From positions 1,206,501 through 1,270,500 of the forward strand of contig NZ_CP045354.1 of the NCBI RefSeq assembly GCF_009363435.1: DNA of 64,000 bases, read 5' to 3'. The position numbers were made by a program, and so were the translations under genes. Source of the stretch: Labrenzia sp. THAF82 (GTDB lineage: Bacteria; Pseudomonadota; Alphaproteobacteria; Rhizobiales; Stappiaceae). Under the pieces are notes generated by a model. That model ran no database searches, had not been told where the DNA came from, and saw only the letters and a program-made list of their open reading frames with translations. This document shows, piece after piece, positions 1-64,000 of this stretch. Each line of letters begins with the position of its first letter. The first letter of the stretch is position 1.

Positions 1-1
1 C

Positions 2-733
2 GGTAAAATGACGCCCGATGCGTTGGAAAATGCAATGGCGGCATATCCCGACGGCGTTGTACACCACGGCCAGGTTGCGGCGGTTTCATTGACGCAGGCC
101 ACCGAATGGGGAACCGTCTATACGCTTGATGAGATTGCGGCGATCCAGAGTGTCGCCCGCTCACGCGGTGTGCCGTTGCATATGGACGGCGCACGGTTTG
201 CCAATGCGCTTGTATCGCTCGGGTGCTCACCGGCTGACATGACATGGAAGGCAGGCGTCGACGTACTTTCCTTCGGGGCCACGAAAAACGGTTGCTGGTG
301 TGCGGAGGCCGTCGTCTTCTTCGATGTGGAAGCGGCAAAGGGATTTGAGTATTTCCGAAAACGCGGCGGGCACCTTTTTTCCAAGAACAGGTTCGTGGCT
401 GCGCAATTTGAGGGTTACTTCGAAAACGGCAACTGGATGGCGACGGCCGCGCATGCCAATGCAATGGCGTTGCGCCTCGCTGAAGGCATTCGGGACATCG
501 GCGGCCGCACAGCTTGTCCGGTGGAAGCAAACGAGGTCTTTCCGATTCTCAAACGGAGGCAGTTTGAGGCGCTGGAGGCCGCTGGTGCGAAACTCTATGA
601 ATGGCCGGCCGATGATCTGCCAGGCGATGGCAAACCTTCCGAGGATGAAGTTTGTCTGCGCATGGTGACGAGTTTTGCCACCGTTGAGGCTGATGTAGAC
701 GCGTTCTTGAGTGTCCTTGCAGGCACCGTTTGA
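2..733 (+). CDS. ltaE: Low-specificity L-threonine aldolase, C-terminal part (5' end outside window)
   Basis: PLP-dependent cleavage of L-threonine or L-allo-threonine to glycine and acetaldehyde in the cytoplasm. The reading frame is open to the left edge, so the N-terminal third or so of a roughly 350-residue family is missing. The visible part carries the HMDGARFANAL segment of the fold and SFGATKNG, whose lysine is the expected Schiff-base residue for PLP. The internal ATG at position 8 is not taken as the real start because the frame continues upstream and a family member starting there would lack the cofactor-binding N-terminus. It converges on the small heat-shock gene. A related beta-eliminating lyase is a less likely alternative. 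Confidence 0.85.
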   Translation, partial: GKMTPDALENAMAAYPDGVVHHGQVAAVSLTQATEWGTVYTLDEIAAIQSVARSRGVPLHMDGARFANALVSLGCSPADMTWKAGVDVLSFGATKNGCWCAEAVVFFDVEAAKGFEYFRKRGGHLFSKNRFVAAQFEGYFENGNWMATAAHANAMALRLAEGIRDIGGRTACPVEANEVFPILKRRQFEALEAAGAKLYEWPADDLPGDGKPSEDEVCLRMVTSFATVEADVDAFLSVLAGTV

Positions 734-779
734 GCGGTCGTTGAGGATTTCAGAACATTTGGTGGTCAAGCGACGCTCA

Positions 780-810
780 CAAAAGAGGCGCCTGGGTTTC
801 CAGGCGCCTC
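780..810 (-). terminator. Rho-independent terminator of the hsp20 gene
   Basis: A perfect 11-bp stem (GAGGCGCCTGG, loop of four bases, CCAGGCGCCTC) lies just after the hsp20 stop codon. On the minus strand it is followed by TTTT. The plus-strand side has no T run, so it mainly serves the minus-strand gene, though it may also stop the threonine aldolase transcript. Confidence 0.75.
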
Positions 811-841
811 GCAACAGGCTTTCGCAAGCGATTTCAGCAGA

Positions 842-1288
842 TTAGTGAGCGGTTGTTTCGATCTGCTTGGCAGAACCGCTCGTGATATCGATCTTGCGCG
901 GTTTCATTGCCTCAGGGATCTCACGAACGAGATCGACATGCAGCAGCCCGTTTTCGAGGCTTGCGCCATCGACACGGACATGTTCGGCGATCTGGAAACG
1001 GCGCTCGAATGTGCGAGATGCAATGCCGCGATAAAGAATTTCGCGGTCAGTGTCTTCGTCAGCCTTCTCACCCTTGATTGTCAGAACGTGTTCTTTGGCT
1101 TCAACCGAGAGTTCGTCTTCGGTAAACCCGGCGACCGCCATGGTGATGCGGTAGGTGTTTTCGCCAGTGCGTTCAATGTTATAGGGCGGATAGCTGGGGG
1201 TCTCGCTGCCGGCAGAATCCAGCATTGAGAACAAACGGTCGAACCCGACGGTGGACCGATATAGCGGAGAAAAATCCAAGTGACGCAT
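842..1288 (-). CDS. Small heat-shock protein, Hsp20/IbpA family
   Basis: An ATP-independent holdase that keeps unfolding proteins soluble until DnaK/ClpB act on them. The 148-residue product has a short N-terminal arm (DFSPLYRSTVGFDRLF), an alpha-crystallin domain at about residues 27-125 with the AGF..DEL and ENGLLHV signatures, and a short C-terminal tail, as in class A rhizobial Hsps. I chose the ATG at 1288 because AGAGGA lies 8 bases upstream; an in-frame upstream start at 1312 would place the ribosome site inside the protein. The leader carries a ROSE-like thermosensor and a sigma-32-like promoter (separate entries). Monocistronic. Confidence 0.93.
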   Translation of the reverse strand: MRHLDFSPLYRSTVGFDRLFSMLDSAGSETPSYPPYNIERTGENTYRITMAVAGFTEDELSVEAKEHVLTIKGEKADEDTDREILYRGIASRTFERRFQIAEHVRVDGASLENGLLHVDLVREIPEAMKPRKIDITSGSAKQIETTAH

Positions 1289-1403
1289 GTGTAGTGTCCT
1301 CTCTTTGAGCAACGGTTACTTCACTTCATAGTGCTTTCCATCATCCCCCATCTTGGCGGGACAGGATTGCGCTGCAGACCCGTTAGTGGCGCCTGCAATA
1401 GGG
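1289..1403 (-). promoter_or_regulatory. ROSE-like RNA thermometer in the hsp20 5' leader
   Basis: The leader between the likely promoter and the start codon is about 110 nt. Next to the ribosome site, GUUGCUC (1307-1313) can pair with GAGGAC (1296-1301) across a five-base loop, leaving one bulged G. The UUGCU opposite AGGA arrangement with a bulged or G-G position is the hallmark of ROSE elements, which mask the Shine-Dalgarno sequence of rhizobial small heat-shock genes at low temperature. A further hairpin, CACT-AUGA-AGUG, lies upstream. Seen: the pairing. Inferred: temperature control. Confidence 0.6.
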
Positions 1404-1433
1404 AATCTGGGAATTCCGGTTTTTCATTTCAAG
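1404..1433 (-). promoter_or_regulatory. Sigma-32 (RpoH)-like promoter of hsp20
   Basis: A perfect CTTGAAA -35 box (1427-1433, minus strand) is followed after 15 bases by CCCAGATT (1404-1411), a partial match to the CCCCATNT heat-shock -10 box. A second candidate -10, CCCTATT, lies further downstream at a spacing (23) that is too long. The good -35, acceptable spacing and gene identity support it; the -10 match is only moderate. Confidence 0.5.
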
Positions 1434-1564
1434 AGGCTTGCCGGCGGCCCGTTTTGCAGATGAATGGCGGATGAACGGAGCCTTCCGATTGGGTTCAAGT
1501 GGCAGGGTGCATCTTGTGCTCAACGTCAGCACGGCGCTGGCGGCTCAGTCAGGAGAGATGAAAA

Positions 1565-1996
1565 ATGCTTGCCACTCTTTCGAAATTTTCTGCCCCGATC
1601 GCCGGTGCCGTTCTGCTTGTATCCGCCGGTCTTGTTTCCTCTGCCAATGCGGCTCCTCTGGCCAGCGGCATAAAGATCCATCAACCACAATCCGAACTGA
1701 TTGTGAAAGTTGATCACCGCAAGCACAAGAAACATCGCGGCCAGCGTGGCTGGGACGACCGCCGTGGTTGGGGGTACCACGAGATGGGTCCTCGACAGAT
1801 TCGCCGCAGCTTGCGTCATCGCGGCTTTCACAAAATCCGGATCCTGGATCGCCGCGGCCCGATGTATATTGTCAAAGCCCGTGCCTGGGGTGGTCAAAAG
1901 TTCCGTCTGGTTGTTGATTCAAGATCAGCGCAGATCGTCCGGAGCCGCCCGGTTGGAGGCCACCGTGCGCACTGGGGTTGGCAACATCGCTGGTAA
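1565..1996 (+). CDS. Secreted basic protein with PepSY-like C-terminal segment
   Basis: A 143-residue protein with a clear signal peptide (hydrophobic SAPIAGAVLLVSAGLVSS, cleavage probably after SANA) and a very basic mature chain rich in His, Arg and Gly. Residues about 75-130 (IRRSLRHRGF..YIVKARAWGG..FRLVVDSRSAQIV) resemble the single PepSY-like fold found in many short secreted proteins of Rhizobiales: a helix, then YxVKA, then LVVD..tG-like strands. Exact function unknown; periplasmic inhibitor or envelope-binding roles are guesses. The start is supported by AGGAG 10 bases upstream. Stands alone between the hsp20 gene and a plus-strand hydrolase gene. Confidence 0.75.
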   Translation: MLATLSKFSAPIAGAVLLVSAGLVSSANAAPLASGIKIHQPQSELIVKVDHRKHKKHRGQRGWDDRRGWGYHEMGPRQIRRSLRHRGFHKIRILDRRGPMYIVKARAWGGQKFRLVVDSRSAQIVRSRPVGGHRAHWGWQHRW

Positions 1997-2119
1997 TGTT
2001 CCGTGAATATCTTTGGCTTTCAGGGCCGGTCCCACGGGGCCGGCCTGAAGTATGTTGTGAGCCACGGCGAAGACCGTTATCACAGTCATTCGTTGCCTTA
2101 GCTTTTCAAAAGGGGCCGC

Positions 2120-3193
2120 ATGAGCCTTTTCAATCATCCTGACAATCCAGTCCCTGAGGGAACACAATCAGGATTTGTCGACACAGCGGACGGTATCAAA
2201 ATCCGGTATGCCCACTGGCCTGCAAGAGGATCGGCGCGCAAAGGTACTGTTACGCTGTTGCAGGGGCGGGCGGAATTTATCGAAAAGTATTTTGAAGTTA
2301 TCGAGGATCTGCGGGACCGAGGTTTCAACGTCGTTTCATTTGATTGGCGCGGTCAGGGCGGTTCGCAGCGCGTGACCCGCAATCCGAGGCGGGGACACGT
2401 CTCGAATTTCAAGAAATATCGGCTCGATCTTCGCACGGTTCTGAAAGACGTTTCGCTGGCAACTTATCCGGGACCGCATTTCGCATTGGCGCATTCGACG
2501 GGAGGGTTGGTTGTTCTGTCTGATTCAGAGCGGCTTCGAACCATGCTTGACCGGGCAGTGATTACTGCGCCACTGCTTGGGATCCCATCCGGCGCCTGGG
2601 CGCCTGATCTTGCTGCCGCGCGCCGTTGGCTTGTCAGAAAACTGACCTTTGGTCTGCTTGGTAAACCGCCCCTGAAAGCGCTGTCGCCCAAAACTTCTGG
2701 ATTGATTGAAAACGTCGGGTTTCCGATGGCACGGATTTTTTCAATGGTCGGGCTTGGACGTCTCTTTGTTCCAGGCGGCAACGGCAAGATCCTGGTTCCT
2801 TACGAAACCAACAGACAAACCTCCGACAAAGTCCGATTTGAGAGGTTCAACAAGGTGCTTGAGGCGGCGCCGGAGCTTGGCGTCGGTGCACCGACCATGG
2901 GCTGGTTGGCGGCTGCTGCGCGCACCATGCTAGCGTTGCGCAAACGTGATGCAGGTCCCGGCATAAAGCTGCCATGCCTGATCCTGGCCGCAGGGGCCGA
3001 CAGGATCGTATCAACACCTCAAATCGAAGACTTCGTTTCACGCGCGAAAGCGACCGCCTATGTCGAAGTCGCAGGTGCTGCACATGAGCTGATGATGGAG
3101 CAGGACGTCTATCGTGACCAGTTCTGGGCCGCGTTCGATGCATTCGTCCCGGGTCTGGAAGTGGAACTGGAGCTTCAAAAGTCCGGGCTTTAG
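2120..3193 (+). CDS. Alpha/beta hydrolase, lysophospholipase L2 (PldB)-like
   Basis: A 357-residue cytoplasmic or membrane-associated serine hydrolase of the PldB/monoacylglycerol-lipase group. The nucleophile elbow is LAHSTGG with Ser126; note that the usual first glycine of GxSxG is alanine, which the PldB group tolerates. The early LQGRAEFIEKY segment forms the oxyanion side, FDWRGQGGSQR is a group signature, and Asp in AGADRIVS and His in GAAHELMME complete the triad. Start at 2120 has AGGGG upstream. It converges on the next gene with a 4-bp overlap of the two stop regions. Substrate (lysophospholipid or monoacylglycerol) is inferred from family only. Confidence 0.85.
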   Translation: MSLFNHPDNPVPEGTQSGFVDTADGIKIRYAHWPARGSARKGTVTLLQGRAEFIEKYFEVIEDLRDRGFNVVSFDWRGQGGSQRVTRNPRRGHVSNFKKYRLDLRTVLKDVSLATYPGPHFALAHSTGGLVVLSDSERLRTMLDRAVITAPLLGIPSGAWAPDLAAARRWLVRKLTFGLLGKPPLKALSPKTSGLIENVGFPMARIFSMVGLGRLFVPGGNGKILVPYETNRQTSDKVRFERFNKVLEAAPELGVGAPTMGWLAAAARTMLALRKRDAGPGIKLPCLILAAGADRIVSTPQIEDFVSRAKATAYVEVAGAAHELMMEQDVYRDQFWAAFDAFVPGLEVELELQKSGL

Positions 3194-3993
3194 GCGGCCT
3201 TTGCCAACTCTCGCAGCAATATGTCATGAAGGCGTGGATCCCCGGAGGCGACAATCTGGCCGCCATCGGCAGGTGCGCCTCCGGTCCAAGTCGTCACAAC
3301 GCCACCAGCACCCTCGATGATCGGCACCAATGCGATTATGTCATAGGCCTGAAGGCCCGTTTCAATGACTGCGTCGCCGTGACCGGCAGCCACCATGCAA
3401 TAGGCGTAACAATCGGTTCCATAGCGAGAGAGCTGCGCAGACGCCTCAATGCGGTCGAATAAGGGTCGCTCGATCTCCGTAAAGAGCGCAGGGGTTGTCG
3501 TGAAAAGGGTTGCGGCCTCCAGGCTGTCGCAAGCTCGGGTTCTGATAGACATCTGACCAAGCGGGCCCTGATACCAGGCAATGCTGCCATCTCCCCCGAA
3601 ACGTTCACCGATATAAGGCTGGACCATCATGCCGAGACTGGGCCGGCCAGCTGTCTTCAGACCAATCAGGGTACCCCAAGTCGGCAGTCCGGTGATGAAG
3701 GCCCTCGTGCCGTCGATCGGATCAAGTACCCAGACATTTTCAGCATCGAGATTTTCAGGTCCGTGCTCCTCGCCGAGGATGCCGTGATCGGGATATGCGT
3801 CGTTGATCAGGGCACGCATCGCCGTTTCGCCGTTCTTGTCGGCGATGGTGACCGGGTCAAATCCTGTGTCCCATTTGTTATCGACAGCAAACCCTTGCCG
3901 GAAATGCGGCATGATCGCACTGCTTGCCGCGTTCGCAAGCTTGTCAAGAAATGGCGCAAACGTGTTGGTACTGGCTTTGAACCCGTCTGACAT
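3190..3993 (-). CDS. hisN: Inositol-monophosphatase-family phosphatase, histidinol-phosphatase (HisN) type
   Basis: A 267-residue Mg-dependent phosphatase. Metal ligands are visible as Glu75 in GEEHG and Asp91/Asp94 in DPIDGTRAFITG, with a third aspartate in QAYDIIALVPIIEGAGG. The RAFITG and YDIIALVPIIEGAGG forms match HisN-type histidinol-phosphate phosphatases of alpha- and actinobacteria better than SuhB (there is a separate SuhB at 45.8-46.6 kb). It would catalyse the penultimate step of histidine synthesis. No other his gene is near, so HisN is inferred from motif only; a general IMPase remains possible. It is divergent from an mmgR-like small RNA. Confidence 0.75.
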   Translation of the reverse strand: MSDGFKASTNTFAPFLDKLANAASSAIMPHFRQGFAVDNKWDTGFDPVTIADKNGETAMRALINDAYPDHGILGEEHGPENLDAENVWVLDPIDGTRAFITGLPTWGTLIGLKTAGRPSLGMMVQPYIGERFGGDGSIAWYQGPLGQMSIRTRACDSLEAATLFTTTPALFTEIERPLFDRIEASAQLSRYGTDCYAYCMVAAGHGDAVIETGLQAYDIIALVPIIEGAGGVVTTWTGGAPADGGQIVASGDPRLHDILLRELAKAA

Positions 3994-4129
3994 TCATGGC
4001 TCCCGGATGAGGGGTAAATCGGTTGAAAAGTGCTAATTTGCCGCCTGTATAACCGTTTCTGCTGAAAATTGCCTCAGCAAAACCGGTTTAGTTGCATATT
4101 GTTTGATCAGATTCCGAACCGCATTGGGC

Positions 4130-4159
4130 TTGACCTTTGTGCGGTGCAATGCGATTTTA
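4130..4159 (+). promoter_or_regulatory. Promoter of the mmgR-like small RNA
   Basis: CTTGACC at 4129-4135 gives a near-consensus -35 (TTGACC), and GATTTT/ATTTTA follows at 17-18 bases. The start of transcription would fall at about 4165, right before the first predicted stem. Two copies of TGCGGTGC(A/G)AT, 21 bases apart, overlap the promoter (4140-4150 and 4161-4171) and could be a protein-binding site. Confidence 0.5.
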
Positions 4160-4165
4160 TTGCGG

Positions 4166-4249
4166 TGCGATACGTTGTATTGCATCGCCCTCCTTGGGCG
4201 TTTCCTCCCTAGACTCGGGCCGCCTCATTTGAGTGCGGCCTCTTTTTTT
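4166..4249 (+). ncRNA. mmgR: mmgR-like trans-acting small RNA (alpha-r8 / Rfam suhB family)
   Basis: About 84 nt with the architecture of this alphaproteobacterial family: a first stem GCGATAC/GTATTGC (4167-4183), a second stem CGCCC-TCCTT-GGCG-type (4186-4200) with CCUCCU in its loop, an unpaired UUUCCUCCCUAGAC stretch (4201-4214), and a strong terminator hairpin with U7. The unpaired UUUCCUCCCU is the conserved core of the family and is complementary to Shine-Dalgarno sequences. In Sinorhizobium meliloti mmgR limits polyhydroxybutyrate accumulation. The neighbouring inositol-phosphatase gene fits the location that gave the family its suhB name. Exact ends are estimates. Confidence 0.7.
4217..4249 (+). 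terminator. Terminator of the small RNA
   Basis: GGCCGC then CTCA-TT-TGAG, a single extra T, then GCGGCC and TCTTTTTTT. It forms the 3' end of the small RNA and faces the stop codon of the convergent amidohydrolase gene. Confidence 0.88.
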
Positions 4250-4257
4250 GTCCAGGG

Positions 4258-5220
4258 CTATTCGGCAGCGATCGAATCCGCGGGCAAGGCAGCATCCGGC
4301 ATGGCTGTCAGCTCCAGGGCGAAGGCCCTCAAGTTGTCGAACAGCTGGCCGAACCCGGCTGAAGGCTCCTGCGTGGCCTCGTTCAGATAGAGACCACGGT
4401 TGATTTCTATCTGAAGCGCATGCAGCCCGCTTGCCGGTCTGCCATAGTGTTCCGTGATGAAGCCGCCGGCATAAGGTTTGTTCCGGCTGACACTGTAGCC
4501 AAGGTTTCGCAGGATCGTGCAGGCATATTCCGTCAAATCGCTACTGCAGCTGGTTCCATAGCGATCGCCAAGAATGAAATCGGGCCGACTGTCGGTCGTC
4601 TGGCATTTGATGCTTGAAGGCATTGAATGGCAGTCGATCAACACTGCGTAGCCGAAGGTGACATGAGTCTGCGCGAGCAGCCGTCGCAACGTCGAGTGAT
4701 AGGGCTTATAAATTTCCTCGACCCGTCTGAGGGCTTCTTCAACAGGCAATTTGTGCCGATAAATCTCGTGATTCTCACTCACGATCCGGGCAACTGTCCC
4801 AAGGCCTCCTGCCACCCGAATGGAGCGGACATTTGCATAGGACGGCAATCGACCGTCAAACATCTTTGGATCGAGCTCGTATGGCTCTCTGTTCACATCC
4901 AGATATGCCCTAGGAAAATGAGCTCTCAGAAGCGGTGCGCCCATGGGAACAACGTGTGCGAAAAGATCGTCCACATAGGCATCTTCAGATCGCCTGATGG
5001 ATTTTTCATCCAGACGTGACGACGCAAGGAAACTTTGAGAATACTGCCGGCCGGAATGCGGTGAATTGAAAACATACGGCAGGCGCTGATCAGCAGGGCA
5101 AAGTACATCAAACGCTGGATAGCCGTTGAAGTCGGCTTCAAGAGACGTTTGCGAGGAGGGCGGTTTCTTATTCGTCAAATGCCAGGTTCCGATTATTGCC
5201 CCTATGACAAGTCGGCCCAT
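4258..5220 (-). CDS. N-formylglutamate amidohydrolase family protein
   Basis: A 320-residue zinc hydrolase of the N-formylglutamate amidohydrolase family, which releases formate from N-formyl-L-glutamate, the last step of one histidine degradation route. Recognisable parts are YVFNSPHSGRQY near residue 50, RSEDAYVDDLF, FPRAYLDVNREPYELDP, a central VLIDCHSMPS with likely metal ligands, and TEHYGRPASGLHALQIEINRGLYL near the C-terminus. No hut genes are present, so its true substrate may be another formylated or amide compound. The start is uncertain: the first ATG at 5220 has a poor ribosome site. It sits back to back with cpdR, a pairing I believe recurs in rhizobia. A second paralogue lies at 10.5 kb. 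Confidence 0.82.
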   Translation of the reverse strand: MGRLVIGAIIGTWHLTNKKPPSSQTSLEADFNGYPAFDVLCPADQRLPYVFNSPHSGRQYSQSFLASSRLDEKSIRRSEDAYVDDLFAHVVPMGAPLLRAHFPRAYLDVNREPYELDPKMFDGRLPSYANVRSIRVAGGLGTVARIVSENHEIYRHKLPVEEALRRVEEIYKPYHSTLRRLLAQTHVTFGYAVLIDCHSMPSSIKCQTTDSRPDFILGDRYGTSCSSDLTEYACTILRNLGYSVSRNKPYAGGFITEHYGRPASGLHALQIEINRGLYLNEATQEPSAGFGQLFDNLRAFALELTAMPDAALPADSIAAE

Positions 5221-5376
5221 GGTGCCAAGGAATCAACACGCAGTCCACAGTGTTGATATCAAAAGCTTAGGAGAACCAATTCTGGCTATCATTCTGTGGA
5301 ATTCGGGCTATAACCGGCAGAAGGAGCTCTCGATTTCGCTCCGGGTATCAAAAATAAAGGCAAATGGTCATAAAAG

Positions 5377-5736
5377 ATGTCGCGTATCCTGCTAGCCGAA
5401 GATGATAATGACATGCGCCGCTTTTTGGCGAAAGCGCTGGAAAATGCCGGCCATGATGTTGTGTCTTTCGATAACGGCAAAAGCGCTTACGAACGATTGC
5501 GTGAGGAACCCTTTTCCCTGCTGTTGACCGATATCGTGATGCCGGAGATGGACGGGATTGAGCTTGCAAGGCGCGCAACGGAGTTGGATCCGGACCTGAA
5601 GGTGATGTTTATCACCGGCTTTGCAGCGGTGGCCCTGAACCCTGAATCGGATGCGCCCAAAGATGCGAAAGTCCTGTCTAAGCCCTTCCATTTGAAGGAT
5701 CTTGTACAGGAAGTCGAGCGCATGTTGGCGGCCTGA
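5377..5736 (+). CDS. cpdR: Single-domain response regulator CpdR
   Basis: A 119-residue stand-alone receiver domain. Acidic pocket EDD (residues 8-10), phosphoacceptor Asp52 in LLLTDIVMPEMDG, conserved Thr in MFITGFAAV and Lys in VLSKPFHL are all present. The whole sequence is very close in pattern to CpdR1 of Sinorhizobium and CpdR of Caulobacter. In its unphosphorylated form CpdR primes the ClpXP protease at the cell pole for degradation of CtrA and other substrates; the CckA-ChpT phosphorelay turns it off. The partner adaptor RcdA is encoded at 36.9-37.5 kb in this window. The ribosome site is weak, but the start is fixed by family length. Confidence 0.95.
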   Translation: MSRILLAEDDNDMRRFLAKALENAGHDVVSFDNGKSAYERLREEPFSLLLTDIVMPEMDGIELARRATELDPDLKVMFITGFAAVALNPESDAPKDAKVLSKPFHLKDLVQEVERMLAA

Positions 5737-5874
5737 TAGCTAGGGCCTGAATTGGCTGCTGCCGGACTGGTGATAATTTGCCAGTTCGGTGAAAAAGGGG
5801 GGTTGCACAGATCTGCGTTCCCCGCTATATCGCACTCCACCACGGCGTTGGGGCGCCGGACTACCGAGATATTC

Positions 5875-5949
5875 GGGCGTGTAGCTCAGCGGGAGAGCAC
5901 TTCGTTGACATCGAAGGGGTCACAGGTTCAATCCCTGTCACGCCCACCA
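5875..5949 (+). tRNA. tRNA-Val (anticodon GAC)
   Basis: A full cloverleaf of 75 nt: acceptor GGGCGTG/CACGCCC, D arm with AGCTCAGCGGGAGAGC, anticodon stem CTTCG/CGAAG with loop TTGACAT (anticodon GAC), T arm ACAGGTTCAATCCCTGT, discriminator A and an encoded CCA. It reads GUC and GUU valine codons. A hairpin with a weak T run follows about 90 bases downstream. Confidence 0.97.
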
Positions 5950-6041
5950 TTGTTGCGCTGATTGATGGTTTCAAGACGCGCGGGTTGATCAGAAGACAGG
6001 CGCACTTGCTGCAGCTGCTTTAGGAACAGCCCAATCGAATG

Positions 6042-6068
6042 TGAGCGCCGCAGGCGCTCATTTGGTTT
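6042..6068 (+). terminator. Hairpin with weak T run after tRNA-Val
   Basis: TGAGCGCC-GCA-GGCGCTCA, an 8-bp perfect stem, is followed by TTTGGTTT. It may end the tRNA transcript, or be a stem in the rpmJ leader. Confidence 0.5.
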
Positions 6069-6102
6069 AAAGAAGCAGGACCCTTTAGAGGGGGACAGTG
6101 AC

Positions 6103-6228
6103 ATGAAGATCAAGAACTCGCTTAAAGCGCTGATGGGCCGTCACCGCGACAACCGCATGGTTCGCCGCAAAGGCCGCGTCTACATCATCAACAAGAAAAA
6201 CCCGCGTTTCAAAGCACGCCAGGGCTGA
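6103..6228 (+). CDS. rpmJ: 50S ribosomal protein L36 (bL36), zinc-free form
   Basis: A 41-residue ORF with the bL36 pattern: [17 protein letters not shown] at the N-terminus, then [21 protein letters not shown]. It lacks the Cys-Cys-Cys-His zinc ligands of the classic form, so it is the cysteine-free type typical of alphaproteobacteria. It binds 23S rRNA in the large subunit. A strong GAGGGGGA ribosome site lies 8 bases before the ATG. It is monocistronic between tRNA-Val and a TPR gene. Confidence 0.95.
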
Positions 6229-6354
6229 TCTTGCCGGTGCGATTGCGCATCGAGATCGTTGTTTGCCGTTTTTCCAGAAGCGCTTAGCAGGCTGCTTTCA
6301 GGACGGTTCAGCGAATTTTCTGACGTACGCACCAAGATGTGTAAATTTCCCGGA

Positions 6355-6389
6355 TTGACCGCCGCATCGAACGACCCATAATCGTTGGA
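6355..6389 (+). promoter_or_regulatory. Sigma-70-type promoter of the TPR gene, predicting a leaderless mRNA
   Basis: TTGACC (6355-6360), a 16-base spacer and CATAAT (6377-6382). The expected transcription start, 6-7 bases downstream, coincides with the ATG at 6389, and no ribosome site lies before that ATG. Both facts point to a leaderless message. Confidence 0.55.
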
Positions 6390-7051
6390 TGCGGATTTTT
6401 GTGTTTGCCATCGCTTTTGTTGTCAGCTCCGGTATTGCCGGTGCTCAACCTGTGCCGGATCTTGGACCGGACATGGACCCTCCGTCAGCTGAGGACTTCA
6501 ACCCTATGCCTGAAGACTTGCCGCAAGACGGCGGGCAGGTTGTTGTTGAGGAAGCGGATCCAGAAGAAGAGCAGTCCAGGCTGGACGAACTTTATGCAGA
6601 GCTTGCTGATACAGAAGACGCGAATGCTGCGGGCCGCATCACACGCGAAATTCAGCGCATATGGATGGATTCTGGCAGTGACACCGTGGACGTGCTGATG
6701 TCGCGTGCAGGCAAGGCCATCCAGGCAGATGACCACGGACTGGCACTGGATCTGTTGGACGTTGTGGTGGTTTTGAAACCTTCTTTTGCGGAAGGCTGGA
6801 ACCGCCGGGCAACCGTGCATTACATGCGGGAGGACTTCGGCAAGTCGCTGGTCGACATCGAGCGCACGCTTGCGCTTGAACCACGTCACTGGGGAGCCTT
6901 GTCGGGATTGGCGATCATTCAAAGGCGCCTTGGTTTTGAAGATAGCGCCCTTGAAACCTTCAAGCGTGCGCTAGAGGTCAATCCGGGTCTGGAGAATGCC
7001 ACCAAGGCGGTCGAAGACCTGGAAAAAGACGCTGAGGGTGAACCAGCCTGA
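6389..7051 (+). CDS. Exported tetratricopeptide-repeat protein
   Basis: A 220-residue protein with a signal peptide (MRIFVFAIAFVVSSGIAGA, cleavage near AQP) followed by an acidic, proline-rich linker (about residues 20-60), a short coiled-coil-like segment, and three TPR-like helical pairs at about residues 105-210 (ALDLLDVVVVLKPSFAEGWNRRA, DIERTLALEPRHWGAL, ALETFKRALEVNPGLE). Such proteins act as periplasmic scaffolds; the partner is unknown. The promoter places the transcript start at the ATG, so the message is probably leaderless. A membrane-anchored hydrolase gene follows 44 bases later and may be co-transcribed. Confidence 0.82.
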   Translation: MRIFVFAIAFVVSSGIAGAQPVPDLGPDMDPPSAEDFNPMPEDLPQDGGQVVVEEADPEEEQSRLDELYAELADTEDANAAGRITREIQRIWMDSGSDTVDVLMSRAGKAIQADDHGLALDLLDVVVVLKPSFAEGWNRRATVHYMREDFGKSLVDIERTLALEPRHWGALSGLAIIQRRLGFEDSALETFKRALEVNPGLENATKAVEDLEKDAEGEPA

Positions 7052-7095
7052 CCTGACACACGTACCGTTCCCATTCTAAAAGACGGTATGTCGAA

Positions 7096-8121
7096 ATGTT
7101 TGTTGTTCGTTTCACCATGTATTTTTTGTTGCTGATCTCGATCATTCTTGTCCTGTCCGCAGCCTATACAGCTTGGCGTGTCAGTCAGATTTCGTCGGCG
7201 CATCAGCCGGATGGCAGCTTTGCCGAAATCGACGGCGTGAAACTCCACTATCATCTGTTTCCTGCGGACAATCAGGACAGCGAAGCACCGGTCCTTGTGT
7301 TCATTCACGGAGCGAGCGGCAACGCTTATGATCCGATGATCACCTTCAAGGATGCCTTTGACGGAAAGTACACAACGCTTTTTGTCGACCGACCGGGGCT
7401 TGGGTTCTCGGAGCGCGATTTTGAGCGGCACAGTTCACTTGAGGGGCAAGCTGGAGCTATTGCCGGTTTGCTTGAACATCTCGACATAAAAAAGTCCATT
7501 GTTGTTGGGCATTCTTTTGGCGCTGCCGTGACCGTGGTGCTAGCGCTGACACATCCGGAGCGTGTCGCGGGACTGGCATTTATCGCGCCCGTCAGCCATC
7601 CTTGGCCAGGTGGCGTGGACTGGCACTATTCGGTGGCTGCCCTTCCGATTGTTGGCGAACTCTTCACTAGAACTTTGACACTTCCACTTGCAGAACGCCT
7701 TGCCCCGGCGGCCATACTTCGTGTTTTCGCTCCTGGGCAAGCGCCGGAACGTTACGCTGAACGGATAAATCTACCGCTCCTGTACAGGCCGCAGACTTTC
7801 CGGGCGAATTCTACCGATATCGCGACGTTGAAGCCGCAGGTTACGCAGCATGCCAAGTCCTATCACAAGATCAGGCAGCCAGCTGTAGTCGTAACTGGTG
7901 CGGATGACACGATTGTCTGGCCGTCGATCCATAGTGAAGGTCTGCGACGGGACCTCCCGAACGCTGAGCTGATTGTCTTGGAAAAGGCCGGCCACATGCC
8001 GCATCATTTGCACAATGAAAAGGTCATCGAAACGCTGGAAACTCTGATCGAACGCGTGATGGCCGTGCCCGGCCAAGGCGAGGGCACAGCGCGAAAACCA
8101 CAATTGCGCGAACCGGCATGA
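7096..8121 (+). CDS. Membrane-anchored alpha/beta hydrolase
   Basis: A 341-residue protein with an N-terminal membrane helix (FTMYFLLLISIILVLSAAYTA) and an alpha/beta hydrolase domain from about residue 45. The oxyanion HG (VFIHGASGNAYD), the nucleophile in VVGHSFGAA, Asp in VTGADDTIVW and His in KAGHMPHH are all present, so the triad is complete. The domain probably faces the periplasm if the helix is a signal anchor. Substrate unknown; the family includes esterases and lactonases. A terminator follows immediately and faces the pyruvate kinase gene. Confidence 0.82.
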   Translation: MFVVRFTMYFLLLISIILVLSAAYTAWRVSQISSAHQPDGSFAEIDGVKLHYHLFPADNQDSEAPVLVFIHGASGNAYDPMITFKDAFDGKYTTLFVDRPGLGFSERDFERHSSLEGQAGAIAGLLEHLDIKKSIVVGHSFGAAVTVVLALTHPERVAGLAFIAPVSHPWPGGVDWHYSVAALPIVGELFTRTLTLPLAERLAPAAILRVFAPGQAPERYAERINLPLLYRPQTFRANSTDIATLKPQVTQHAKSYHKIRQPAVVVTGADDTIVWPSIHSEGLRRDLPNAELIVLEKAGHMPHHLHNEKVIETLETLIERVMAVPGQGEGTARKPQLREPA

Positions 8122-8146
8122 AAAAAGGCGGCACGTAGCCGCCTTC
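8121..8146 (-). terminator. Terminator between the hydrolase and pyk genes
   Basis: AAGGCGGC-ACGTA-GCCGCCTT. On the minus strand it is followed by TTTT, so it is a good terminator for pyk; on the plus strand the tail is weaker (TTCTC). Confidence 0.8.
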
Positions 8147-8191
8147 TCAGTTCCGTTACGCCTTGGTCTCGGTTTTTAACCGATTAGACAG

Positions 8192-9628
8192 TCAAATGCC
8201 GCCCTGACCGTCATTGCCGACAAAAGCAATGCGCAACAGGTTCGTGGACCCTGGTGTCCCAAACGGGACGCCGGCTGTCACGATGATCCGCTGACCTGGC
8301 TTTGCGAACTGTTCCGAGTAGGAAATTCGACAGGCACGGTCGATCATATCCTCTTCATTGGCCGCATCTTCACTAACAACGCAGTGGAGACCCCATCCCA
8401 ATGCCAGTCGCCGCGCTGTCGCCAGCACCGGGGACAGAACGATTACAGGGCAGGCGGGCCGCTCACGAGAGGCACGCAGTCCGGTTGCACCGGATGTCGT
8501 GTAACAAACAACAGCCGCGAGATTGAGTGTCTCGGCAATCTGCCGCGCAGCCGCGGAGATCGCATCGGCACCCGTTGCCTCGGGCTCGGCGCGTTGTGCA
8601 TAGATGATGTTGCGGTAATTGTTGTCCTGTTCGACCTGCTGGGCGATTTTGTCCATGGTGGAAACCGCTTCAACAGGGAAATCGCCGGCGGCCGATTCCG
8701 CTGACAGCATGACAGCATCCGCACCTTCGAAAACGGCAGTGGCAACGTCAGAGACTTCCGCGCGGGTCGGCACCGGCGCCGAAATCATGGATTCCAGCAT
8801 CTGGGTTGCGATCACGACCGGCTTACCTGCACGGCGGCAGGCACGCGTGATTTGCTTCTGCAGCCCCGGAACCTGTTCCAGCGGCATTTCGACACCAAGA
8901 TCACCGCGGGCGACCATGATCGCATCGGACAGTTCAATGATTTCATCCAGACGGCCGATAGCCTGCGGCTTTTCGATTTTGGCCAGAACGCCAGCGCGTC
9001 CACGTGTGATCTTGCGGACTTCGGCCAGGTCGTCAGGGCGCTGCACAAATGAAAGCGCTACCCAGTCGACATTTTGTTCCAGTGCAGCGATCAGGTCCTT
9101 GTGGTCCTTCTCGGTCATCGCACTTGTTTTGATTTCAGTGTCGGGAACGCTGATGCCCTTGCGGTCAGAAAGCTTGCCGCCAACGATCACTTCGGTAACG
9201 GCTTTGGTGGCCGTGGCTTCAACGACTTTCAGCTGGATCTTGCCGTCATCGAGCAGCAGGCGGTGACCCGGCTCGAGAGCCTCCAGAATTTCCGGATGCG
9301 GAAGATGGACCCGGTTGATGTCGCCGCCGGATTGGTCGGCGTCCAGCGTAAACGTTGCGCCGTTCTCCAGCATGACGGGGCCGCCGGTGAATGTTCCCAC
9401 ACGCAGCTTTGGTCCCTGAAGGTCAGCCAGAATTCCGATCGGCCTCCCGATTTTCTCTTCGACAGAACGGATACGCTCAACGAGCATTTTCAGACGGTCA
9501 TGATCTGTATGGCTCATGTTGATGCGGAACACATCCGCACCTGAGCGATACAGTTCTTCAATTATGTCTTGTTCTGAGGAAGAGGGTCCGAGAGTTGCTA
9601 AGATTTTGACTCGTCGGTTTCGCCTCAT
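8192..9628 (-). CDS. pyk: Pyruvate kinase
   Basis: Converts phosphoenolpyruvate and ADP to pyruvate and ATP, the last step of glycolysis and of the Entner-Doudoroff route. The 478-residue length is normal. It has ILATLGPSS at the N-terminus, RINMSH, the active-site signature KIEKPQAIGRLDEII, MVARGDLGVEMPLEQVP with metal and PEP ligands, and the C-terminal allosteric domain. The ATG overlaps the stop of the upstream DUF1036 gene (ATGA), so the two are translationally coupled. A terminator follows the stop. Confidence 0.97.
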   Translation of the reverse strand: MRRNRRVKILATLGPSSSEQDIIEELYRSGADVFRINMSHTDHDRLKMLVERIRSVEEKIGRPIGILADLQGPKLRVGTFTGGPVMLENGATFTLDADQSGGDINRVHLPHPEILEALEPGHRLLLDDGKIQLKVVEATATKAVTEVIVGGKLSDRKGISVPDTEIKTSAMTEKDHKDLIAALEQNVDWVALSFVQRPDDLAEVRKITRGRAGVLAKIEKPQAIGRLDEIIELSDAIMVARGDLGVEMPLEQVPGLQKQITRACRRAGKPVVIATQMLESMISAPVPTRAEVSDVATAVFEGADAVMLSAESAAGDFPVEAVSTMDKIAQQVEQDNNYRNIIYAQRAEPEATGADAISAAARQIAETLNLAAVVCYTTSGATGLRASRERPACPVIVLSPVLATARRLALGWGLHCVVSEDAANEEDMIDRACRISYSEQFAKPGQRIIVTAGVPFGTPGSTNLLRIAFVGNDGQGGI

Positions 9629-10056
9629 CGCCCACCTGTTCCTTGTTGCACGGGTTCGGTCAGCTGGACCGTCCAGCTGCTCTGTTCGCCCGTGTCGATT
9701 TCAAAAAAGCCTGTCCGCTCAAATCCGCGAGCCACACAGTCTTCAATCCCGCGAATGGTGAATTCTTTCTCCCGGGTGCACATGAATGCCCGGCCGCCCC
9801 ATTCGCCAAATTGGTCGTAGTCAACTGCGTAGATGTAATAGTATCGTGACACCAGCGAGCCGGGGACCAGGGTCTCGCAAGAATTGGATGCGAGGTTCCA
9901 CCAGCCTTCGGTAACCCAGTCGGTCTTGTCTTTGTAGCCAATGGCTACACCAACCTGACTGTCCGTCTTGTTGCAAAGGCGCAAATCGGCCCTGGCGTCG
10001 TCACTAGATGCGGAAAAAAGCAGCACGGTCAAAAGTCCGGTCAAGGCAGCTTTCAT
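9625..10056 (-). CDS. Exported DUF1036 protein
   Basis: About 143 residues from the chosen start, with a signal peptide (MKAALTGLLTVLLFSASSDDARA) and a DUF1036 domain: LRLCNKTDSQVGVAIGYKD, TEGWWNLASNSCETLV, YYYIYAVDYDQFGEWGGRAFMC. Cysteines in LCNKT, SNSCE, AFMC and IEDC could form disulfides in the periplasm. The domain is common beside pyk in rhizobia, but its role is not known. Two upstream in-frame ATGs (10113 and 10146) would add up to 30 residues before the signal core. No candidate has a good ribosome site, so the start is tentative. Confidence 0.78.
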   Translation of the reverse strand: MKAALTGLLTVLLFSASSDDARADLRLCNKTDSQVGVAIGYKDKTDWVTEGWWNLASNSCETLVPGSLVSRYYYIYAVDYDQFGEWGGRAFMCTREKEFTIRGIEDCVARGFERTGFFEIDTGEQSSWTVQLTEPVQQGTGGR

Positions 10057-10540
10057 GGGCACACCAATACGTGCCCGAGACCCACCCTGGTACCGTTCCC
10101 CAACCTTAAACATATGCAGTCGTTCACTTTGCTGCTTTACAGACATTCGCTTTTTGCGTGGACAAGGGGGTCTTGTCAACGTCGTTAACAGGATACGGAT
10201 GGCTTTCGCCCAGACTTAATCCCGCAACCGTCCCATGAAAATTGCCCGAAAGGACGATTACCCCACCTATGAAGTCAAAAATGGGGCGGGAACATGGCCG
10301 TTGCGACCCTGATAGAGGTTAGCCATCAATAAACCGTATACAAAGCAGGTCTTTCCTCAGGAAAGCTCCTGAAAACAAAGCTGTTTTCCGTAACACATCC
10401 ATTTGCTGGATCTAGGGGTGACGGTTCTGTCGATTCGGACGGAGGACAGATTATTATTCAGGCTTGGTTCCGGAACGAGATTGCCTTAAACCTGTCCGCC
10501 TGCGCCTGCAGACGCCTTCAGATTTTCCACGACGCGAGAA
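10057..10540. other. Intergenic region with overlapping inverted repeats
   Basis: No credible gene apart from the possible N-terminal extension of the DUF1036 protein at its left end. CTTTCCT-C-AGGAAAG (10351-10365), CAGGA-AAGC-TCCTG (10358-10371) and GAAAAC/GTTTTC (10371-10388) lie in tandem, the first two being mutually exclusive stems. They may be the leader of the downstream amidohydrolase gene. Confidence 0.4.
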
Positions 10541-11350
10541 ATGATAGAAACAGCAGCCGAGGCTGGCGAAGCTTTTCAGCCAACAGAATACATTCCTGGG
10601 GACCTCAGTTCCGGCCTTTTGCTCTTGTGTGACCATGCGCGCAATACAGTGCCCCCGGGCTATGGCGACCTTGGAGTTCCCGCTGAACAGTTTCGGCGGC
10701 ATATCGGCTACGACATCGGAGCACGCGCCGTTACCCTGGAACTTGCCAAACGTCTGGCAGCACCTGCCTGCCTGACGACATTTTCACGCCTCTTCATTGA
10801 TCCAAATCGCGGTGAAGACGATCCGACACTGATCATGAGATTATCAGACGGCGCGGTCGTGCCGGGAAACGCTGACGTTGACGCGGCTGAAAGATCATTT
10901 CGCATCCAGGCATTCCATGAGCCCTATCACAGCCTCATAGATGACACGCTCGATGCCATGAAAGCCGTGTCACCTCCGCCGGTGGTGGTGTCGATCCACA
11001 GTTTCACGCCCGTCTGGCGCGGCGTGCCGCGACCGTGGCATGCAACGGTTCTGTGGGACTGTGATCCGCGTGCGGTCAAGCCCATGCTTGCCGGATTGCG
11101 TGCTCAAGATGACCTCGTCGTCGGCGACAATGAACCCTATGACGGGGCTCTCAAAAACGACACAATGTATCGGCACGCAACGCGAAACGGTCTTGCCCAT
11201 GTGTTGCTTGAACTGCGGCAGGATTTGATCGCCGACGACAATGGCGCCAAGGAGTGGGCCGGTCGTTTGGAGCCAACGTTGCGCGCAATCGCGCAAATGC
11301 CGGATTGCCGGAAGATTCAACATTTCAAATCGCGCAGCGACACGGACTGA
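10541..11350 (+). CDS. N-formylglutamate amidohydrolase family protein (second copy)
   Basis: A 269-residue zinc hydrolase of the same superfamily as the gene at 4.3-5.2 kb, but from the shorter branch. Typical parts are LLLLCDHARNTVPPGYGDLG with a likely metal ligand, HIGYDIGARAV, FSRLFIDPNRG, VVSIHSFTPVWRGVPRPW and ARNGLAHVLLELRQDLI. By family it removes formyl or similar groups from amino acid derivatives; no hut context is present. The start has only a weak ribosome site (GCGAGA). It heads a run of three small-spacing genes with DUF1244 and gapR. Confidence 0.8.
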   Translation: MIETAAEAGEAFQPTEYIPGDLSSGLLLLCDHARNTVPPGYGDLGVPAEQFRRHIGYDIGARAVTLELAKRLAAPACLTTFSRLFIDPNRGEDDPTLIMRLSDGAVVPGNADVDAAERSFRIQAFHEPYHSLIDDTLDAMKAVSPPPVVVSIHSFTPVWRGVPRPWHATVLWDCDPRAVKPMLAGLRAQDDLVVGDNEPYDGALKNDTMYRHATRNGLAHVLLELRQDLIADDNGAKEWAGRLEPTLRAIAQMPDCRKIQHFKSRSDTD

Positions 11351-11397
11351 GCGTGGCGGATTTGGCTTGAACTTGAACATCAAGGGAGGTTTGCATT

Positions 11398-11694
11398 ATG
11401 GACGAACAGACAAAACTCGAGCTTGAAGCCGCTGTGTTCCGGCGTCTCGTCGATCATCTGCGCGGCAGAACCGATGTTCAGAACATCGATATGATGAACC
11501 TTTCGGGTTTTTGCCGGAACTGCCTTTCCAACTGGTATCAGGATGCGGCGGCAGAGAAGGGACTGCCGATGGAGAAGGCGGATGCGCGCGAGATTGTTTA
11601 CGGCATGCCCTATGACGAATGGAAGTCCAAGTATCAGACCGAGGCAAACGCTGAACAGAAGGCGGCTTTTGAAAAAAGCAAACCTCAGCACTGA
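11398..11694 (+). CDS. DUF1244 family protein
   Basis: A 98-residue soluble protein matching DUF1244: AVFRRLVDHLRGRTDVQNIDMMNLSGFCRNCL, then YGMPYDEWKSKYQ. The FCRNCL pair of cysteines is conserved and could bind a metal. The family is widespread in proteobacteria with no settled function. GGGAGG lies 9 bases before the ATG. It follows the amidohydrolase gene by 47 bases and precedes gapR by 154. Confidence 0.88.
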   Translation: MDEQTKLELEAAVFRRLVDHLRGRTDVQNIDMMNLSGFCRNCLSNWYQDAAAEKGLPMEKADAREIVYGMPYDEWKSKYQTEANAEQKAAFEKSKPQH

Positions 11695-11848
11695 TCGATG
11701 GTGTCATTGCCCGCCATTCACCGCTTGACGGACATCACCGAGTCTGGCAGGGCACACGAAATTTTCATGAACTCCGGCAGGCAATCTAATTTCGTCTTTC
11801 CGGGAACACACAGACTGTGAAGAAAAATCAAGAAGGAGAACCAAGTTC

Positions 11849-12121
11849 ATGTCCGATCCGGGTGGAGTAGCAGCGGATCAGCTGCGCGCATTTGTCGAGC
11901 GTATCGAGCGGTTGGAAGAAGAGAAAAAAGTCATCTCTGATGACATCAAGGACGTCTACGCCGAAGCCAAGGGTAACGGATACGATGTGAAAATTCTGCG
12001 CAAGGTTGTCTCACTTCGCAAGAAGCAACCTCATGAGCGTGAAGAAGAGGAAGCGGTGCTGGACCTCTATATGCATGCGCTTGGCATGGCCGGGCCGGCA
12101 GGGCCCGAATCTGAAGGTTGA
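11849..12121 (+). CDS. gapR: Nucleoid-associated protein GapR (DUF2312/UPF0335)
   Basis: A 90-residue protein with the family pattern [37 protein letters not shown] (split here by wording only) and [12 protein letters not shown]. In Caulobacter GapR binds AT-rich and overtwisted DNA ahead of replication and transcription and helps topoisomerases. The first two thirds form a long helix for dimerisation, the basic RKVVSLRKK region contacts DNA. A strong AAGGAG ribosome site lies 12 bases upstream. An intrinsic terminator follows. Together with CpdR, RcdA and DUF1013 it adds to the cell-cycle theme of this window. Confidence 0.93.
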
Positions 12122-12158
12122 TTTGACGGCAGGTGCATAGCCCGCCACGACGAAAATG

Positions 12159-12186
12159 AGCGGCCTTTGGGCCGCTCTTTTTTTTA
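12159..12186 (+). terminator. Rho-independent terminator after gapR
   Basis: AGCGGCC-TTTG-GGCCGCT followed by CTTTTTTTT. Confidence 0.92.
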
Positions 12187-12209
12187 TTGGTTGAGAACTG
12201 TCTGAAGTT

Positions 12210-14000
12210 CTAACGTGCAAAGCGCACGGGAAGCACAACCACTGCCGGACCATCGAAGCGGTCAGTTCTAAGCCCACCATAAGGCGCACGATCAAAGCTC
12301 GAAGAGACGAAACGGTTGCCCGGCATCATGACGTTTTTCAAGGCGCGCTGGTTGGGATGGCTTAGTGACGCAAAGGCCTGGTGACGGGTGGTTCCTGCAC
12401 CTGACAAAAGTGTAGACCCCGATTTGTCGGGCAGGCTGGCGAACCCGGCCAGAGGATCCACGATCTGATCGCGTGGAATGCGTCCTGACAACGAGGGCTG
12501 TGCCGGCGCCGGCTGGTCTGGATTGGACGATTGAGGGCGCGCTTCAGCCTGGCGTTGACCGGTGATAGATGGTCTCAAGGATCGGCTCAATGCAGGCGGT
12601 GTCGCACTTGCCGAAGCATAAGCCAGTGTTGTTTCAGGTCGTGGTGCAGGCGAAGGCGAAGGAACTCTGGTTCCGGTGGCGGCCGCGATAGCCGCAACAG
12701 GGTCTGTTACAGGAGCTGCGGCAGGAACCGGAATTGAGCCGGTTGTTCCCAGAGTTGCTGCTGCAACCTGCGCGGCCTCACTGAGGCCCTGATCAGGTTT
12801 TTGAGACGGTGTGCGCGCGACCTGGAAACGGTTGTCGATTGCCGCGTTGGTCGGCAATGGCTGGCCATTTTCGATCGCAATGCGTTGCGCGTCCAAAGTA
12901 TTTGCAGTGGGAGCTGCGGTGCCAATTGCGGCAGGTGGTATAGGTTCGTCGATACCGGGCTTGAACGTCGGTGCGGCGCTTGCAACGAGCACTGGCGCAG
13001 TCGGTTCAGGTTGTTGCTCTTCCAGCACTTTTCTGGCCGGCACTGGCGGGTTTTTCACCACGGGTGAAACGGTGGCCTGTGTCGGCGTGCTGCGCTGGTT
13101 GCCAACAGCTCCCGGACGTGCGGACCTGTTGCTGTTGTCATTGTCGCCACCGAACAGACTTGCGAACAGATTGCCGCCCCCGGACGTGTTGCGCTCCTGG
13201 CCGGCCGCCGGGATCGGAGCGCCAGGTTTCGTCAGGTTCTGGTCTCTTGTGCTAGACCGGCTCTGACCGGAGGAGGAGCGGTTGTTCGACGCGACAATGG
13301 TTGGCCGAGACGGTCTCTTCTTGCCGGATTTGGCTTCCGCAAGTGCGATCTTGTAACCCTTAAGCGGTTTGCCGTCTGAGGGAATATGCAGCGTCTTGCC
13401 GCTTGGGAAAACTTTGGCCAGTTGTGACCGGCTCATCTTCGGCCAATGCCGAACCCGGCCGGTGTCCATATGAACAAAGGGCGATCCAGAGCGTGGATAA
13501 TACCCGACACCACCGATTTCCTTGCGCAGACCGGCTGCTCTCAGCTTGGCAAGATTGACGCCTGGAATATAAAAATCCATCGCTTTGCCGAGCGTGTGCT
13601 GGCTGTTTCTTGCCACACCCGACGAACGCTTGCGGAGCATGTTGTTGGTCGCCGGTGAACGGTAACTCGAGACGACATAAATGTGGTCCCGCGCGCCGAC
13701 CTTCCGATAGACTTCCCAGACCAGGTCGAGGAGTTCCGGATCCATCTTGATGATTTCATTGCGCCGCCAATCGCGCAAGAAACGGTTTGCCTCACGCAAT
13801 CCAGCAGGAAGGTAGCGGCCGTTTTTCTTGAATGTGATGGAAACGCGTTCTTTGGTGTGCGTGTTGTAGAGTTTAAGTGTGCGGGTTTCGGCCTGTGCAG
13901 CAGGCACCAGGCAGGCAGACGCAATAGCAAGCGCGCCTGCAATCTTCGCGGCACGTCTCAGCCATACGGCGGCGTTGAAACCAACTAACCGTTTACGCAA
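12210..14000 (-). CDS. DUF882/M15-type peptidoglycan peptidase with long low-complexity tail
   Basis: A 596-residue exported protein. After a signal peptide (residues 1-37) comes a DUF882 (YcbK-like, peptidase M15 fold) domain to about residue 190, with zinc ligands visible as His135 and Asp142 in SQHTLGKAMDF and His177 in FVHMDTG. Such domains cut peptide cross-links of peptidoglycan. Residues about 215-540 are Pro/Ala/Ser/Thr/Gln-rich with no fold, and a short conserved-looking end (RALKNVMMPGNRFVSSSFDRAP and following) closes the protein. The family usually has only about 200-ish residues of domain, so the tail is the odd part. A near-CtrA box lies 76-90 bases upstream. Confidence 0.85.
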   Translation of the reverse strand: MRKRLVGFNAAVWLRRAAKIAGALAIASACLVPAAQAETRTLKLYNTHTKERVSITFKKNGRYLPAGLREANRFLRDWRRNEIIKMDPELLDLVWEVYRKVGARDHIYVVSSYRSPATNNMLRKRSSGVARNSQHTLGKAMDFYIPGVNLAKLRAAGLRKEIGGVGYYPRSGSPFVHMDTGRVRHWPKMSRSQLAKVFPSGKTLHIPSDGKPLKGYKIALAEAKSGKKRPSRPTIVASNNRSSSGQSRSSTRDQNLTKPGAPIPAAGQERNTSGGGNLFASLFGGDNDNSNRSARPGAVGNQRSTPTQATVSPVVKNPPVPARKVLEEQQPEPTAPVLVASAAPTFKPGIDEPIPPAAIGTAAPTANTLDAQRIAIENGQPLPTNAAIDNRFQVARTPSQKPDQGLSEAAQVAAATLGTTGSIPVPAAAPVTDPVAAIAAATGTRVPSPSPAPRPETTLAYASASATPPALSRSLRPSITGQRQAEARPQSSNPDQPAPAQPSLSGRIPRDQIVDPLAGFASLPDKSGSTLLSGAGTTRHQAFASLSHPNQRALKNVMMPGNRFVSSSFDRAPYGGLRTDRFDGPAVVVLPVRFAR

Positions 14001-14234
14001 TCTCTATCTCGCCGTTTTCGAGGGCTTGCGCCCATCCCGTGCTCCCCAGCAGGAGGGATTATTAGCTGCTGCAGGTTAAGAAGTTTTTACCCTAAATCCG
14101 CTTGTTTGATAATCGTGGCAGAAATGCAACGATGCAAGTGTGAAGAGGGTAAAATCCTCCGGTCGCGCTGGATAACCGGAGAATGCGTCAAAAAATCGTC
14201 CAAATCTATTCAGTTGTCCTTGAGTTGCCTCAAG

Positions 14235-15782
14235 TCAGGCTGCGGCATCTTTGCCGCCCTCTTCCAATCCGTATTCCTTGAGCTTGCGATAAAGCGTGGA
14301 GCGCCCAATTCCGAGTCTTTTGGCGACTTCCGTCATGCGTCCGGAATAGTGATTGATGGCTGCGCGAATCAGCTCTTCCTCTATGTCCGTGAGTTTTCGC
14401 ACATGACCTTCCTTGTCCAGGTTGCGCATGAAGCCGAACGGCGCAACCTGTTCGAATGCTGATGGTTGTGCGGGCGGAGGCGCTGAACTGTTTGCCGCAG
14501 CTGCACTCACCGGCGTGGTGGATATCGCAGGCGGAATGTCGGAGAGCGCAGATGCCATCAAGGTTCCTGACGGCGCCAATGGCTGGTCTGCAGCAGAGGC
14601 GACCTGCGGAAAGTCATTTATTGTGAGCTGGGCACCGTCGCACAGGACGACGGCACGGAAGACAGCATTTTCCAGCTGCCGGATATTGCCCGGCCAGTGA
14701 TAGGCCTGAAGAAGCTCCAGAGTTTCAGGTGTCACGCCCGCGACCTGAGGTTTGCCTTCTTCAGCTGCAAATCGAGCGAGAAAATGCCGTGTCAGGGCTG
14801 GAATGTCTTCACGTCTGTCGCGCAGCGGGGGTATCCAGATCGGAAAGACATTCAAACGGTAGTAAAGATCTTCCCGAAAAGCGCCTTCCTTGACCTGGTC
14901 GACCAGGCGTCGGTTGGTTGCTGAAATCAGCCTGAAATCCACTTTGACGGGTCTGCGGGCGCCAATGGGGTCAATTTCACCTTCCTGGATTGCGCGAAGC
15001 AGTTTCACCTGCACATCCTGCGGCAGTTCACCAACCTCATCGAGGAAAAGCGTGCCGCCATGCGCTTCCTGGAATTTGCCGACATGTTTGTCGACGGCAC
15101 CCGTAAAGGCTCCTTTTTCATGTCCGAACAAAATGGACTCCACCAGATTGTCCGGAATAGCGCCGCAGTTGACGGTCACCAGCGGTTTTGACTTGCGGTC
15201 GCTGGAACCTTGAATCGCGCTGGCAATCATCTCCTTGCCGACGCCGCTTTCTCCCTCAATCAGAATGGGAATATTCGAAGCAGCAGCGCGTTTGCCCAGA
15301 TTGATGACACGTTCCATCGCGGCTGATCGTGTGACGATGTCTGCGAAAGTCAGCGTTCCGGAGGCCTGCTTTCTGAAACGGGTGATCTCGCCCTCAAGTG
15401 CAGATGTCTTGAGGAGATTGCGAATGGAAACATTCAGGCGTTCCGGCGCAACCGGCTTAACAGCAAAATCCTGAGCACCAGCATTCATGACCGATACAAC
15501 CGTATCGATGCCGCCATGCGCTGTCTGGACAATGACCGGCGTTGCGATCTTGTCTCCTCGCAGGCGTTCGAGCACACCCAGGCCATCCAGTTCGGGCATG
15601 ACCATGTCCAGAATGATCAAATCGATCTCACCGGCTTCCGGACCGGTCATGATGCGAACCGCCTCAGCACCGTTTTCCGCTGTTTTCGAGCGGTAGCCGA
15701 ATTTCTTGACGGCTTCCTGTAGCAGTCTGCGCTGAATGGGATCGTCGTCAACGATAAGAATTTTGCCGCTGATTGCTTGCAT
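14235..15782 (-). CDS. Sigma-54-dependent response regulator (NtrC family)
   Basis: A 515-residue three-domain activator. Receiver domain: residues 7-120 with acidic pocket DDD and phosphoacceptor Asp59 in LIILDMVMPELDG. AAA+ domain: residues about 148-385 with Walker A GESGVGKE (177-184), the sigma-54 loop GAFTGA (224-229), Walker B FLDEVGE and sensor RLNVFPIWIPPLRDR. A Pro/Ala-rich linker leads to a Fis-type HTH at the end (RMTEVAKRLGIGRSTLYRKLKEYGL). It will open sigma-54 promoters in response to phosphorylation, but no histidine kinase gene is adjacent, so its signal is unknown. The DUF882 gene lies 234 bases downstream on the same strand. Confidence 0.93.
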   Translation of the reverse strand: MQAISGKILIVDDDPIQRRLLQEAVKKFGYRSKTAENGAEAVRIMTGPEAGEIDLIILDMVMPELDGLGVLERLRGDKIATPVIVQTAHGGIDTVVSVMNAGAQDFAVKPVAPERLNVSIRNLLKTSALEGEITRFRKQASGTLTFADIVTRSAAMERVINLGKRAAASNIPILIEGESGVGKEMIASAIQGSSDRKSKPLVTVNCGAIPDNLVESILFGHEKGAFTGAVDKHVGKFQEAHGGTLFLDEVGELPQDVQVKLLRAIQEGEIDPIGARRPVKVDFRLISATNRRLVDQVKEGAFREDLYYRLNVFPIWIPPLRDRREDIPALTRHFLARFAAEEGKPQVAGVTPETLELLQAYHWPGNIRQLENAVFRAVVLCDGAQLTINDFPQVASAADQPLAPSGTLMASALSDIPPAISTTPVSAAAANSSAPPPAQPSAFEQVAPFGFMRNLDKEGHVRKLTDIEEELIRAAINHYSGRMTEVAKRLGIGRSTLYRKLKEYGLEEGGKDAAA

Positions 15783-15970
15783 TGCGTGCTCTGATCGCCC
15801 TGAATTGTCTCGTTTCGAGCCATTCTGGTCGCAATTGGGTAAACAAATCGTCCAAGTGAAGGTGAAAAAGTTTTCCTTTTCCGATTGCAGGGTTGGGCCT
15901 GGCGCGCCTAATTAGTCAGGAGGGCATTTTCATTGCCTGCATCTTTGGCCGACCGTTCCCGGAGACACTC

Positions 15971-17797
15971 ATGCCTTTCCCGACACCCGTTTTTGCCTCT
16001 CAGTCTTCAGCAGCGGCTGACCTTGGCTCCCTTCCGGAGTGGAACCTGAGCGATCTTTATCAAGCGGTGGATGCACCTGAAGTCTCAGCGGATTTGAAAG
16101 AGAGCCTGGATCGCGCAAAAACCTTTGAGGCTTCCTATAAAGGCCGGCTCGCGGAAATGGCCAAGAACAATGTGCCTGCGCTGGTCACTGCCATCCGAGC
16201 TTATGAAGATCTTCAAGACTTGATGGGACGCCTGATCTCGTTCGCTGGCCTGGTTTATGCCGGTAACACCGTCGATCCCGTTTCACAGAAATTTTATGGT
16301 GATGTGCAGGAACAGATCACGACTGCCAGCTCGCATCTGCTGTTTTTCACGCTTGAATTGAATCAGGTTGAGGACGCTGTCGTCGAAACAGCTCTTCGGG
16401 ACCAACAGCTTGCGCATTACAGACCCTGGATTGAGGATCTGCGCAAAGACAAGCCGTATCAGCTGGAAGATCGCGTCGAGCAATTGTTTCACGAAAAATC
16501 TGTCACCGGGAGCAGTGCCTGGAACCGGTTGTTCGATGAGACCATGGCGTCTCTCACGTTCAAGGTCGACGATCAGGATCTCACCATCGAGCCGACACTC
16601 AATATGCTGGTGGACCCCTCTGCGGACACGCGTCGCAAAGCGTCTGAAGCGCTGACCGCCACTTTCAAGGCAAATCTTGGAACCTTCACCTTGATCACCA
16701 ACACCTTGGCCAAGGACAAGGAAATTTCAGATCGGTGGCGTAATTTTTCCGATATTGCCGACAGTCGGCACCTGGCCAACCGGGTGGAGCGAGATGTCGT
16801 CGAGGCGATGGTTGCTGCTGTTCGCGATGCCTATCCGCGCCTGTCGCATCGGTACTACAAGCTGAAGGCCAAATGGCTCGGCATGGATCAGTTGAACACC
16901 TGGGACCGCAACGCGCCGCTGCCTGACGCCGATACACGTGTGATTTCCTGGGACGAAGCCAAACAAACCGTGCTGTCTGCTTACAGCGCGTTCTCGCCTG
17001 ATATGGCAGACATTGCCGGTCGATTTTTCGACAAGAACTGGATTGATGCACCCGCGCGCTCCGGTAAAGCACCGGGAGCTTTCGCACACCCGACAGTGCC
17101 AAGCGCGCATCCTTATGTGCTGCTGAACTATCAGGGCAAGATCCGCGATGTCATGACACTTGCCCATGAACTCGGTCACGGGGTGCACCAGGTTCTGGCA
17201 GGGCCAAACGGTGCACTCATGGCGCCGACACCATTGACGCTTGCTGAAACCGCAAGTGTCTTTGGTGAAATGCTGACGTTCAAGTCCTTGCTTGCAAAGG
17301 CTTCCGATCCGCAGACGCGAAAAGTGATGCTGGCGTCCAAGGCGGAGGACATGATCAACACCGTGGTGCGGCAGATCGCGTTTTACACGTTCGAGCGCAA
17401 GGTGCACTCCGAACGGCGCAATGGCGAACTGACTTCAGACAAGATCGGCGAGTTGTGGCTTTCCGTGCAGGAGGAAAGCCTCGGTCCGGCAATCAAACTG
17501 AACGAGGGCTATGAAACCTACTGGACCTATATCCCTCATTTCATTCATTCGCCGTTCTATGTTTACGCCTATGCCTTTGGCGACTGCCTCGTGAACTCGC
17601 TCTATGCCGTTTATGAAGAAGCGGAAACGGGCTTCCAGGAAAAGTACTTTGATCTGTTGAAAGCTGGTGGCACCAAGCATCATTCCGAATTGTTGGAACC
17701 TTTCGGACTGAGCGCAGCTGATCCCGACTTCTGGAAGAAAGGCCTATCCGTCATAGAACGGATCATCGATGAACTGGAAGACCTCGATAGGGCCTGA
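15971..17797 (+). CDS. pepF: Oligoendopeptidase F (M3B metallopeptidase)
   Basis: A 608-residue cytoplasmic zinc peptidase that degrades oligopeptides. The HEXXH site is at residues 399-403 in LAHELGHGVHQ, with the third ligand Glu in PLTLAETASVFGE. An N-terminal helical M3_N domain (about residues 110-190) and the ending FDLLKAGGTKHHSELL fit the M3B clade. I use the ATG at 15971, preceded by GGAGA; an in-frame extension to 15893 adds a cysteine-containing stretch without a ribosome site. The DUF3445 gene follows after 11 bases, so the two are co-transcribed. Confidence 0.94.
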   Translation: MPFPTPVFASQSSAAADLGSLPEWNLSDLYQAVDAPEVSADLKESLDRAKTFEASYKGRLAEMAKNNVPALVTAIRAYEDLQDLMGRLISFAGLVYAGNTVDPVSQKFYGDVQEQITTASSHLLFFTLELNQVEDAVVETALRDQQLAHYRPWIEDLRKDKPYQLEDRVEQLFHEKSVTGSSAWNRLFDETMASLTFKVDDQDLTIEPTLNMLVDPSADTRRKASEALTATFKANLGTFTLITNTLAKDKEISDRWRNFSDIADSRHLANRVERDVVEAMVAAVRDAYPRLSHRYYKLKAKWLGMDQLNTWDRNAPLPDADTRVISWDEAKQTVLSAYSAFSPDMADIAGRFFDKNWIDAPARSGKAPGAFAHPTVPSAHPYVLLNYQGKIRDVMTLAHELGHGVHQVLAGPNGALMAPTPLTLAETASVFGEMLTFKSLLAKASDPQTRKVMLASKAEDMINTVVRQIAFYTFERKVHSERRNGELTSDKIGELWLSVQEESLGPAIKLNEGYETYWTYIPHFIHSPFYVYAYAFGDCLVNSLYAVYEEAETGFQEKYFDLLKAGGTKHHSELLEPFGLSAADPDFWKKGLSVIERIIDELEDLDRA

Positions 17798-17808
17798 GGC
17801 AAAGTGCA

Positions 17809-18726
17809 TTGACGGAAGAACGATCTGTCCACTTTCAGCACCGGCCTTATGACGGGACCAGTCAGCCATTTACGGTTGGATTGAAGCCCGTTTCAGAAAA
17901 GGATTGGCTCGAAACCGATCCGTTTCTGGCGTCGCACCTTGCCGAAAAGGACAGATTGTTCGCAGAAAGGCCCGATGATGTTTTTCGGGCTGAGCCCGAT
18001 ACGAAGGCTGCGCAGACCGAGGTGCTTGATCTCGTTCTTGACCATCTAAAGCGCTTTCACAGCGGCACACATGATGTTCATTCAAGCGGTGTGAGGATTC
18101 CTGCCGCCGGACGCCGGATAAACCACGCAGATCTTCCGGCATTGAAAACAGCATCCTTGATGGTTCAGGAGGATCTTGTCCTCATGCGCCCGGGAGAGAA
18201 CGGCTACCGCCTTGTTGCGGCATCATTGTGCTTCCCGTCTTCCTGGTCGCTGGGACAAAAGTTCGGACTGTCGATGGCTGATATCCACGAGACTGTGCCC
18301 GATTTCAACGGCGCGCGCATGGGCCAGATGGTGGCGCGCCTTTTTGACAACCTTAAGCCGGGACAACTTCTTTGCAGGTTCAACTGGTCAGTCTATCCGG
18401 ATGAGAAGCTCTATCATCCAGGTGCGCATCATATTGAGGTGGCAGATACCGCGCGGGTTCTGGCGTCGCTTTTCCTGCGAGTTGAAAGGCAGACCCTTCG
18501 GCGCTTGCCTGGATCGGGCGATATCCTCTTTACGATCAAGATCCATCATGACCCGATGGCTGCACTCCAAAGCCATGCTAACTGTTCAAACGTTGCCAGT
18601 GGGCTCTCAAGGCAGTTGCTGGCGTTGAGCAACGAACAATTGCGCTACAAAGGACTGCATACTTCGCGAGATGCACTTGTCGCTGCCTTGCGCAATGTCT
18701 CCGAACGTCTGCGGCATTCTGACTGA
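17809..18726 (+). CDS. DUF3445 protein, heme-dependent oxidative N-demethylase-like
   Basis: A 305-residue protein matching DUF3445, whose members include the heme-binding subunit of oxidative N-demethylases such as dimethylamine monooxygenase. Signature parts: QEDLVLMRPGENGYRLVAASLCFPSSWSL, GQKFGLSMADIHETVPDF, RFNWSVYPDEKLYHP, LFLRVERQTLRRLPGSGDILFTIKIH. The start is a TTG with GAGG 10 bases upstream; no ATG fits. No flavin or ferredoxin partner gene is beside it, so a stand-alone oxidative role or another partner locus must be assumed. Likely in one operon with pepF, and followed by the ABC1 kinase gene. Confidence 0.8.
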   Translation: MTEERSVHFQHRPYDGTSQPFTVGLKPVSEKDWLETDPFLASHLAEKDRLFAERPDDVFRAEPDTKAAQTEVLDLVLDHLKRFHSGTHDVHSSGVRIPAAGRRINHADLPALKTASLMVQEDLVLMRPGENGYRLVAASLCFPSSWSLGQKFGLSMADIHETVPDFNGARMGQMVARLFDNLKPGQLLCRFNWSVYPDEKLYHPGAHHIEVADTARVLASLFLRVERQTLRRLPGSGDILFTIKIHHDPMAALQSHANCSNVASGLSRQLLALSNEQLRYKGLHTSRDALVAALRNVSERLRHSD

Positions 18727-18807
18727 TCTTGCCGCTGGATATTGGCGGCGAGATACATATTTAGTCCGAATACACTTTGTTGAGCCAACCGGGGAGAGCC
18801 CTGCAAG

Positions 18808-20187
18808 ATGCCGCCGTCCAAAGACCGTGAAAGCAATCGCTTCAGTGCCAGAGTAGGGCGCTATGCCAAGGTTGGTACGAATATGGGCGGGATTGCAGCC
18901 AAAGTTGCGGGTGCCCGATTGTTCGGAATGGAGCTCGACAACGCCAAGAATGCGGCCGAGCTGGCTGAAGCGCTCGGTGGCCTCAAAGGGCCGTTGATGA
19001 AAGTGGCGCAGCTGTTGTCCACCATTCCCGACGCATTGCCGCCGGAATACACAACTGAACTTGCCAAACTCCAGGCAAGCGCGCCTCCGATGGGCTGGGC
19101 ATTCGTCAAACGGCGGATGCGGGCCGAGCTTGGCGCGGACTGGCAGAGCAGGTTTGCCGAATTCGGCCGTGAACCTGCCGCCGCGGCTTCGCTTGGGCAG
19201 GTTCATCGTGCTACCGCGCATGACGGCCGCGTACTTGCCTGCAAACTGCAGTATCCGGATATGGCCTCGGCAGTGGAAGCCGATCTCAAGCAACTTCAGA
19301 TGCTGTTTTCGTTGCATCGCCGCATGAGCCCGGCCATTGATACGCGGGAAATCGCCAAGGAAATCAGCGCGCGTGTTCGAGAAGAACTCGACTATGGCCG
19401 CGAGGCTGCTCATATCGCGATGTACCAGGACATTTTGTCAGAAAGCGAAGATATCAGGGTCCCGAAGGTCGTAGACGACCTGTCGACGGGTCGTCTGCTG
19501 ACGATGGGCTGGTTGACCGGCAAGCCGCTCCTTGAGTTCAAGGAACATAGTCTGGAAGACCGCAATCATCTGGCCAGGACAATGTTCCAGGCCTGGTGGC
19601 ATCCCTTCAGTCATTTTGGTGTCATTCACGGCGATCCGCATCTGGGTAACTACACGGTTTTTGAACAGGACAGCACACCTGCGGGCATCAACCTCCTGGA
19701 CTACGGTTGCATCCGTATCTTTCCGGAAGCCTTTGTCGAAGGGGTGGTCGAGCTCTACCGTGGGCTGCTTGAGGAAAACAATGACCGCGTGGTCGCTGCG
19801 TACGAGCGGTGGGGCTTCACAAATCTCAAGAAGGAGGTCATTGAAGTTCTGAACATTTGGGCTCGTTTCATCTACGGCCCGCTTTTGACGGATCGCGTGC
19901 GCTCGATTGCCGATGGTGTTTCTGCCGCAGAATACGGCCGCAAGGAAGCTTTCCGTGTCCATTCCGCACTCAAGGAACTTGGACCGGTCACCGTACCGCA
20001 GGAATTCGTCTTCATGGACCGTGCCGCAATCGGACTGGGTGGTGTGTTTCTGCATTTGCGAGCGGAACTGAATTTCTTTGAGTTGTTCAATGAGCAGATC
20101 GATGGTTTTGAGGCCGCAACCGTGCGTGCTCGACAGGACCGTGTGCTGGGTGCGGCAGGCCTTGCGAATGAAACGCATGCTGCCTGA
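18808..20187 (+). CDS. ABC1/AarF (UbiB-like) atypical kinase family protein
   Basis: A 459-residue member of the ABC1 family, which supports ubiquinone and lipid metabolism through an ATPase-like activity. The family KxGQ motif appears as KVAQLLST, the alanine-rich loop as REPAAAASLGQVHRA, the catalytic loop as HGDPHLGN and the metal motif as LLDYGC. The KxGQ glycine replaced by alanine is worth noting, as that motif is tied to inhibited kinase activity. No membrane helices are seen, unlike true UbiB, so this resembles the ADCK3/COQ8-like soluble branch. A ribosome site GGGGAG lies upstream of the ATG. Confidence 0.88.
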   Translation: MPPSKDRESNRFSARVGRYAKVGTNMGGIAAKVAGARLFGMELDNAKNAAELAEALGGLKGPLMKVAQLLSTIPDALPPEYTTELAKLQASAPPMGWAFVKRRMRAELGADWQSRFAEFGREPAAAASLGQVHRATAHDGRVLACKLQYPDMASAVEADLKQLQMLFSLHRRMSPAIDTREIAKEISARVREELDYGREAAHIAMYQDILSESEDIRVPKVVDDLSTGRLLTMGWLTGKPLLEFKEHSLEDRNHLARTMFQAWWHPFSHFGVIHGDPHLGNYTVFEQDSTPAGINLLDYGCIRIFPEAFVEGVVELYRGLLEENNDRVVAAYERWGFTNLKKEVIEVLNIWARFIYGPLLTDRVRSIADGVSAAEYGRKEAFRVHSALKELGPVTVPQEFVFMDRAAIGLGGVFLHLRAELNFFELFNEQIDGFEAATVRARQDRVLGAAGLANETHAA

Positions 20188-20336
20188 GCCGACGGTGTTC
20201 GCCTGGAAAGCTCCGGCAAGACCAACCGGTCAAAGAGTCGCGTCTGAGAGGCGAATAATGCAATTCAGATCATTGCCGAGTGCACAGGCTTTATTGTATG
20301 TAGACTGCCGACTAAAGATTTTTTCTGGGGAACTTC

Positions 20337-20618
20337 ATGTCTGACGAAAACGCACCTGCAATGGACTACGATGCTCACGAGCGGACGTACGAGGGGTTCA
20401 TCAACTTCTCGAAAGTCGGCACGATCGCATGTCTGAACGTCGTGTTGTTGCTGATCCTTTTCGGCTTTGGCGGCACGACTGCTGTTGTATTCGGCTGGTT
20501 GATGCTGATCGCGACAATCGTTTCTTCCGGAATTGGCCTGGCCCTGGGTGCTTCAGGTTGGATCCCACCAACCGTGGTTTTCGTCCTGACAGGTATCCTC
20601 GCGATTCTGACTGTCTGA
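20337..20618 (+). CDS. aa3-type cytochrome c oxidase subunit IV family protein
   Basis: A 93-residue inner membrane protein: MDYDAHERTYEGFINFSKVGTIA is the recognisable N-terminus of bacterial aa3-type oxidase subunit IV, followed by two or three membrane segments (about residues 33-51, 54-72 and 76-93). The usual subunit has a single helix and about 50-60 residues, so the extra helices are a variation seen in some Rhizobiales. It has no catalytic metal site and lies away from other cox genes. TGGGGAA lies just upstream of the ATG. A strong terminator follows. Confidence 0.78.
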   Translation: MSDENAPAMDYDAHERTYEGFINFSKVGTIACLNVVLLLILFGFGGTTAVVFGWLMLIATIVSSGIGLALGASGWIPPTVVFVLTGILAILTV

Positions 20619-20651
20619 CGGATCGTCGACCCAGACACTGTGTCGGTATTC

Positions 20652-20683
20652 AAGGCGCGGCCACAGCCGCGCCTTTTATTTTT
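20652..20683 (+). terminator. Rho-independent terminator after the oxidase subunit IV gene
   Basis: AAGGCGCGG-CCACAG-CCGCGCCTT followed by TTATTTTT. Confidence 0.88.
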
Positions 20684-20707
20684 GGTTGAGACCTGATTGC
20701 ACAGCTC

Positions 20708-21379
20708 ATGAATCTGCCTGTTCCGACAGCGTTTCACTATAAGCCTCCGATGAGCCCTTATCTTGAGGTGCTTCATGTCGATGCGGAGTTGCTTGTCGTG
20801 AACAAGCCGAGCGGTCTGCTCAGTGTTCCGGGAAAAGCGCCGGAGCACTCGGACTGCATCGAGAAGCGGGCGCGGGAGGCGCATGATCAGTCCCGTATCG
20901 TGCACAGGCTGGACATGGATACATCCGGCGTGATGGTTCTGGCCATGAATGGCAAGTCCCATCGGCATCTCGGCTTGCAGTTTGAGAGACGGAAAACCGA
21001 AAAGACCTATGTTGCGGTGGTGTGGGGCCATGTGCTTGAGGACACGGGAGAGGTTGATCTGCCGCTAATTTGCGACTGGCCCAACAGACCCAAACAGATG
21101 GTCAGTTTCGAACATGGAAAACCGGCGCAGACACGATGGCAGGTTCTTGAGCGCGACGCGCAGACAACGCGTCTGCGCCTCTTTCCCCTGACGGGGCGCT
21201 CACATCAGTTGCGGGTTCATATGCTCTCGCTCGGCCACCCGATCATCGGAGACAGGTTCTATGCATCGGATGAAGCCTTGAACGCCTCAGACCGTCTGGC
21301 GCTTCACGCTGAAAGCCTGACTTTGCATCACCCGGCGAATGGCGAGCGGGTCACGTTTCGTGCCGAATGCCCATTTTAG
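20708..21379 (+). CDS. rluA: Pseudouridine synthase, RluA type
   Basis: A 223-residue enzyme that isomerises uridine to pseudouridine in RNA; the short RluA branch modifies 23S rRNA U746 and tRNA position 32. The catalytic Asp lies in IVHRLDMDTSGVMVLA, followed by KTYVAVVWG and the RNA-binding RSHQLRVHMLSLGHPI. No S4 domain is present, which, with the length, favours RluA over RluC/D. The first ATG at 20708 lacks a clear ribosome site; the next in-frame ATG (MSPYLEV, 20750) is a possible true start. Confidence 0.88.
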   Translation: MNLPVPTAFHYKPPMSPYLEVLHVDAELLVVNKPSGLLSVPGKAPEHSDCIEKRAREAHDQSRIVHRLDMDTSGVMVLAMNGKSHRHLGLQFERRKTEKTYVAVVWGHVLEDTGEVDLPLICDWPNRPKQMVSFEHGKPAQTRWQVLERDAQTTRLRLFPLTGRSHQLRVHMLSLGHPIIGDRFYASDEALNASDRLALHAESLTLHHPANGERVTFRAECPF

Positions 21380-21395
21380 GAAAACGCTGCGACAA

Positions 21396-22217
21396 TCAGC
21401 TTCCGACGCGGCCCAGGCCTTCGCGGGCAACCTGGTTCGAATTGTCCAGTGTGATCGCGCGGGTATAGTTCCGCCGAGCTTCCTTTGGCTTGCCGAGCAT
21501 TTCCTGCGCAAGGCCGCGATTGGCCCAGGCAATTGAAGAATCCCGGTCAAGATTGACGGCCATGGAAAGGTCTGAAAACGCCGTGGTCGGGTCGTTTACG
21601 GCAATATAGGAAATGCCGCGCGCGGTATAAGGCGCACTTGCCTTCGGGTTCAGCCCGATTGCCGTTGCGAAGTCTTCGATGGCCTGAGGGTGCTGGTTCT
21701 GCGCCTGATAGATCAGACCTCTGTTATAAAACGCACGCGCATCGCTGCTGTCGCGGGTGATGACGGAGTTGAAATCTGACAGGGCAGCGGAAAAATTACC
21801 CTGCTGCCGATAGATGTTGCCGCGACCGACATAAGCGACATCGTAGTCCGGCTTGATATTGATGGCCCGCGTATAATCGGAAACAGCTTCCTGATTGCGG
21901 CCCATGCGACGATAGACAAGTGCCCGGTTCGCGTATGTCTGATAGGACTGCGGATTAAGCTGCAGGGCCCGGTTGAAGTCTTCGACAGCGTTGTCGAGCT
22001 TTCCGGCCTGGCCGTAGGCGATGCCGCGCGTGCTGTATGCGCTGGCGTCGGACGGATTGGCCTCGATCACCGCTGTCAGTGACGCGATGTTGGTTGCCGA
22101 TCCGGCTGACTTGTTCACGGGAACGTTGTTATAGACACTGGACGTGTTGCAGGCGGCCAGAAACGTAGCCAGGCTCAGAACAATGGCATGTGGCAGAAAG
22201 TTGCGCATGCGGCACAT
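21396..22217 (-). CDS. TPR-repeat lipoprotein
   Basis: About 273 residues. A lipoprotein signal peptide (RNFLPHAIVLSLATFLAAC, lipobox LAAC) is followed by about seven TPR units from residue 50 on (for example STRGIAYGQAGKLDNAVEDF, ANRALVYRRMGRNQEAVSDY, GRGNIYRQQGNFSAALSDF, ARGISYIAVNDPTTAFSDL). It is like NlpI-type outer membrane scaffolds that hold peptidoglycan enzymes or proteases, but a specific partner is not visible. The ATG at 22217 has AAGAGA close upstream; another ATG at 22208 gives only three residues fewer. It lies downstream of rpsU on the same strand, beyond a terminator. Confidence 0.85.
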   Translation of the reverse strand: MCRMRNFLPHAIVLSLATFLAACNTSSVYNNVPVNKSAGSATNIASLTAVIEANPSDASAYSTRGIAYGQAGKLDNAVEDFNRALQLNPQSYQTYANRALVYRRMGRNQEAVSDYTRAINIKPDYDVAYVGRGNIYRQQGNFSAALSDFNSVITRDSSDARAFYNRGLIYQAQNQHPQAIEDFATAIGLNPKASAPYTARGISYIAVNDPTTAFSDLSMAVNLDRDSSIAWANRGLAQEMLGKPKEARRNYTRAITLDNSNQVAREGLGRVGS

Positions 22218-22332
22218 ATGATCTCTTACAGTCAAGCGATAAACCATGCCGTTCTTCTGCCTCCAATTGGGCGGGAGTATGGCTAACGATCTCCGTGCGG
22301 CCGGTGTCCAGAGCAATCTCTCGATAAACGCC

Positions 22333-22356
22333 AAAAAGCCGACCGTGACATCGGCC
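22333..22356 (-). terminator. Terminator after rpsU
   Basis: Minus-strand stem GCCGA-8 bases-TCGGC followed by TTTTT. Confidence 0.6.
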
Positions 22357-22415
22357 GGCCTTACGGCAGTTTATTGAGATCGGCAGCGCCTGCTGCCAAA
22401 TATGCTCAAGCCGGT

Positions 22416-22643
22416 TTAGCGGCGAGCGGACTTGCCCGGAAGCAAGCCTTCACGCTGTGCCCGTTTACGAGCCAGCTTGCGAGCGCGGCGGATAGCTTCA
22501 GCTTTTTCGCGCGCTTTCTTTTCAGACGGTTTTTCAAAATGACCGCGAAGTTTCATTTCACGGAAGATGCCTTCGCGCTGCATCTTTTTCTTAAGCGCCT
22601 TCAGCGCTTGATCGACATTGTTGTCGCGAACCAGAACCTGCAC
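22416..22643 (-). CDS. rpsU: 30S ribosomal protein S21 (bS21)
   Basis: A 75-residue basic protein with the bS21 pattern: [37 protein letters not shown], and a long arginine/lysine-rich helix. It binds near the anti-Shine-Dalgarno end of 16S rRNA and aids initiation. The start codon is GTG, with GGGAAAAAA before it. A 3' tail of [19 protein letters not shown] makes it a little longer than the enterobacterial protein, as in other Rhizobiales. A terminator lies in the gap to the TPR lipoprotein gene. Confidence 0.95.
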
Positions 22644-23032
22644 GCGTTTTTTCCCGTTTTCGATGCGCCGCGGCCGTTCCGCAGCAAGAATGGACTATGA
22701 TTTAAGCAAGGTCTCGCCAACAAGATTTGCGTTCGGGCTGAACACACGCATGTAACGCTCATATACGCCCTGCAGGGCTAAGCATTCACAAGTGCAAAGA
22801 AGCCTGATCGCCGCTGACGCGTCGCTCACTTTGGTGCGCTTGATACCAGAGCCCGCTGCGCCTGTCCACAGTCATTCGAAAAGAAACAGGTTCCGTGGCG
22901 GACTTTTGCGCCTGTAGAGGCTGCGAAGAATTGTAGACAGTCTCTGATTTGAGGATTACTGCTGATTGGCTCTCATTTTCAAGATCTCTATTCCAGAAGA
23001 GCATCCATCCAGCCCTGTTTTTGGAGGAAACA
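22644..23032. other. Intergenic region between divergent rpsU and MATE genes
   Basis: No gene of good coding quality is seen. It should hold the rpsU promoter on the minus strand and the MATE promoter on the plus strand; I cannot assign boxes with confidence. In-frame upstream extension of the MATE ORF reaches 22949 but lacks a ribosome site. Confidence 0.4.
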
Positions 23033-24430
23033 ATGGCGCGGCCAGCGTCCGGGGTCCCCGATTCGGCAACAAATCAGTCTTTGTGGCGCAGCGATATTCT
23101 GCCAACGCTGGCGCTCGGCCTGCCATTGGCCGGAGCGCAGATTGCCCAGATGGCGATCAACACAACGGATGTGTTGATGATTGGCAGACTGGGCGCTCAA
23201 GAACTTGCCGCCTCAGTGCTTGCCTTCAATTTCTACATGTTGCTGTGGTTTTTCGGCATGGGTTTGCTGCAAGCGGTGATTCCACTGGCTGCACGCGCTC
23301 GCGGCCAGCGCAAATTGCGGGATCTGCGCCGGGCCGTGCGCATGGGCTTCTGGATTTCGGTGCTCTTTTGCATTCCGGTCTGGTGCATTCTGTTTTTCAC
23401 GGAATCGATCCTGCTGCTTCTGGGGCAGGATCCGGAACTGGCATACCTGGCCGGGCACTATATGCGCTATCTGCAATGGACGATGTTGCCTGCTTTGCTG
23501 ATCATGGCCGTGCGCGGGTTTTTAACCGTCATGGAGCGCACGCAGGTTGTGCTCTGGGCGACAATTGCCGGTGCCGTCGTCAATGCGATTGCCGATTACC
23601 TTCTGATTTTCGGTGAATTCGGTTTTCCTCGACTGGAGCTTGTTGGCGCCGGCATTGCCTCCGTCTTCAGTGCGACCACAACCTTCCTGTTCCTGCTGGC
23701 CTATGCCGTTTGGCATCCAAAATTGCGCCGCTACAACATCATGGGCCGTATCTGGCGCTCGGACTGGCCCGTCTTTTTCCAGATCGTTCGACTGGGTACA
23801 CCAATCGCGTTGACGATCATCGCTGAAGGGTCGCTGTTTACCGCATCGTCGATCATGATCGGATGGCTGGGTACACTTCCGCTGGCCGGACACGGTATTG
23901 CGCTGCAAATTGCCTCAATAACCTTCATGGTTCCTGTAGGTCTGTCGGTCGCAGCCATGACCCGCGTCAGCCTTGCGGCCGGTCGAGGCGATCACGCAGG
24001 TGTCGGCAGGGCCGGATGGACAGCGCTTTGTACGACAGTCGCCTTCATGGGCTGCTTCGCTGTCGCGTTCTGGACCATTCCCGAAATTCTGGTCGGGTTT
24101 TATCTGGATCTCAGCGACCCGGAAGCCAACGAGGTCCTTCGCTACGGTGTTTCGTTCCTGCTGGTGGCGGCGCTGTTTCAGTTGGCCGATGGTGGACAGA
24201 TTATCGGCGTCAACAATTTGCGCGGACTGGGCGATACTACAATCCCGCTGTTTTTTGCACTCTTCGGCTATTGGGTCGTTGGTATCAGCCTGTCCCTTGG
24301 CCTTGGTTTTGTCGCCGGTTGGGGTGGTGTTGGCGTCTGGTGTGGGTTGGCGGGCGGACTGGCCTCAGTCGCGATTCTCGCAAATCTGCGCTTTGCAAAG
24401 CGGGAACGGCTCGGCCTGGTGACTTTTTGA
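23033..24430 (+). CDS. MATE-family multidrug efflux transporter
   Basis: A 465-residue inner membrane protein with about twelve membrane helices in two similar halves. It fits the NorM branch, which exports cationic drugs and dyes in exchange for sodium or protons. The GAQIAQMAINTTDVLMIGRLG start of helix 1, the GHGIALQIASITFMVPVG segment in the second half and LRGLGDTTIPLFFALFGYW are family features. The ATG at 23033 has a strong GGAGGAAACA before it. It converges on purK with a gap of only 5 bases. Confidence 0.92.
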   Translation: MARPASGVPDSATNQSLWRSDILPTLALGLPLAGAQIAQMAINTTDVLMIGRLGAQELAASVLAFNFYMLLWFFGMGLLQAVIPLAARARGQRKLRDLRRAVRMGFWISVLFCIPVWCILFFTESILLLLGQDPELAYLAGHYMRYLQWTMLPALLIMAVRGFLTVMERTQVVLWATIAGAVVNAIADYLLIFGEFGFPRLELVGAGIASVFSATTTFLFLLAYAVWHPKLRRYNIMGRIWRSDWPVFFQIVRLGTPIALTIIAEGSLFTASSIMIGWLGTLPLAGHGIALQIASITFMVPVGLSVAAMTRVSLAAGRGDHAGVGRAGWTALCTTVAFMGCFAVAFWTIPEILVGFYLDLSDPEANEVLRYGVSFLLVAALFQLADGGQIIGVNNLRGLGDTTIPLFFALFGYWVVGISLSLGLGFVAGWGGVGVWCGLAGGLASVAILANLRFAKRERLGLVTF

Positions 24431-24435
24431 CCCCG

Positions 24436-25530
24436 TCAGGTGGTTTTGCTCGAAATCCGGTTGACGTGACCCATCTTGCGCCCGTCCCTGGTTTCGGCCT
24501 TGCCATAGAGGTGCAATTTGGCTGAAGGCTCTTCCAGAACAGCCTTCCAATCATCGGCATCATGGCCAATGAGGTTTTCCATGACGACGTCAGAGTGACG
24601 CGTTGCCGCGCCGAGCGGCCAACCCGCGACGGCACGAATATGCTGGTCGAACTGAGAGGTGAGACACGCATCTTGTGTCCAGTGACCGGAATTGTGAACT
24701 CGCGGTGCAATTTCGTTGACGAGCAATTCCTCGCCGTCGCCGCTCTTCACCAGAAACATTTCCACGCCCATCACGCCAACATAGTTAAGGCCTGTGACGA
24801 TTTTTGCGGCCATGTTCCGTGCCGCATCCAACGTTTCCTTCGCAACGCCCGCCGGCACAGTGGATGTCTTCAAAATGTGATTTTCATGATGGTTTCGGGC
24901 GATGTCGTAGCTGGCGCAATTGCCGTCAAGATCTCTGGCCACGATGACGGACACTTCACATTCAAAGTCAATCAAGGCTTCGAGGACGGTTGGCACACTG
25001 CCAAGCCGTTCATAGGCATTGGCGACATCATTGGGAGTGCGGATCATCAGCTGACCCTTGCCGTCATAGCCAAAGCGCCGCGTCTTCAAAACGCCTTTCC
25101 CGGCAAACTCAGCAACAGCCTGCTCGACGTCCTCTTGAGAATTGATCTCGCGGAAATCTGCAATCGCAACACCTGTGTCCGCGAGGAACCGCTTTTCCGA
25201 CAGTCGGTCCTGAGACACAGAAAGTGCTCTTGCGCCCGGGCGGACCGCCACCTTCCGGTCAAGATGGGCGGCTGTTGGTCCTGGGACGTTCTCAAACTCG
25301 TAAGTGACAACGGAAACGGCGGCCGCGAATCGATCAAGTGCGTCGACGTCCTCATAGGGCGCAACGGTGAAGTTGGAGCTGACATCGAAAGCGGGACTGT
25401 TGGGATCGGGACAAAAGATGTGCGATTTCAATCCGAGGCTGGCAGCTGACTGCGCCAGCATCCGGCCAAGTTGTCCGCCGCCGAGAATTCCGATCGTGTC
25501 GCCGGGGCTCAAACGGGTGTTGTCAGTCAT
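24436..25530 (-). CDS. purK: 5-(carboxyamino)imidazole ribonucleotide synthase
   Basis: ATP-dependent carboxylation of AIR to N5-CAIR in purine synthesis. The 364-residue protein shows the N-terminal GILGGGQLGRMLAQSA dinucleotide-like loop, then the ATP-grasp domain (VLKTRRFGYDGKGQ, EALIDFECEVSVIVARD, NEIAPRVHNSGHWT) and the C-terminal GAATRHSDVVMENLIG. The ATG at 25530 has AGGA 10 bases upstream; a GTG at 25554 is the alternative. PurE lies directly upstream with 48 bases between, so this is a purEK operon. Confidence 0.96.
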   Translation of the reverse strand: MTDNTRLSPGDTIGILGGGQLGRMLAQSAASLGLKSHIFCPDPNSPAFDVSSNFTVAPYEDVDALDRFAAAVSVVTYEFENVPGPTAAHLDRKVAVRPGARALSVSQDRLSEKRFLADTGVAIADFREINSQEDVEQAVAEFAGKGVLKTRRFGYDGKGQLMIRTPNDVANAYERLGSVPTVLEALIDFECEVSVIVARDLDGNCASYDIARNHHENHILKTSTVPAGVAKETLDAARNMAAKIVTGLNYVGVMGVEMFLVKSGDGEELLVNEIAPRVHNSGHWTQDACLTSQFDQHIRAVAGWPLGAATRHSDVVMENLIGHDADDWKAVLEEPSAKLHLYGKAETRDGRKMGHVNRISSKTT

Positions 25531-25578
25531 ATCGTGAAATCCTGCTGCGGACACTTCAAGCGGGCTTGCGTGAAAGGC

Positions 25579-26067
25579 CTAGTCGTCCGATGGCGTCTCG
25601 GCGACTGCTGCGGTGCGTTCGGCTCTGAATTTATTCAAGGCGGTTTCGATAGCGCTGCTTTGCAACGCAAGGACTGCGGCGGCCAGAAGGGCGGCATTGG
25701 TAGCGCCCGCTTTGCCAATCGCCAGGGTTCCAACCGGGATTCCTGCCGGCATCTGAACGATGGAAAGCAAGCTGTCTTCGCCCGAGAGCGCTTTGCTTTC
25801 CACTGGAACACCAAAAACCGGAAGGGATGTCAGCGAAGCCGTCATGCCGGGCAAGTGTGCTGCGCCCCCGGCTCCGGCAATGATAATCTTGAAGCCCTCG
25901 TCTTTCGCACCCTTGGCGAAGTCGTACATGCGGTCCGGCGTGCGGTGGGCGGAAACAATACGCGCCTCGTAGCTGACACCCAGTTGGTCGAGCGTGTCCG
26001 CCGCGTGTTTCATTGTCGGCCAGTCAGATTGACTGCCCATGATGATTGCGACGTCCGCTTGTGCCAT
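25579..26067 (-). CDS. purE: N5-CAIR mutase (PurE class I)
   Basis: Moves the carboxylate of N5-CAIR to give CAIR. The 162-residue length and the motifs [46 protein letters not shown] and [22 protein letters not shown] define class I PurE, with the catalytic His in SAHRTP and GAAHLPG. TGGAG lies 8 bases before the ATG. It is the first gene of purEK; the short DUF465 gene upstream on the same strand is 145 bases away. Confidence 0.97.
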
Positions 26068-26212
26068 TTTATGCTCCAGTATCCGGCGGGCTCAGAAGAG
26101 CCGCGGAGTATAGGCAGCGCGCCGCACATCGCAAGACGCAAACGATGGAATTCCTTCGTTGCGGCAGCGAAGGGTTTTTGGGCAGGCCAGCGAAGTGGAG
26201 ATTTTCGGTTCT

Positions 26213-26419
26213 TCAGGCGATGATGTCGGGGAACAACTGGTCTTCCAGAGCCGAGATTCGATCCTTGATCATCAGCTTCTTTTTCTTCAGTCGCTGCAGT
26301 TGAAGCGCGTCATGGTTCGACGTTGCTCCGAGTGCTTCGACGGCAACGTCAAGATCCCGGTGTTCCTGACGAAGCTGCGCCAGCTCCAACCGCAAAGCAT
26401 CCTGATCTATTCGCGCCAT
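26213..26419 (-). CDS. DUF465 (YdcH-like) small coiled-coil protein
   Basis: A 68-residue protein, nearly all helix: ALRLELAQLRQEHRDLDVAV then QLQRLKKKKLMIKDRISALE, the DUF465 pattern that ends in a basic KKKKLxxKDxI motif. AGGGGA lies 6 bases before the ATG. Function unknown; the family occurs as short soluble proteins in most proteobacteria. A second, shorter copy is encoded divergently 357 bases away. Confidence 0.88.
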   Translation of the reverse strand: MARIDQDALRLELAQLRQEHRDLDVAVEALGATSNHDALQLQRLKKKKLMIKDRISALEDQLFPDIIA

Positions 26420-26775
26420 CTATGTCCCCTAAAGCCGGACATGAGTCCTAATCTATTTTGCAGCTGTCGGGCAAGATAGCATCTTTGGCAAGTCAACAAT
26501 CACGCTTCCCGGGCCATGCTGCCCACGAAATGGGACAAAAAGACCTAGAAATCCTGATGCTGTGGAAAATGTCATCGTGCAAAGCACGCATGAGAATTTT
26601 TTGTGAGTTTTGAGCCTCTTATTTGCACCCGGTTTTTCAGGATTTCCTAAGGTTAGTTGGAAGAATGCATTATTTGACGGCGAAGCGTCTCAGATATGCA
26701 GATTCAGCAATCGACAAGGCTGGAAATTGTGTGGCACGATGAAAAGGTTGAGCCAACAGACAGGAGAAAAATTCC
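26420..26775. other. Intergenic region between two divergent DUF465 genes
   Basis: No gene seen. It must carry promoters for both DUF465 genes. TTGACG at about 26673 with a following GATATG at 14 bases is only a poor promoter match. The region is AT-richer than its surroundings. Confidence 0.35.
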
Positions 26776-26955
26776 ATGTCAATGCAGTCACATCTCGCAG
26801 AACTTGAGCGCCGCCACGCAGAAATGAAACGCAAGATCGAAGACGCTCTGATGCATCCGAGTACCGACTCCCTGCAATTGGCTGACATGAAGCGACAGAA
26901 ACTCAAGATCAAGGACGAGATCGAACGACTACGCAGTAACGACACGCTGCACTAG
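26776..26955 (+). CDS. DUF465 small protein, second copy
   Basis: A 59-residue ORF, too short for routine ORF lists. It reads HLAELERRHAEMKRKIEDAL, a short loop, then MKRQKLKIKDEIERLRS, again the two-helix DUF465 pattern with the basic KLKIKDEI motif. A clear CAGGAGA ribosome site lies 10 bases upstream, and an excellent terminator follows 26 bases after the stop, so this is a real single-gene transcript. Confidence 0.9.
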   Translation: MSMQSHLAELERRHAEMKRKIEDALMHPSTDSLQLADMKRQKLKIKDEIERLRSNDTLH

Positions 26956-26980
26956 CGATCCCCTTGAAAAGAGAAATCGA

Positions 26981-27009
26981 AACGCCGTGCTTCGCGCGGC
27001 GTTTTTTTT
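26981..27009 (+). terminator. Rho-independent terminator after the second DUF465 gene
   Basis: AACGCCGTGC-TTC-GCGCGGCGTT with one T-G pair, followed by a run of T to 27008. Confidence 0.92.
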
Positions 27010-27072
27010 ATATCTTGGTTCAGCTTAGTGGATGGTGCCACAGGTCAGCCTAATGAAGTTGCTATCCAACTT

Positions 27073-28707
27073 CTAAAGGGCCTTGGCCTGTTCTCTGAGC
27101 GCAAATTTCTGGATCTTGCCTGTCGACGTTTTCGGCAGTTCACAAAAGACCACGGTCTTCGGTGCTTTGAAACCTGCCAGATGGTTTTTGCAAAAGCTGA
27201 TCAGATCCGTTTCAAGGACATCCGCTCCGGGTTTCAATTCCACAAAGGCGCAGGGCGTCTCGCCCCACTTCTCGTCCGGTCTGGCAACCACGGCTGCGGC
27301 CTGAACATCGGAATGTTTGTAAAGAACCTCTTCCACTTCTATCGAGGAGATGTTTTCACCTCCAGAAATGATGATGTCCTTTGAACGGTCCTTGAGCTGA
27401 ATGTAGCCGTCCGGATGCCGAACGCCGAGGTCGCCTGAATGGAACCAGCCGCCCCTGAAGGCCTTGTCGGTCGCCTCGGGATTTTTCAGATAACCTTTCA
27501 TGACCACGTTGCCGCGGAACATGACTTCCCCAAGCGTTTCTCCGTCTGAGGGAACGGGATCTAGGGTTTCCGGATCGAGCACAGTGAGATCCTCCAGCGC
27601 GACATATCTCACACCCTGGCGCGCCTTTTTCTGTGCCTGCTCTTCTATGGAAAGCGCGTCCCATTCCCGTTTCCAGTCATTTACGACGGCCGGACCATAC
27701 ACTTCTGTCAGGCCGTAAAGATGGGTGACATTGAAGCCTGCGGTTTTCATGGCAGCCAGAACGCTTTCGGGAGGTGGGGCCGCCGCGGTGAAAAACTCGA
27801 CTTCCCGATCAAGTTCGCGCTTTTGGTCAGGGGCCGCATTCAGGAGCGTGGACATGATGATCGGAGCACCGCACAGATGGGTCACTCCCTCATCGGCTAT
27901 CAGATCCCACATCGTGTCCGGTCTTACCCAACGCAGGCACACATGAGTGCCGGCGACAATCGACAGCGACCAGGGGAAGCACCAGCCGTTGCAGTGAAAC
28001 ATTGGCAGGGTCCAAAGATAGACCGGATGCTTTCCCATGGCGGCTGTAATGACGTTGGCCTGGGCCAGAAGGTAAGCGCCGCGATGGTGATAGACGACAC
28101 CTTTCGGGTTGCCGGTCGTGCCGGAAGTATAGTTGAGCGTGATTGCGTCCCATTCGTCGTCCGGTAGCGACCAGTTGAACTCGGGATCTCCCGTTTGAAT
28201 GAAGTTCTCGTAGTCGAGAGATCCCAGGCGCTCGCCGTCCTGCGGAAACTCCGGATCGGAATAGTCGATAACGATTGGGTTGACGCTCGCGATCGAGAGG
28301 GCTTCCTTGACGACCGATGCATATTCTCGATCAGTGATGAGCACTTTCGCGTTGGCGTGATCGAGCTGGAAAGCGATGATCGCTGCGTCCAGTCGCGTAT
28401 TCATGGAATGGAGAACAGCCCTGGCCATTGGAACACCGTAATGGGCCTCAAGCATCGGAGGGACATTGGATAGCATCACGCTGACGGTGTCGTCCCTGCC
28501 GACACCGAGACCCGTAAGCGCTGAGGCAAGTTGCCGGGACCGGCGATAAAACGTCCGGTAATCGGTGCGCTGACTGCCATGTATGATCGCCGTGACTTCC
28601 GGAAACACATCAGCGGCGCGCGCCAGAAAACTGAGCGGTGACAGGGCGGCGAAGTTCGCCTCGTTTTTCTCAAGTCCCCGCGCAAACGGACTGACGCCGG
28701 TGTCCAT
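27073..28707 (-). CDS. AMP-forming acyl-CoA synthetase
   Basis: A 544-residue ligase of the ANL superfamily that activates a carboxylic acid to its CoA thioester through an acyl-AMP. The P-loop-like YTSGTTGNPKGVVYHHRGAY, the adenine region HLYGLTEVYGPAV, the GWFHSGDLGVRHPDGYI hinge segment and the C-terminal PKTSTGKIQKFALR with the catalytic Lys are all present. The pattern places it with medium-chain and short-chain (AlkK- or DmdB-like) enzymes rather than FadD; substrate is not decided. The ATG at 28707 sits 6 bases after GGGAGG. A TauE-type permease gene precedes it on the same strand. Confidence 0.9.
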   Translation of the reverse strand: MDTGVSPFARGLEKNEANFAALSPLSFLARAADVFPEVTAIIHGSQRTDYRTFYRRSRQLASALTGLGVGRDDTVSVMLSNVPPMLEAHYGVPMARAVLHSMNTRLDAAIIAFQLDHANAKVLITDREYASVVKEALSIASVNPIVIDYSDPEFPQDGERLGSLDYENFIQTGDPEFNWSLPDDEWDAITLNYTSGTTGNPKGVVYHHRGAYLLAQANVITAAMGKHPVYLWTLPMFHCNGWCFPWSLSIVAGTHVCLRWVRPDTMWDLIADEGVTHLCGAPIIMSTLLNAAPDQKRELDREVEFFTAAAPPPESVLAAMKTAGFNVTHLYGLTEVYGPAVVNDWKREWDALSIEEQAQKKARQGVRYVALEDLTVLDPETLDPVPSDGETLGEVMFRGNVVMKGYLKNPEATDKAFRGGWFHSGDLGVRHPDGYIQLKDRSKDIIISGGENISSIEVEEVLYKHSDVQAAAVVARPDEKWGETPCAFVELKPGADVLETDLISFCKNHLAGFKAPKTVVFCELPKTSTGKIQKFALREQAKAL

Positions 28708-28803
28708 GATCATCCTCCCTTGATCGGTATCTGGCGGTATGAAAACCGGAAACAGTCGGCCGCGCAATTCATCATTGCAGGGACCGACCGTCTGAACCTG
28801 AGT

Positions 28804-29568
28804 TCATGCAAGTAACGCGATCAGACCGTCATAGGTGAGTTTGACACCGATCAGGCCCATGACAATGTAGATAACCGAATAGAAGGTATCGGCCTTGACG
28901 ATCCTGACCAGCCAGACGCCGACCAGAGTTGCGACCAGGGCCACGGGAAATAGAGCGACCGATGTCGACAGGTTGGTGGCATCGAATTGGCCAAGCAGAA
29001 AGTAGGGAACAAGCTTGATCGCATTGACCGTTGCGAAGAAAATGACGCCTGTTCCGGCGAAGAGGACGGGTGCGAGGCGCAGCGGCAGCATATACATCTG
29101 AAACGGTGGCCCGCCCGTATGGCTGATGAAGCTGGTGAAGCCGGCAACGGTTCCCCAGAATGTTCCCTTTGCAACGCTGTGGCTCTTGGCAGCATCGTTT
29201 TTGCGTTGCTTGAAGATATAGTCGGCAACGAAAGCCAGAGACATGATCCCGATCAGGAAAATGACAAAGGCATCATTGACGTAGGCCGCTGTTGCCCATC
29301 CGATACTGATGCCGGCGACAGCCGCGGGCATCAGAATTGCCAGGGATCGCCAGTCCGCCCGGCCCCGGTAGGCAAGCAGCGCAATCACATCCATTACAAT
29401 CAAGATCGGTAACAGGATGCCAGCTGCCTGGATCGGGGGGATGGCCAGCGACATGATCGGAACTCCAAGCATGGCGAAAGTGCCACCAAAACCTCCTTTG
29501 GACAGGCCAACGAAAAAAATCGCCGGAATCGCCGCAGCGTAAAACCAGATGTCTGTGATCGGGGTCAT
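28804..29568 (-). CDS. TauE/SafE family membrane permease
   Basis: About 254 residues, with eight predicted membrane helices in the two-repeat TauE/SafE pattern (AIPAIFFVGLSKGGFGGTFAMLGVP near the start and GFTSFISHTGGPPFQMYMLP in the second half). Members export or take up sulfonates, sulfite and sulfoacetate. The start is uncertain: ATG 29568 (MTPITDIWF) has no strong ribosome site. It is on the same strand as the acyl-CoA synthetase gene, which starts 96 bases downstream, and divergent from prpE. A further TauE-type gene is at 60.4-61.2 kb. Confidence 0.85.
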   Translation of the reverse strand: MTPITDIWFYAAAIPAIFFVGLSKGGFGGTFAMLGVPIMSLAIPPIQAAGILLPILIVMDVIALLAYRGRADWRSLAILMPAAVAGISIGWATAAYVNDAFVIFLIGIMSLAFVADYIFKQRKNDAAKSHSVAKGTFWGTVAGFTSFISHTGGPPFQMYMLPLRLAPVLFAGTGVIFFATVNAIKLVPYFLLGQFDATNLSTSVALFPVALVATLVGVWLVRIVKADTFYSVIYIVMGLIGVKLTYDGLIALLA

Positions 29569-29751
29569 GGGCCAAAGAACGTGAGAGGTAAAGGGGAAGG
29601 GACCGGCAAACAAGCATGCCAAAGTGTTTACGTAAAGTCCCGACCGTCGAATTGCCTACGCGTGAAGGCTTGCAATTTGACCTTCCCTTACAGCACTCTG
29701 TCCGGCAAAAGGCGGGGTTTTGACCCGGTCGGCGTTTGGGAGGACATAGCG

Positions 29752-31659
29752 ATGGCAAGCCGGTATCACGAGGTCTATCAAGGCTGGAAAAACGATCCGT
29801 TGGGATTTTGGAAAACGGCGGCATCTGAAATCGACTGGGATTCGACATCCGATACGGTTTTTGATCCGGATCAGGGGCAATACGGTCGCTGGTTCCCGGA
29901 CTGGGAATGCAACACCTGCTACAACTGCCTGGACAGGCATGTGGAACGCGGTCGCCCTGGCCAGCCGGCGCTGATCTACGATAGCCCGATTACCGGCAGG
30001 ACGGCGACCTACACTTATGCTGAACTTCTGGAGGAAGTGGAAGCACTGGCCTGCGTGCTGTCCGATCGCGGACTGCAAAAGGGTGACCGGGCCATCATCT
30101 ATATGCCGATGATACCCCAAGCAGTCATGGCCATGCTGGCCTGTGCGCGGCTAGGCATCGTCCATTCGGTCGTATTTGGGGGCTTTGCCGCCAACGAGTT
30201 GGCAACACGTATCGATGATGCCACACCGAAAGCCATCATCGCGGCTTCTTGCGGCATCGAGCCGGGCCGTGTCATCGCCTATAAACCGCTGATCGATAAC
30301 GCGATTGAGTTGGCGTCTCACTCGCCTGAGTGCTGTCTGGTTTATCAACGCGATGAAAAACCCGCTGACATGGTTTCCGGGCGTGACTTCGACCTGGGTG
30401 CGCTGCAGGCGCAGGCCGTTGCCGAGGGCCGCAGGATTGCACCGGTTCCCGTCAAAGCATCGGATCCGCTCTATATTCTTTATACGTCCGGCACGACTGG
30501 CCAGCCCAAAGGAGTGGTGCGCGACAATGGCGGCCATATGGTCGCGTTGAAATGGTCGATGAGCAATCTCTATGACATTCAACCGGGTGAGGTGTTCTGG
30601 GCTGCTTCTGATGTCGGCTGGGTGGTTGGTCATTCCTACATCTGCTATGCGCCGCTGCTGCACGGCTGCACCACCATCGTGTTCGAAGGCAAACCGGTGG
30701 GAACACCGGATGCCGGGACTTTCTGGCGGGTGATCTCGGATCATAATGTGGTGTCACTGTTCACGGCGCCGACCGCGTTCCGGGCGATCCGCAAGGAAGA
30801 TCCGGAAGGCAAGCTGATCAAGAAATACGATCTCTCCCAGTTTCGATCGCTGTTTTTGGCTGGTGAACGTGCAGACCCGGAAACGGTCAATTGGGCCATC
30901 GATCAGCTTCAGGTGCCAGTGATCGATCATTGGTGGCAAACCGAAACGGGATGGTGCATCGTCGGCAATCCGATGGGTTTGGGAAAACTACCCGTCAAGC
31001 CGGGTTCTCCTACCGTTCCAATGCCGGGATACGACGTGCAGGTGCTGGATGATGCCGGCCACCCGCTTGGGCCCAACACACTAGGAAACATTGTCGTAAA
31101 ACTGCCGATGCCGCCTGGGTGCCTGCCGACACTGTGGAATGCCGATCAGCGTTTCTTCGATGCTTACCTTGCCGAGTTTCCGGGCTACTACAAAACTGCG
31201 GACGCGGGTGTCATTGATGATGACGGCTATCTTTCGATCATGGCGCGGACCGACGACATCATCAATGTTGCCGGTCACCGGCTTTCCACCGGCGGCATGG
31301 AAGAAGTTCTGGCAACCCACGCAGACGTTGCCGAGTGTGCGGTGATTGGCATTGCCGACAAGCTCAAAGGGCAGCTGCCTTGCGGTTTCGTCGTCCTCAA
31401 GGCCGGTGTTGATCGGGACCATGCGATCATCGAAAAGGAATTGATCGGGCTCGTTCGCGAAAAGATCGGGCCCGTCGCGGCTTTCAAGATCGCGATCACT
31501 GTCGAACGACTGCCAAAAACGCGTTCCGGCAAGATCCTGCGAGGCACCATGCGCCAGATTGCTGATGGTGAGAGTTACAAGATGCCCGCCACGATCGATG
31601 ATCCTGCGATTTTGGACGAAATCACTGACGCCTTGAAAACACACGGGATTTCCAGCTGA
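29752..31659 (+). CDS. prpE: Propionyl-CoA synthetase
   Basis: A 635-residue acetyl/propionyl-CoA synthetase-type ligase. The length and motifs (SEIDWDSTSDTVFD, FPDWECNTCYNCLDRHVERG, TSGTTGQPKGVVRDNGGHM, DVGWVVGHSYICYAPLL, WWQTETGW, PKTRSGKILRGTMRQIA) match PrpE, including the KTRSGKILR lysine that is acetylated or propionylated as a control in this family. CNTCYNCLDRHV favours propionate over acetate use. The ATG at 29752 follows GGGAGGA at 8 bases. Divergent from the TauE gene with 183 bases between; an SDR gene follows after 133 bases. Confidence 0.94.
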   Translation: MASRYHEVYQGWKNDPLGFWKTAASEIDWDSTSDTVFDPDQGQYGRWFPDWECNTCYNCLDRHVERGRPGQPALIYDSPITGRTATYTYAELLEEVEALACVLSDRGLQKGDRAIIYMPMIPQAVMAMLACARLGIVHSVVFGGFAANELATRIDDATPKAIIAASCGIEPGRVIAYKPLIDNAIELASHSPECCLVYQRDEKPADMVSGRDFDLGALQAQAVAEGRRIAPVPVKASDPLYILYTSGTTGQPKGVVRDNGGHMVALKWSMSNLYDIQPGEVFWAASDVGWVVGHSYICYAPLLHGCTTIVFEGKPVGTPDAGTFWRVISDHNVVSLFTAPTAFRAIRKEDPEGKLIKKYDLSQFRSLFLAGERADPETVNWAIDQLQVPVIDHWWQTETGWCIVGNPMGLGKLPVKPGSPTVPMPGYDVQVLDDAGHPLGPNTLGNIVVKLPMPPGCLPTLWNADQRFFDAYLAEFPGYYKTADAGVIDDDGYLSIMARTDDIINVAGHRLSTGGMEEVLATHADVAECAVIGIADKLKGQLPCGFVVLKAGVDRDHAIIEKELIGLVREKIGPVAAFKIAITVERLPKTRSGKILRGTMRQIADGESYKMPATIDDPAILDEITDALKTHGISS

Positions 31660-31726
31660 CGTCTTTGCCTGACGTTACTGGAGGCAAGTGACCGCCATCG
31701 ACACCGCGTGAATTGCGAACTAATGT

Positions 31727-31748
31727 CGGGCCGCCGCGCAGCGGCCCG
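31727..31748 (+). other. Strong GC-rich hairpin between prpE and the SDR gene
   Basis: CGGGCCGC-CGCGCA-GCGGCCCG, an 8-bp perfect stem, with no T run on either side. It may be a processing or stabilising structure in a prpE-SDR transcript, or a Rho-assisted end. Confidence 0.45.
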
Positions 31749-31792
31749 CGCTCAAGACAGCGCAGTTTGAAACCAACAGCGGTGAGGATTCC

Positions 31793-32584
31793 GTGTCTCT
31801 GGAAAACAAGGTTGCCATTGTAACCGGCGCAGCTCGAGGAATCGGCTTCGCCGTAGCCAAGCGGTTTGTCATGGACGGCGCAAAAGTCGTGATCTGTGAT
31901 GTGGATGACGATGCTGGCGAGAGTGCAGCGGATGATCTTAAGACGCTCGGCGAAGCCACCTATATCCATGCAAATGTGGCGGAACGCCTGGATGTTCGCA
32001 ATCTGGTTGCCGAAACTCTGAACGCCTATGGTGAGATAGATATCCTGGTCAACAACGCGGGTATTGTCTCCGGTGCTGATTTTCTGGATTTCGAAGAAGA
32101 CGAATTCGACCGTGTTCTGTCGGTCAATCTCAAAGGTGTCTTCCTGTGTTCGCAAGCCGTTGCTCGGCATATGGTCGAAACGGTGGAAAATGGCGGGGCA
32201 CCAGGTTGCATAATCAACATGTCCTCGATCAACGCGGTGTTGGCAATCCCCACGCAGCTTGCCTATTGCGTTTCAAAGGGGGGCGTGTCGCAGCTGACAA
32301 AAACAGCGGCGTTATCGCTGGCAAAACATGGTATTCGCGTCAACGCCATCGGACCCGGATCAATCATGACAGACATGCTGTCTTCCGTGAATGACGATTC
32401 GGAGGCCAAGCAAAGACTGTTGTCGCGCACGCCCATGCTGCGCGTGGGCGACCCGGCTGAGATTGCAGGTGTCGCCGCATTTCTGGCGTCTGAAGACGCA
32501 AGCTATGTGACCGGCCAGACCATCATCGCCGATGGTGGCCGCATGCCGTTGAACTACACGGTGGAAGTGCCGGACGAGGAGTAA
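31793..32584 (+). CDS. Short-chain dehydrogenase/reductase family enzyme
   Basis: A 263-residue classical SDR. Cofactor loop TGAARGIGFAVA (residues about 12-20), acidic DVDDDAGE after strand 2 (Asp suggests NAD), NNAGIVSG, catalytic Ser in NMSSINAV and YCVSK (Tyr and Lys), then GPGSIMTDM and YVTGQTIIADGG. The motif is compatible with glucose or 3-oxoacyl type dehydrogenases; the substrate is not decided. The start is a GTG with GTGAGGATT upstream. It may be linked to propionate or acyl-CoA metabolism through the preceding prpE. Confidence 0.9.
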   Translation: MSLENKVAIVTGAARGIGFAVAKRFVMDGAKVVICDVDDDAGESAADDLKTLGEATYIHANVAERLDVRNLVAETLNAYGEIDILVNNAGIVSGADFLDFEEDEFDRVLSVNLKGVFLCSQAVARHMVETVENGGAPGCIINMSSINAVLAIPTQLAYCVSKGGVSQLTKTAALSLAKHGIRVNAIGPGSIMTDMLSSVNDDSEAKQRLLSRTPMLRVGDPAEIAGVAAFLASEDASYVTGQTIIADGGRMPLNYTVEVPDEE

Positions 32585-32612
32585 GGGCACCTTGAGCCCG
32601 ATCACAGGTGTT

Positions 32613-34421
32613 CTAAACCGCCTCGGCCTGCCTTTCCGCATCGAATTGCAGGCGAGCAAGTTTGGCATATAGCCCGCCCGCCGCGCTCAGATCCGCGTGC
32701 GTACCGGTCTCTGCAATGCGCCCTTCGTCCATGACAACAATGCGGTCCGCCTTGAGAACCGTGGCGAGACGGTGCGCAATGACGAGCGTCGTTCGGCCTT
32801 TCATCAACTGGTCTAGCGCTTTTTGAACCAGTCTCTCGCTTTCTGCATCTAGCGCGCTCGTGGCTTCATCCAGCAAAAGAACGGGTGCATCTTTCAAGAC
32901 GGCTCGGGCAATTGCGATCCGCTGACGCTGCCCTCCTGAAAGGGTTACGCCGCGTTCGCCGACCAGAGTGTCATAGCCGTCGCTCATCGCTGCAATGAAC
33001 GGGTCCGCCAAAGCAGCTTTCGCCGCAGCAATCACCTCTTCTCTGCTGGCATCCGGACGGCCATAGGCGATGTTCTCTGCAATGCTTGCTCCGAAGACCG
33101 CCGTGTCCTGCGGAACAAGGGCAATCTGTTGACGCAGACCCTTTGGATCGAGCTGTTTCAGGTCCACACCGTTCAACCGAATGATGCCCGTTGCCGGATC
33201 GTAGAACCTCATCAGCAGATTAAAGAGTGTCGATTTGCCTGCACCGGATGGGCCGACCACGGCAACGGTTTCACCTGGAGCGATATCCAGTGACAGGTCT
33301 TTCACGACCGGCATGTGCTCCGCATTGCGATAGGCGAAGGAAACATCATCGAAGGAAATGGACCCGCGTGGCTCGGCCGGGAGGATGGCCGGTGTAGCCG
33401 GAGCACTGATCTCCGATTCAATATCCAGCAGTTCAGACAGCCGTTCTGCAGCGCCAGCAGCTTGCGACAGCTCGCCCCAGACTTCCGAAAGCGTTGCGAG
33501 TGACCCGGCGGCAAGAATTGAATAGAGCAGGAACTGGCTGAGCTCCCCGCCGGTGATCCGCCCCGAAAAGACGTCGCTGGCACCAATCCACAAGACGGCA
33601 ACGATGCTGGCACCTATTACCATGATTGCGAAACCGGTCAGTGCGGCGCGCGCCATAATGGCTTTGCGCGCTGCCTGAAAAGCTGCTTCCACTGCACTGC
33701 CGTAGCGGTCCGCGCTTCTGGATTCATGAGTGAAGGCCTGCAAGGTTTTCACGGAACCAAGCATCTCGCCTGCATAGGCCGATGCATCAGCCAATGTGTC
33801 CTGTGCAAAGCGTGACCGTTTGCGAACCTGTCGTCCGAAACCCAGGATCGGGACCAGGATTACGGGAATGGCTGCCAGAACGATGACGGACAGCCGCGGG
33901 CTGGTGACGACCATCATGACCGAAGCCCCGGCGAACATAATGAAATTGCGCATCGCCTGCGATGCACTTGCCCCGAAGGCAGACTTTATTTGCGTTGTGT
34001 CAGCAGTCAGCCGCGAGAGTATCTCGCCTGATTTTGCAGTGTCATAGAAGGTAGGGCTGAGTTGCGTCAGGTGTGCGAACACGTCCGAGCGGAGTTCTGC
34101 GACCACACGTTCGCCGATCCACATGACCAGGAAGTATCGCACAGCGCTGGCAGTCGCCAGGGCACAGACCACACCGACCAGAACCGCAAAATAGGAGTTC
34201 ACCAACGCCGGGTCATCCGCTCCGAAACCAAAATCGATCATGCGGCGAACAGCGTTGGGCAGTATGAGTGTGATGACGGCAGCAGAGAACAGGGCAACCA
34301 ACGCACCGATGGCCATACCCTTGTGCTTGCGAAGATAGGGGATCAATCGCGTCAAAGGCTTCAGCGATCTGCGAACAGATTTCCGGTCTTGCTGCGTTTG
34401 TGATGCAGGGGCGTCGGCCAC
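32613..34421 (-). CDS. ABC exporter, fused permease and ATPase (MsbA/lipid-type)
   Basis: A 602-residue half-transporter: six membrane helices in about residues 30-320 and an ATPase domain with Walker A GPSGAGKST, Q-loop PQDTAVF, signature LSGGQRQRIAIARA, Walker B VLLLDEATSALD and switch His in VIAHRLAT. Such proteins form homodimers that export lipids, drugs or peptides. The start is GTG at 34421, with GAGGAGAG closely upstream. It converges on the SDR gene (28-base gap) and is divergent from rpmE. No accessory gene suggests the substrate. Confidence 0.92.
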   Translation of the reverse strand: MADAPASQTQQDRKSVRRSLKPLTRLIPYLRKHKGMAIGALVALFSAAVITLILPNAVRRMIDFGFGADDPALVNSYFAVLVGVVCALATASAVRYFLVMWIGERVVAELRSDVFAHLTQLSPTFYDTAKSGEILSRLTADTTQIKSAFGASASQAMRNFIMFAGASVMMVVTSPRLSVIVLAAIPVILVPILGFGRQVRKRSRFAQDTLADASAYAGEMLGSVKTLQAFTHESRSADRYGSAVEAAFQAARKAIMARAALTGFAIMVIGASIVAVLWIGASDVFSGRITGGELSQFLLYSILAAGSLATLSEVWGELSQAAGAAERLSELLDIESEISAPATPAILPAEPRGSISFDDVSFAYRNAEHMPVVKDLSLDIAPGETVAVVGPSGAGKSTLFNLLMRFYDPATGIIRLNGVDLKQLDPKGLRQQIALVPQDTAVFGASIAENIAYGRPDASREEVIAAAKAALADPFIAAMSDGYDTLVGERGVTLSGGQRQRIAIARAVLKDAPVLLLDEATSALDAESERLVQKALDQLMKGRTTLVIAHRLATVLKADRIVVMDEGRIAETGTHADLSAAGGLYAKLARLQFDAERQAEAV

Positions 34422-34583
34422 AAGTCTCTCCTCATGCTTTTCAAGCCGTCTTTAGCATGTTCCGCAAAAGGCTCAATGGCATTGATCAAGTTCTATGGAA
34501 ACTGCGCTGATTGGGTAATTTATTTTGATATCGCTATTTGAAACAGATGTTTGAGATTGAGAGGATTTGCCCGATTTTGCCTC

Positions 34584-34612
34584 TTGTTTTGCACTCCACC
34601 TTGGGGTATATC
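34584..34612 (+). promoter_or_regulatory. Likely rpmE promoter
   Basis: TTGTTT (34584-34589), a 17-base spacer, and TATATC (34607-34612). The -10 lies inside the inverted repeat GGGGTATATCCCC (34603-34615), which may be an operator. It gives a leader of about 110 nt before rpmE. Otherwise the 308-base gap shows nothing. Confidence 0.5.
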
Positions 34613-34729
34613 CCCGCCACATGTTTCTGAGGGCGGCGTCCGCAACCGGATCGGCGGCCCTTTACTACGTTTTACGCCAAGATAACGACTTTCCCTGAAA
34701 GACCATCCTGGTGTTTGAAAGGACCGGCC

Positions 34730-34954
34730 ATGAAAGCGGATATCCATCCCGACTACCACACCATCAAGGTCGTCATGACCGATGGTACCGAATTCACCAC
34801 CCGCTCCACCTATGGATCGGAAGGCGATACACTGCAGTTGGACATCGACCCGACGTCTCACCCGGCTTGGACCGGTGGTGACCGTCAGCTGATGGACCGC
34901 GGTGGACGCGTATCGCGCTTCAAAAACAAGTTTGCTGGTTTCCTCGGTTCCTAA
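34730..34954 (+). CDS. rpmE: 50S ribosomal protein L31 (bL31), zinc-free form
   Basis: A 74-residue bL31: [46 protein letters not shown] and the end [14 protein letters not shown] are family features. The two CxxC zinc sites are absent, so this is the zinc-free alphaproteobacterial type. It bridges the large and small subunits. The ATG at 34730 follows AAAGGA at 7 bases; the in-frame ATG 15 bases upstream is not supported by the family. A strong terminator follows. Confidence 0.96.
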
Positions 34955-34980
34955 TCACCGATCCACAGCCTTGATAGAAA

Positions 34981-35006
34981 AACCCGGCTCTTGCCGGGTT
35001 TTTTTG
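34981..35006 (+). terminator. Rho-independent terminator after rpmE
   Basis: AACCCGGC-TCTT-GCCGGGTT followed by five T. Confidence 0.93.
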
Positions 35007-35181
35007 TGCTTTGAAAAGGTATCTCTTTGGATGCCCGGCGGTTTGGTCTTGCGGTCCGTTTCTGTCTGCAAGAAAGTCTACAGCCGATTGTGCTGTCGAA
35101 CCGGGAACACGCGCGCTGCCAAATTGGTTCTCCCAATTCGCACGGATCTCAATTGAGTTTTCGACGAGCTGCCTGTTGATC

Positions 35182-36063
35182 TTAAGAGGTTTTATTGCGC
35201 CTTGGTTTGGCGTTGTCAGACCAGCCAGGAGGCATGAAAATTCTTCCAAGCCGCAATTTCATCGGGCCTGGCCGGAAAACCTCCTTCAGCATAAGCGCAG
35301 TTTCACTGAAATTGATCACAAAGGGATTTGACGAGCCGACAGGTTTGGTAATTCCGAAAAGGACTTCTTCTGTTTCTGGTGCATAGGTGCCGAACAGCTT
35401 GTCCCAGATGATCAGAATCCCGCCGAAATTCTTATCAAGATAGATCCGGTTGCGGCCATGATGGACGCGATGGTTCGAGGGGGTGTTGAGCACCGCGTCG
35501 AGAATTCGAACCTTTCCGAATTTTTCAGTGTGGATCCAGGATTGATAGGCAATCACGACAGCCAAAGCGCCAATCACCTGCGCGGGATCAAATCCTATGA
35601 CGACCATGGGAACAAAGAAAATCCAGGTGAACAAGGCCTCGACCCAGGCCAAACGCAACGCAGTGCTGAAGTTGAACTCAGGCGAAGAGTGGTGAACGCT
35701 GTGATAGGTCCACAGCAGGCGAACGCGATGCTCACATCGGTGCATCCAATAATATGTCAGATCGGCCAGTAGCACTGCCAAAAGCCAGGACCACCAGGAC
35801 AGGGATACCTCCGAAACGGCAAGTTTCTCTGACGCAAAGATGCCGACAACGAATATTGCGCCAAACGCCAATCGCTCCAGAACACTGTTGACTATCGAAA
35901 TGAAAATGTTTGCGCCGGTTTCTTTCAAGGACTTTCGGTATCCGGAAAAGACATCCCACGCTGCCTCGGAAACCAGCATCAGGAGGAAGACAAGACCGAT
36001 CATCTCGATGACGGAGAAAACCGGATCCACAACGGACAATCGCAACTCGATATTATCAAACAT
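35182..36063 (-). CDS. Sterol desaturase/fatty acid hydroxylase superfamily membrane enzyme
   Basis: A 293-residue inner membrane di-iron oxygenase. The histidine motifs are HRCEH, HSVHH and HRVHHG, spaced as expected around four membrane helices (residues about 20-45, 55-75, 90-105 and 155-185). Such enzymes hydroxylate or desaturate fatty acids, sterols, hopanoid-like lipids or ornithine lipids with oxygen; the exact substrate is unknown. ATG 36063 follows GAGG at 6 bases (a GTG sits 3 bases earlier). It is divergent from a TetR regulator gene, with a perfect operator in the gap just upstream of its start, so repression by that TetR is likely. Confidence 0.88.
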   Translation of the reverse strand: MFDNIELRLSVVDPVFSVIEMIGLVFLLMLVSEAAWDVFSGYRKSLKETGANIFISIVNSVLERLAFGAIFVVGIFASEKLAVSEVSLSWWSWLLAVLLADLTYYWMHRCEHRVRLLWTYHSVHHSSPEFNFSTALRLAWVEALFTWIFFVPMVVIGFDPAQVIGALAVVIAYQSWIHTEKFGKVRILDAVLNTPSNHRVHHGRNRIYLDKNFGGILIIWDKLFGTYAPETEEVLFGITKPVGSSNPFVINFSETALMLKEVFRPGPMKLRLGRIFMPPGWSDNAKPRRNKTS

Positions 36064-36078
36064 CACAAACCTCGATAA

Positions 36079-36098
36079 AAACGAACGTTCGTTCGTTT
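36079..36098 (+). promoter_or_regulatory. TetR-type operator between the desaturase and TetR genes
   Basis: AAACGAACG-TT-CGTTCGTTT: a perfect 9-bp inverted repeat separated by 2 bases, 16 bases upstream of the desaturase start. The ACGAACG core is common in operators of fatty acid-linked TetR proteins. Placed where bound protein would block a desaturase leader or promoter and perhaps its own. Confidence 0.75.
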
Positions 36099-36199
36099 AA
36101 GTATTATCATGTTGCCTGAATTGCAAGTGCGCTCAAAACCTGAAATGAGAACTGCAGGTAGCTTCAACGCAGAAACATCAACAGTCCACGGTAGTGCAG

Positions 36200-36793
36200 A
36201 TGATGGAAAAGAAACCGGAACTGTCCCTTCGCGAGGAAAAGACAGCGCGTCGACGCCGTCTGATCATCGAGGCAGCTGCGACGCTTTTCATCCTCAAGGG
36301 GTTCCATCAGACGGGCATGCGCGACATAGCTGGCCAGGCTGAGATAAGCCTTGGAAACCTCTACAATCATTTCAAGGGAAAGCATGAAATTATTGCAGCC
36401 ATCTCCGAGATAGAAGCTGTAGATATGGAACCACTGCTAAGTCGTCTGGAGAGTGCCCAGGTTAGCGATAGCGCTGCTTTAATCGAGTTTGCGGAAGCCT
36501 ATTTCGCAGTCTGTTGCTCGCCGGCAAATGCAGCTCTGAGTGCGGAAATCGTTGCGGAGACCTTCAGAAATCCGGATATCGGCAAAGTTTTTTCGGGTAC
36601 GAGAAAGCGATTGATCGATGCGCTTGAAGAACATGTACCCGACCATTATTCAAAACGGACCGCAACAGCAGGCCTCGTTCTCGATCTGATCGAAAGAGCG
36701 GGACAAAGTGCGGTTGGAACCAGCGAAGCGTCGCAAAGCGACATCAAGACCGCCTTGCTGGAAGTTATAGGACGTCTGGTTGAGCGCTCATGA
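36200..36793 (+). CDS. TetR/AcrR family transcriptional regulator
   Basis: A 197-198-residue repressor. The N-terminal HTH is at about residues 15-60 (RRRLIIEAAATLFILKGFHQ, TGMRDIAGQAEISLGNLYNHF), followed by a helical ligand and dimer domain. The recognition helix segment SLGNLYNHFKGKHEI is standard for the family. The start is ambiguous: GTG at 36194, ATG at 36200 and ATG at 36203 all fit and none has a strong ribosome site. Regulates the divergent membrane oxygenase gene, most likely, through the operator at 36079-36098; the ligand is probably a fatty acid or acyl-CoA, an inference from the target. Confidence 0.9.
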   Translation: MMEKKPELSLREEKTARRRRLIIEAAATLFILKGFHQTGMRDIAGQAEISLGNLYNHFKGKHEIIAAISEIEAVDMEPLLSRLESAQVSDSAALIEFAEAYFAVCCSPANAALSAEIVAETFRNPDIGKVFSGTRKRLIDALEEHVPDHYSKRTATAGLVLDLIERAGQSAVGTSEASQSDIKTALLEVIGRLVERS

Positions 36794-36883
36794 TTACTGG
36801 GCGGCGCTGAGGTCTCTGGCAAAAGACGCTAGCAAACTTTCGGCTTCCGAGTGTGCTTCGCTCCTCATGGATCGAGCGAGTGA

Positions 36884-36908
36884 TAAAAAAAGCCGCCAAT
36901 TGGCGGCT
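36884..36908 (-). terminator. Rho-independent terminator after rcdA
   Basis: AGCCGCCAATTGGCGGCT is a perfect palindrome-type stem; on the minus strand it is followed by seven T. Confidence 0.9.
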
Positions 36909-36934
36909 CTTCGTGTTCATCGGTCGAAGATCGC

Positions 36935-37477
36935 TTAGCCGAGATTTCCGAATGCCGCGTGCAGCTGGTTGATTTGCGAGGCGACCGGGTTGTCGTTGTT
37001 GGCTTCCTCGGTCTGCGGTTCGTCACCGCCGCGGTAGAGCATCTTGTCCAGGTGCACAACGCGTTCCTGCAGGCGTGTCGAACGACCGACCAGGTCGCGC
37101 AAAGTTTCGGGAAGTTCGTCCCATGACGGTCCGCCGGTTGCGCTGCTGAGCTTGTCCAGGCGCACCTTGTTCTTTTCGCTGCCAGCCTGCTCGCGAGACA
37201 TTTCGCCCTCGTTCACAGCTCTTTGGAGCAAAAGCCAGGATGCAAGCTGCATCAGACGCGTTGTCAGGCGCATGGATTCTGTTGCGTAGGCCAATGATGC
37301 CGGACGGGGCAACTCCTTGGCTTCCTCGCGGCCGGAGCCATCCAAATACATGGCGGTCTCTTCAACCAGTGACATGCCTTCCTGAAACAGGGTCTGGAAA
37401 TTGTCAGAACTGGCAAGATGATGAGCGATGTGTACGGTGCCAATCGCTTCTTCGGCTGTTTTGATGTCTTCCGTCAT
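36935..37477 (-). CDS. rcdA: ClpXP adaptor RcdA (DUF1465)
   Basis: A 180-residue, all-helical protein. FQTLFQEGMSLVEETAMYLD, then ATESMRLTTRLMQLASWLLL, then QRAVNEGEMSREQA match RcdA of Caulobacter, the adaptor that with CpdR and PopA links CtrA and other proteins to ClpXP at the cell pole. The last 30 residues (from GGDEPQTEEANND) are low-complexity, and a disordered C-terminus is known to matter in the family. The monocistronic transcript ends at the terminator just after the stop. The cpdR gene is encoded 31 kb to the left in this window. Confidence 0.93.
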   Translation of the reverse strand: MTEDIKTAEEAIGTVHIAHHLASSDNFQTLFQEGMSLVEETAMYLDGSGREEAKELPRPASLAYATESMRLTTRLMQLASWLLLQRAVNEGEMSREQAGSEKNKVRLDKLSSATGGPSWDELPETLRDLVGRSTRLQERVVHLDKMLYRGGDEPQTEEANNDNPVASQINQLHAAFGNLG

Positions 37478-37677
37478 AGGATTGCTACGCCTCAGTTACT
37501 CTCCCGGTTCGACTTGCATTTTTATCATTGCTTGTCCCGAAACATGTCATTTCGGGGCAGGTGTCCCTTTTTGGAACGATGCAGGTCTTCGTACCAACTA
37601 CTGAGCAATCTCCATGCCAAACTCGCTCAAATGTGGCCCTTAACCAGAACGGTATGAGGATACCATGAGCGTGGCCT

Positions 37678-37774
37678 AAAAAAAAAGAGCCGCACGGTTG
37701 CGGCTCTGAAGTCTTTAACAGGGAGGCGTCAAACAGAGTGGACAGGAGCCACTCACATCCAGATGACTGGATAT
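37678..37774 (-). ncRNA. Candidate small RNA with exposed anti-Shine-Dalgarno motifs
   Basis: Found in an otherwise empty gap (37478-37894). On the minus strand, TATAAA (37780-37785) is a good -10 (the -35 is weak) and would start an RNA at about 37774. The RNA then folds as ATCCAG-TCAT-CTGGAT; GAGTGG-CUCCUGU-CCACUC, with the CCU motif in its loop; an unpaired stretch containing GCCUCCCUG; and the terminator AGAGCCGCA-ACCG-TGCGGCTCT with nine U. This is the same plan as the mmgR-like RNA and as the alpha-r14/cuckoo group of Rhizobiales. I cannot assign it to one family. Confidence 0.6.
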
Positions 37775-37894
37775 ACAAATTTATACTTTGGAAAGATTAA
37801 TAAGAGGTAAACGAGTAAATTTTTACCTAGCTGATTTACCTTGTTAATCGTCTAGTTCTCAGATTTAGTTCAAAGACTGTAATAAATGCCAAGG

Positions 37895-38092
37895 CTATTT
37901 CTGAAAGAACGAGTTCGCCGCATCGCGAATAGTACCTCGTTGTTCGAGTTCTTTCTGCGTACGGTTAATTTCTTCCCGTAAGGCCTCTATCCGCTCATTA
38001 AGATCGTTTTCCGAATGACGTGAAAGATCCTCGCCCACGGTGATGGGGTCGGCCTCAGGTTTTTTGGGGACATCTTCGTCAAATAGGCTCAT
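37895..38092 (-). CDS. DUF1192 family small protein
   Basis: A 65-residue protein: SLFDEDVPKKPEADPITVGE, then DLSRHSENDLNERIEALREE, ending in RDAANSFFQK. The FDED start, LSxxSxxDLxERI helix and AANSFF end define DUF1192. The ATG at 38092 has GGGGAAGGAA upstream; longer in-frame ORFs extending to 38185 have no ribosome site. A predicted coiled coil occupies residues 30-55. Function unknown. It is divergent from the quinone oxidoreductase gene, an arrangement I believe recurs in rhizobia. Confidence 0.88.
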   Translation of the reverse strand: MSLFDEDVPKKPEADPITVGEDLSRHSENDLNERIEALREEINRTQKELEQRGTIRDAANSFFQK

Positions 38093-38241
38093 TGTTTCCT
38101 TCCCCGGAATGTGAGACGCAGGAACGACAAGGACCGGTTCAAAAAAGTTGGACACGTTCAAATCGGCCGATTGCCAATTTACCATAGTCCGGCCATCGAG
38201 CAGTGGACCAGTCCCAAAATGAACCAGAAGGAACGATCTTC

Positions 38242-39246
38242 ATGCAAAAATTGCCGGTTAGCATGTCTGTTGTTGCAATTTCGGAAGCAGGCGGTCCGGA
38301 CGTATTGCAGCTTGAGGAGCGTCCCGTTCCGGAGCCGGGTGTCGGCGAAGTTCTGATCCGTGTGCATGCTGCCGGCGTGAATCGGCCCGATGTCCTCCAG
38401 CGAGTGGGGGCCTATCCACCACCTAAAGGGGCCTCGGATCTGCCTGGCCTTGAAGTGTCGGGAGAGATTGTTGCGTGCGGAGAAAGCGCTAACGGTCACA
38501 AGATTGGCGATATGGTAACAGCGCTTGCGCCTGGAGGTGGATATGCCGCCTACTGCAAAGTGCCTGCAGGTCACGCGCTTGCAGTCCCCCGGGGACTGTC
38601 AATGATCGAAGCTGCGGCCCTTCCGGAAACCTTCTTCACTGTTTGGTCGAACGTGTTCGATCGATGCGGATTGGCCAGTGGTGAAAGGTTTCTTGTCCAT
38701 GGCGGAACATCCGGTATCGGAACAACCGCCATTCAATTGGCAAAGGCGTTCGGTGCCGAAGTCTTCACGACTGTCGGATCGGAAGAAAAGGCAGAAGCCG
38801 TTCGTGCTTTGGGCGCTGACCACGCAATCGTCTATCGGGAGCAAGCCTTTGAAAAGGCGATCCTTGAGATCACGAATGGTGAGGGAGTGAATGTGATCCT
38901 CGACATGGTTGGCGGCGACTATGTTGAGAGAAACTGGAAAGCCGCCGCAGTCGAGGGACGGATATGCCAGATCGCCACATTGAATGGACTTTCAGAGAAG
39001 GTGAATTTCTCCCGTCTGATGGTCAAGCGGTTGACACACACGGGATCAACTTTGCGACCTCGCAGCGATGCTTTTAAATCGGCGATTGCCGAGAACCTCA
39101 AGACGAGGGTCTGGCCGATGCTCGAATCGGGAAATATCAAGCCGATTATGGATTCCACGTTTCCACTTGACCAGGCAGCCGATGCGCATCGGCGCATGGA
39201 AAGCTCTGGGCACATTGGCAAAATCGTTCTGACGATGGACGTGTGA
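38242..39246 (+). CDS. NAD(P)H quinone oxidoreductase, zinc-free MDR family
   Basis: A 334-residue medium-chain reductase without zinc ligands. The N-terminal GroES-like domain (VGEVLIRVHAAGVNRPDVLQR, PGLEVSGEIVACGE) and the Rossmann half (FLVHGGTSGIGTTAIQLAKAFGAEV, GADHAIVYRE) are typical for the PIG3/QOR group, which reduces quinones with NADPH. I use ATG 38242, preceded by GAAGGAA at 9 bases; the earlier in-frame start at 38203 is unsupported. A DUF1013 gene follows after 153 bases. Confidence 0.92.
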   Translation: MQKLPVSMSVVAISEAGGPDVLQLEERPVPEPGVGEVLIRVHAAGVNRPDVLQRVGAYPPPKGASDLPGLEVSGEIVACGESANGHKIGDMVTALAPGGGYAAYCKVPAGHALAVPRGLSMIEAAALPETFFTVWSNVFDRCGLASGERFLVHGGTSGIGTTAIQLAKAFGAEVFTTVGSEEKAEAVRALGADHAIVYREQAFEKAILEITNGEGVNVILDMVGGDYVERNWKAAAVEGRICQIATLNGLSEKVNFSRLMVKRLTHTGSTLRPRSDAFKSAIAENLKTRVWPMLESGNIKPIMDSTFPLDQAADAHRRMESSGHIGKIVLTMDV

Positions 39247-39399
39247 TAGTCCCGCAGGATCGGGAAGACGCAAAGATTGCCTTCCTATTTGCGTTTCCCC
39301 CGCGTTTTCACTATATTCCGCCCACTTCCCATTAAAGATAAATGGAACACTGCTTTTTCGCCCCGCCGGGCGAGGGAGCCGATGAGAGGAATTTACCCG

Positions 39400-40212
39400 A
39401 TGGCGAACACGCCGCTTATGCCAAAGGCAACCGCCGTCTGGCTCGTGGACAACACCGCGTTGAGCTTCACGCAGATTGCGTCCTTCTGCAAACTGCATCC
39501 GCTCGAAGTGAAAGCGATTGCCGACGGAGAAGCCGCCCAGGGCATCAAGGGCCTTGATCCGATCCTGACCGGACAGTTGAGCCGTGAAGAGGTTGAAAAA
39601 GCCCAGAACGACCCGAACTACCAGCTGAAGCTTCAGGGGTCGAAAGTGGTCGTGCCGGAATCAAAGCGCAAAGGGCCACGTTATACGCCTGTTTCACGGC
39701 GCCAGGACCGTCCGAATGCAATCCTCTGGCTTGTGCGCAATCATCCGGAACTGAAAGATGCGCAGATCATGCGCCTGGTTGGCACCACCAAACCGACTAT
39801 TGCCGCAATTCGCGACCGGACGCATTGGAATTCCGCCAACCTGACACCGTCTGATCCTGTGACACTCGGCCTGTGCAGCCAGCTGGAGCTGGATATGGAA
39901 GTTGAGAAGGGAGCCAAGAATGCTCCGCAGCCGATGGCTGGTGAGCCGGTCGAAAGGTTGATGCCGGTCGAAGAAACGACCAATGAAGACGCAATCGCTG
40001 CCGCATTCTCCTTTGACCCGAGCCAACCGGTCAAACGTGAGGAAGAAGAAGAAATCGATGCGGACGCCGTCTTTGCGAATCTCGGTTCACTGAAGAGCGA
40101 TGAGAGTGAAGTCGGCGAAGAGGGCGATGCGCCTGCAAGCGAAGACGCGACGGCTGAAACTGACGATGATGTAGCTGAAGGCGAAGAAACTGAAGGCGAA
40201 GAGACCAAGTAA
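39400..40212 (+). CDS. DUF1013 protein, cell-cycle regulator TrcR type
   Basis: A 270-residue protein. The N-terminal half is highly conserved (TPLMPKATAVWLVDNTALSF, FCKLHPLEVKAIADGE, IKGLDPILTGQLSREE, DAQIMRLVGTTKPTIAAIRD) and looks like an HTH-type DNA-binding or polymerase-binding fold; the C-terminal 90 residues are acidic and unstructured. The family is alphaproteobacterial and, as I recall, is annotated as the cell-cycle transcription regulator TrcR. MANTPLM at 39400 is the usual family start and follows AGAGGA; an alternative ATG at 39382 adds six residues and also has a good ribosome site (GAGGGAG). A terminator follows. Confidence 0.85.
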   Translation: MANTPLMPKATAVWLVDNTALSFTQIASFCKLHPLEVKAIADGEAAQGIKGLDPILTGQLSREEVEKAQNDPNYQLKLQGSKVVVPESKRKGPRYTPVSRRQDRPNAILWLVRNHPELKDAQIMRLVGTTKPTIAAIRDRTHWNSANLTPSDPVTLGLCSQLELDMEVEKGAKNAPQPMAGEPVERLMPVEETTNEDAIAAAFSFDPSQPVKREEEEEIDADAVFANLGSLKSDESEVGEEGDAPASEDATAETDDDVAEGEETEGEETK

Positions 40213-40236
40213 TCGGTTCCTCGCTCGCTCGATCAG

Positions 40237-40269
40237 AACCGTCGGCTGTTTGCAGCCGGCGGTTTTTTT
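40237..40269 (+). terminator. Rho-independent terminator after the DUF1013 gene
   Basis: AACCGTCGGCTG-TTTG-CAGCCGGCGGTT with one T-G pair, followed by seven T. Confidence 0.92.
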
Positions 40270-40353
40270 GTGCCTGGCAATCGACCATTGTCGCCGTTAT
40301 CAGGCCGCTACCTTGCCGTAGGTTTTGCCCTTACCCCAGCCACGAGTGCTGTT

Positions 40354-41049
40354 TCAAGAGGCTTTGTTGCGCTTGACGCGGCCGATTTGGATGTTGCTGT
40401 TCTCGCCGATCGCAAATCGCATGCAATAGAAGATAACAACCAGGCTCAAAACCAGCCAAAGACCGCCCCAGAACACGGTTGGCAGGCCGAACTCCTCTGA
40501 CAGCATATAGGCATCTGAACGCAATCCTGATCTTCGGATTGTGTCGTCGAATATGTCGTAGGGGACGTAAAAGATGCTCGACAAGCCGATGACCCGAAGC
40601 ACCATGTCGTTGATTTCGAGGCTTAAAAATCGAGCGATTGCGAGCATTCCAAGTCCCGTGACCGTGCAAAAGAGCAACGGGAACCAGTCACGGATGTAGA
40701 GCAATGTGACCAGAAGCATGACGACGCCGAACAGTGCCAGGATTTGACGATCGAAATCGGTGCGCAGCGCGAGCATCAAAAGTCCGGCACCCAGGATCAG
40801 CGAGCCAAGATATCCGGCAGACAAGATTATGAACCTGCTGCCGCCACTCGAGATCACATGCCCGCCCTGGTTTGGCGACAATGAGAGGTCGAGCACCGTG
40901 CCTCCGGTCAGGATGGCAGCAATGGCATGAGACAGCTCGTGCAGGAACACAATCAGGATTTTAAGCGGAATGACGAGAGGTGTGTTCCACAGCAGGAACA
41001 GCACCACCATGATCAATATCAGCTGCCAGTGGTTCTTCAGGATCTGCAT
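40354..41049 (-). CDS. M50-type membrane metallopeptidase-like protein
   Basis: A 231-residue membrane protein with six or so helices. The zinc site HELSH (His37, Glu38, His41) lies in helix 2 (LIVFLHELSHAIAAILTGG), followed by PNQGGHVISSGG, the pattern of the M50B/site-2-protease-like group (PF13398 type). A second typical NPxDG-type ligand motif is not obvious (NDMVLRV and DIFDDTIRR hold aspartates), so peptidase activity is not certain. The start is uncertain: ATG 41049 lacks a good ribosome site and the frame is open to TTG at 41085. It lies 54 bases after the DUF1801 gene on the same strand. Confidence 0.8.
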   Translation of the reverse strand: MQILKNHWQLILIMVVLFLLWNTPLVIPLKILIVFLHELSHAIAAILTGGTVLDLSLSPNQGGHVISSGGSRFIILSAGYLGSLILGAGLLMLALRTDFDRQILALFGVVMLLVTLLYIRDWFPLLFCTVTGLGMLAIARFLSLEINDMVLRVIGLSSIFYVPYDIFDDTIRRSGLRSDAYMLSEEFGLPTVFWGGLWLVLSLVVIFYCMRFAIGENSNIQIGRVKRNKAS

Positions 41050-41102
41050 GCCATCTGAAAGGCCTTGGCGATAAGCAAAAGTCAAGCAGGTTGAGAATCC
41101 GC

Positions 41103-41462
41103 CTATGCTTCATCCCGCAAATCGCACCAGGCTTTCACGATAGACCGTAGCTCTGTTTCTTTCTGGGCAAGATCATCCAGACTGGCGATCTTGAAGGAGC
41201 GGGCTTCTTTGCCATCGCCTTCCAGGTTCGGAAAGGCACCTGGTATCAGGGCGCCTTTGTGAAACATAAGCGACGCATGTTTTTTCGCCTTCGGGAAGAA
41301 ACTTGCCAGGTTGCCTTTGTATTCAAATGTCGGCGCTTGCCATTTTATGGTTTCACCAATCCGCGCATCCGCACGCAGAATAAGTTCACGGGTTGCCTCA
41401 AGAACGGGTTTCATCGGGTTGTCATAGGCTCTCAGCCATGCGTCCACATCCGGGTTCTTCAT
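41103..41462 (-). CDS. DUF1801 family protein
   Basis: A 119-residue soluble protein. VDAWLRAYDNPMKPVLEATRELIL, ETIKWQAPTFEYKGNLASFFP and HASLMFHKGALIPG match DUF1801 (YdhG-like, same fold as the frataxin-like YdhG). Function not established. The ATG at 41462 lies 5 bases beyond the stop codon of the upstream NTF2-like gene, so the two are translated from one message. The ribosome site (GGGATG) is inside the end of that gene. Confidence 0.85.
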   Translation of the reverse strand: MKNPDVDAWLRAYDNPMKPVLEATRELILRADARIGETIKWQAPTFEYKGNLASFFPKAKKHASLMFHKGALIPGAFPNLEGDGKEARSFKIASLDDLAQKETELRSIVKAWCDLRDEA

Positions 41463-41466
41463 GGCA

Positions 41467-41829
41467 TCATCCCAAATCAAGTGTTGTCTTCAGCGAGATG
41501 ATCTTGCCGTTCTGCAGAACAAAGACATTCGTGCCGCTGCCGCTGCCTCCGGGAATGGCCTTGGAATAACAGGTCCATTTAACTGTAATGGTTGAGCCGG
41601 AGACTTCGACCGCACCCAAATTTATCACGGCATCGTCGAAGTCGTCGGTCCTGCTTGCTGCAAAAGCGGCAAGGATCGCCTCGCGTCCACGATGAGGTCC
41701 ATCTTGGCCGGAAAAGGGTTCGGAGTATTCTGCATTATCGGCAAAAAGCTCTCCCAGTTGTGCCTGCCCGGACGGACCGGCTTGCATTGCCAGGAAAAAG
41801 TTTGTGATCTCTAGAGGCATGTCATTCAT
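41467..41829 (-). CDS. NTF2-like (SnoaL) domain protein
   Basis: A 120-residue protein: EITNFFLAMQAGPSGQAQLGELFADNAEYSEPFSGQDGPHRGREAIL, then ITVKWTCYSKAIPGGSGSG and VFVLQNGKIISLKTTLDL, a SnoaL-like fold with a hydrophobic pocket and polar residues for isomerase- or dehydratase-type chemistry or ligand binding. The start (ATG 41829 or 41820) follows GGGACACTTCC. Only 13 bases separate it from the start of the divergent LuxR-type gene, so both promoters must lie in coding sequence. First gene of a two-gene unit with the DUF1801 gene. Confidence 0.8.
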   Translation of the reverse strand: MNDMPLEITNFFLAMQAGPSGQAQLGELFADNAEYSEPFSGQDGPHRGREAILAAFAASRTDDFDDAVINLGAVEVSGSTITVKWTCYSKAIPGGSGSGTNVFVLQNGKIISLKTTLDLG

Positions 41830-41842
41830 GGAAGTGTCCCAT

Positions 41843-42247
41843 ATGTCTGTTGATCCGAATGTGCTTGCCGCCCTTTCCGAGGCGCTTGAAAGTTTGAACC
41901 GGGATCCCCAGCGTCCTGTTCCCTCAAGTGTGATTGCAGCGCTTGCGCCCTTGGCCAGAGAAGGGACCAACCTTAAAATTGACCTGGAGGCCAGTCGCCA
42001 GATCGGTGCGCCACTTGTCACTCTCGGTTACTCGGTGCCCGAGAGCGATCTCTTCGCTCCATTGACACCCCGTCAGCGTGACGTCGCCGCTCTATTGGTT
42101 TGTGGTCAGTCCAATAAAGAAATTGCGAGAAATCTCTCCATCAGCCCCGCCACCGTAAAAGACCATGTCCATGCCATTTTAAAGCACTTAAACCTGCCTT
42201 CACGGGCAGCGGTTATCGCTGCAGCGAGATCCCCTGAAAAAAGCTAG
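41843..42247 (+). CDS. LuxR-type HTH transcriptional regulator
   Basis: A 134-residue protein with a short unrecognised N-terminal part (helical, leucine-rich) and a C-terminal LuxR/GerE HTH (residues about 75-132: LTPRQRDVAALLVCGQSNKE, IARNLSISPATVKDHVHAIL, KHLNLPSRAAVIAAA). No receiver or autoinducer domain is present, so the signal is unknown. The ATG at 41843 has GGAAGTG 7 bases upstream; earlier in-frame ATGs at 41819 and 41828 are possible. It is divergent from and nearly abutting the NTF2-like gene, which it probably regulates. Confidence 0.88.
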   Translation: MSVDPNVLAALSEALESLNRDPQRPVPSSVIAALAPLAREGTNLKIDLEASRQIGAPLVTLGYSVPESDLFAPLTPRQRDVAALLVCGQSNKEIARNLSISPATVKDHVHAILKHLNLPSRAAVIAAARSPEKS

Positions 42248-42401
42248 CCGGGAAGGAAGTCGGTAGCAATCCATCTGAAGATGGATGTCATCCGCTCTAC
42301 TGCCCCGGCTCAGATACGAACTGCAACGGCAAATTAAGAAAGCTGGATGCAATCTGCCGCCCAGTAGAACAGCCTTTCTTTTGATCGAGAGTGGCCCGCA
42401 A

Positions 42402-42719
42402 ATGACGAACGAGATTGTAATCGCAGGCGACGTGATGTTTCGTCCGCGTTTCGACAACGTGTCGAGGGATTGCGAGCGTCTTATGGAACGTGTCGTCGAA
42501 CTGACCCATCAGGGACAGTTGCAGCGGCAAGAAGGTAAGTCTCTTTTTGACCTTTATATCAAAGACGCCGAGCGGCGTTTGATCGACGCATTTTTTGCAC
42601 GTGAGCTCTTTGAAGAGATTGAAACGCATTACTGTTACACATTTGAGATCGCATTCAGCTGGCCTCATGCGGATATGCGTTCCGATCTGGAGAAGCTCAT
42701 ATCTGCCGGGCAGGGCTAG
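42402..42719 (+). CDS. Hypothetical protein, in one frame with the next ORF
   Basis: About 105 residues that I do not recognise. It reads EIVIAGDVMFRPRFDNVSRD, then a long amphipathic helix (RLMERVVELTHQGQLQRQEGK), and ends in AFSWPHADMRSDLEKLISAG. The ATG at 42402 has GAGTGG 8 bases upstream; an in-frame ORF extends to 42285 with no better start. It ends at TAG 42717-42719, and the following DUF4240 ORF continues in the same frame without another stop. Either they are two genes in one transcript, a stop read-through, or one gene broken by a single base change. Confidence 0.6.
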   Translation: MTNEIVIAGDVMFRPRFDNVSRDCERLMERVVELTHQGQLQRQEGKSLFDLYIKDAERRLIDAFFARELFEEIETHYCYTFEIAFSWPHADMRSDLEKLISAGQG

Positions 42720-42752
42720 CGGGCAATTCGGATCTGGCGACACTATCTGGCT

Positions 42753-43529
42753 TTGATCAAGCAGCACTATTGGGAGCTGATTGCTGCGCGAAACCGTGGC
42801 TTCAAGAAAGCGCCCCATCTGAACGAAAGTGAAGCTGAGCAACGCGCTGACTGGGACCGTTGGACAGGGCGAGTTCCTGAATACAAGGCCGACCTTCTGG
42901 CCATGATGGACACGGCGAAGGAATGTTTTGAGCGGGTAGGGGCAAGTCCTGCCCAACTTGAACGCCTTGCGTCAGAGCGCGACGAAGTTGCGGCAGAAGA
43001 ACGCCGCGGTCCAAGCGGCAAGGTCGATCCAAGAAAAATCGATGAAGATGTCTTCTGGGAAATCGTCGGGCTTGCCGACGCCGACGGCCTGGGCGGACAG
43101 GTCGAACAGCTCGTAGAGCGCTTGGCCGGGTTCAAGGCGACGTCGATCAAGTCTTTCGACATTTTGCTACAGGAAAAGTGTGCCCTGGCGTACCGTGAAG
43201 ACGTCTGGGCGCTTGCTTACCTTTTGAATGACGGTTGCTCGGATGATGACTTTGAAGGCTTCAGGTCTTGGTTGCTCCTGCAAGGCCGTGATGTATTCGA
43301 GGCCGTCCTGACCGACCCCGATGCTTTTCCGGTCTCCCGCTTTGACGGAAAAGCCGGCAGTGCGATGGATCTGCGGATGGCACCAATGCAGGCCTTTGAG
43401 ATGCGGCAGGGAAAAGCGCTTTCCCGCAAAGCAGTCAAAGTGCCCAATGTGGATCTTGTGGAATTCAATGATACCGAACTTGCCGACCGCTTTCCGAGAG
43501 TGAGCTCGGAACTCGCTCGCATCCGATGA
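42753..43529 (+). CDS. DUF4240-like protein
   Basis: About 258 residues. The N-terminal 80 are charged (HLNESEAEQRADWDRWTGRV); residues about 92-170 (KIDEDVFWEIVGLADADGLG, LLLQGRDVFEAVL) resemble DUF4240, found in many small bacterial proteins linked to stress or polymorphic toxin immunity regions; the last 70 form a separate piece. The start is doubtful: only TTG 42753 is available, with no ribosome site, 33 bases after the in-frame TAG of the previous ORF. It converges on the OmpA-family gene with an 18-base gap. Confidence 0.65.
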   Translation: MIKQHYWELIAARNRGFKKAPHLNESEAEQRADWDRWTGRVPEYKADLLAMMDTAKECFERVGASPAQLERLASERDEVAAEERRGPSGKVDPRKIDEDVFWEIVGLADADGLGGQVEQLVERLAGFKATSIKSFDILLQEKCALAYREDVWALAYLLNDGCSDDDFEGFRSWLLLQGRDVFEAVLTDPDAFPVSRFDGKAGSAMDLRMAPMQAFEMRQGKALSRKAVKVPNVDLVEFNDTELADRFPRVSSELARIR

Positions 43530-43547
43530 ACAGGTGCAACCGGTCAC

Positions 43548-44588
43548 TTAGCGTTCGGTTAGCTTCAGCTCAATCCGTCGGTTCTTGGCAAGGGCGTCCG
43601 GTGTCTCTCCCTCTTCCAATGGCTGGAATTCTCCGAAGCCGGCAGCGACCAGCCGTTTGGGATCAACGCCCCTTTCGATGAGATAGCGCACGACGGAGAT
43701 TGCACGCGCAGCAGAGAGTTCCCAGTTATTGCGAAGCCGGCCGGTTCCAGAAAGTGGTCGTGCATCGGTGTGGCCATCAACACGCAGAACCCAATTGATT
43801 TCGTCGGGTATTTGCGCGCTCAGTTCCTGGATCGCCTCTGCCAGCTTGTCGAGCTCCTGTTCACCGTCAGGGTTGATGTCTTCTTGTCCACTGTCGAACA
43901 AGACTTCGGACTGGAACACGAAACGGTCACCGACAACCGAAATATCGGAGCGCTGCGACAGGATCTCGCGCAGGCGACCGAAGAAATCGGAGCGATAGCG
44001 CGACAATTCCTGAACGCGTTGCACAAGAGCCGCGTTGAGCCGGCGGCCGAGGCTGGCGATCTTCGCCTGGCTGTCGGCTTCCTTGGCCTCGGAGGCTTCA
44101 AGAGCTGCGTTCGCGGCTGCAATCTGACGGCGCAAGGCGGCAATTTGCTGGTTCAGCAGTTCGACCTGAGCCAATGCTTCCTGACTGACCTGACGTTCAT
44201 CGTCGAGGAGGTTTTCAAGACGAGTTGCGCGGCCACCGGCAGCGTCTGCTGCGCCCGAACTGCTTTCCAGGAGGCCGAGCAGTCGGGACTGCTCAGCTTC
44301 AGCATCCGAAAGGCTGGCTTGCAGCCCGAGGATGGTGTCCTCAAGCTCACCGGAGCTGGCGCGTTCTAGTGCCAACAATTCGGTCAATTCGCTGATTTGG
44401 GCATTGAGCCTATTCAGCACAGTGTCCCGTCCGGACAGTTGCTGCGACAGGAAAAACTGCGCGATCATGAAGATCGACAACAGGAAGATGATCACAAGCA
44501 GAAGCGTCGCCATGGCATCAACGAAGCCCGGCCAGTAGTCCGTAGACTGTGCCCGGCGGCGCGCTCTCAGTCCTGCCAGTCCGGCCAT
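43548..44588 (-). CDS. OmpA/MotB-like peptidoglycan-binding membrane protein
   Basis: A 346-residue inner membrane protein. An N-terminal helix (residues about 21-45) has the MotB-like proton site Asp24 in PGFVDAMATLLLVIIFLL; a long coiled coil (about 60-200, rich in Glu, Leu and Ala) extends into the periplasm; an OmpA C-like domain (220-346) has the peptidoglycan-binding VDGHTDARP and NNWELSAARAISVVRYLIERG. The ATG at 44588 lies 16 bases after the stop of the MotA-like gene, so the two form a stator-like complex. TolR/MotB relatives use proton flow to do work at the cell wall. No flagellar gene is near. Confidence 0.85.
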   Translation of the reverse strand: MAGLAGLRARRRAQSTDYWPGFVDAMATLLLVIIFLLSIFMIAQFFLSQQLSGRDTVLNRLNAQISELTELLALERASSGELEDTILGLQASLSDAEAEQSRLLGLLESSSGAADAAGGRATRLENLLDDERQVSQEALAQVELLNQQIAALRRQIAAANAALEASEAKEADSQAKIASLGRRLNAALVQRVQELSRYRSDFFGRLREILSQRSDISVVGDRFVFQSEVLFDSGQEDINPDGEQELDKLAEAIQELSAQIPDEINWVLRVDGHTDARPLSGTGRLRNNWELSAARAISVVRYLIERGVDPKRLVAAGFGEFQPLEEGETPDALAKNRRIELKLTER

Positions 44589-44604
44589 TTCCGAAGTGCT
44601 CCCG

Positions 44605-45594
44605 TTATTCCTTGGCGCGGTCGAAGGCCGCGGCAATTGACGAGAGGAGGCTCTCTATGCGCTTTTGCTGTTCGCCCTGCTGCTCGGCCCAGTCGCGCAT
44701 CATCTGCTGTTCGGAACGCACATGTTTGACAAGGCCCTGAATGCCTTCTGCCAAATTCGCCATCGCCTGCGCAGCATTCTTGCTGCCGCCATCCTCGACA
44801 GTTTTCTGGAGTGCTGTGATCGATGACTGAATCTCTTCAACACCTGGAGAATCGGTTGTGTTGAAAAGCCCTTCTTCCGGGTCGATATCGGTGACCGTGG
44901 AGAGCCAGTCTTCCAGTTCGTTGTAGAACCGGTTCTGTGCCTGTCCGGCCTGAAGATCAAGAAAGCCGAGAACCAGCGATCCGGTCAAACCGAAAAGCGA
45001 TGACGAAAATGCGGTGCCCATGCCGGAGAGCGGTGCTTCCAGCCCGGCCTTGAGGTCTTCAAAGATCACATTGGCATCGCCTGAGCCGACATCCAGCGAT
45101 TGGATGGTAGCGCCGACCGAACTCACGGTCTGGAGCAGGCCCCAGAACGTGCCAAGCAGACCTAGAAACACCAGAAGCCCGGTCAAGTAGCGCGACATTT
45201 CCCGCGATTCTTCCAATCGCATGCCGATGGAGTCCAGGATGGACCGCGCCGTTGTCGGCGTCAGCGCCATATCACCGGCCTTGTTGCCGAGGAGGGCTGC
45301 CATAGGTGCCAGAAGCACCGGTGAGCGTGTCTCGAGGGCAGGATCGCCAATCCGAAAACTGTTGACCCACGAGATCTCCGGGAAAAGGCGAATGACGCGT
45401 CCGAACAGGAGCAAGATGCCGAAGACGCCAACCAGAACAATCAGCCCGTTCAGTCCGGGGTTGCTCATGAAGGCGGTTGATATCTGGGGAAACAGGATGA
45501 AAGCGATGAAGGCAACGATCACCAGAAAGATGATCATGAAGGTCAGATAGGCCCTTGGGCTGGACAGGCTGTAGGGATCAAATTCACGGGCCAT
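44605..45594 (-). CDS. MotA/TolQ/ExbB-type proton channel family protein
   Basis: A 329-residue inner membrane protein with four helices (about 20-40, 52-72, 135-160 and 185-210). The TolQ/MotA pattern is present: GLLVFLGLLGTFWGLLQTVSSVG, then GMGTAFSSSLFGLTGSLVLGF. The 100-residue C-terminal tail is cytoplasmic and helical (ITALQKTVEDGG, QQKRIESLLSSIAAAF), longer than in TolQ. It is the partner of the OmpA/MotB-like protein encoded next. The pair could move protons to pull or rotate a wall-spanning element. The ribosome site is weak; ATG 45594 is chosen over a TTG 9 bases earlier. Confidence 0.85.
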   Translation of the reverse strand: MAREFDPYSLSSPRAYLTFMIIFLVIVAFIAFILFPQISTAFMSNPGLNGLIVLVGVFGILLLFGRVIRLFPEISWVNSFRIGDPALETRSPVLLAPMAALLGNKAGDMALTPTTARSILDSIGMRLEESREMSRYLTGLLVFLGLLGTFWGLLQTVSSVGATIQSLDVGSGDANVIFEDLKAGLEAPLSGMGTAFSSSLFGLTGSLVLGFLDLQAGQAQNRFYNELEDWLSTVTDIDPEEGLFNTTDSPGVEEIQSSITALQKTVEDGGSKNAAQAMANLAEGIQGLVKHVRSEQQMMRDWAEQQGEQQKRIESLLSSIAAAFDRAKE

Positions 45595-45702
45595 ATTGCG
45601 CAATCAAATACCTGAATTGGATGTAACTAATTGATAGCGTGATTTTTAAGGGCTTGGGAACCGTGAATCGTGACTGAAACCTTAATAAAGTCTGGAAAGC
45701 TC

Positions 45703-45734
45703 AAAAACCGGCGCTCTGAAACAGGTGCGCCGGT
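45703..45734 (-). terminator. Terminator after suhB
   Basis: Minus-strand ACCGGCGC-12 bases-GCGCCGGT followed by TTTT. It separates suhB from the MotA-like gene. Confidence 0.6.
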
Positions 45735-45761
45735 GAAGCATGTTGCTGGTTTTCAGGAAGA

Positions 45762-46568
45762 TTAGTCCTGCGCCGGAGCTTCGGCCTTCTTCAAAAGACG
45801 CAGCAGCTGTTTGTGGGCATCTTCGTTGCCGACAACAATATCGCCGCTTTCCAGCATCTTCGGCTTGCCAGACAGATCGCTGACGAAACCGCCGGCCTCG
45901 CGCACCATGAGGATGCCCGCGGCAATGTCCCAGGAATTGAGATTGCGCTCCCAGTAACCGTCGAGGCGGCCTGACGCGGTCCAGGCCAGATCAAGCGATG
46001 CTGCACCGAAACGCCTGATGCCTGCTACTTCCGGCATGACATATCTGAGTTCGCGCAGGGAGCGGCCGTGGTCGCCCATGCCGATGAACGGCAATCCCGT
46101 GCCGAACACCATGTCATTCAGATCGGTCCGGCCGGCAACGCGCAGTCGGCGATCGTTCAGAAAGGCACCCCGCCCGCGCTCGGCCGTGTAAAGCTCGTCC
46201 ATGACGGGGTTGAAGATCACCCCGGCGACGATCTCTCCCGCGCGCTCAAGCGCAATAGAAGTCGAGAAGATCGGAATGCCATGAAGAAAGTTGGTGGTGC
46301 CGTCGAGCGGGTCGATGTGCCAGCGATGCTGACCGTCCGAGCCGTCAACTTCGCCGCTTTCTTCCATCACCAGGCCGAAGGTCGGGCGGGCTTTTGTCAG
46401 CTCTCCGCGAACGATTTCCTCAGCACGGCGATCTGCAGCAGAGACAAAGTCTCCCGGGCCTTTGCGGGAGACCTGAAGGTTTTCCACTTCACCGAAATCA
46501 CGGACCAGGGAACGCCCTGCCTTGATCGCGGCTTGGGTCATGACATTGAGGAGAGCAGTGCGGGCCAT
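45762..46568 (-). CDS. suhB: Inositol-1-monophosphatase SuhB
   Basis: A 268-residue Mg-dependent phosphatase of the IMPase family. Glu70 in VMEESGE, Asp86 and Asp89 in DPLDGTTNFLHG, and the third aspartate in WDIAAGILMVREAGG form the two- or three-metal site. The LDGTTNFLHGIP form fits SuhB, which has phosphatase activity and also binds RNA polymerase and Nus factors in ribosomal RNA antitermination. It differs from the HisN-type relative at 3.2-4.0 kb. It lies 73 bases downstream of efp on the same strand. Confidence 0.93.
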   Translation of the reverse strand: MARTALLNVMTQAAIKAGRSLVRDFGEVENLQVSRKGPGDFVSAADRRAEEIVRGELTKARPTFGLVMEESGEVDGSDGQHRWHIDPLDGTTNFLHGIPIFSTSIALERAGEIVAGVIFNPVMDELYTAERGRGAFLNDRRLRVAGRTDLNDMVFGTGLPFIGMGDHGRSLRELRYVMPEVAGIRRFGAASLDLAWTASGRLDGYWERNLNSWDIAAGILMVREAGGFVSDLSGKPKMLESGDIVVGNEDAHKQLLRLLKKAEAPAQD

Positions 46569-46641
46569 GAATTATCACTTGTTGCTGGGCGCTGCCCGGA
46601 CGGGTCCGGACACGCCAAAGGAAATTGCCAAATAAGGTGGC

Positions 46642-47205
46642 TCAATCAGCGCGGCGGACGTATTCCAGCGTGCCCGTATCGACGATGATTTTTTCACCAG
46701 CCGTGATGAAAGGCGGGACCATGACGCGGACGCCGTTTTCCATGAGTGCCGGTTTATAGGACGAAGACTGGGTCTGTCCCTTGACCACGGCATCGGCTTC
46801 GCTGATTTCCAGGGTCACGTGCTGCGGCAGCGTGATGCCGATCGGACGGTCTTCATGCAGTTCAACGGTGACCATCATGCCGTCTTGAAGGAAGGCTGCG
46901 CGATCTCCGACGAATTCCGATTGCAGTTCTAGCTGCTCGTACGTTTCAGTATCCATGAAGATCAGCATGTCGTCCTGGGTATAAAGGTACTGGAAATCCT
47001 TTTGTTCCAGACGGACGCGCTCGACCTTGTCTTCAGAGCGGAAACGCTCGTTCAGCTTCCGGCCATCGAGCAGATTTTTCATTTCGACCTGGGCGAAAGC
47101 ACCGCCCTTGCCTGGCTTGACGTGCTGAACCTTGACAACGGCCCAAAGCGTATCTTGATGCTGCAGCACGTTACCGGGCTTGATTTCGTTTCCGTTGATT
47201 TTCAT
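46642..47205 (-). CDS. efp: Elongation factor P
   Basis: A 187-residue three-domain protein: an N-terminal KOW-like domain with the tip residue Lys33 in KPGKGGAF (the beta-lysylation site in EpmAB systems), then two OB-type domains ending in [17 protein letters not shown]-like sequence (here [19 protein letters not shown]). It rescues ribosomes stalled at polyproline. I chose ATG 47205 ([11 protein letters not shown]), the universal family start; the longer ORF to 47298 adds a non-conserved stretch. Immediately upstream of suhB on the minus strand. Confidence 0.96.
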
Positions 47206-47381
47206 GGAACGACCGACTTGTTGATTTGTTTGGATCTGGAACGGCGCATGGAACAGCGGACGCTGGGGCACCGAAAATTGCTGGCGCCTGTCCACCACAA
47301 AAGTGCGCAGGTTTCAAGGAAAAAAGGCATTTTTGGTTCAGCGAGGGCCTTTGCACCGTGAAGTTTCGAGGGCAAAAGGCG

Positions 47382-48515
47382 TTAAGGTGTTTCGGCTGCC
47401 GGATCTTCGGACGGTGCCATCAACGTTGCTGAGTACTGTTCTGCCAGCTTGCGAGCGTTTTCCATGGTTGTTTCGTCCAGACTGTCGACGATCTGATCGA
47501 GATTAAGATCAGAAACGCCAAGCGTGCGGGCAATGAGGTGCCAGCCAGCGGCCGCGGCGAAATCCTGTTCCCGGCCTCTTCCGAAGGCGTAGATGCGTGC
47601 AAGCCTGTTCATTGCGACCGGGTTGCCTGACGTGGCTGCGCGTTCGAACCAGTCAGAAGCTTCTGCTTCGTCCGGATCAACGCCCTTTCCCTGAAAGCGC
47701 AGGATACCGTAATAGACCTGCGCTGATGTGTGCCCACGCCGTGCTGCCCTGCCCATCCAGAAAGCACCTTGGCCCGGATCGTTCAGGCCGCTCTGGGCTT
47801 CAAGATAGGAAAGGGCGAGGGCATATTGAGCTTCCGGATCGTTCAGTTGAGCTGCTTCTTCCAGGAGTTCTCTCGCCCTTTGTTCGTTGAAGGGGCGGCC
47901 TTCGCCTTCCTGATAAAGCAGCGCGAGATTGTAGAGTGCCGAAGCGTTGCCCGCATTGGCTGCCTGTTCAAAGAGATCGGCCGCCTTCTTCTTGTCGACG
48001 TCGACGCCATCTCCCAACAGATAGAACTGGGCGAGTTGCATCGCTGAGCCGTTGTCGCCCTTGTCCGCAGCAAGACGGTACCAGTCAGCAGCCTTGGTTT
48101 TGTCCTGCTTGATCCCGAGGCCCGCCTCATGCAGCACGCCCAGCAATGCCTGGGCGGACTGGTCTCCGCCTTCGGCAAGCGGTGTCGCCAGGCCGAGCGC
48201 TGTCAAAAACCAACCACGTTGAAAAGCCGCATAAGCCGTTGTTGCGTCCGCGGTTTCGTCCTCGGACAGCTTGGGCGGCCCTGCATCGACGATGCTCAAA
48301 AGGGTCTTGTCGGCGGTGGTCACATCGATCAAAACCGGAAGCGGTTTGTCCGGATCGTTTTCGGCCGGCTGGTTTTCTTCAGTTTCCTTTTCTCCCGTCT
48401 CTTTTGCCAGGGCTTCAGACCATGATGCGACAGATGAAAAACCCGTCAAGATACCACTCAGCACCAGGATCCCGGTCCAGCTTCTCAAGCTAAGATTTGT
48501 CCCAACTAACGGCAT
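47382..48515 (-). CDS. Sel1-repeat exported protein
   Basis: A 377-residue protein with a signal peptide (ILVLSGILTGFSSVASWSEALA), an acidic linker (KETGEKETEENQPAENDPDK), and about seven Sel1 repeats in residues 120-340, each like AQALLGVLHEAGLGIKQDKTKAADWYR or AMNRLARIYAFGRGREQDFAAAAGWH. Sel1 proteins in the periplasm act as scaffolds for envelope biogenesis, exopolysaccharide or signalling; no partner is visible. ATG 48515 follows GGAG at 9 bases. The ThiE-like gene ends 19 bases upstream, so these are co-transcribed. Confidence 0.88.
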   Translation of the reverse strand: MPLVGTNLSLRSWTGILVLSGILTGFSSVASWSEALAKETGEKETEENQPAENDPDKPLPVLIDVTTADKTLLSIVDAGPPKLSEDETADATTAYAAFQRGWFLTALGLATPLAEGGDQSAQALLGVLHEAGLGIKQDKTKAADWYRLAADKGDNGSAMQLAQFYLLGDGVDVDKKKAADLFEQAANAGNASALYNLALLYQEGEGRPFNEQRARELLEEAAQLNDPEAQYALALSYLEAQSGLNDPGQGAFWMGRAARRGHTSAQVYYGILRFQGKGVDPDEAEASDWFERAATSGNPVAMNRLARIYAFGRGREQDFAAAAGWHLIARTLGVSDLNLDQIVDSLDETTMENARKLAEQYSATLMAPSEDPAAETP

Positions 48516-48534
48516 AGATCCGGCTCCGGCTTTT

Positions 48535-49182
48535 TTAAGTCTGATCGATATCGGGAAATGGATGAGCGTCCAATATTTTGTTTGCCTCGGCAATCAGGTC
48601 GGATGTGTCTCGATCAGACTGCCAAATGACATCCTTGACCGCAACAAAGTCGGCTCCTGTTGCCGCGACCTCGGCCAAGGTCTCCATGGAGTTTCCTGCA
48701 AGTGCGACACAGGGTGTTTCGAAAAGCTCGGCCCACCAGGAGGCGGAAGAAAGCGTCTTGGCATGTGCATTTTCCTTTTCGGCCAAATCCAGTTTGCCGA
48801 AGAAGAGATAGTCTACGCCGGTTTCCGCCCATTCCATGGCATCGTGCTTGAGCTTTGTGCCTCCCGTTCCGACAATACGCTCGGGCTGGAAGCTCTCAAC
48901 GGCGAGTTTCAGGTCATCCAGAGATGTGTCGACGTGGACGCCATCGGCACCGGACCGGCCGGCTGCCTGTGTGTCGCGATAGACGATCGCCGCAGCTCCT
49001 CCCTTTTGAATAATGGGAACGAGCGTTTCAGCTGTTGTTTGCAGATCCTTTGTGTTTGCGCCAGGCATATAGATGAGCACACAGGCGATATCACCACCTG
49101 CAAAGGCCTGATCGAGTTTGCCTGTCAGTTCGGCCAGATCGAATTCCGGCGGCGTAACGAGAAATAGGCGCGGGCGGTTCAC
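48535..49182 (-). CDS. ThiE-like (thiamine phosphate synthase family) protein
   Basis: A 215-residue TIM-barrel-type protein. It keeps RLFLVTPPEF at the start and GADGVHVDTS, but the diphosphate-binding and Mg ligands of true ThiE are only partly present (SADYLGVGPIF-type motif is replaced by GVDYLFFGKLD). No thiamine gene is adjacent, so a non-thiamine role in this fba operon is possible. The start is GTG at 49182 (MNRPRLFLVTPPE) with AGGA upstream; a longer TTG start at 49236 is not supported. Confidence 0.7.
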   Translation of the reverse strand: MNRPRLFLVTPPEFDLAELTGKLDQAFAGGDIACVLIYMPGANTKDLQTTAETLVPIIQKGGAAAIVYRDTQAAGRSGADGVHVDTSLDDLKLAVESFQPERIVGTGGTKLKHDAMEWAETGVDYLFFGKLDLAEKENAHAKTLSSASWWAELFETPCVALAGNSMETLAEVAATGADFVAVKDVIWQSDRDTSDLIAEANKILDAHPFPDIDQT

Positions 49183-49233
49183 GGTGGTCAGGTCCTGTTC
49201 AATCACAAATCGGGTTCTTGTCCCTAAAGACGG

Positions 49234-49259
49234 CAAAAGAGGGACGCAAGGCCCCTCTT
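49234..49259 (-). terminator. Possible terminator between fba and the ThiE-like gene
   Basis: Minus-strand AGAGGG-9 bases-CCCTCT followed by TTTT. The stem is short, so some read-through into the ThiE-like gene is likely. Confidence 0.45.
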
Positions 49260-49299
49260 TCGAGAAAGTGAATGAATTGACGTCCCGGGATACGGGATG

Positions 49300-50367
49300 T
49301 CAGTCCGTTTTTGGATCGAGGCTGCCGGACTGGTAGCGGGCAGCCATATCGGCCAGGGTAATGATTTTCTTGATCTTGGATGCCTGACCAGCCGTGTTGA
49401 ACGCTTCCAGCCGCTGGATGCAAAGCTTCTGCATCGCATCGCGCGCAGGCTTCAGGTATTTGCGCGGATCAAACTCGGACGGGTTTTCGGCAAAAACGCG
49501 ACGGATTTGGCCGGTAATCGCCATCCGGTTGTCGGTGTCGATGTTGACCTTGCGCACGCCGTTCTTGATGCCGCGCTGGATTTCCTCGACGGGGACACCC
49601 CAAGTCTGGGGCATTTCACCACCATATTGGTTGATGATGTCCTGGAGATCCTGCGGGACGGACGATGACCCGTGCATCACGAGATGGGTGTCCGGAAGGC
49701 GGCGGTGAATCTCCTCGATAACGTTCATCGCCAGGATTTCCCCGTCAGGCTGACGCGTGAACTTATAAGCGCCGTGGCTTGTGCCCATTGCGATCGCGAG
49801 CGCGTCGACCTTGGTTTCCTTGACGAACTTTACAGCTTCCTCAGGGTCGGTCAGCAGTTGATCCTGGCTCAGTTTGCCTTCCGCGCCGTGGCCGTCTTCC
49901 TTGTCGCCCATGCCGGTTTCGAGTGATCCGAGGACACCCAGTTCGCCCTCAACGGAAATACCGCCAAGATGAGCCATGTCAGTCACCGTTTTGGTGACGC
50001 CGACATTGTAGTCCCAGCTGGCAGGGGTTTTGCCATCCGCTTCAAGCGAGCCGTCCATCATCACGGATGTGAAGCCGGCCTGGATGGCGCTCATGCAAGT
50101 TTGCGGTGCGTTGCCATGGTCCAGATGGACGCAGACTGGGATGTGCGGATAAATCTCCACAACGGCATCCATCATGTGTTTCAGCATGACGTCATGTGCA
50201 TATGCACGTGCGCCGCGGGAGGCCTGAATGATCACCGGAGCGTCTGTCTGATCGGCCGCAGCCATGATCGCCAGCGCCTGCTCCATATTGTTGATGTTGA
50301 ATGCGGGAACGCCGTAGTCGTTTTCCGCTGCGTGGTCCAACAGCTGGCGAAGGGTGATACGTGCCAT
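49300..50367 (-). CDS. fba: Class II fructose-1,6-bisphosphate aldolase
   Basis: A 355-residue zinc enzyme for reversible cleavage of fructose-1,6-bisphosphate to DHAP and glyceraldehyde-3-phosphate. Zinc ligands are in CVHLDHGN and in GTSHGAYKF and [35 protein letters not shown] and [14 protein letters not shown] are class IIA (CbbA-type) features, and some members also cut sedoheptulose-1,7-bisphosphate. GGGGAG lies upstream of the ATG at 50367. Part of the glycolytic set with pgk, gap and tkt in this window. Confidence 0.96.
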
Positions 50368-50597
50368 TAAAGTCTCCCCTGATCCGGTGTCTGCGAAACG
50401 AGCCTTACCATAACAAGTATTCGCGTTGCCGGTGTTGCGGTGCGTCAATCATCGGTGTTTCTATCAAGATTTTCCGGCGTTGAAAGAGGGCCTTATCGGT
50501 TAAATCAATTTAAATACAAAGACATGGCAGAAATTTCACTCCCGTATTTAATTTGGAAATAAAAATAAATTTGCTGCCGGACCTGTATCAGCTTCGA

Positions 50598-50969
50598 TCA
50601 TGTGCTCGGGGAACTGATATCAACGAATGTACCTGCCGGATCACGCAGGATCATGCGCCGCTGGCCATAAGGCATTTCCCGGGGAGCTTCGACGATGTTT
50701 GCATTTTGCGCGAGCGCCTTTTCATAGACGGCATCACAATCATTAACGACAAATGTCAGGATTACTCCGGCAGGGGCCCGCTGGGCCCTTGCCGGAACAA
50801 TCTCACTCGATTGCTTGAGGATACCAAGTTCCAGGGCCGGGTTTTCCGGGTCGGCAAGATTGACGAACCAGTCCGCGGAAAATCGCGGTTCGAAGCCTAG
50901 AATCTCCTGATAGAAGGCTGCTGTCACGGCAACCTCCTCCGTCAGGATGTTTGTGAAACTGCGCTGCAT
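50598..50969 (-). CDS. VOC (glyoxalase/bleomycin-resistance) family protein
   Basis: A 123-residue two-module protein of the vicinal-oxygen-chelate fold: TNILTEEVAVTAAFYQEILG, LELGILKQSSEIVPARAQR, VILTFVVNDCDAVYEKALAQ, IVEAPREMPYGQRRMILRDPAGTFVDI. The expected metal triad is not complete in this pattern, so binding rather than catalysis may be its role. A strong GGAG ribosome site lies before the ATG. It starts 27 bases downstream of the pgk stop and is probably co-transcribed. Confidence 0.85.
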   Translation of the reverse strand: MQRSFTNILTEEVAVTAAFYQEILGFEPRFSADWFVNLADPENPALELGILKQSSEIVPARAQRAPAGVILTFVVNDCDAVYEKALAQNANIVEAPREMPYGQRRMILRDPAGTFVDISSPST

Positions 50970-50995
50970 GACGGTTCTCCTGCTGATCTTGTCAG

Positions 50996-52189
50996 TTAGG
51001 CTTCAAGCGCTTTGACGCCGGGCAGTTCCTTACCTTCCAGCCACTCAAGGAAGGCACCTCCTGCTGTCGAGACATAGGAAAAATCATCGGCCGCACCAGC
51101 GTGATTGAGAGCTGCGACCGTGTCACCACCACCAGCAACCGAATTGAGCTTGCCGGCCTTGGTGTTGGCGGCGGCATGCCTTGCTGCAGCAACTGTTGCC
51201 GTATCGAAAGGTTCAATCTCAAACGCACCGAGCGGACCGTTCCAAACCAGCGTTTTGGCCGTATCGATCTTGGATGCGACGGTTTCGATCGATGCCACAC
51301 CCACATCAAGGATCATGCCGTCTGCAGGTATCGCATCCAAAGAAACGGTTTCGTTTTCCGCGCCAGCCTTGAATTCCCGCGCGACCACTGCATCCGCCGG
51401 CAGGACGATTTCGCAACTGGCTGCTTCCGCAGCTGACATGATCCTCTTGGCCGTATCGGCAAGGTCGTGCTCGCAGAGTGATTTCCCAACATTGACGCCC
51501 TTGGCTGCGAGGAACGTGTTGGCCATGCCGCCACCGATCACCAGCATGTCGACTTTGGAGACGAGGTTCTCCAGAAGATCAATCTTTGAAGACACTTTCG
51601 CACCGCCAACAACGGCCAGGACCGGCCGTTTAGGGTCGCCGAGCGCAGAGCTGAGCGCTTCTAGTTCCGCCTGCATTGTCCGTCCCGCGTAAGCCGGCAA
51701 CAGTTTGGCAATGCCTTCTGTGGAGCCGTGGGCACGGTGTGCTGCGGAGAACGCATCGTTCACGTAGAGGTCGCCATTTGACGCCAGGGCCTCTGCGAAA
51801 GACGGGTCGTTCTTTTCCTCGCCCTTGTGAAAACGCGTGTTTTCAAGAAGCAGGACATCACCATTTGACATTGCGGATGCGGCGTCAGATGCGGCCGGGC
51901 CGATGCAATCATCCGCAAAGCCGACCGTTTTGCCGAGCAGACTGGAGACCGCGGGTGCAACCGGGGCAAGCGACATGGATGACACCCGCTCGCCTTTCGG
52001 GCGGCCGAAATGAGCCAGCAGCACGACCTTTGCGCCCTTTTCAGAGAGTTCGCGGATTGTCGGCAGAACACGTTCAATACGTGTGGTGTCTGTGACTTTG
52101 CCGCCGTCCATCGGCACATTCAGATCTACACGGACGAGAACCCGTTTTCCGGTAATGTCGTTGATATTGTCGAGTGTATTGAAAGCCAT
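50996..52189 (-). CDS. pgk: Phosphoglycerate kinase
   Basis: Transfers phosphate between 1,3-bisphosphoglycerate and ADP in glycolysis and gluconeogenesis. The 397-residue length is right. Present are [52 protein letters not shown], the [10 protein letters not shown] hinge, [10 protein letters not shown]-like [18 protein letters not shown] and the C-terminal [14 protein letters not shown] 52189 (MAFNTLDN) starts the conserved sequence; a longer open frame to 52492 is an artefact of overlap with the LysE gene. Follows lysE by 14 bases. Confidence 0.97.
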
Positions 52190-52203
52190 GGGAACACCTG
52201 TTG

Positions 52204-52827
52204 TCAGGGACGGGTGGAATTGGTGGACACGGCGATGCCAATACCGAGCAAGGTCAGCAGCACGCCGAAGGAGCGCTCCAGCCAAAGCTTGGCGCGCATG
52301 AATTGAAACCGCACGGATGGCAGCGTGAAGAACAGCGTGACCAGAACAAACCACAAAAAGACGCCGCCCGCCATGATCATGCCATAGCCGATTTGCGTCC
52401 AGAGCGGGGTCATGGGTGAAGTCACCTGCAGGAAGACACTCAGGGCAAACATCGTGGCCTTCGGATTGGTCACATTTGTGAAGAAGCCCCAACGCAATGC
52501 CTTGAGAGGCGGCATGCCGGAGAGGCCGTTACTGCCGGGCATGTCCCTTGAGGCTGTCCGGTACATGGTCACCCCAAGAAAGATCAGATAGGCAGCACCG
52601 AGCAGCTTGAGTGCATTGAATAGCAGTATTGACTGGGACACGATCAGGCCGATGCCTGCAAGCGCGTAGGAGACATGAACACCCAGTGCCAATGCGATGC
52701 CAAGCGCGGTCATGATGCCGGCCAGTCTGCCGCCGATCAGGGCGTTTCGCAAAACGACCGCGAAGTCAGGCCCCGGCACAATTGCGACGACGATCGTCAG
52801 TGAGATAACGGTTAGTAGTTCGAGCAC
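52204..52827 (-). CDS. LysE/RhtB family amino acid exporter
   Basis: A 207-residue inner membrane protein with six helices. Family features are [22 protein letters not shown] with a cytoplasmic signature, [11 protein letters not shown], and [21 protein letters not shown]. It exports small amino acids or homoserine lactones; the substrate is not decided. The start is a GTG with GGAG 9 bases upstream. It ends 14 bases before pgk, in a run gap-small ORF-lysE-pgk-VOC. An exporter inside this glycolytic block is unusual. Confidence 0.9.
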
Positions 52828-52856
52828 GTGGTCTCCAGAAGTTGGAATAAGATGGC

Positions 52857-53027
52857 CTAGCGATCTGGTGGATTTTCGAGGTTCTTGATCGTTTCAGCCT
52901 TTTGTTGGTCAACGTCAGGCTGCCAATGCCGGTGACTGCGCTGCCCATTTCTTTCCTTTGAGCGCTCCAGCCAATAAAAGCCGAGCCCAAGCATCACAAC
53001 GACACAAATTATGATCGCAATTGTCAT
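52857..53027 (-). CDS. Small single-pass membrane protein between gap and lysE
   Basis: A 56-residue ORF, too short for routine lists. An N-terminal helix of about 18 residues (TIAIIICVVVMLGLGFYWL) is followed by a charged cytoplasmic or periplasmic tail (ERSKERNGQRSHRHWQPDVD and QQKAETIKNLENP). A good GAGGTAG ribosome site lies 6 bases upstream. It sits 29 bases upstream of lysE and after the gap terminator, so it may head the lysE-pgk transcript. No family assigned; a small subunit or membrane anchor is a guess. Confidence 0.65.
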   Translation of the reverse strand: MTIAIIICVVVMLGLGFYWLERSKERNGQRSHRHWQPDVDQQKAETIKNLENPPDR

Positions 53028-53049
53028 GCAACTACCTCAGTACCAAACA

Positions 53050-53084
53050 AAGAAAAGGCGGATGCAACGCTGCTGCACCCGCCT
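53050..53084 (-). terminator. Rho-independent terminator after gap
   Basis: Minus-strand AGGCGGGTGCA-7 bases-TGCATCCGCCT with one wobble, followed by TTTCTTT. Confidence 0.85.
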
Positions 53085-53122
53085 GACGTCAGACTGATTG
53101 TCTGGTCAACCAGATCATCTGG

Positions 53123-54133
53123 TTAGATGAGTTTCGCCATGGCAACGGCCGTGTCGGCCATGCGGTTGGAGAAGCCCCACTCGTTGTCGTACCAGGTCAG
53201 GATGCGCACAAAAGTGCCGTCCATAACCTTGGTCTGGTCCATGTGGAAGACGGAAGAGTGGCTGTCATGGTTGAAGTCCATGGAAACAAGCTTTTCTTCC
53301 GTGTAACCGAGAACACCCTTCAGCTTACCGTCCGCAGCTGCCTTGATCGCAGCATTGATTTCTTCAACACTGGTCTCGCGCTTGGCGATGAAGTTCAAGT
53401 CGACCACAGAGACGTTGGGTGTCGGCACGCGAATTGCCACGCCATCCATCTTGCCATTCAGCTCCGGCAGAACCAGTCCAACAGCTTTTGCCGCACCAGT
53501 GGATGTCGGGATCATGGACATGGCCGCCGCGCGAGCGCGGTAAAGATCCTTGTGCATGGTGTCCAGAGTCGGCTGGTCACCCGTGTAGGAGTGGATCGTT
53601 GTCATGAAGCCTTTTTCAATGCCGACGGTGTCATTGAGAACGTAAGCAACCGGCGACAGGCAGTTAGTGGTGCACGACGCGTTGGACACGACCAGATCTT
53701 CTGAAGTCAGTGCATCGTGGTTCACACCATAAACGATGGTCTTGTCAGCGCCTGCGGCTGGTGCTGAAACGAGAACACGCTTTGCACCGGCTTCCAGAAG
53801 CATTGAGGCCTTTTCTTTGGCGGTGAAGATGCCTGTGCATTCCATCGCAATGTCAACACCGAGCTCGCCCCATGGCAGTTCCTTCGGGTCGCGAATTGCG
53901 GTGACCTTGATAGGCTTGCCGCCGCCAACCGAGATCGTGTCACCGTCGACTGTCACTTCGGCGGGGAACCTGCCATGAACGGAGTCATAGCGCAGCAGAT
54001 GTGCGTTTGTTTCAACCGGACCAAGATCGTTGATGGCGACGACTTCAATGTCGGTGCGGCCGGATTCGACAATCCCGCGCAGGATGTTCCGGCCAATGCG
54101 GCCAAAACCGTTGATTGCTACCTTGGTTACCAT
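53123..54133 (-). CDS. gap: Glyceraldehyde-3-phosphate dehydrogenase
   Basis: A 336-residue NAD-dependent dehydrogenase for glyceraldehyde-3-phosphate to 1,3-bisphosphoglycerate. Cofactor loop [18 protein letters not shown], active-site [19 protein letters not shown] with the catalytic Cys and its relay His in HSYTGDQ, and the S-loop [32 protein letters not shown] ends it. ATG 54133 follows AGGAG at 7 bases. A terminator lies just after the stop, separating it from the small-ORF-lysE-pgk unit. Confidence 0.97.
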
Positions 54134-54278
54134 ATTCCACTCCTGCGATCTTCGGCGTTTCATTCCAAGAAAAACGCCACCTTTATGACCACATGTGTCG
54201 TGGTCGCTTGGAAGAGCCTCAAGTGCTCAGGGCCCGGCAACATATGGAGGATCTGGCGTTGCCGGGAATTGATCTCAA

Positions 54279-56267
54279 TTAAGTTGCGAGCTTTTCTTTC
54301 GCTGCAGAGACGACGGCGTCCTTGGTGATGCCGAAGTGCTCATACAGCTCCTTGTAAGGTGCGCTCGCGCCGAAGCCGTTCATGCCAATAAACAGGCCGT
54401 CATTGCCGACGAAACGGTCCCATCCCATGCGGATGCCCGCCTCAACGGCAATCTTGACCGCGCTGTCGCCGATGATGTCGGCCTTATAGTCGTCCGATTG
54501 GGATTCGAACAGTTCGAAAGATGGGACACTGACTACTCGCGTCGCAATACCTTCTTCGGTCAACTCTTTATGAGCATCGACAGCGATCTCAACTTCCGAG
54601 CCTGACGCAAAGATGGTGACCGCTGCGCTGTCTTCACAGTCAATCAACACATAAGCGCCTTTGGCACAAAGGTTGTCTTCTTCGAAATTCTTGCGCTGAG
54701 ACGGAAGGTTCTGGCGGGTCAATGCCAGGACAGACGGTCCGGACCTGTCTTCAAGCGACAGCTGCCAGCATTCCAGCGTTTCGGTGATGTCGGCAGGCCG
54801 GTAGAACGTGAGGTTCGGGATTGCCCGCAGAGCCGCGAAATGTTCGACCGGTTGGTGGGTTGGGCCGTCTTCGCCAAGCCCGATGGAATCGTGCGTCATC
54901 ACATGGATAACTCGCTGGCCCATCAATGCTGCTAGTCGGATCGACGGACGGCAGTAATCGGAGAAGATCAAGAAACCGCCGGAATAGGGGATCAGGCCAC
55001 CATGCAGCGCCATCCCGTTCATGGCCGCAGCCATGCCGTGTTCGCGAATACCGTAATGAATGTAGCGACCGGAGAAATCGTCCGGTGTAACCGGCACGGT
55101 TTGTGGTGTTTTGGTGTTGTTCGAGCCGGTCAGGTCGGCTGACCCACCAATCGTTTCCGGTACGACTTCGTTGATCACGTTCAGGACAGCTTCGGAAGCC
55201 TTGCGCGTTGCCATGGTTGGCTGTTCGTCTGCGAGCTTCTTCTTGTAGTCCAGAATAGCCTGGGTGAACGTCGCTGGAAGATCACCACGGTACCGGCGGT
55301 CGAATTCGGCCCGCGTTTCCGCGTCCGCATCCGCAAATCGCTTTTGCCAGTCCTTGTGTGCGTGGGCGGAACGGAGCCCGGCAATCCGCCATGCATCCAG
55401 AACATCGCTTGGAATGTCAAAGGGCTCGTGCGGCCAGTTGAGCGCGTCGCGTGTTCCGACAATTTCTTCAGCACCCAGCGGTGAACCATGCGCCTTTTGC
55501 GACCCGGCTTTGGTGGGAGCTCCAAATCCGATTGTGGTTTTGGCAGCAATCAGGGTCGGTCTGTCACTTGCCTGGGCTTGGCGGATCACGGCGGCAAGAG
55601 CTTCCGGGTCATGACCGTCAACACTCAAAGTGTTCCAGCCTGAGGCCGCAAAGCGGGCCTGCTGGTCCGTCGAATCGGTGATTTCGACCTTACCGTCAAT
55701 GGAAATGCCGTTGTCGTCCCAGATCACGATCAGCTTGTTCAGCTTGAGGTGACCGGCAAGTGTCAGTGCTTCCTGGCTGATGCCTTCCATGAGGCAGCCG
55801 TCGCCAGCGAGAACGTATGTGTAGTGATCGACAAGATCTTTGCCGAAACGCTCTTCCTGCAGACGTTCGGCAATCGCCATGCCAACCGCATTGCCCAGGC
55901 CCTGGCCGAGCGGGCCGGTTGTGGTCTCAATGCCAGCGCCATGGCCATATTCCGGGTGGCCGGCCGTGCGCGAGCCGAGCTGGCGGAAGTTCTTGATTTC
56001 GTCGAGCGTGAAATCTTCGTAGCCGAGCAAGTACAGCAGGCTGTACAGCAGCATGGATCCGTGACCAGCAGAAAGAACGAAGCGATCGCGGTCGGACCAG
56101 TCGGGTGCAGTCGGATCAAACTTCAGGAACTGGGTAAACAGAACGGTTGCGATATCGGCGGCCCCCATGGGCAGTCCGGGGTGACCGGATTTCGCCTTTT
56201 CCACGGCATCGATGGCAAGGAAGCGGATCGCGTTTGCCATGCGCTGGTGTTTTTCAATATCGGTCAT
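54279..56267 (-). CDS. tkt: Transketolase
   Basis: A 662-residue thiamine-diphosphate enzyme of the pentose phosphate and Calvin cycles, moving two-carbon units between sugar phosphates. TPP ligands are in [21 protein letters not shown] and [27 protein letters not shown], the [15 protein letters not shown] loop and the C-terminal [15 protein letters not shown] are in place. The ATG is preceded by CGGGAAG at 6 bases. It is the first gene of the minus-strand carbon block and is 145 bases from gap. Confidence 0.97.
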
Positions 56268-56688
56268 CGTCTTCCCGTTGCTTGCGTTGAAGCGCCGTTG
56301 CCGAGGTTGGACCGCCCGGCAAGGTATGAATGAGGTACGTTGCTCAGAAGCTGACTATCGTCAATTTCGAACAGGCGCCAGACAAATATCAGGAACCGTC
56401 GGCGAGTCAACAAAGGCGAGCCAACGGAATCCGGGAAGAAATTTTCTTTTTGGGCGTTATAGAGTTGAGGATTCTGCCAATGGTGCCATTGACTGAGAGA
56501 AGTTGCGATGCCTAAGCTCGACGCCCTGAAAAAGATTTGCTTTTTCGCCGCGAAACAATCGCGTGAACGCTGTGTCGGAAGTGTCATTGGATGTTGCGCG
56601 ACACAGTAGCGAAAGCGCCAAATCTCCGGAATGTGCGTTTGAAAGGAACTGGCGGACCGCCGCAAAACACTTTGGGAAAATGTAATTA
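56268..56688. other. Intergenic region between divergent tkt and DUF4164 genes
   Basis: No gene seen. It must hold the tkt promoter (minus) and that of the DUF4164-zapA unit (plus). GGCGGACCGCC at about 56650 is a short inverted repeat. No convincing -35/-10 pair stands out. Confidence 0.35.
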
Positions 56689-56985
56689 ATGGCGGATGTC
56701 GACTGCATGGAAAAGACCAGTCTTACCGACGCGGTAAAGCGCCTTGATACTGCTGTCGGTCAGCTGGAGGCGGCTGTTCAGCGTCGCATGGACGCCGACA
56801 GATCGTTGAATGCCCTGCAGGATGATCTTCAAAGGCTTGGCGAAGACAGGTCTCAGCTGGCTGCATCACTGGATGAAAGCGAAGCGCGGGCCTCCCGTTT
56901 GGAGGAAGCCAACAAGGACGTGTCCCGCCGGCTTGTTTCCGCCATGGAAACCATCCGAAGCGTTCTTGATGCGCATGGAGGCTGA
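56689..56985 (+). CDS. DUF4164 coiled-coil protein
   Basis: A 98-residue, nearly all coiled-coil protein: LTDAVKRLDTAVGQLEAAVQR, DDLQRLGEDRSQLAASLDESEARASRLEE, with heptads throughout. DUF4164 genes sit directly before zapA in many Rhizobiales, and this suggests a joint role in FtsZ-ring assembly; that is inference. The gap to zapA is 7 bases, so translation is coupled. The start ATG 56689 has only a fair ribosome site; MEKTSLTD at 56707 is an alternative. Confidence 0.8.
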   Translation: MADVDCMEKTSLTDAVKRLDTAVGQLEAAVQRRMDADRSLNALQDDLQRLGEDRSQLAASLDESEARASRLEEANKDVSRRLVSAMETIRSVLDAHGG

Positions 56986-56992
56986 CTGAACA

Positions 56993-57373
56993 ATGGCGCA
57001 GATTACCGTCACGATTAATGGCAAAGCCTTCCGGATGGCTTGCGATGATGGTGAAGAGGAACGTCTTCAGGGCCTGGCGGCGCGCTTCGATGGCTGGATC
57101 GGGGAATTGAAGGGTGCGTTCGGTGAGATTGGCGATCAGCGCCTGACCGTCATGGCCGGCATCATGGCAACCGACCAATTGTCGGAACTTGAACGCAAGA
57201 TCGTCAGGCTTGAAGCGGACCTGGAAGATGCCAAACGGCAGCAGGATGCAGCGCTCGATAACATGAGCCAGAACGAAGAAGAACTCTCCAGGGCGGTCAA
57301 TACTGCTGCAGCAAGGATTGAAAGCCTTGCTGATGGCTTGAGCAAGAGCCTCAAAAATCCGGAAAATTCCTGA
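56993..57373 (+). CDS. zapA: Cell division protein ZapA
   Basis: A 126-residue protein: ITVTINGKAFRMACDDGEEERL, then ARFDGWIGELKGAFGE and GDQRLTVMAGIMATDQLSELERKI, the ZapA pattern of a small globular head and a long coiled-coil dimer arm. It bundles FtsZ protofilaments at midcell. The tail, NTAAARIESLADGLSKSLKN, is slightly longer than in E. coli. GGAGG lies 12 bases before the ATG. The order zapA, 6S RNA gene, cyclo-ligase gene is the same as in many proteobacteria. Confidence 0.94.
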   Translation: MAQITVTINGKAFRMACDDGEEERLQGLAARFDGWIGELKGAFGEIGDQRLTVMAGIMATDQLSELERKIVRLEADLEDAKRQQDAALDNMSQNEEELSRAVNTAAARIESLADGLSKSLKNPENS

Positions 57374-57489
57374 ACACTGCTGGTTCGTGCTGTGGTTCTT
57401 TGAATTCAGTCTTCAAAATCGTTTGTATTGAATTCCATGCCGCTCTGGTAATTGCCTGAAGTCGGGTCTATATGCCGTAGTCGCGGCTG

Positions 57490-57670
57490 CCCGACACGTC
57501 AGGAACATTATCCCCGGGGCCTTACGCATTCCTTCGGGAGCTGTCCCTGCGCTGGGCCGTGGTCCGTTGCATACGGCGCCCACCTACTTTGTAGGTTCTC
57601 CGGGATTGCAGATCCAACGGTCGGACGGCTGCACCTTTCTATTCCAAGTGCCCGGCTACACTGGCCGGTA
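57490..57670 (+). ncRNA. ssrS: 6S RNA
   Basis: Lies in the 354-base gap between zapA and the 5-formyl-THF cyclo-ligase gene, the conserved place of 6S RNA. It contains GCCGTGGTCCGTTGCATACGG and CGCCCACCTACTTTGTAGGT (split here), the short helix ACCTAC-TTT-GTAGGT, and an opposing GCAGATCCAACGGTCGGACGGCTG arm that pairs with GGTCCGTTG. Such a long bulged duplex mimics an open promoter and holds sigma-70 polymerase in stationary phase. TATATG at about 57470 may be the promoter -10. The ends are estimates within about 20 bases. Confidence 0.75.
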
Positions 57671-57727
57671 GTCGTGCTTGCGGCGAACCGGGCCAAGACA
57701 GATTTGATCGCTCTGACGTAAAGGCTC

Positions 57728-58306
57728 ATGGCTATTCCTTCTTCCCATGCCGACAAAAAAGAAGCTGTTCGCAGGCATGCACTCGCCCGCCGAAAGGCGA
57801 TGGACGAGATCGAACGGATCGAAAAGAGCCTTGCGCTGGTTGATCATGTCGACGATCTGCCTCTTCCCGAGGGAGCTATCGTTTCAGGTTTCTGGCCAAT
57901 CCGTGACGAGATAGATATCAGACCGCTCATGGATGCCTTGCGTCAAAGAGGCCACCCACTGTGTCTGCCGGCGATTGCCGAACCTCATCTTGAGTTTCGC
58001 AGACTTGAGCGCGACAGCGAACTGGTGCGGGCAGGTTTTGGGACACTGGAACCAGCGCCGTCTGCAGAAAAAATGCGCCCGGATGTCATGCTCATGCCCC
58101 TGTCCGGTTTCGACAGTGCCGGTAACCGACTTGGCTATGGAAAGGGGCACTACGATACGGCAATTGCAGCCATCGAAAGAGAAGGCCCCCTCCTGTGTAT
58201 CGGCGTGGCTTTTGCGGTTCAGGAGGTTGACCGCGTGCCCTTTGAAGCGCATGACAAACCTCTGAATGGGATTTTAACTGAAGTCGGATACCGGGCATTC
58301 AGCTGA
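57728..58306 (+). CDS. fau: 5-formyltetrahydrofolate cyclo-ligase
   Basis: Converts 5-formyl-THF to 5,10-methenyl-THF with ATP, keeping the folate pool usable. The 192-residue protein shows basic ADKKEAVRRHALARRKAMDE at the start, IVSGFWPIRDEIDIRPLMDALR, and the C-terminal PLSGFDSAGNRLGYGKGHYDTAI signature with the ATP-binding GYGKGYYD-like motif. AAAGG lies 6 bases upstream. The downstream ymdB gene is 48 bases away. This gene next to 6S RNA is a common bacterial arrangement (E. coli ygfA). Confidence 0.93.
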   Translation: MAIPSSHADKKEAVRRHALARRKAMDEIERIEKSLALVDHVDDLPLPEGAIVSGFWPIRDEIDIRPLMDALRQRGHPLCLPAIAEPHLEFRRLERDSELVRAGFGTLEPAPSAEKMRPDVMLMPLSGFDSAGNRLGYGKGHYDTAIAAIEREGPLLCIGVAFAVQEVDRVPFEAHDKPLNGILTEVGYRAFS

Positions 58307-58354
58307 CTACAGACCGCTGTCGCATGTCAGCCTTTGATCGCCTAGCGAGGTTAC

Positions 58355-59185
58355 ATGCGTATTTTGTTTCTGGGGGATCTTGTCGGCCGCTCCGGTCGTT
58401 CTGCGGTGATCGACAAATTGCCCGGGCTCGTAGAAGACAACCAGCTCGACTTCGTCATTGTGAATGGTGAAAACGCGGCGTCCGGTTTCGGGATCACCGA
58501 GGCAATTCTTCAAGATGTTCTGGACGCCGGTGCAGACGTTGTAACGACTGGAAATCATGTGTGGGATCAGCGGGACACGCTTGTTTATATCGAGCGTCAG
58601 GATCGTCTGCTCAGACCTGTGAACTATCCTTCAGGCACGCCGGGTCGGGGAGCACATCTTTATACGGCCCGAAACGGTGCTCAGGTGATGGTCGCCAATG
58701 TGATGGGGCGCGTCTATATGGATGCGCTCGATGACCCCTTTGCCGCGATGGACAGGGTTGTGTCCGACTGCCCGCTGGCTGAAGTTGCCGATGCGATCAT
58801 TGTCGACATGCACGCCGAGGCAACAAGCGAAAAACAGGCGATGGGTCATTTCCTGGATGGGAGGGTCAGTCTCGTGGTTGGCACACATACCCATGTTCCG
58901 ACTGCCGACCACCAAATCCTGGAGAACGGGACGGCCTACCTTTCGGATGCCGGGATGTGCGGTGCTTATGACAGCGTGCTCGGGATGGACAAAGAAGAGC
59001 CGGTCAATCGGTTCCAACGCAAGATCCCGGGATCAAGGTTCACGCCGGCAACGGGAGACGCCACGATCTGCGGCGTGGCTATCGAAACCGATGATCAGAC
59101 GGGACTTGCAGACCGGATTGCACCTCTCCGGATCGGAGGGCGCCTGGAGCCGGTCCAGCCGTATTTCTGGTCCGATCCAGACTGA
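58355..59185 (+). CDS. ymdB: YmdB-family metallophosphoesterase
   Basis: A 276-residue enzyme (TIGR00282 type). Metal ligands are visible in MRILFLGDLVGRSGR (Asp8), VIVNGENAA (Glu and Asn), TTGNHVWDQ (Asn, His), DMHAEATSEK and GTHTHVPTADH. In Bacillus, YmdB is a 2',3'-cyclic-nucleotide phosphodiesterase that switches cell fate. The 276-residue length is standard. It is 102 bases from yebC, in the same direction, and a shared transcript is likely. Confidence 0.93.
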   Translation: MRILFLGDLVGRSGRSAVIDKLPGLVEDNQLDFVIVNGENAASGFGITEAILQDVLDAGADVVTTGNHVWDQRDTLVYIERQDRLLRPVNYPSGTPGRGAHLYTARNGAQVMVANVMGRVYMDALDDPFAAMDRVVSDCPLAEVADAIIVDMHAEATSEKQAMGHFLDGRVSLVVGTHTHVPTADHQILENGTAYLSDAGMCGAYDSVLGMDKEEPVNRFQRKIPGSRFTPATGDATICGVAIETDDQTGLADRIAPLRIGGRLEPVQPYFWSDPD

Positions 59186-59287
59186 TGAGACGTCATGCGT
59201 TTCCGCAAGCTGGATTTTCGACCTCAACTTGCCTATAAGCGGGCGCAGTTTTCATCGAAATTACCTTAAGAAGAACCGAGAAGAGCC

Positions 59288-60034
59288 ATGGCAGGCCATT
59301 CAAAATTCAAGAACATCATGCACCGCAAGGGCCGCCAGGATGCAGCCCGCTCCAAGATGTTCTCCAAACTGTCCAAGGAAATCACCGTCGCGGCAAAGAT
59401 GGGTGACCCAGACCCAGACTCCAATCCGCGCCTGCGTCTTGCCGTTCAGAACGCCAAGGCCCAGTCGATGCCCAAGGACAATATCCAGCGGGCAATCAAC
59501 AAGTCGCAAACGGGTGATGGCGATAACTACGAAGAGATCCGCTACGAGGGATACGGACCAGCCGGTGTTGCCGTTGTCGTCGAGGCGCTGACGGACAATC
59601 GCAACCGGTCTGCTTCCAACGTGCGCTCTTATTTCACGAAATGCGGCGGCTCGCTTGGGGAAACCGGCTCGGTCTCCTTCATGTTCGACCGTGTTGGTGA
59701 GGTCATCTACAAGCCCGATGCAGGTGAAGCCGATGCGGTTCTGGAGGCTGCGATCGAGGCGGGTGCTGAAGATGTGCAATCGGATGAAGGCGGTCACACG
59801 ATCTATACGGCCTTTGAAGATTTGAATGACGTTGCCAAGGCGCTTGAAGATGCACTTGGAGAAGCCGATTCCACCAAGATCATCTGGAAACCGCAGAACC
59901 TCACGCCCGTTGATGTGGACAAGGCGCAAACGCTGATGAAACTGATCGATATGCTTGAGGACGATGATGATGTTCAAAACGTCTACTCGAACTTCGATGT
60001 CGATGAAGAAACAATGGCCGCACTTGCGACCTAA
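59288..60034 (+). CDS. yebC: YebC/PmpR family transcription or translation factor
   Basis: A 248-residue protein with the family start [20 protein letters not shown] and [18 protein letters not shown], the central [19 protein letters not shown] and the C-terminal [17 protein letters not shown]. YebC proteins act as repressors (PmpR of Pseudomonas) and, in recent work, relieve ribosome stalling. Alphaproteobacterial members are often the neighbours of ruvCAB, as here. The RBS is AGAACCGAGAAGAGCC, with GAGAAGAG close to the ATG. A strong terminator follows. Confidence 0.95.
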
Positions 60035-60055
60035 GAGGGCGTGACGTTTCTTTTC

Positions 60056-60082
60056 AAAACCCCGGCTAGGCCGGGGTTTTTT
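60056..60082 (+). terminator. Rho-independent terminator after yebC
   Basis: AACCCCGGC-TAG-GCCGGGGTT followed by TTTT. Confidence 0.9.
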
Positions 60083-60131
60083 GGTTCAACGGCTCGTTTA
60101 TTTTCTGCACGAATTTTTGAAAGGTCTCGCT

Positions 60132-60446
60132 GTGTTCCAGATTTTCGAGTTGACCCAGGACGATCCCAAGACGCTGCAGGAACGCACGCTGAAGCTTTCC
60201 GAAGAGGCCGGCGAACTGGCGCAGGCCGTTTTGTCCGTCACCAAAGCACCGGGCAGTGCTTATAAAAACCATTCCATTGAGGATGTGCGCGAAGAGGCGG
60301 TCGATGCAACAATCGTCGCGCTCAGCATTCTTGCGCAAGCGTGTTCAAGCCGCTCAGAATTCGAGAGCGAACTGGAAAGGCTCATGAGCGAAAAATGCGG
60401 GAAGTGGCGAGAAAAGGTTCTGGAACAGGAAGCGTCAGCGGAATAA
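60132..60446 (+). CDS. MazG-like nucleotide pyrophosphohydrolase domain protein
   Basis: A 104-residue all-alpha protein of the MazG/HisE-like group. The acidic motifs are LSEEAGELAQAVLS (Glu, Glu, Glu) and DVREEAVDATIVALS (Glu, Asp), enough for two Mg ions. Such enzymes cut nucleoside triphosphates to the monophosphate to clean the nucleotide pool, though HisE-like (phosphoribosyl-ATP) activity is possible. The start is GTG at 60132, with AAAGG upstream; a longer frame to 60081 begins inside the yebC terminator. It converges on the TauE gene with a 12-bp overlap. Confidence 0.82.
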   Translation: MFQIFELTQDDPKTLQERTLKLSEEAGELAQAVLSVTKAPGSAYKNHSIEDVREEAVDATIVALSILAQACSSRSEFESELERLMSEKCGKWREKVLEQEASAE

Positions 60447-61196
60447 TTCGTCCAGTGCTGGCATGCTGGTCAAAGCCGCCAAGGCGATCAGGCCATAGGC
60501 AACTTTCCGGTAGAGGCTCGGGTTCGCCCATTTAAAGCCGCGTGTGCCGGTGAAGATCGCAAGGGCATAAACCGGAACCGCTACGACCAGCAGGTGAAGC
60601 ACCTTGATGGTGAAAAATCCATGCAGCATGTAGGCGAAAAACGTACCCACGCTTGCCAGGGAAAAGAAGACGATCAGGTTGGCTCTGATGGTTTGAGGGT
60701 CGGATGAGCTGGACAGCCACATGGCAACGACGGGCGGGGCTGACACCTGTGATACGCCGCCAAGAATGCCGGAGACCCCACCTGTTGCAAAAGATATCGC
60801 CGAATTTGGCTGCTTTTGGTAGCGCCAGCCCGAAATCAAAAGCAGAAGCAGTCCGGTCACGATGGCAAAGATGGTCCATCTCAAAACGAGAATGTCCGTA
60901 TTGGCGAGAAGCCATGCGCCGAGATGTACAAAGATGACCGCACCGAACACGGCGGGCAGCACCGTGGACCATACGCACTGCCTGACAGCGCGTATCAAAA
61001 GCGGCAGTGTCACGATGCTGTCAATGAAAAGGAATGTCGCGGCGGCTGTGGCCGGCAGGATGACGCTTGTTGCTACGGGGATGAAAATCATGCCGGCACC
61101 AAAACCAGCAAATCCGCGAACGCACCCGGCGACGAACAGAACAAGCGCCAGGAAGGCAAGCAAGTCGGGTGTGTAAGAGGTGAAAATTTCGTCCAT
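60435..61196 (-). CDS. TauE/SafE family membrane permease (second copy)
   Basis: A 253-residue inner membrane protein with about eight helices: AGCVRGFAGFGAGMIFIPVATSVI in the first half and GGVSGILGGVSQVSAPPVVAMWL in the second are the repeated motifs of the family. Exports or imports sulfite, sulfonates or related anions by family knowledge. The ATG at 61196 follows GAGAATTC. It converges on the MazG-like gene (12-bp overlap) and is divergent from ruvC. It is not close in sequence to the copy at 28.8 kb. Confidence 0.87.
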   Translation of the reverse strand: MDEIFTSYTPDLLAFLALVLFVAGCVRGFAGFGAGMIFIPVATSVILPATAAATFLFIDSIVTLPLLIRAVRQCVWSTVLPAVFGAVIFVHLGAWLLANTDILVLRWTIFAIVTGLLLLLISGWRYQKQPNSAISFATGGVSGILGGVSQVSAPPVVAMWLSSSSDPQTIRANLIVFFSLASVGTFFAYMLHGFFTIKVLHLLVVAVPVYALAIFTGTRGFKWANPSLYRKVAYGLIALAALTSMPALDELFR

Positions 61197-61396
61197 GAAT
61201 TCTCGTTGGTGAGCAGCATCCACGCAATAGCGGTGATTGGGCTCAGGCCAAAGAACCGAAATGATCGACAGGCGCGGAGCCGGTGATGGACAACATGCGC
61301 CGGCCAGACCGTTCTGGCGGGTTTTAGACAGGCTTTAGGTTGGTAAGCTTCGCTTCTACTGGCGTCAACGAAGAAGTTTTGTTACCGATTTGTTCC

Positions 61397-61912
61397 ATGA
61401 CACATGCGATTCGATTGCTGGGGATCGACCCGGGACTGCGGCGCACCGGTTGGGGCATGATCGAAGCGGCGGGCAACAGGCTGTCCTTCATTGCTTCCGG
61501 CACGGTGACTTCAAACAACAAGAAGAGTCTGGCCGAGCGTCTCGTGGAGTTGCATGACGGGCTCTCCGAAGTGGTACGGCATCACGAGCCGCAAGAAGCC
61601 GCCGTTGAGCACACTTTCGTAAACAAGGATGCCGGGGCGACGCTGAAACTCGGTCAAGCCCGTGGTGTGGCTTTGTTGGTTCCCTCGCTTGCAGGACTGG
61701 CGGTCGCAGAATACGCGCCCAATCTTGTGAAGAAGACAGTGGTTGGAACAGGACACGCGGAAAAAGAACAGATCCGGGCAATGGTCAAGGTGCTGATGCC
61801 CCGCGCAACGTTTAATTCCGACGACGCGGCAGATGCGCTTGCGATTGCCATCTGCCACGCGCAGCATCGGGCCAACAGCGCAGCACGCCTTGCGGCGATG
61901 GGGGCGGCATGA
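61397..61912 (+). CDS. ruvC: Holliday junction endonuclease RuvC
   Basis: A 171-residue Mg-dependent resolvase. The catalytic acids appear in [14 protein letters not shown] (Asp), [21 protein letters not shown] (Glu), and [15 protein letters not shown] (Asp, Asp). It cuts branched DNA with RuvAB. ATG 61397 ([13 protein letters not shown]) starts the conserved part; the frame extends to a TTG at 61340 without a ribosome site. The stop overlaps ruvA (ATGA, 4 bases), so ruvC and ruvA are translationally coupled. Confidence 0.95.
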
Positions 61913-62526
61913 TCGGGAAGCTGAAAGGGACAATCGACAGTTACGGCGAGGATCATGTGATCCTCGATGTCCATGGTGTCGGCTATCAGGTTCATTGCCC
62001 TTCGCGCATTCTTCAGGGCTTGCCGAGAACTGGCGAAGCCGCGGTGCTCTTCATTGAAACCATGGTGCGTGAGGACATGATCCGTTTATTCGGTTTCGCT
62101 CAGGAGGCGGAGCGGGAATGGTTCAGGATCCTCATGACCGTTCAGGGGGTCGGGGCAAAGGTTGCTCTTGGTATCTTGGGCATCTTGAAAGCCAGTGAAG
62201 TGGCCAATGCAATAGCACTTGGCGACAAGGCGACGATCTCACGCGCCCCGGGTGTCGGCAAACGTGTTGCCGAGCGCATTCTGACAGAACTCAAGGACAA
62301 GGCTCCGGCATTGGCAACGGTCGATCAAGGGACGATTGCCGTTTCGCAGGACGTGGCAGACAATGTCGCCGCCCGCCCGGTTGCCGAAGCCGTATCCGCG
62401 CTTACAAATCTCGGCTACCCTCAGCCGCAGGCAAGTGCGGCCGTTGCCAAGGCAATGCAGTCCGCGGGTGAGGATGCGTCTACGGAAACGCTCATACGCC
62501 TCGGTTTGAAGGAACTGTCCGCATGA
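61909..62526 (+). CDS. ruvA: Holliday junction DNA helicase RuvA
   Basis: A 205-residue DNA junction-binding protein. It starts [28 protein letters not shown] (OB-fold), continues with the helix-hairpin-helix [15 protein letters not shown] and [17 protein letters not shown], and ends in a third domain ([20 protein letters not shown]) that contacts RuvB. Overlaps ruvC (4 bases) and the small membrane-protein gene (4 bases). A standard member of the ruv operon. Confidence 0.97.
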
Positions 62527-62768
62527 TAGCGTTCACTTATGCCGTCATTGCCGTAACATTCATTGTCCTTGGGATCGGCGGTATCATGTATCTCGACCAC
62601 CGGTTTTCGCTGTCTGTCGGCGATCGTCCATTTGCGATCAAAGGGCGCCGCATCGAAACGGACGATCCGTTTGTGCGGAGCCAGTTCAAAAAATTCTATG
62701 CGATCAGGGTGGCTTATTCCCTGTTTCTCCTGGTGATGCTGTTTGTGGTCGTCAGCCATGTCGGATGA
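62523..62768 (+). CDS. Small two-helix membrane protein between ruvA and ruvB
   Basis: An 81-residue protein with N-terminal ([20 protein letters not shown]) and C-terminal ([20 protein letters not shown]) membrane helices joined by a charged loop. It overlaps ruvA by 4 bases (ATGA) and ruvB by 11, so all are translated in series. No family recognised. A membrane protein nested in the ruv operon is unusual; it could be a small regulator, or a by-product of operon packing. The overlaps and good codon use support translation. Confidence 0.75.
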
Positions 62769-63798
62769 CGAACGCATTGTGACGCCGGAAATTCGCGGCG
62801 ATGAGATCGACAGCACGATGCGCCCGCAGGCATTGGACGAATTTGTCGGCCAGGCCCAGGCGCGTGCCAATCTGAAGGTTTTCATTGGTGCGGCCAAGGC
62901 ACGTGGAGAAGCGCTCGATCATGTGCTGTTTGTCGGGCCGCCGGGCCTTGGCAAGACAACACTGGCCCAGATCATGGCGCGCGAGCTTGGAGTGAATTTC
63001 CGGGCAACATCCGGTCCTGTTATTGCCAAAGCAGGCGATCTTGCTGCTCTGCTTACCAATCTGGAAGAGCGGGACGTGCTCTTCATCGACGAGATCCACC
63101 GGCTCAACCCCGCAGTTGAGGAAGTGCTTTATCCGGCAATGGAGGATTACCAGCTCGATCTGATTATTGGTGAAGGACCGGCAGCGCGATCGGTCAAGAT
63201 CGATCTGGCTAAATTCACTCTTGTTGCCGCGACAACGCGGCTCGGGCTGCTGACGACACCGCTACGCGACCGGTTCGGAATTCCCGTGCGCCTGCAATTC
63301 TATACGGTCCCGGAACTCGAACATATCGTCAAACGGGGCGCATCGATCCTTCAGATAGGCATGGCTGAAGACGGTGCACACGAAATTGCCAAGCGGTCTC
63401 GCGGTACGCCGCGTATCGCAGGGCGGTTGCTTCGCCGTGTGCGGGACTTTGCCGTTTTCGAAGGGACGGAACGGGTTGACCGTGCGCTCGCCGACAAGGC
63501 ACTACGTCAGCTGGAGGTTGATCACGCGGGATTGGACAGCCTTGACCGGCGTTATCTCAATCAGATTGCGGTCAATTTCGGCGGCGGGCCCGTTGGAATC
63601 GAAACCATTGCGGCAGCTTTGTCGGAGCCCAGGGACGCCATTGAAGAGATTGTCGAACCGTATCTGATCCAGAATGGTTTTCTGCAGCGAACACCGCGCG
63701 GGCGCGTTCTGACACCGATGGCATTTGAGCATCTCGGACTGGCAGCACCGTCTCGGCCGGATGCTCCGCAAATGGGTTTGTTCCAGGACCCGGACTAG
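62758..63798 (+). CDS. ruvB: Holliday junction branch migration ATPase RuvB
   Basis: A 346-residue AAA+ motor. Walker [10 protein letters not shown], Walker B DEIHRLNP, sensor 1 AATTRLG, the arginine finger in TPLRDRFG, and the winged-helix ending with FLQRTPRGR. It drives branch migration by RuvA-bound junctions. The ATG at 62758 is inside the small membrane-protein gene (11-base overlap), with only a weak ribosome site, so translational coupling is likely. Last gene of the ruv operon; no terminator is evident after it. Confidence 0.97.
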
Positions 63799-63888
63799 TT
63801 TTACGTGTGATTTTGAAAGTCAAATTATAGGTAATTTTATCGAACTGGCTCAGATTTGATTAAGCATTTATTGGCGAATCTCAACCTA

Positions 63889-63917
63889 TGATCCCCCAAA
63901 TTTGTGGGGGAATCATG
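63889..63917 (+). promoter_or_regulatory. Hairpin masking the ribosome site of the last gene
   Basis: CCCCCA (63893-63898), loop AATTTG, TGGGGG (63905-63910). The 3' arm is the GGGGG of the ribosome site, 4 bases before the ATG at 63915, and flanking TGAT/AATCA can extend the stem over the start codon. Such a fold would hold translation off until it is melted or an RNA/protein opens it. Confidence 0.55.
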
Positions 63918-64000
63918 CGCAAGCGGCTTTCATCAAAACTTGCTCTTATGTTTCTGGCTGGCGCCCTGACCATGTGCGTCGCCATCGTTACCGTTACGTC
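63915..64000 (+). CDS. N-terminal part of a membrane protein (3' end outside window)
   Basis: Only 28 residues are visible: MRKRLSSKLALMFLAGALTM and then CVAIVTVT. A positively charged start followed by a hydrophobic helix fits a signal anchor or the first helix of a methyl-accepting chemotaxis protein or sensor kinase; methyl-accepting proteins in this group often begin in this way, but the visible part is too short to decide. A GGGGG ribosome site lies 4 bases upstream, within a hairpin (separate entry). Confidence 0.6.
   Translation, partial: MRKRLSSKLALMFLAGALTMCVAIVTVT

Follow-up and report, generated by a model that had tools for sequence, protein, structure and literature searches.

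A BjrC1505 (RF02356) small RNA with a conserved CtrA-type box upstream of rcdA in Labrenzia sp. THAF82, a candidate anti-Shine-Dalgarno regulator

The present study analyzes a gap between two minus-strand genes in Labrenzia sp. THAF82, within a 64,000-nt stretch of DNA that we call the window (contig NZ_CP045354.1, positions 1,206,501 to 1,270,500). The gap is 417 nt long, close to the 400 bases given by a first-pass annotation made from the letters alone, and it separates a DUF1192 gene (37895-38092) from a gene starting at 37477. Within it lies a small RNA. The features of the locus, and the other RNAs of the window, are as follows.

37895..38092, minus strand: DUF1192 gene, upstream of the small RNA (PF06698, 55.8 bits)
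37797..37811, minus strand: CtrA-type box TTTACCTCTTATTAA, TTTA-N7-TTAA, 7 of the 8 bases of TTAA-N7-TTAA, at the -35 position
37780..37785, minus strand: -10 element TATAAA, 11 nt past the box, from column frequencies
37678..37774, minus strand: BjrC1505 small RNA (RF02356), from cmscan and fold, transcript about 95 nt
37757..37772, minus strand: 5' hairpin AUCCAGUCAUCUGGAU, AUCCAG..CUGGAU, 5 of 6 pairs changed on both sides
37736..37754, minus strand: second hairpin, GAGUGG..CCACUC, 4 of 6 pairs changed on both sides
37748-37743, minus strand: anti-Shine-Dalgarno (anti-SD) loop CUCCUG in the second hairpin, a loop that differs in other families
37718..37732, minus strand: core UUGACGCCUCCCUGU, including the second anti-SD motif CCUCCC
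37726-37721, minus strand: CCUCCC, predicted to be exposed
37678..37707, minus strand: Rho-independent terminator, AGAGCCGC..GCGGCUCU plus nine U, stem at 37707-37686
37605..37619, minus strand: sigma54-like element TGGCATGGAGATTGC, between the small RNA terminator and rcdA, from conservation
37487..37493, minus strand: Shine-Dalgarno region GAGGCGT of rcdA, a weakly supported candidate target site, complementary to ACGCCUC of the core
36935..37477, minus strand: rcdA (formerly DUF1465), adaptor for CtrA proteolysis (NF051867; PDB 3ctw)
4180-4255, plus strand: mmgR (RF00519, 62.8 bits)
5875-5946: tRNA, from cmscan
57481-57635, plus strand: 6S RNA (RF00013, 65.6 bits)

The small RNA locus is a full-length member of RF02356, BjrC1505, a catalogued family of uncharacterized function. 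A cmscan search of the whole window with Rfam 15 aligned positions 1-140 of the 140-position model to 37818-37680 of the minus strand with 109.5 bits against a threshold of 50, and the RNA, which the first-pass annotation had left unassigned and could not name, can now be given a name. The 140 positions of the model seem to take in about 45 nt of promoter, with the box and the -10 element; the start of the RNA itself was placed near 37772-37774 from the position of the -10 element. In the alignments, several 5' pairs within model positions 1 to about 45 are marked as non-standard. Other models at the small RNA remained under threshold, namely GcvB with 30.2 bits against 42 and mmgR/suhB RF00519 (alpha-r8) with 28.8 against 41, and membership of RF00519 was rejected on that score. 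This disposes of alpha-r8, one of the families put forward in the first pass; the others, alpha-r14 and AbcR, returned no row under those names at E up to 1 in 37400-38200, where weaker matches of suhB's clan are hidden. Rfam 15 presumably contains models for AbcR (alpha-r15) and NfeR1 (alpha-r14). Four Rfam matches in the window exceeded their thresholds, these being RF02356, mmgR, 6S RNA and the tRNA. The first pass had also counted two such RNAs in the window, and mmgR, which shares motifs with BjrC1505, is probably the second of them, since it is the only other Rfam match in the window that shares the plan; mmgR is, though, a known family.

The predicted fold of the small RNA has an energy of -38.4 kcal/mol compared with -20.5 for shuffles (z -5.62, with 0 of 200 shuffles as good), and the -10 box, two stems, CUCCU-type loop, CCUCCC stretch and nine-U terminator all lie on the minus strand where the first pass had placed them. 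Covariation among 42 aligned members from many families, collected by means of a relaxed version of the core UUGACGCCUCCCUGU, which is identical in all 42, showed 14 pairs changed on both sides versus 4.9 in shuffles, a number reached by 0 of 500 shuffles, and it backs the 5' hairpin, the CUCCU hairpin and the terminator. Variants of the core do occur (loci L160, L161, L168, L176, L177, L178 and L270). In the weak hairpin around CCUCCC, no pair with a change on both sides was found among the 42 members, and for this reason it was fair of the first pass to call CCUCCC unpaired. Because the CUCCU loop differs between families, the functional part common to all of them would seem to be CCUCCC with its flanking bases. 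The sequence mark of an anti-SD RNA is present, in that the CU-rich motifs CUCCUG and CCUCCC are both exposed in the predicted fold; the first-pass comparison with alphaproteobacterial RNAs that block ribosome sites holds for this layout and is partly right as to mechanism. A similar order of parts is found in MmgR, with a CUCC-loop hairpin followed by GUUU..CCUCCCU (GUUUCCUCCCU in the mmgR of the window) and a GCCGC-type terminator, and because of this common plan BjrC1505 and mmgR may be related or may share a mode of targeting.

The host genome has a single copy of RF02356. Of 61 genomes from the host genus and order, 58 have a match, the host's own included (56 over threshold), as do 40 of 385 genomes taken from the class (17 of them over threshold), both searches having used strict filters by which weak members were lost; 0 of 14 control genomes matched, Caulobacter vibrioides among them. 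A 39-base core pattern identified at least 119 stretches in named genomes, including Roseibium, Stappia, Bradyrhizobium, Afipia, Chelatococcus and Breoghania. Inspection by eye of genomes with no RF02356 match located variant RNAs upstream of rcdA that Rfam had missed (L268, TTGACGCCTCCCTGTTTTC; L270, GTTCCTCCCTGTTT), with a CtrA-type box that is perfect in L270 and 6/8 in L268, and because of these variants the family is taken to be wider than the model detects.

CtrA is a master regulator of cell division and polarity in Alphaproteobacteria. Its motifs are given as TTAA-N7-TTAA and TTAA-N7-TTAAC for Caulobacter and Hyphomonas in passages of PMC4287350 and PMC7200025. The sequence by which a CtrA-activated promoter may be recognized, TTAA-N7-TTAA at -35, is present in the window at 7 of 8 bases, a feature missed in the first pass, which had likewise not identified the neighboring gene as RcdA. 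Upstream regions share the block TTWAC-N6-TTAA. Within 100 nt, a box of at least 7/8 was present in 111 of 112 distinct upstream regions (29 perfect), compared with 9.6% of shuffles, among the core-pattern matches listed; these regions came from 119 listed core-pattern loci, 5 with less than 100 nt upstream having been left out, and as the set was found by the letters of the RNA core alone it carries no bias toward the box. When the genus and order loci that RF02356 had located were included, the box was present in 132 of 133 (30 perfect) versus 10.8% of shuffles, the core-pattern part again being the matches listed and the RF02356-found part being biased toward the box because the model spans the promoter. 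A further 29 loci, located by RF02356 and hence biased in the same way, represent 14 families, of which 12 lie outside the order; 28 of these loci have the box, versus 13.4% of shuffles, and 3 of 24 core-bearing loci, about one per family, scored below 7/8. When spacings of 0-20 were compared in the set of 133, 7 led; a spacing of 6 gave 96 and one of 10 gave 83 at 7/8 or better, neither with a perfect match. The layout is near-fixed, with the box at 0-14 and TATNAC at 26-31 in 146 distinct sequences that were selected for carrying a box of 7/8 or better and aligned on it, and the third box base is T in 87 of these 146, an imperfection shared by the box of the window. This puts the box at about -38 to -24 of the predicted start, the place of a -35 element. 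Boxes of at least 7/8 were rare in the 100 nt before start codons (rcdA, 7/134; DUF1192, 2/114; oxidoreductase, 1/113), and six places in the 64-kb window reach 7/8 of TTAA-N7-TTAA. The mmgR of the window differs from BjrC1505 in having no CtrA-type box upstream (best 5/8), and none was found at the 6S RNA (best 6/8). A CtrA gene scored over its model cutoff in 29 of 30 genomes.

The downstream neighbor, the "DUF1465" gene, is rcdA, with an NCBIfam equivalog match to NF051867 of 233.7 bits (cutoff 170) and a match to RcdA of PDB 3ctw at E 2.7e-40. RcdA and CpdR take part in ClpXP proteolysis of CtrA, according to passages of PMC2877005 and PMC7200025; for Hyphomonas, the latter describes RcdA as dispensable for CtrA proteolysis and rcdA as not CtrA-regulated. 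By coordinates, 24 of 30 RNA-bearing genomes have the RNA less than 400 nt upstream of an rcdA match and in the same orientation; the 30 were picked for having the RNA and comprise all 21 order members beyond the genus with a match and nine of the class's 40. The exceptions are G043, G045 and G052, with RNA and rcdA on different contigs, G101, with the two 42 kb apart, and G053 and G061, with no RcdA found. On the locus level, 157 of 173 loci have rcdA downstream in the same orientation; DUF1192, the less constant neighbor, precedes the RNA in the same orientation in 124 of the 173, counts that include the core-pattern matches listed.

Given these neighbors, it could be argued that the RNA is a piece of one of their transcripts. 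That it is a 3' UTR fragment of the DUF1192 mRNA with no promoter of its own, the case which the first pass had named as fatal to its proposal, would agree with the position of DUF1192 upstream in most loci, but is very improbable, as the box and -10 element recur at near-fixed spacing in other families where DUF1192 was not found. A less remote, though still unlikely, explanation is that the box serves rcdA and that the apparent small RNA is a leader, mostly stopped at the terminator, with read-through giving the rcdA mRNA. The constancy of rcdA just downstream on the same strand fits this explanation, as do statements in passages of published papers, i.e. a comparison whose cluster A is said to share conserved CtrA control of rcdA (PMC2877005), a CtrA motif reported upstream of rcdA in S. 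meliloti (PMC3616915), and several rcdA start sites, preceded by a possible CtrA site, in three agrobacterial lineages (PMC10469942). It does not fit the observation that the box is kept in all 12 RNA loci for which no rcdA was found in the flank (families f68, f28, f94, f91, f106 and f84), these loci being among the 29 further ones, searched with the window's RcdA as the only query and with one flank of just 165 nt; one of these box-bearing loci is from G061, the genome in which no RcdA at all was found. Nor does it fit the reverse comparison, in which rcdA loci with no adjacent RNA had a 7/8 box in just 3 of 15 cases within 300 nt, versus 21 of 24 with the RNA within about 105 nt, windows that differ in length. 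For this family-spread comparison 41 of 56 rcdA loci were used, the remainder of the 56 being weaker matches or fragmentary; one of the loci used lacked a usable start, and a sixteenth rcdA locus, L282, was set aside from the 15 because by coordinates it has a variant RNA. The conserved terminator also argues against a leader, as does an element before rcdA in Roseibium-type loci, TGGCA-N6-TTGC, which we take to be a sigma54-type motif; it is invariant in 29 aligned loci of this type, a loose pattern of it occurs in 55 of 154 loci (including the core-pattern matches listed), and it might give rcdA a promoter of its own. Sigma54 control of rcdA would be unusual. The box thus appears to go with the RNA rather than with rcdA, and we think it likely that the RF02356 locus is an independent small RNA gene with its own predicted promoter and terminator, for which read-through into rcdA is possible as a side role.

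With respect to targets, the Shine-Dalgarno region of rcdA is a weakly supported candidate. Among 117 distinct rcdA start regions (L001-L149, core-pattern matches listed), 53 carry GAGGCGT, 16 of these as GAGGCGTTAA, and 23 carry GGGGCGTTAA or GAGGGCGTTAA; GAGGCGT, GGGGCGTTAA and GAGGGCGTTAA are all complementary to UUGACGCCUC of the core. Duplex energies relative to shuffles in near relatives, a set which for rcdA is rich in Bradyrhizobium and Roseibium, gave a mean z of -1.16 for rcdA (n=130), -0.12 for DUF1192 (n=114) and +0.24 for the oxidoreductase (n=115). These numbers would support a positive feedback, the CtrA-activated RNA base-pairing at the ribosome site of rcdA and thereby reducing RcdA levels, with CtrA delaying its own breakdown as the outcome. 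We regard such a feedback as quite unlikely, since with about one locus per family the pairing is gone (mean z +0.05, 24 loci), and rcdA as a general target, suggestive in near relatives, was not upheld at that breadth. Start regions of ctrA showed no excess complementarity (mean z +0.27, 30 loci), nor did those of gcrA (mean z +0.41, from 20 of 29 loci, nine having no start-codon pattern match and L420 being left out). Somewhat more plausible, if doubtful, is a general anti-SD small RNA for nutrient transporters, resembling AbcR and NfeR1, with CtrA as one input of several. GGGAGGC seeds in the host genome precede start codons of an ABC-type permease, a proline-racemase-like protein and a TRAP-type permease (named by eye), and according to passages of PMC7143759 ABC transporters are over-represented among predicted AbcR targets, and most predicted NfeR1 targets encode transport proteins; against this, the seven GGGAGGC stretches inspected were picked for such seeds, and seed counts ignore that start regions are rich in GGAGG anyway. 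Across 41 genus genomes, no one conserved target with near-perfect pairing to the core was found. The core had one mismatch-free match per genome in these 41, identical with the RNA gene in all 37 compared (G445-G448 left out), and core matches with two mismatches recur in two or three genomes. The second hairpin had matches in 38 of the 41, the exact ones being the RNA gene where the RF02356 search places the RNA; one two-mismatch site recurs in G004, G006 and G007. Both rcdA, in close relatives, and transporter genes are candidate targets only.

Taken together, the locus is probably best read as a CtrA-activated, trans-acting anti-SD small RNA. Family membership, structure, the conserved box with its spacing and the linkage to rcdA are observed, and from them we infer binding and activation by CtrA, expression of the RNA and anti-SD action. 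Phosphorylated CtrA would most likely bind TTTA-N7-TTAA at -35 and switch the RNA on, and the RNA would thus appear while CtrA is active. The transcript would fold into two hairpins, the near-invariant UUGACGCCUCCCUGU and the terminator, and CCUCCC, with CUCCUG as well in the host's order, would pair in trans with Shine-Dalgarno regions of mRNAs and so block ribosome entry. On a broader scale, BjrC1505 could be an ancient CtrA-controlled RNA of Alphaproteobacteria, the "CtrA box upstream of rcdA" noted earlier in many lineages being its promoter and not that of rcdA, and CtrA could thereby control translation of a set of mRNAs which in at least some lineages includes rcdA; here the evidence leaves us evenly divided. 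If this were true, an RNA arm would be added to the CtrA circuit beyond Caulobacter, a catalogued and unexplained Rfam family would gain a testable function, and the conserved box upstream of rcdA would be read differently. The small RNA may then link the cell cycle to control of protein synthesis.

In the literature on CtrA with small RNAs or rcdA, as available in partial texts, no function, regulator or CtrA link for BjrC1505 was found; Madhugiri 2012, on BjrC RNAs (cited in PMC7143759), lies outside that scope. The accession RF02356 was not found in the literature searched, and in the portions covered BjrC1505 is a list entry for a Herbaspirillum genome. The conserved CtrA-type box of BjrC1505 and its link to rcdA would therefore seem to be new here. 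By analogy, the nearest precedent for a CtrA-linked BjrC1505 is CcnA of Caulobacter crescentus, which is described in part of PMC8959179 as lying at the replication origin and acting on ctrA and gcrA, with homologs in other families and none clear in S. meliloti; six CtrA-linked noncoding RNAs are reported for Caulobacter in a passage of PMC4287350. The neighbors of BjrC1505, DUF1192 and rcdA, and its lack of excess ctrA and gcrA complementarity would set it apart from CcnA, and RF02356 had no match in the Caulobacter vibrioides control genome. AbcR1/2 (alpha-r15) and NfeR1 (alpha-r14) also have unpaired CU-rich anti-SD motifs and repress mRNAs at the ribosome site (PMC7143759, in part). EcpR1 and GspR of Sinorhizobium are likewise small RNAs tied to the cell cycle and repress cell-cycle genes, but EcpR1, unlike BjrC1505, lies downstream of divK-pleD and has the motif UCCGCCGCAUCU, and GspR is known from Sinorhizobium only; the passages concerned (PMC4414408, PMC5928217) report no CtrA box in the promoters of either. 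The published descriptions, as far as these excerpts go, rule out EcpR1, GspR and PmaR as the same RNA.

As a separate observation on gene order, ctrA lies just about 30-90 kb from the RNA/rcdA locus in twelve genomes of several families picked by eye, G000, G003, G014, G017, G031, G041, G049, G051, G055, G069, G181 and G302.
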